Shown: positions 1 to 13,612 of the stretch, in pieces | Layout: the number at the start of each line of letters is the position of its first letter | Position numbering within the stretch: the stretch's first letter is position 1 | Assembly: GCA_011524575.1 (NCBI GenBank) | Contig: WTKB01000004.1 | Span: 1 to 13,612 of the forward strand | Direction: 5' to 3' | DNA from: Aquimarina sp. | GTDB lineage: Bacteria; Bacteroidota; Bacteroidia; Flavobacteriales; Flavobacteriaceae | Length of the DNA: 13,612 nucleotides | Translations under genes and position numbers: made by a program | Notes under the pieces: model-generated | What the model was told of the DNA's origin: nothing | Database searches by the model: none | Seen by the model: only the letters and a program-made list of their open reading frames with translations

Positions 1-5
1 AAAAA

Positions 6-713
6 ATGACCTTAACTGACTTAGCTTTTTCTGGTGTTAACCTACCCTTAACTATACTGATTATTATTTTATCAGTTTACCGAATTTTAACCATGTTATC
101 TGGATTAGATTTAGATTTTGATCTAGACTTTGATATAGATACGGATATGGATATTGATACTGATACGGACTTAGGAATAGGTGATGCTGATCTTGAATTT
201 GAGGATTTAGCTAATGCTGAAATTAAAAATAAAGCTATAGTTAGTAAGCGACCTCAAAAACTAAAATGGTGGCAAGTGTTCCTTATTTATTTTAATTTTT
301 CGGAACTGCCATTTTTATTTACGTTTACTTCGTGGATATTCTTTTGGTGGATTATTACACTAATAGGAACCTACTACACAAATAGTTTTAATAATAGCTT
401 AGGTTTTTTCATTTTTTTAGCAGCAATCATACCTGCTTTAATTATCAATAAAATATTTACAACACCTTTTAAAAACTTTTTTCAAAAGCTAGACAGAAAA
501 GGTGTAGACAACATAGATTTAATAGGACGTGTTGGAACTTCATTATCTAATATTTCTAATGACAAATTAGGTAGCATTAAACTATTTGTAGAAAATGATC
601 CTATCAATGTATATGCTAAATCATTAGATGGTAGTAGCATTAAATCAGGAGATAAAATACTTATAATTAAAGAGTCAATAGACAAAAAATTTTATTACAT
701 AAAACTTAATTAA
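6..713 (+). CDS. YqiJ-like inner-membrane protein with NfeD-type OB-fold
   Basis: This is a probable partner of the flotillin encoded next to it, acting in the inner membrane. The 235-residue product has a hydrophobic segment at about residues 12-32, an extraordinary acidic stretch at 35-67, two more membrane segments at about 100-123 and 132-151, and a beta-rich C-terminal domain from about 170 that starts with an L-I-G-R-V-G turn. That layout matches the YqiJ/NfeD-like group, whose C-terminal OB-fold is thought to engage the neighbouring band-7 protein. Residues 35-55 place Asp at every second position, eleven in total, alternating mostly with hydrophobic residues or Thr. The flotillin gene begins 10 bases downstream, as in E. 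coli yqiJ-yqiK. The ATG at 6 leaves a plausible first membrane segment intact, but only five upstream bases are visible, so an earlier start cannot be excluded. Family call is fairly sure; biochemical role is not. Confidence 0.8.
   Translation: MTLTDLAFSGVNLPLTILIIILSVYRILTMLSGLDLDFDLDFDIDTDMDIDTDTDLGIGDADLEFEDLANAEIKNKAIVSKRPQKLKWWQVFLIYFNFSELPFLFTFTSWIFFWWIITLIGTYYTNSFNNSLGFFIFLAAIIPALIINKIFTTPFKNFFQKLDRKGVDNIDLIGRVGTSLSNISNDKLGSIKLFVENDPINVYAKSLDGSSIKSGDKILIIKESIDKKFYYIKLN
108..170 (+). repeat. GAT-rich repeat encoding an alternating-Asp ladder
   Basis: Every second codon from 108 to 170 is GAT or GAC, giving Asp at residues 35, 37, 39 and so on to 55 of the YqiJ-like protein. Intervening codons encode Leu, Phe, Ile, Thr and Met. 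The DNA is an imperfect six-base periodicity, not an exact tandem repeat, so selection on the protein pattern is more likely than recent slippage. It lies between the first and second membrane segments. Confidence 0.8.
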
Positions 714-723
714 ATATAAACAC

Positions 724-2850
724 ATGAGTACAAACTTATTATTCTTAAACTTAATTGACCCATTACAATGGGCTATCCTTATTGTAGGAGGAATTGCTGG
801 AATATTTTTAATATTCTTTATCATAATTGCTTTGTTCTACAAAAAAATTCCTCAAGGTGAGGCCTTAGTAAAAACAGGTTTTGGTGGTACTGCAGTAGCT
901 TTTGATAAAGGAATGTATGTAATCCCAGTATTACATAAAGTAGAAATTATGGACATCTCGGTGAAAAAAATTGAGATCCAAAGAATGCAAACCGATGGTT
1001 TAATTTGTAAAGATAATATGAGAGCCGATATCAAAGTAGCCTTCTTTGTTCGAGTGAACAAATCTAAAGAGGCAATTATCGAGGTAGCTCAAACTATTGG
1101 TTGTGAACGTGCATCACACATAGAAACATTAGAAGAATTATTTGAAGCAAAGTTCTCTGAAGCTTTAAAAACAGTAGGTAAAAAGTTTGAATTTGTTCAG
1201 CTTTATGAATCACGTAGTGAGTTCCGTGATGAAATCATTAATGAAATTGGCCGAGATTTAAACGGATACACTCTTGAAGATTGTGCTATTGATTATTTAG
1301 AGCAAACACCTGTAAATTACCTCAAAGCAGATAACATTTTAGACTCTGAAGGAATTAAAAAAATTACTGAACTAACAGCTGCTCAAAATGTAAAATCCAA
1401 CTTAATTAAACGTGACGAGGAAAAAGTAATTCGTAAACAAGATGTAGAAGCTCGTGAGGCAATTTTAGAATTAGACAAACAATTAGCTGAAAAAGAAGAG
1501 CAACAAAAACGTGAAATTGCCAATATTAAAGCTCGTGAAGAAGCTGAAATCTTAAAAGTTTCTGAAGAAGAACGTTTAAAAGCAGAAGCTGCTCGAATTG
1601 ACACAGAGGAGCGTGTTAAAGTTGCTGAAGAAAACATGGAGCGTCAAATTATTGTGGCTGCTAAAAGTAAACAACGTACCGATGCTGTAGAAACAGAACG
1701 TGTTGAGAAAGACCGCATGTTAGAAGCTACAGAACGTGAGCGTATTGTAACCTTAGCGCAAATTGAAAAAGACAAGGTAGTAGAAGTTGAAAAGAAAAAT
1801 ATACAAGATATTATTCGTGACCGTGTAATGCTTGAAAAAGGTGTAGTTGAAGAACAAGAAAACACCAAGGATATTGAAGCTTTCAAAACTGCAGATCGTG
1901 AAAAACAAGTAAAAATTACTATTGCTGAAGCAAATGCTGAGGAAAACTTAATTAAAACGGTTAAAGAAGCAGAAGCTAAAAAAGAAGCTGCAAAACAAAA
2001 AGCTGAGGAAATAAATATTGAAGCTCAAGCTCAAAAAGAAGCTAGTGAAAAAGAAGCTGAGGCTCGTAAAACTTTAGCGGAAGCTACAGCTAAAGAAGAA
2101 GCTACCATTGGTATGTCTGAAGCTCAAGTAATGCATGCTAAAGCTGAGGCTAGTGAACGTGAAGGTATCGTAGAAGCTGTTGTTATAGAGAAGAAAGCTA
2201 AAGCAGAAGCTGCTGGTATTTTAGCTAAAGCAGAAGCTACTAAAGAACAAGGAATTGCTGAAGCAGAAGTAATCAAAGAAAAGGCATTGGCTCAAGCACA
2301 AGGAGATAAAGAGAAAGCTTTAGCTGAAGCAGCTGGATTAGAAGAGAAGGCAGCAGCAATGAAGAAATTAGATGGTGTAGGTAAAGAACATGAAGAGTTC
2401 AAATTACGTTTAGAAAAAGAATTACAAGTAGAATTAGCTGAAATCAATATTCAAAAAGAAATTGCCGATGCTCAAGCTCAAGTAATTGCCGAAGCATTAA
2501 AGGCTGCTAATATTGATATTGTAGGTGGTGAAACGATGTTCTTTGATCAAATCATTGGTCAAGTAACTAAAGCCAAAGGTTATGATCGTTTGGTACAACA
2601 TTCCAATACAGTTACCGATGTTAAGAATGCTATTTTAGGTAGTGATGATATTAAAGGAAATTTACTTGAGAAAGTAAAGGACTTTGCTACGAAATATGGT
2701 ATATCTAGCGAAGATCTAAAAAACCTATCTATTGCAAACTTATTACATGATTTAAAGTCTAAAACAAGCAATAGCGAAGAGAATATCTTATTCTCGAACT
2801 TAGCCAACTTAGCAAAAGGCCTAGGCATTGAAAATCAAAAGTTGAATTAA
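724..2850 (+). CDS. Flotillin-like band-7 (SPFH/PHB) protein, YqiK family
   Basis: Flotillins oligomerise at the inner membrane and scaffold membrane microdomains. The 708-residue product has one N-terminal membrane segment (about 13-39), then an SPFH/band-7 domain (about 42-215) opening with an I-P-Q-G-E-A-L-V-K strand, and a very long charged helical region (about 225-590) rich in Ala, Glu and Lys, with recurring A-K-A-E-A and A-E-A blocks expected to form a coiled coil. A conserved flotillin-type end follows (D-I-V-G-G-E-T-M-F-F-D-Q-I, about 598-610). About 100 further residues, Ser/Asn/Leu-containing and not coiled-coil-like, extend past this; E. coli YqiK is about 550 residues, so the protein is long for the family. 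The ATG at 724 sits 10 bases after the YqiJ-like stop, indicating co-transcription. A hairpin at 2867-2899 may end or attenuate the unit. The family assignment is secure; the clients are unknown. Confidence 0.93.
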   Translation: MSTNLLFLNLIDPLQWAILIVGGIAGIFLIFFIIIALFYKKIPQGEALVKTGFGGTAVAFDKGMYVIPVLHKVEIMDISVKKIEIQRMQTDGLICKDNMRADIKVAFFVRVNKSKEAIIEVAQTIGCERASHIETLEELFEAKFSEALKTVGKKFEFVQLYESRSEFRDEIINEIGRDLNGYTLEDCAIDYLEQTPVNYLKADNILDSEGIKKITELTAAQNVKSNLIKRDEEKVIRKQDVEAREAILELDKQLAEKEEQQKREIANIKAREEAEILKVSEEERLKAEAARIDTEERVKVAEENMERQIIVAAKSKQRTDAVETERVEKDRMLEATERERIVTLAQIEKDKVVEVEKKNIQDIIRDRVMLEKGVVEEQENTKDIEAFKTADREKQVKITIAEANAEENLIKTVKEAEAKKEAAKQKAEEINIEAQAQKEASEKEAEARKTLAEATAKEEATIGMSEAQVMHAKAEASEREGIVEAVVIEKKAKAEAAGILAKAEATKEQGIAEAEVIKEKALAQAQGDKEKALAEAAGLEEKAAAMKKLDGVGKEHEEFKLRLEKELQVELAEINIQKEIADAQAQVIAEALKAANIDIVGGETMFFDQIIGQVTKAKGYDRLVQHSNTVTDVKNAILGSDDIKGNLLEKVKDFATKYGISSEDLKNLSIANLLHDLKSKTSNSEENILFSNLANLAKGLGIENQKLN

Positions 2851-2866
2851 ACTTTTAAAAAAATTA

Positions 2867-2899
2867 AACCGAGCATTCTTGTAATGAGGGTGCTTGGTT
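2867..2899 (+). terminator. Hairpin after the flotillin gene, possible terminator or attenuator
   Basis: AACCGAGCATTCT (2867-2879) pairs with AGGGTGCTTGGTT (2887-2899) over 13 positions, three of them G-T pairs, around a 7-base loop. An A-rich tract precedes it (2853-2866). The 3' side runs into TTATTC rather than a clean T-tract, so termination may be weak and some transcripts could read on into the small lipoprotein gene that starts 20 bases later. Confidence 0.45.
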
Positions 2900-2919
2900 A
2901 TTCAATCAATAAAATAACT

Positions 2920-3282
2920 ATGAAAAAATTATCAATATTAATAATCAGCTTAATTGGGTTAACACTCTTTAGTTGTAGCTCTGAAAAATATAAGCTTATA
3001 AAAGGTACTTGGGAATGCGGAAGTTGGACTATTGAAGAATCAAACAAAAACAAATGTAATAACAATGTTGTATTTACTTTTGAAAAAAATCAAACATACA
3101 CTTCTAAAATTGGCAATTTAAAACAAGAGGGTAATTATGAAATCATAGGTAATCAATTAATCTGTACTCCTACTGGAAAAATGAAAATTGGTGTTGAAAT
3201 TAATAAACTTACAAGTGACTCACTAAGTTTTACTATGAGTAGGTCTGGACAAAAAGAAACATTGGTCTTACTAAAAAAGTAA
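2920..3282 (+). CDS. Small lipocalin-like lipoprotein
   Basis: This encodes a 120-residue secreted lipoprotein of unknown role. The start is placed at the ATG at 2920, giving a Lys-Lys N-terminus, a hydrophobic core and a lipobox ending L-F-S-C with the lipidated Cys at residue 19. An in-frame ATG at 2884 would add 12 residues before the signal and lies inside the upstream hairpin, so it is disfavoured. The mature part starts K-L-I-K-G-T-W-E-C and continues as short alternating strands with turn residues (T-F-E-K-N-Q-T-Y, G-N-Y-E-I-I-G-N-Q-L), the pattern of the many short lipocalin-like lipoproteins of Bacteroidota. Such proteins often bind small hydrophobic ligands, but no ligand can be inferred here. 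It is separated from the flotillin gene by 69 bases with a hairpin and followed by another hairpin, so it is probably an independent or weakly coupled unit. Confidence 0.8.
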   Translation: MKKLSILIISLIGLTLFSCSSEKYKLIKGTWECGSWTIEESNKNKCNNNVVFTFEKNQTYTSKIGNLKQEGNYEIIGNQLICTPTGKMKIGVEINKLTSDSLSFTMSRSGQKETLVLLKK

Positions 3283-3298
3283 ATTTAGTTTACTTTTT
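3274..3298 (+). terminator. Probable intrinsic terminator of the lipocalin-like gene
   Basis: AAAAAGTAAA (3274-3283) and TTTACTTTTT (3289-3298) form a perfect 10-base-pair stem with a 5-base loop. The stem contains a single G-C pair but its 3' arm ends in a T-run. It overlaps the stop codon (3280-3282), the same layout as the hairpin at the end of the window. Because it is A+T-rich it could be weak. Confidence 0.5.
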
Positions 3299-3571
3299 CT
3301 CCAGTATTAATTAATTTAAAATATGACACTTACCGGATTAAAAATACTCTCAAAACAGTAGATTTTATTTAAAGGTTTAATAATACATACGATAATATTG
3401 ATAAAATAAAATTTTTTAAAATTATTAGCATCCATGTTCCCATTTAAAAAACTTAATACTGGAATCCACGAGAGAAAGAAAAAACTAATTTTTAAAAACC
3501 ACATTAAAAGTTAACAACTGGATTAATCACATTCATTGGATTATTTAAAAACTCACTTCAAAAATTACTTA
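3283..3571. other. Intergenic spacer, no convincing gene; likely promoter region of the seven-gene unit
   Basis: This is the only long non-coding stretch in the window and precedes the compact gene run that starts at 3572, so a promoter probably lies here. I could not find a clear match to the Bacteroidota promoter pattern (TTG near -33 with TAnnTTTG near -7). TAATATTG at 3394-3401 and TAATTTTT at 3486-3493 are partial -7-like matches without a good upstream TTG. An 11-base inverted repeat brackets 3300-3463. A 62-codon reading frame on the minus strand (3316-3504) has no recognisable family and is not called. Confidence 0.5.
3300..3463. repeat. Spaced 11-base inverted repeat bracketing about 140 bases
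   Basis: TCCAGTATTAA at 3300-3310 is matched exactly by its reverse complement TTAATACTGGA at 3453-3463. The enclosed DNA is very A+T-rich and has no gene. It could be the edges of a small degenerate element, a regulatory site pair, or chance in A+T-rich DNA. No flanking target-site duplication is visible, which argues against an intact mobile element. Confidence 0.35.
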
Positions 3572-6500
3572 ATGGAACCTAATACTACTCAGCTTGAATC
3601 CGGAACTTATGAAATTATTCAAAGTAGGCTTAAAAAACATCAAACAGAACTTTTAAACCGATTACAAAATTTAAATAATGCGCGTAAAGAAGTTTATGGA
3701 AGTGTTGAAACAAAACTAATAGCCAACAATCGAATAAACACTGAAAACAGTTGTACTGCTCGTGATATTGTTACAATTAATGAGTTGTGTGTTTTTGGTT
3801 ATAATGTACATTTTGGTTTACGAACTGAAATTAAGCTCACTGATGTTTTTAGTGTATATAAATATGAAGAAGGTCAATTTAAGCCGCAAGACCTAAGTAT
3901 TTTTGAAAATGAAACATTTAAAAATGATTTCTCAAATCTTTATAAATATTATCGTAATACGATTTTTGCAAAATTTGCAATAATAGGAAACTATCTACAT
4001 TTAGTATTTCAGTTAAGTGATAGCATCACCGACATTAAAACATTTAAGTGGTTAATTACAGATGATGGTTTAGAGTATATTGATAACAGAAGTGAACACG
4101 AGTTCAAATTTCCTGACCAACATGATTTTTTATGGCAGGAATTAGGTCGCGATGATCAACGCTACGGAACACATCCTCATGTTTCTATTTTGGATAAAGT
4201 ATTTGTAGAAACTGTTGGCGGTGATTTAACCATTAAAATTGAAGATAATACAGATGATGGTTTAGGCATCTTTAATGAACCTGTTATCCACAAAGATCAA
4301 ACCTTAGATGATGGACAATATCGTTTTGCCGAATTAGGCAATTTAATTGCTATCGAGATTAAACCTTTTCAAGAAACTTCTAGATACTTTGTATACAACC
4401 ATAAAATTAGAGAGGTTAAAAAAATAGAAAGTATTGGAAATGCATGTATACAGTTACCCGAGGAGCAAGGAATTTTGTTTTCAGATGGATATTACCTACA
4501 ATCTGGTTTCTTTAAAAAATATGACTTAGGCTTACAAAACGTTCAATTTAAAAAGAAAGTAAGCTCTCCAAATGGTGAAGACTTCCTTTATGTTTTCTAC
4601 GAAAGTGAACAAGGTCTTTTTGTATTGATGAGCTACAATGTGATTTCTCAAGAGGTAAAAACACCAATTATTTGTAATGGATACACACTATTAGCCAACG
4701 GTGCTTTATGTTATTTTAAAAGTGAGAATGAACAAACCAAACATCATGTAATACAAGTATGGCAAACGCCATTTATTAAAGGAGAAGAAATTCCTAGTGC
4801 ATATACCGATACTTTAATTTATAAAATTGGAAACAAAGACATTGTAAAGGCTATGTCGGAATGTCAAGGCTTAATTACGTTATTAAATAAAGAAGACAGC
4901 TATAATGGTTTGTATGATGATATTGCTAAGTTTTCTTCGGATATTTTAAATAGTTATTACTGGATTTCTGAAAAAGAAACTCAACGTATCGACGAACCTA
5001 TTAATGAAATTAATCAGGCTGCAAATGCTGCTATTGATGAATTTGAAAAAGTAGTACAACTTAAAAAAACAGCACAAAACACAACCTCTGAAACAGATAA
5101 GCTTGCACAAACACTTTTTAATAAAATAAAAAGTAGTTCTTTTAAAAGTATTGATGATTTTGTAGACAAGCTATCACAATTAAGAAGTTTACGTGGTCAA
5201 GTAATTAGTTTGAATGAGGTACGTTATATAGAGCCACAATTTATAAATGACTTAGAATCGGAAATTGTTGAGTATACCGACAAAATTTCTAATCAATGTG
5301 TACAATTCTTATTAAACGACAAAGCACTTGCACCTTACATAGAGCGAGTAACTGAAAAAAAGCAACGACTAGTTTCAATTAAAAAGGTTATTGATGCCAA
5401 AAAACTTGAAAAAGAAATCCAACAAATTGGAACAGATTTAGAGCTTTTAATAGATATTGTTTCGAACCTAGAAATTGAAGATACGTCGCATACCACTCAA
5501 ATTATTGATCGAATTTCATTCATTTTTTCATCATTAAATGAACTAAAAGCCGATGTAAAAAATAGGATTTCAAATTTAGGTAAAGAAGAAGCGCAAGCTG
5601 AATTTGTAGCTCAACTAAAACTGGTGGATCAAAGTATCATCAATTATTTGGATATTGCTAACACACCTGAAAAAACAGATGAGCTATTAAACAAAGTTGC
5701 CATTCAACTTGAAGATTTAGAAGGAAAATTTGCCGATTTTGATGATTACGTAACTCAAATTTTAGAAAAACGTGAAGAAGTTTACAACGCCTTTGAATCC
5801 CGAAAAAATAGCTTACTTGAAGCTAGAAACAAAAAGGCTATTGCTCTTGAAAATGCTGCAAAACGAATTTTAAAAGGGGTAGGTAAAAAAGCCTTAAGCT
5901 TTAGTAATGTTAATGACATCAACGGTTATTTTGCTGGTGACTTAATGATTTCGAAACTCCGTGATATTGTTACTGATTTAAAAAGCCTTGATGATATTGG
6001 TAAAGCTGAAAATATTGAAACAGCACTTAAAGTAGCCAAAGAAGATGCTTTACGAAAATTAAGAGACCAACAAGATCTTTATGAAGATGGTGAAAACATT
6101 ATTAAGCTTGGTAAGCATAAGTTTGGCGTAAACCAACAAGCCTTAGACCTTAGTATTTTATACAAAAATGAGGAATTACAATACCATTTAACAGGAACTG
6201 ATTTTTTTAAGCCCATTGAAAATGAGGTATTGTTAGCATCTAAAAAATATTGGAATCAAGAGTACATATCAGAAAACAAAGAAGTTGCACGTAGCTTTTA
6301 TTTAGCTTATTGCATTTTTAAAGAACTTGAAGCAACCCAACAGATTCTTGATAAAAACGGGAAGTTTATTTCTGCGGAGGCATTAGAAAATCATGTCAAA
6401 AACACAACCAGTAAGAGTTATGCTAGTGGATATGTAAAAGGAGTTCATGATCGTGATGCCCTTAGTATTTTAAACGTATTACTAAAAACACATCATAACC

Positions 6501-8437
6501 TTGGACAATTAACCACCCCACCTCAAATTCGTGGATGGGCACAATTATCTTGGTTTAGTTTATCCATAGAACAACAAACAAAATGGGGTAAAAATTTAAC
6601 CAACTGTAAAGAAATTCTGTCTATTTTCCCCAATAAGGAAAATTTTAAATCAACACTCACGGAGTTATCTCAGGAAATAAAACAAAGTACTTTTGGTTTA
6701 AAACATAATGAAACTGAAAGTTTTTTTATTGCTGTTGCAGAATATATTTTTGAAGTATTTACCTCATCGAAAACTTTTGATGTAGCTCAAACTACCCTTG
6801 AATTAAAAGAGGCATTTGAAAAAAATCTAAAAAAATCAAAGGTAAAAGCACATTTTAAAAATTTAGTTCAGCAAGAGAACACTCCTGAGCAAGTCAAAGA
6901 GATATTACAATGGGTAACAGCTTTTTTATTACAGGAAAAACCAGTATTTATAAATTATGACTTAGAGTTAGTAAGTCTTATTCTATTTGGTAATGCTTTC
7001 GCAGAAGTAAAACATGTGTCACCAAACCAAAAAATAGAAAATTTAAAGAGTGTACACCCTAGTATAAACAATGGAAAATTTGATTTCAATTATCATAATT
7101 TCACACAAAAATTAGCAAAGTTTTCCCAAGAAGATGTTCCTAATTTTGAAGCCTATACCAAGGCAAAACATGAGGTTACCGAAACCTTAAAGAAAAAAGT
7201 TAAACTAGATGAATTTAAACCAAATGTACTTTCATCATTTGTACGTAACAAATTAATTGACCAGGTCTATTTACCGTTATTTGGGGATAATTTGGCTAAG
7301 CAAATTGGAACTGTTGGAGCTAATAAACGTACCGACCGTATGGGAATGTTATTACTAATTTCTCCACCAGGTTACGGAAAAACCACCTTAATGGAGTATA
7401 TGGCTAATCGCTTAGGTTTGGTATTTATGAAAATAAACGGTCCAGCTATTGGTCACGAAGTTACATCGGTAGATCCTGAAGCTGCTAACAATTCAGCAGC
7501 TAAAGAGGAACTTAAAAAGTTAAACTTAGCTTTTGAAATGGGTAATAATGTGATGTTATACTTAGATGATATTCAACATTGTAACCCTGAGTTTTTACAA
7601 AAATTTATTTCTTTAGCCGATGGAACACGTCGTATTGAAGGAGTATATGAAGGAAAACCTAAAACCTATGATTTACGCAGTAAAAAATTCTGTGTAATTA
7701 TGGCGGGAAATCCATATACTGAAAGCGGAGATAAATTTCAAATTCCTGACATGCTATCTAACCGTGCTGACATTTATAATTTAGGAGACATTATTGGAGA
7801 TAGTGCACATTTGTTTAAATTAAGTCTTATTGAAAATGCTTTAACTTCAAACCCTATTTTACAGCAATTAAGTAGTAAAAACTTTGACGACTTATACACT
7901 ATTATTGAAGGAATAGAGAATGGGAATAATGAAAGCTTAAACTTAAAAGGCAACCATACTAACCAAGAACTATCGGAGTACAAATCAGTATTAGAAAAAG
8001 TATTGATAATTAGAGACAGTGTTTTAAAAGTAAACGAAACGTATATTAAATCGGCGGCCATGGAAGATCAGTATAGAACTGAACCTTCATTTAAACTTCA
8101 AGGTTCGTACCGTGACATGAATAAGTTAGTTGCAAAAGTAGTACCTGTAATGAATGAACAAGAATTACAAAGTTTGGTTTTATCTCATTATGAAAATGAA
8201 TCTCAAACTCTTACTACTTCTGCGGAAGCAAACCTTTTAAAGTTTAAAGAGCTAACAGGAATTCTTAGTACACAGGAAAAAGAAAGATGGCAAGCAATTA
8301 AAACTACTTTTGCAAAAAACAATAAATTAAAAGGCTTTGGAGATGCTAATCAAATGAGTTTAGTTTTAGCACAAATGATGCAGTTTAGCGAAAACCTTCA
8401 GGGAATACAAGAAGTATTAAAACACGGATTGAAATAA
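3572..8437 (+). CDS. Giant AAA ATPase with DUF3686-type N-terminus (annotated in databases as 'DNA repair ATPase')
   Basis: This 1,621-residue cytoplasmic protein has a C-terminal AAA module: Walker A S-P-P-G-Y-G-K-T-T (1264-1272, Lys1270), Walker B L-Y-L-D-D-I-Q with Asp1332-Asp1333, sensor-1 Asn1380 in M-A-G-N-P, a candidate arginine finger Arg1398 in S-N-R-A-D, and a candidate sensor-2 Arg1514 in S-Y-R-D-M. The N-terminal about 450 residues are beta-rich and open with Q-L-E-S-G-T-Y-E-I-I, the hallmark of the DUF3686 group. A helical, coiled-coil-prone part (about 465-780) and a mixed domain follow. The ATG at 3572 is chosen because the family opening follows within nine residues; a TTG at 3536 would add 12 residues. 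No nuclease or helicase motif supports a DNA-repair role. It starts the seven-gene run, and its stop is 6 bases before the DUF4178 gene, so remodelling of membrane-associated clients is the better inference. Confidence 0.88.
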   Translation: MEPNTTQLESGTYEIIQSRLKKHQTELLNRLQNLNNARKEVYGSVETKLIANNRINTENSCTARDIVTINELCVFGYNVHFGLRTEIKLTDVFSVYKYEEGQFKPQDLSIFENETFKNDFSNLYKYYRNTIFAKFAIIGNYLHLVFQLSDSITDIKTFKWLITDDGLEYIDNRSEHEFKFPDQHDFLWQELGRDDQRYGTHPHVSILDKVFVETVGGDLTIKIEDNTDDGLGIFNEPVIHKDQTLDDGQYRFAELGNLIAIEIKPFQETSRYFVYNHKIREVKKIESIGNACIQLPEEQGILFSDGYYLQSGFFKKYDLGLQNVQFKKKVSSPNGEDFLYVFYESEQGLFVLMSYNVISQEVKTPIICNGYTLLANGALCYFKSENEQTKHHVIQVWQTPFIKGEEIPSAYTDTLIYKIGNKDIVKAMSECQGLITLLNKEDSYNGLYDDIAKFSSDILNSYYWISEKETQRIDEPINEINQAANAAIDEFEKVVQLKKTAQNTTSETDKLAQTLFNKIKSSSFKSIDDFVDKLSQLRSLRGQVISLNEVRYIEPQFINDLESEIVEYTDKISNQCVQFLLNDKALAPYIERVTEKKQRLVSIKKVIDAKKLEKEIQQIGTDLELLIDIVSNLEIEDTSHTTQIIDRISFIFSSLNELKADVKNRISNLGKEEAQAEFVAQLKLVDQSIINYLDIANTPEKTDELLNKVAIQLEDLEGKFADFDDYVTQILEKREEVYNAFESRKNSLLEARNKKAIALENAAKRILKGVGKKALSFSNVNDINGYFAGDLMISKLRDIVTDLKSLDDIGKAENIETALKVAKEDALRKLRDQQDLYEDGENIIKLGKHKFGVNQQALDLSILYKNEELQYHLTGTDFFKPIENEVLLASKKYWNQEYISENKEVARSFYLAYCIFKELEATQQILDKNGKFISAEALENHVKNTTSKSYASGYVKGVHDRDALSILNVLLKTHHNLGQLTTPPQIRGWAQLSWFSLSIEQQTKWGKNLTNCKEILSIFPNKENFKSTLTELSQEIKQSTFGLKHNETESFFIAVAEYIFEVFTSSKTFDVAQTTLELKEAFEKNLKKSKVKAHFKNLVQQENTPEQVKEILQWVTAFLLQEKPVFINYDLELVSLILFGNAFAEVKHVSPNQKIENLKSVHPSINNGKFDFNYHNFTQKLAKFSQEDVPNFEAYTKAKHEVTETLKKKVKLDEFKPNVLSSFVRNKLIDQVYLPLFGDNLAKQIGTVGANKRTDRMGMLLLISPPGYGKTTLMEYMANRLGLVFMKINGPAIGHEVTSVDPEAANNSAAKEELKKLNLAFEMGNNVMLYLDDIQHCNPEFLQKFISLADGTRRIEGVYEGKPKTYDLRSKKFCVIMAGNPYTESGDKFQIPDMLSNRADIYNLGDIIGDSAHLFKLSLIENALTSNPILQQLSSKNFDDLYTIIEGIENGNNESLNLKGNHTNQELSEYKSVLEKVLIIRDSVLKVNETYIKSAAMEDQYRTEPSFKLQGSYRDMNKLVAKVVPVMNEQELQSLVLSHYENESQTLTTSAEANLLKFKELTGILSTQEKERWQAIKTTFAKNNKLKGFGDANQMSLVLAQMMQFSENLQGIQEVLKHGLK

Positions 8438-8443
8438 AAGAAT

Positions 8444-8995
8444 ATGAAAAGAATTTTTGATAAAATATTTAAAAGTAAACCAGATGAAACCCATTATGAC
8501 CCAACTGATATCAAAATAACTGATATTGAAAATGGTTATTTATTTGATTACGATTTAGAAACTTGGACTGTTACACAAATGTGCGAATATGATTGGGGTA
8601 AAAACTATTTTTCTAGAGAATTTAAAATTATTTCAAAAGGGAAAACTAGATACCTCCATATCGAAGAGGAAGACGATCTTGAAATTACTATTTTTGAAAA
8701 AATTAAATTTAAAGACTTAGACCGTGGTACAAGAAACCACATAAAAACATATATAAAACCTCCAGAGACAATAATTTTCAACAATCAAACTTTTGAACTT
8801 GAAGAAGAAAATCCTGGATATTACAGGGATGTAAAAAATAATGATTGGGAAGAATTAATTTCTTTTGAATATGAATCAGACGATCAAACCTTATTAACTA
8901 TAGAACAATGGGATGAAAATGATATTGAAGTTTATTTTGGTAAAAAACTAAAAGGATTTGAAATCGATAATATTCTCCCAAATTCAAACAATTAG
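8444..8995 (+). CDS. DUF4178 domain protein
   Basis: This is a 183-residue soluble protein with no signal peptide or membrane segment. After a basic N-terminus it has the DUF4178 pattern: D-I-K-I-T-D-I-E-N-G followed by F-D-Y-D-L-E-T-W-T-V, then E-Y-D-W-G and Y-F-S-R-E-F-K (about residues 22-63). A related arrangement seems to recur in the C-terminal half (G-Y-Y-R-D-V, then W-E-E-L-I-S-F-E-Y and I-E-Q-W), suggesting two beta-rich units. The protein is rich in Asp and Glu. DUF4178 has no established biochemical activity; its genes are often found beside DUF350, spermidine-synthase-like and PspA-type genes, and the context here agrees. It lies 6 bases after the AAA gene and 1 base before the lipoprotein start, so co-translation with both is likely. 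The family call is good; the function is unknown. Confidence 0.82.
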   Translation: MKRIFDKIFKSKPDETHYDPTDIKITDIENGYLFDYDLETWTVTQMCEYDWGKNYFSREFKIISKGKTRYLHIEEEDDLEITIFEKIKFKDLDRGTRNHIKTYIKPPETIIFNNQTFELEEENPGYYRDVKNNDWEELISFEYESDDQTLLTIEQWDENDIEVYFGKKLKGFEIDNILPNSNN

Positions 8996-8996
8996 A

Positions 8997-9857
8997 ATGA
9001 ATATAAAATTAAACTTAACTTTTATAGGACTTATTTTACTATTATTCACTTCATGTGGAGAAGAAGAACAAAAAGTCAAATTTGTAAAATCACCAATTGA
9101 TAAGATCATTACTGAATACATTAACTATAATAATTATTCAGTGATTTTGGCCGATATGGACTATAAAGAGGATACTGATAAATATTATCATAAATACAAA
9201 ATCATAGTTCAACGCTACAAAAGAAATTTAAGTAAAGAGGCTCTTAATGACACACTCGATAATGTAAGGGAAGTAAAAATTGATGATACTGATTGGAAAG
9301 AGGTATCTCCTATAGTTTTTGAAGATCATATTAATGATTTAGGGATGACTATTGTTAGTCGAAAAGACGGAGTACTTGAAAAAAACACTGCTCCCGCTGG
9401 TGCAAATAATTATGTAGGAAATCCTAGGTATGGAGAATGGAAAACACATAGTAATGGATCTTCGTTTTGGAGTTTTTATGGTCGATATAGATTTATGAGC
9501 GATATATTCTTTGGCCCAAGTTATGGATATGGTGGTTACTATGGATACCCGAGAACTGTATATTATGATTATCACGGACATTATTATGGAAAAAAAGATT
9601 ACAGACACTCAGGAAACGATTATACGAACTCTGGAGGAAGTTTCTATAGCAAAACTAGGAATAACGGAAGTACTAAATGGGATAAAAAATCTTCAGCATT
9701 TAAAAATATCGTAAACAGAAGAGTTCAAAAAAGTTCTTCAGCATTAAAATCTCGCGGATATACCTCAAGGAAAAGTTACTCTAAAACCTATCGCAATACT
9801 AACCGTTATAGCAGCGGTTATTCTTCTAGATCAACCAGTGGTGGATTTGGAAAATAA
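8997..9857 (+). CDS. Lipoprotein with Tyr/Gly/His-rich segment and Ser/Arg-rich tail ending GGFGK
   Basis: A 286-residue lipoprotein: hydrophobic signal with lipobox L-F-T-S-C (Cys20), then Gly and three Glu. The start is the ATG at 8997, one base after the DUF4178 stop; an in-frame ATG at 8958 would bury the signal behind 13 residues and overlap the previous gene. Residues 30-130 form a mixed globular domain. A short conserved-looking block (N-N-Y-V-G-N-P-R-Y-G-E-W, 137-148) precedes an aromatic region (157-203) dense in Tyr, Gly, Phe and His. The last 85 residues are basic and rich in Ser, Arg, Lys and Tyr, apparently disordered, and end S-G-G-F-G-K. In position it resembles the lipoprotein YjfM beside DUF350 in the E. 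coli yjf cluster, but I claim no homology. The tail could be a modification target or bind polyanions; this is inference. Confidence 0.8.
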   Translation: MNIKLNLTFIGLILLLFTSCGEEEQKVKFVKSPIDKIITEYINYNNYSVILADMDYKEDTDKYYHKYKIIVQRYKRNLSKEALNDTLDNVREVKIDDTDWKEVSPIVFEDHINDLGMTIVSRKDGVLEKNTAPAGANNYVGNPRYGEWKTHSNGSSFWSFYGRYRFMSDIFFGPSYGYGGYYGYPRTVYYDYHGHYYGKKDYRHSGNDYTNSGGSFYSKTRNNGSTKWDKKSSAFKNIVNRRVQKSSSALKSRGYTSRKSYSKTYRNTNRYSSGYSSRSTSGGFGK

Positions 9858-9867
9858 ACTTAAAATT

Positions 9868-10746
9868 ATGGAAAGCTTAATTAATTATTTTGACATTCAG
9901 GAACTAGGGTTAAGTATGTTTTATTTAACCCTGTCTATACTAATTTTTATTGTTGGTAAATTTTTATTTAAACTAACTAACTCTTCAATTAATATAAATC
10001 ATGAAGTAGTAGAAAAAGATAATCTTGCATTTATAATATCTTACGTGGGATACTTTGCTTCTTTAATTATGATTATAATAGGGGCATTAATTGGAGATTC
10101 ACATGGCATTTTAAGTGATACGATTAACATTTTTACTTTTAGTGTTTTAGGAATGTTACTATTACAAATTTCAATATTGATTAACAATAAATTTATATTA
10201 AATAAATTTGATATTAAAAAGGAAATTATTGAAGACAAAAATGCTGGAACGGGTATGATAGAAGCTGCTATTTATATAGGAAATAGCTTCATCCTTTTTG
10301 GCGCAATCAGTGGTGAATCTAACACTATCATTGAAGGAATATTTACTTGTATAATATATTGGTTATTAGGGAATATAGTTATGGTTGTCTCTTGCAAAAT
10401 TTTCATCAAGTGGTTAGGCTATGATATTCATCATGAAATTGAAAAAGATAATGTTGCTGCGGGAACAGCATTTGCAGGTGCTATTGTCGCTATTTGTACT
10501 ATTTTAATGAACGCACTTATAGATCCTTTTGAAAACTGGATCGAAACCATTTTAAATATTTTGATTTATGGTATAATTGGCATCCTAATTTTACCTTTAA
10601 TCAGGTGGTTTTCGGATAAAATTTTAATCATTGGAAGAGATTTAAATGACGAAATATGCAATCAAGAAGTTCCAAATATAGGAGCTGGATTAATTGAGGC
10701 ATTTTCATATATAGGAGCTTCAATTTTAATTATATGCACTTTTTAA
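9868..10746 (+). CDS. Tandem DUF350 (YjfL-type) inner-membrane protein
   Basis: A 292-residue integral membrane protein with about eight hydrophobic segments. E. coli YjfL has one DUF350 unit of roughly 130 residues; this protein has two in series. The odd repeats share E-K-D-N-(L/V)-A (residues 49-54 and 192-197). The even repeats share N-x-G-x-G-x-I-E-A-x-x-Y-I-G (starting at Asn125 as N-A-G-T-G-M-I-E-A, and at Asn270 as N-I-G-A-G-L-I-E-A). The conserved Asn just before each hydrophobic helix is the family's mark. The start is the ATG at 9868, 10 bases after the lipoprotein stop; a GTG at 9838 would overlap that gene. Its 3' end overlaps the next gene by 13 bases, implying coupled translation. 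DUF350 is often found with PspA-type and polyamine-related genes; transport or channel function is only a guess. Confidence 0.85.
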   Translation: MESLINYFDIQELGLSMFYLTLSILIFIVGKFLFKLTNSSININHEVVEKDNLAFIISYVGYFASLIMIIIGALIGDSHGILSDTINIFTFSVLGMLLLQISILINNKFILNKFDIKKEIIEDKNAGTGMIEAAIYIGNSFILFGAISGESNTIIEGIFTCIIYWLLGNIVMVVSCKIFIKWLGYDIHHEIEKDNVAAGTAFAGAIVAICTILMNALIDPFENWIETILNILIYGIIGILILPLIRWFSDKILIIGRDLNDEICNQEVPNIGAGLIEAFSYIGASILIICTF

Positions 10747-12290
10747 AAAACAAATCATTTGTTTTAAAAGCAGCCATATTTGCAACAGGATTTGCTGGGA
10801 TAGTTGCAGAATATGTTTTATCAACATTAGCCACTTACTTTATAGGAAACTCCATATTTCAATGGACTATGATTGTTTCCTTAATGCTATTTTGTATGGG
10901 ACTAGGTAGTAGATTAAGTAAATTAATTAATAAAAACTTAATCCGTAACTTCCTTTTTCTTGAAATCAGTTTATCTCTGGTGGTTGCTTTTTCCTCAATT
11001 TTAGTTTACACTATAGCCGCTTTTTCGTCCAGTTACAACCTACTAATATACACTCTAAGTATGCTTGTAGGTCTTTTAATTGGATTAGAAATTCCTTTAG
11101 TAATTCGAATAAATAATGAATATGATGATTTAAAAACAAACATTTCTTCTATTCTAGAAAAAGACTATTATGGAAGCTTACTGGGTGGGGTTTTCTTTGC
11201 TTTTATTGGGCTACCAGTATTAGGCTTATCTTATACTCCTTTTGTCTTAGGTTTAATAAACTTTTTAGTAGCCTGTTTAGTATTACTTAAATTTAAAGAC
11301 AAGCTTATTGAAAACGGTCAACTAAAGTCTTTAAGCATTTTACTAAGTTTTATCCTATTAATTTTAATTTTTGGTATAGTTAATACAAATTCTGTTATAC
11401 AGTGGGGGGAGCAAAATAAATACCAAGATAAAATAGTCTTCTCAGAACAAACTAAATATCAAAAAATTGTACTTACCGAATGGAAAGATGAACATTGGCT
11501 ATACTTAAATGGAAATCTACAATTTTGTTCTATAGATGAAAAAATGTATCATGAACCATTAGTCCATCCTATTATGCAATTAGCACATCACCCTGAAAAC
11601 ATCTTAGTGTTAGGAGGTGGTGATGGGTGTGCTGTTCGAGAAATCTTAAAATATGATAGCGTAAAAAAAATAGATTTAGTAGACTTAGACCCAAGTATGA
11701 CAAATCTTGGCAAAGAAAACCCTATCCTTATAAACATAAACGAAGGGGCTATGCATAGTAATAAACTTACTATTTATAATGAGGATGGTTTCCACTTTAT
11801 TGAACAAAACACATCTGATTTCTATGATGTTATTATTATAGATTTACCAGACCCAAGAAATGTTGAACTAGGGCGTTTATATTCTCATGAATTTTACACT
11901 CATTGTTATAGAAAATTACGACCAAATGGACTTGTAATTACACAATCAGGAAGTCCTTATTTTGCAACAAAAGCATTTAAATGTATTGATAAAACATTAA
12001 AGTCTGCAAAATTTAACACCGTTCAAATGCATAATCAAATTATCACAATGGGACAATGGGGTTGGACTATTGGGGCTAAAAAAATTACAAGCAAAGAATT
12101 AAAACAACAACTAAAAAACTTAAATTTTAAGGCTCCTACCAAATGGATTAACCATGAAGCAATGCAGTTACTAACCTCTTTTGGAAAAGAGGATTACTTT
12201 ACAGATTCGTCAAATGAAATAAGAGTAAATAAAATTCACGACCCTGTATTATATCAATATTATCTAAAAGGTAATTGGGATCTATATTAA
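10734..12290 (+). CDS. Membrane-fused spermidine-synthase-like aminopropyltransferase (SpeE family)
   Basis: Members of this family transfer an aminopropyl group from decarboxylated SAM to an amine acceptor such as putrescine. The 518-residue product has about seven membrane segments in residues 11-220, then a cytosolic spermidine-synthase fold. The catalytic signature is intact: N-G-N-L-Q (259-263), D-E-x-x-Y-H-E (268-274), G-G-G-D-G (294-298), the acidic ribose-binding V-D-L-D (316-319), Asp351 in E-D-G, the D-L-P-D-P pair Asp370 and Asp373, and G-Q-W-G-W (440-444). All usual aspartates are therefore retained, and activity is likely. Soluble SpeE is about 280-300 residues, so the membrane half is an addition, though fused forms are known. 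The start overlaps the DUF350 stop by 13 bases, and the SpeD gene, able to supply its co-substrate, begins 5 bases downstream. The acceptor could be putrescine or a membrane or protein amine; the sequence does not decide. Confidence 0.9.
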   Translation: MHFLKNKSFVLKAAIFATGFAGIVAEYVLSTLATYFIGNSIFQWTMIVSLMLFCMGLGSRLSKLINKNLIRNFLFLEISLSLVVAFSSILVYTIAAFSSSYNLLIYTLSMLVGLLIGLEIPLVIRINNEYDDLKTNISSILEKDYYGSLLGGVFFAFIGLPVLGLSYTPFVLGLINFLVACLVLLKFKDKLIENGQLKSLSILLSFILLILIFGIVNTNSVIQWGEQNKYQDKIVFSEQTKYQKIVLTEWKDEHWLYLNGNLQFCSIDEKMYHEPLVHPIMQLAHHPENILVLGGGDGCAVREILKYDSVKKIDLVDLDPSMTNLGKENPILININEGAMHSNKLTIYNEDGFHFIEQNTSDFYDVIIIDLPDPRNVELGRLYSHEFYTHCYRKLRPNGLVITQSGSPYFATKAFKCIDKTLKSAKFNTVQMHNQIITMGQWGWTIGAKKITSKELKQQLKNLNFKAPTKWINHEAMQLLTSFGKEDYFTDSSNEIRVNKIHDPVLYQYYLKGNWDLY

Positions 12291-12295
12291 GAATT

Positions 12296-12607
12296 ATGAA
12301 TGAAAACTATGTAAATGTTGAGGCTAAAATCTATAATCTTAAATTTTGGATTAGTGAGTGTAATCCAAAATTCTTAAGGGATTTTTTTCAAGACAAGTTA
12401 ACTAAAGTGAAATTTAACATTTTGCTTTTTAACGAGTATCATTTCCCTGAAAAGGGTTATACGTGTTTTTGGTTACTAGCCGAAAGTCATTTAGCAATTC
12501 ACACATTCCCAGAAAGTAATAAAACTTATATTGAGCTTAGTAGTTGTAACAAAGAAAAGCTTGATTTGTTTAATGAAATAGTAAAAGACAATGTACAAAA
12601 AATTTAG
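12296..12607 (+). CDS. speD: Minimal S-adenosylmethionine decarboxylase (SpeD family, pyruvoyl type)
   Basis: The SpeD family decarboxylates S-adenosylmethionine, supplying the aminopropyl donor for the synthase encoded just upstream. The 103-residue product carries the autoprocessing site A-E-S-H-L-A-I-H-T-F-P-E (62-73): cleavage would fall between Glu63 and Ser64, with Ser64 becoming the pyruvoyl group. His69 and Cys84 match the processing His and the proton-donor Cys. Their spacing from Ser64 (+5 and +20) equals that of Thermotoga maritima SpeD (Ser63, His68, Cys83, from memory). Thr56 stands where that enzyme has Ser55, and Phe71 replaces Trp70. The C-terminus ends about 20 residues early for the class. 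The ATG at 12296 is preferred over a TTG at 12275 inside the preceding gene. The last 17 bases overlap the channel gene. Activity is likely but the short tail leaves doubt. Confidence 0.85.
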   Translation: MNENYVNVEAKIYNLKFWISECNPKFLRDFFQDKLTKVKFNILLFNEYHFPEKGYTCFWLLAESHLAIHTFPESNKTYIELSSCNKEKLDLFNEIVKDNVQKI

Positions 12608-13592
12608 AGTTACTTTGTTCATAATAGGTGTTATTACCTATAACCTCTGTGTTTATTTTATCTACATTGCTGAATTAAACAAAGCGAATGCTAACATTAA
12701 TAATATTGCTGATGCTTATTGGTACTCACTAGTAACTTTAACAACAGTTGGGTATGGTGACTTTTATCCTGTAAGTTTTTGGGGGCGACTTATAGGATTT
12801 GTTTTTGTGATTGGAAGCCTAGGAATTTTAAGTTACCTAATCACAGAATTAAATCAAAAATTTAAAAACTTTTTACATAAAAAAGAAATGGGACATTTGG
12901 GAACAGATATGGAAAATCATTGTGTAATTATTGGTTGGAATGATTTTTCTAAAAAAGTAGTATCACAACTTATCAATTCAGGAGAGCAAATATGTATAAT
13001 GGTTGATGATCAATCAAAAATAGAAGCTATTAGGCAACAGTTTAAAACTAAAAAATGTTTTGTTATTTTAAGCGATTTCACGGATTTCCAAAACCTTAAT
13101 AAAATTAATATCACTAAATCTAAAAGAACTTATATAAATTTTGAAAATGACAATGAAGTTTTAGTTTATTGTATTAGCTTAAAAAAACACTTCCCTAATA
13201 TTAATTGTGTGGTTACTATAGATAATATAGAACTTAAAGAATCTTTTCAATTTATAGGTATTAAATACATTATTCCTAAATCCGAAGTGATTTCAAAATT
13301 TGTTGCAAGTTATATTTTTGAACCTTCTGTAGCATTACTTACTGATGACTTAATTACTACCTCAAATAGTCAAGATAACCTAGACATACATCAGAAGAAA
13401 ATCACAAAAGAAAACGCTTTAGTAAATCAAAAATTTAACGAAGCATATATTACTCAAAAAGCAAAGTATAACAATATTCTTATTGCAATTCATCGTGGCG
13501 ATAGTCTTATCAAAAACCCTGATAATAATGAAGTAATAAAAGAGAACGATATATTATTATTTATATCTAATTACAATAGTCAAATAGACTAA
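12591..13592 (+). CDS. Two-transmembrane RCK potassium channel (MthK-like)
   Basis: This encodes a 333-residue inner-membrane K+ channel subunit that should assemble as a tetramer. It has TM1 (about 7-27), a pore helix and the selectivity filter T-T-V-G-Y-G-D (51-57), TM2 (about 64-86), a basic linker, an RCK/TrkA-N Rossmann domain (about 110-230) and a TrkA-C domain (about 262-328). The Rossmann turn reads V-I-I-G-W-N-D-F-S (112-120), lacking the later glycines of the NAD-binding G-x-G-x-x-G motif; MthK, gated by calcium, has a similar G-W-S turn, so ion gating is more likely than NAD gating. Asp139 and Asp140 end the second strand, where RCK domains often carry acidic ligand residues. The start overlaps the speD end by 17 bases, and a hairpin at the stop closes the unit. 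Polyamines are known blockers of some K+ channels, which makes the neighbourhood suggestive, though no regulatory link is shown. Confidence 0.92.
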   Translation: MYKKFRVTLFIIGVITYNLCVYFIYIAELNKANANINNIADAYWYSLVTLTTVGYGDFYPVSFWGRLIGFVFVIGSLGILSYLITELNQKFKNFLHKKEMGHLGTDMENHCVIIGWNDFSKKVVSQLINSGEQICIMVDDQSKIEAIRQQFKTKKCFVILSDFTDFQNLNKINITKSKRTYINFENDNEVLVYCISLKKHFPNINCVVTIDNIELKESFQFIGIKYIIPKSEVISKFVASYIFEPSVALLTDDLITTSNSQDNLDIHQKKITKENALVNQKFNEAYITQKAKYNNILIAIHRGDSLIKNPDNNEVIKENDILLFISNYNSQID

Positions 13593-13609
13593 ACTTGTGT
13601 AGTCTATTT
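13582..13609 (+). terminator. Probable intrinsic terminator of the seven-gene unit
   Basis: AAATAGACTA (13582-13591) and TAGTCTATTT (13600-13609) are perfect reverse complements around an 8-base loop, followed by CTT at the window edge. The stem includes the channel gene's stop codon (13590-13592). The downstream T-tract cannot be judged because the window ends three bases later. Its symmetry could also serve a convergent gene beyond the edge. Confidence 0.6.
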
Positions 13610-13612
13610 CTT

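Follow-up and report, generated by a model that had tools for sequence, protein, structure and literature searches.

We find that this locus is probably an envelope-stress operon of the PspA type, made up of two known gene cassettes in tandem. The first, module A, comprises a YqiJ-like protein, a flotillin and a DUF3686 AAA+ ATPase; the second, module B, comprises a DUF4178 protein, a lipoprotein, a DUF350 protein, a membrane aminopropyltransferase, a SpeD-like decarboxylase and a K+ channel. Both the individual parts and their link to stress have been described before, and the joined A-B form is a variant of known modules.

Gene layout of the window

The stretch of DNA analysed here (the window) makes up an entire contig of 13,612 bases within a draft genome of 2.09 Mb that is 89.3% complete (G000), so both of its ends are assembly ends: only 5 bases precede the start of yqiJ, and 20 follow the channel gene. 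All ten open reading frames lie on the + strand and together span positions 6 to 13592 (Table 1). By their listed coordinates, YqiJ and flotillin are 10 bases apart, flotillin and the lipocalin-like gene 33, the lipocalin-like gene and the AAA gene 253, and AAA and DUF4178 6, while the remainder overlap. With the likelier ATG starts given in Table 1 for the AAA, lipoprotein, DUF350 and SpeD genes, picked from comparison with relatives together with the positions of ATG codons, neighbours in the seven-gene run that begins with AAA and ends with the K+ channel are at most 10 bases apart or overlap by at most 17, in line with an earlier note on this DNA that had described ten same-strand genes, seven of them packed. 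A scan of positions 2700-3700 yielded no terminator-like site, and its 9 promoter-like matches were not far above the 5.5 obtained in shuffles (sd 2.0). The other sampled genomes of the genus are mostly 4-7 Mb in size, and the genome of the window is possibly a reduced one.

Table 1. Genes of the window, with their positions, strand and the basis of each assignment.
Feature	Positions	Strand	Basis
YqiJ-like membrane protein, module A gene 1	6..713	+	Family of 14 aligned members, YqiJ_N in 6/14
Flotillin (SPFH/band-7 type, long coiled coil), module A	724..2850	+	Identity to relatives; Band_7 in 2/14
Small Lipocalin_4 gene, lipoprotein-like start	2884..3282	+	PF13648
DUF3686-DUF7902-AAA+ ATPase, 1633 aa, module A	3572..8437	+	Pfam; ORF opens at TTG 3536, likely start ATG 3572
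DUF4178 protein, module B gene 1	8444..8995	+	PF13785
Lipoprotein, conserved core, C-terminal tail basic and Ser/Arg/Tyr/Lys-rich	8997..9857	+	Lipobox-like start; ORF opens at TTG 8958, likelier start ATG 8997
DUF350 (YjfL type, two repeats) membrane protein	9868..10746	+	PF03994, two stretches; ORF opens at GTG 9838, likelier start ATG 9868
Aminopropyltransferase domain with N-terminal membrane domain	10734..12290	+	Spermine_synth; NF002956, 569.9 bits (cut-off 472)
SpeD-like pyruvoyl decarboxylase	12296..12607	+	PF02675 (AdoMet_dc); ORF opens at TTG 12275, likelier start ATG 12296
Two-helix K+ channel, cytoplasmic TrkA_N part	12591..13592	+	PF07885 (Ion_trans_2) and PF02254 over cut-off

Genes of modules A and B

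No Pfam model matched the window's own flotillin or YqiJ-like protein, and both are identified through their families; the flotillin is 52-82% identical to 13 relatives. The ATPase, 67-71% identical to its relatives in the genus, carries DUF3686 at residues 38-475 and the AAA domain at residues 1272-1392. Its Walker A residues, both Walker B aspartates and the sensor asparagine are conserved in 94 of 94 rows. By profile, the small lipocalin-like gene has no counterpart in any of the 144 other loci examined, the window being the only one to carry it; in two members of the genus (L132, L138), different small open reading frames occupy the gap between flotillin and ATPase.

In relatives, module B runs in the order DUF4178, lipoprotein, DUF350, aminopropyltransferase and SpeD, frequently with the K+ channel added, and in some loci SpeD and the channel are placed first, or DUF350 or the lipoprotein is undetected. 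An AlphaFold2 model of the DUF350 protein contains helices only (mean pLDDT 90.4). The lipoprotein, which has no Pfam family over cut-off in the 11 members aligned, ends in a tail with 19 lysines and arginines against 2 aspartates and glutamates in 85 residues. SpeD scores below the TIGR03330 cut-off; the pyruvoyl serine of its ESH motif, a histidine and a cysteine are conserved in 51 of 51 rows. The channel has a TrkA_C match below cut-off and retains, in 15 of 15 rows, the K+ filter motif TVGYGD.

The structure model of the aminopropyltransferase consists of helices up to residue 230, followed by a transferase fold, and this C-terminal half folds like solved spermidine synthases (Foldseek, best E 9.9e-17, best match Pyrobaculum SpeE, 7xif). 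Residues Y272, D297, D351, D370, D373 and Q404 are conserved in 36 of 36 rows of the window's type (two of them duplicates), and the donor-site and catalytic residues are likewise conserved in 24 of 24 rows of a second type that is distinguished by context and tree. D317 sits where soluble enzymes have a glutamate. The enzyme is probably catalytically active. The loop that follows the catalytic aspartates (D-x-x-D) is conserved in a form of the family's own, unlike two of the three solved enzymes aligned and like the third, the soluble Pyrobaculum SpeE, and because of this resemblance the loop is weak evidence for another acceptor.

Loci of the second type (L047-L070), seen in other genomes of the order, open with SpeD; L051, the locus scanned for domains, continues with a longer DUF4178-domain protein, a DUF350 protein of 71 residues, a different 7TM aminopropyltransferase and an FAD amine-oxidase-like gene. 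By profile, the stretches examined of these loci contain no PspA. Additionally, four loci (L023:13174-18844, L152, L153 and L154) carry two aminopropyltransferase genes tail to tail around an FAD amine-oxidase-like gene, with the two copies falling in separate clades of the tree (Pfam checked in L154).

The seam between the modules

We compared the window with 144 further loci (three duplicates among them), scanned with profiles built from the genes of the window and its neighbours, and with evenly drawn, non-independent samples of 296 genomes from the order, 299 from the family and 45 from the genus. Flotillin stands before the ATPase in all 92 loci that hold both, including records from Verrucomicrobia and Clostridiaceae (L007, L009), so the ATPase gene is a partner of flotillin rather than of the other genes in the seven-gene run. 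The earlier note had divided the locus into a flotillin pair and a seven-gene run; the seam lies instead between AAA and DUF4178.

Within one genus, L074 reads CesT-PspA-DUF4178 onwards, while L019-L022 read CesT-PspA-YqiJ-flotillin-AAA-DUF4178 onwards, and both L074 and L020 are flanked by an HTH gene before and an asparaginase-like gene after (by Pfam in L020, by eye in L074). Module A thus behaves as a cassette placed between pspA and module B. The full joined order is seen in L121, where a divergent HTH gene is followed by the complete series (CesT-PspA-YqiJ-flotillin-AAA-DUF4178-lipoprotein-DUF350-aminopropyltransferase-SpeD-K+ channel), with a small YbjQ gene between AAA and DUF4178. Such YbjQ_1 genes occur between PspA and YqiJ or between ATPase and DUF4178 in three loci (L006:5634-5951, L016:3196-3513, L121:12590-12907; PF01906 in L006 and L121, by eye in L016).

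How often the modules occur together and adjoin

In the order sample, 31 of the 296 genomes carry the DUF3686 gene of module A, and 41 carry a full-length aminopropyltransferase over cut-off, 17 of the window's type and 24 of the second. Both module A and the window-type module B are present in ten genomes, against 1.8 expected with ancestry ignored. The idea that these gene families recur together is borne out to this extent, but their association is not obligatory: 21 of the 31 genomes with module A lack window-type B, and 7 of the 17 with window-type B lack A. The modules are adjacent in six of the ten genomes holding both, against 0.09 expected for a distance of 15 kb and the sizes of the genomes, again with ancestry ignored, as it is in the p-values. 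These six are G000, G059, G067, G105, G283 and G164, the last with its ATPase gene split over two contig ends (L018, L073); in the other four, the modules lie within about 10 kb in another layout (G025) or apart (three genomes).

In the family sample, DUF3686 was found in 25 of the 299 genomes. Apart from the window, 24 such regions were examined, a few of them truncated at contig ends; A and B adjoin in three of these, namely L117, L121 and, as far as DUF4178, L120. Module A is present in 32 of the 45 genus genomes; in the ten that also have B, the two are joined in three (G000, G300, G302) and apart in six, with G330 in neither group. L008 is a further joined locus. On one contig, module B comes immediately after a GH16 gene that has a secretion-sorting domain at its C-terminus (L149:7488-8984), and B therefore does not adjoin A there. 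The earlier note had set frequent independent occurrence, with no adjacency in relatives, against its own single-system idea; independent occurrence is indeed common and adjacency in the genus is found in only three of ten genomes, but adjacency in the order far exceeds expectation.

The joined state is scattered on both gene trees. On the ATPase tree it needs at least six changes (72 of 77 rows counted, gains and losses taken alike; 17 of 28 genus loci omitted for thinning and rows under 1400 residues dropped), and on the aminopropyltransferase tree at least four (32 of 39 rows counted, gains and losses again taken alike; 20 second-type rows omitted). A single clade of the 11 joined rows on the latter tree is rejected (AU p 1.5e-5).

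PspA at the head of the modules

The head of the locus in relatives consists of an HTH regulator pointing away, followed by a CesT/Tir-like gene, PspA and then YqiJ, with CesT_Tir_1 matched in 16 of 16 scanned head genes. PspA lies within 2.2 kb upstream of YqiJ in 81 of the 92 loci. Of the remaining 11, the sequence upstream is too short in the window and L098, and L008 starts at a contig end. The other eight (L007, L009, L035, L104, L105, L106, L107, L111) carry YqiJ without a PspA gene in the preceding 2.2 kb despite 2.4 to 6.7 kb of upstream sequence, so that PspA-less forms exist. In L035:3212-4671, from a genome listed as 100% complete (G237), the HTH gene directly precedes YqiJ and the rest of module A is kept; no CesT/Tir-PspA is present at this locus and no PspA over cut-off in the genome, indicating that true loss of PspA occurs.

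Across the order sample, PspA was detected over cut-off in 34 of 296 genomes, by a search that was positive in 9 of 14 control genomes, and all 34 carry A or window-type B. Put the other way, among the 38 genomes that carry A or window-type B, PspA is present in all but four (G000, G017, G111 and G237), versus none of the 258 others. In the sequence examined, it does not adjoin the module in three of the 34, lying on another contig than B in G001 and G029 and on another contig than A in G243. Similarly, 32 of the 45 genus genomes have PspA over cut-off, corresponding to 32 of 33 with A or window-type B versus none of 12 others, and the one exception is the genome of the window. These counts uphold the link to PspA-type envelope-stress genes that the earlier note had drawn. 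Module B loci with both CesT/Tir and PspA include L072, L074, L079, L151 and L155, and L152 and L154 have PspA alone; in 10 of 16 stand-alone B loci, some of them cut by contig ends, the stretch examined holds no PspA.

Neither PspA nor CesT/Tir was found in the window or on any other contig of its genome, 89.3% complete. The contig starts 5 bases before yqiJ, and the head may thus have been cut off; we regard truncation of the contig as considerably likelier than loss.

Relation to described systems

Both modules, and their reading in terms of membrane stress, are already in print (PMC11237479, 2024). That work describes a first group in which CesT/Tir-PspA is accompanied by YqiJ, flotillin and an AAA+ ATPase bearing a beta-propeller and a coiled coil. 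Module A agrees with it in the YqiJ and band-7/flotillin pair, judged by family, in an AAA+ ATPase whose N-terminal portion is large (DUF3686 and AAA domains), and in the CesT/Tir-PspA head of the window's relatives; from the wording of that paper, we infer that DUF3686 is the beta-propeller. It differs in that module A of the window runs directly into module B and that the head is unseen in the window and its assembly.

A second group in PMC11237479 combines CesT/Tir-PspA with a 7TM spermine-synthase-like protein, DUF350, a lipoprotein and DUF4178. The window's module B has the same four gene kinds, with the spermine-synthase-like domain fused to an N-terminal membrane domain (by NF002956 and the structure model) and DUF350, DUF4178 and lipoprotein neighbours; judging by its position, and with no match to a model of the Ctha_1186 domain, the lipoprotein is probably the Ctha_1186 lipoprotein of that paper. 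Unlike this group, the window has no RHH regulator, adds SpeD and a K+ channel, and is preceded by module A. The third group brings together CesT/Tir-PspA, an ATP-grasp protein, a K+ channel and DUF350, with SpeD (AdoMet decarboxylase) in variants. The window shares a K+ channel with a sensing part, DUF350 and SpeD, and contains no match to the ATP-grasp ligase, DUF1190 or DUF2491. Membrane remodelling is proposed in PMC11237479, which also mentions aminopropylation of other substrates.

PMC9239133 likewise notes that in Bacteroidota band-7 genes can neighbour pspA. A shorter relative of the third group is the E. coli yjfIJKL operon, which PMC12492005 describes as strongly expressed in heat-evolved strains. 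According to PMC10948618, mutants of the P. aeruginosa bac cluster (pa3732-pa3729) have biofilm and rhamnolipid defects, and a DUF2170 gene (YjfI, CesT/Tir-like according to PMC11237479) together with PspA heads this four-gene cluster; unlike the window, it has by the authors' account no spermidine-synthase-like gene in or around it. In the literature searched, we found no description of the A-B tandem, its recurrence or the cassette relation.

Possible function of the joined locus

In the envelope-stress operon that we favour, PspA would coat the damaged inner membrane in an ESCRT-III-like manner, flotillin and YqiJ would mark or organise the damaged site, and the AAA+ ATPase would remodel or disassemble PspA or flotillin assemblies. 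SpeD would supply decarboxylated AdoMet, whose aminopropyl group the membrane aminopropyltransferase could transfer to a membrane-associated or membrane-embedded acceptor, and DUF350, the lipoprotein and the ligand-sensing K+ channel may adjust or sense the state of the envelope.

That the locus forms a single system is a plausible idea, and it has more support than adjacency by chance. Alternatively, A and B could be two independent neighbouring operons, brought together by a shared insertion site or by compaction of a 2.1 Mb genome rather than by joint action. Consistent with independence, each module often occurs without the other in the order sample, the two usually lie apart in the genus, the B module of L151 has its own HTH-CesT-PspA head, and 412-1103 bases separate A from B in six loci (L006, L008, L016, L117, L120, L121). 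Against this, the adjacency in six of ten order genomes falls in at least two separate lineages, the AAA-DUF4178 spacing is only -14 to +6 bases in the window and L019-L022, and no joined locus examined has a PspA gene between AAA and DUF4178; we consider two independent operons unlikely.

It is also conceivable, and to us less likely still, that SpeD and the aminopropyltransferase simply make spermidine or another polyamine and that their company is incidental. NF002956, whose cut-off the window's enzyme passes, is named for polyamine aminopropyltransferases, the SpeD and donor-site residues are conserved, and the loop after the D-x-x-D motif resembles that of the soluble Pyrobaculum SpeE, which is the best Foldseek match as well. 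Such a role sits poorly with the fusion to a membrane domain, with a loop that lacks the form of the other two solved enzymes aligned, and with PspA, DUF350 and DUF4178 as frequent neighbours. Li and colleagues, in a 2019 study of SpeD in the absence of spermidine, reportedly found that such fusions do not replace spermidine synthase. An anti-phage role appears very improbable. PADLOC matched the transferase domain weakly to mad2 and the AAA core weakly to mad8 and IetA, but these matches reflect shared folds only; no other part of those systems was matched in the window, and the MADS mad gene set is represented there by fold-level matches to mad2 and mad8 alone. The modules also keep the same neighbours across many genera, and a comparison of the ATPase with 50,697 phage records gave no match at E 1e-5.

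Returning to the envelope-stress operon, one speculative extension, which we hold to be rather improbable, is that the aminopropyltransferase modifies a membrane-resident acceptor, either the head group of an amino-lipid or a lysine on a partner that is itself a membrane protein or lipoprotein. The inner membrane would thereby become more cationic where PspA and flotillin gather, and the joined locus would be one repair device. The enzyme recalls MprF in its layout of a membrane domain and a cytoplasmic transferase; MprF puts lysine on phosphatidylglycerol. If this were true, PspA and flotillin would hold the damaged site and the AAA+ ATPase would recycle them, while aminopropyl chemistry and K+ flow would restore the bilayer and its potential.

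Two modules known separately from the literature form a single uninterrupted run in several lineages, and one genus has the flotillin-ATPase cassette exactly between pspA and the aminopropyltransferase cassette. This supports a shared job, and natural pairs of loci with and without each cassette are available for testing what it contributes. Should the aminopropyltransferase act on the membrane itself, stress responses would include a membrane chemistry of a new kind.
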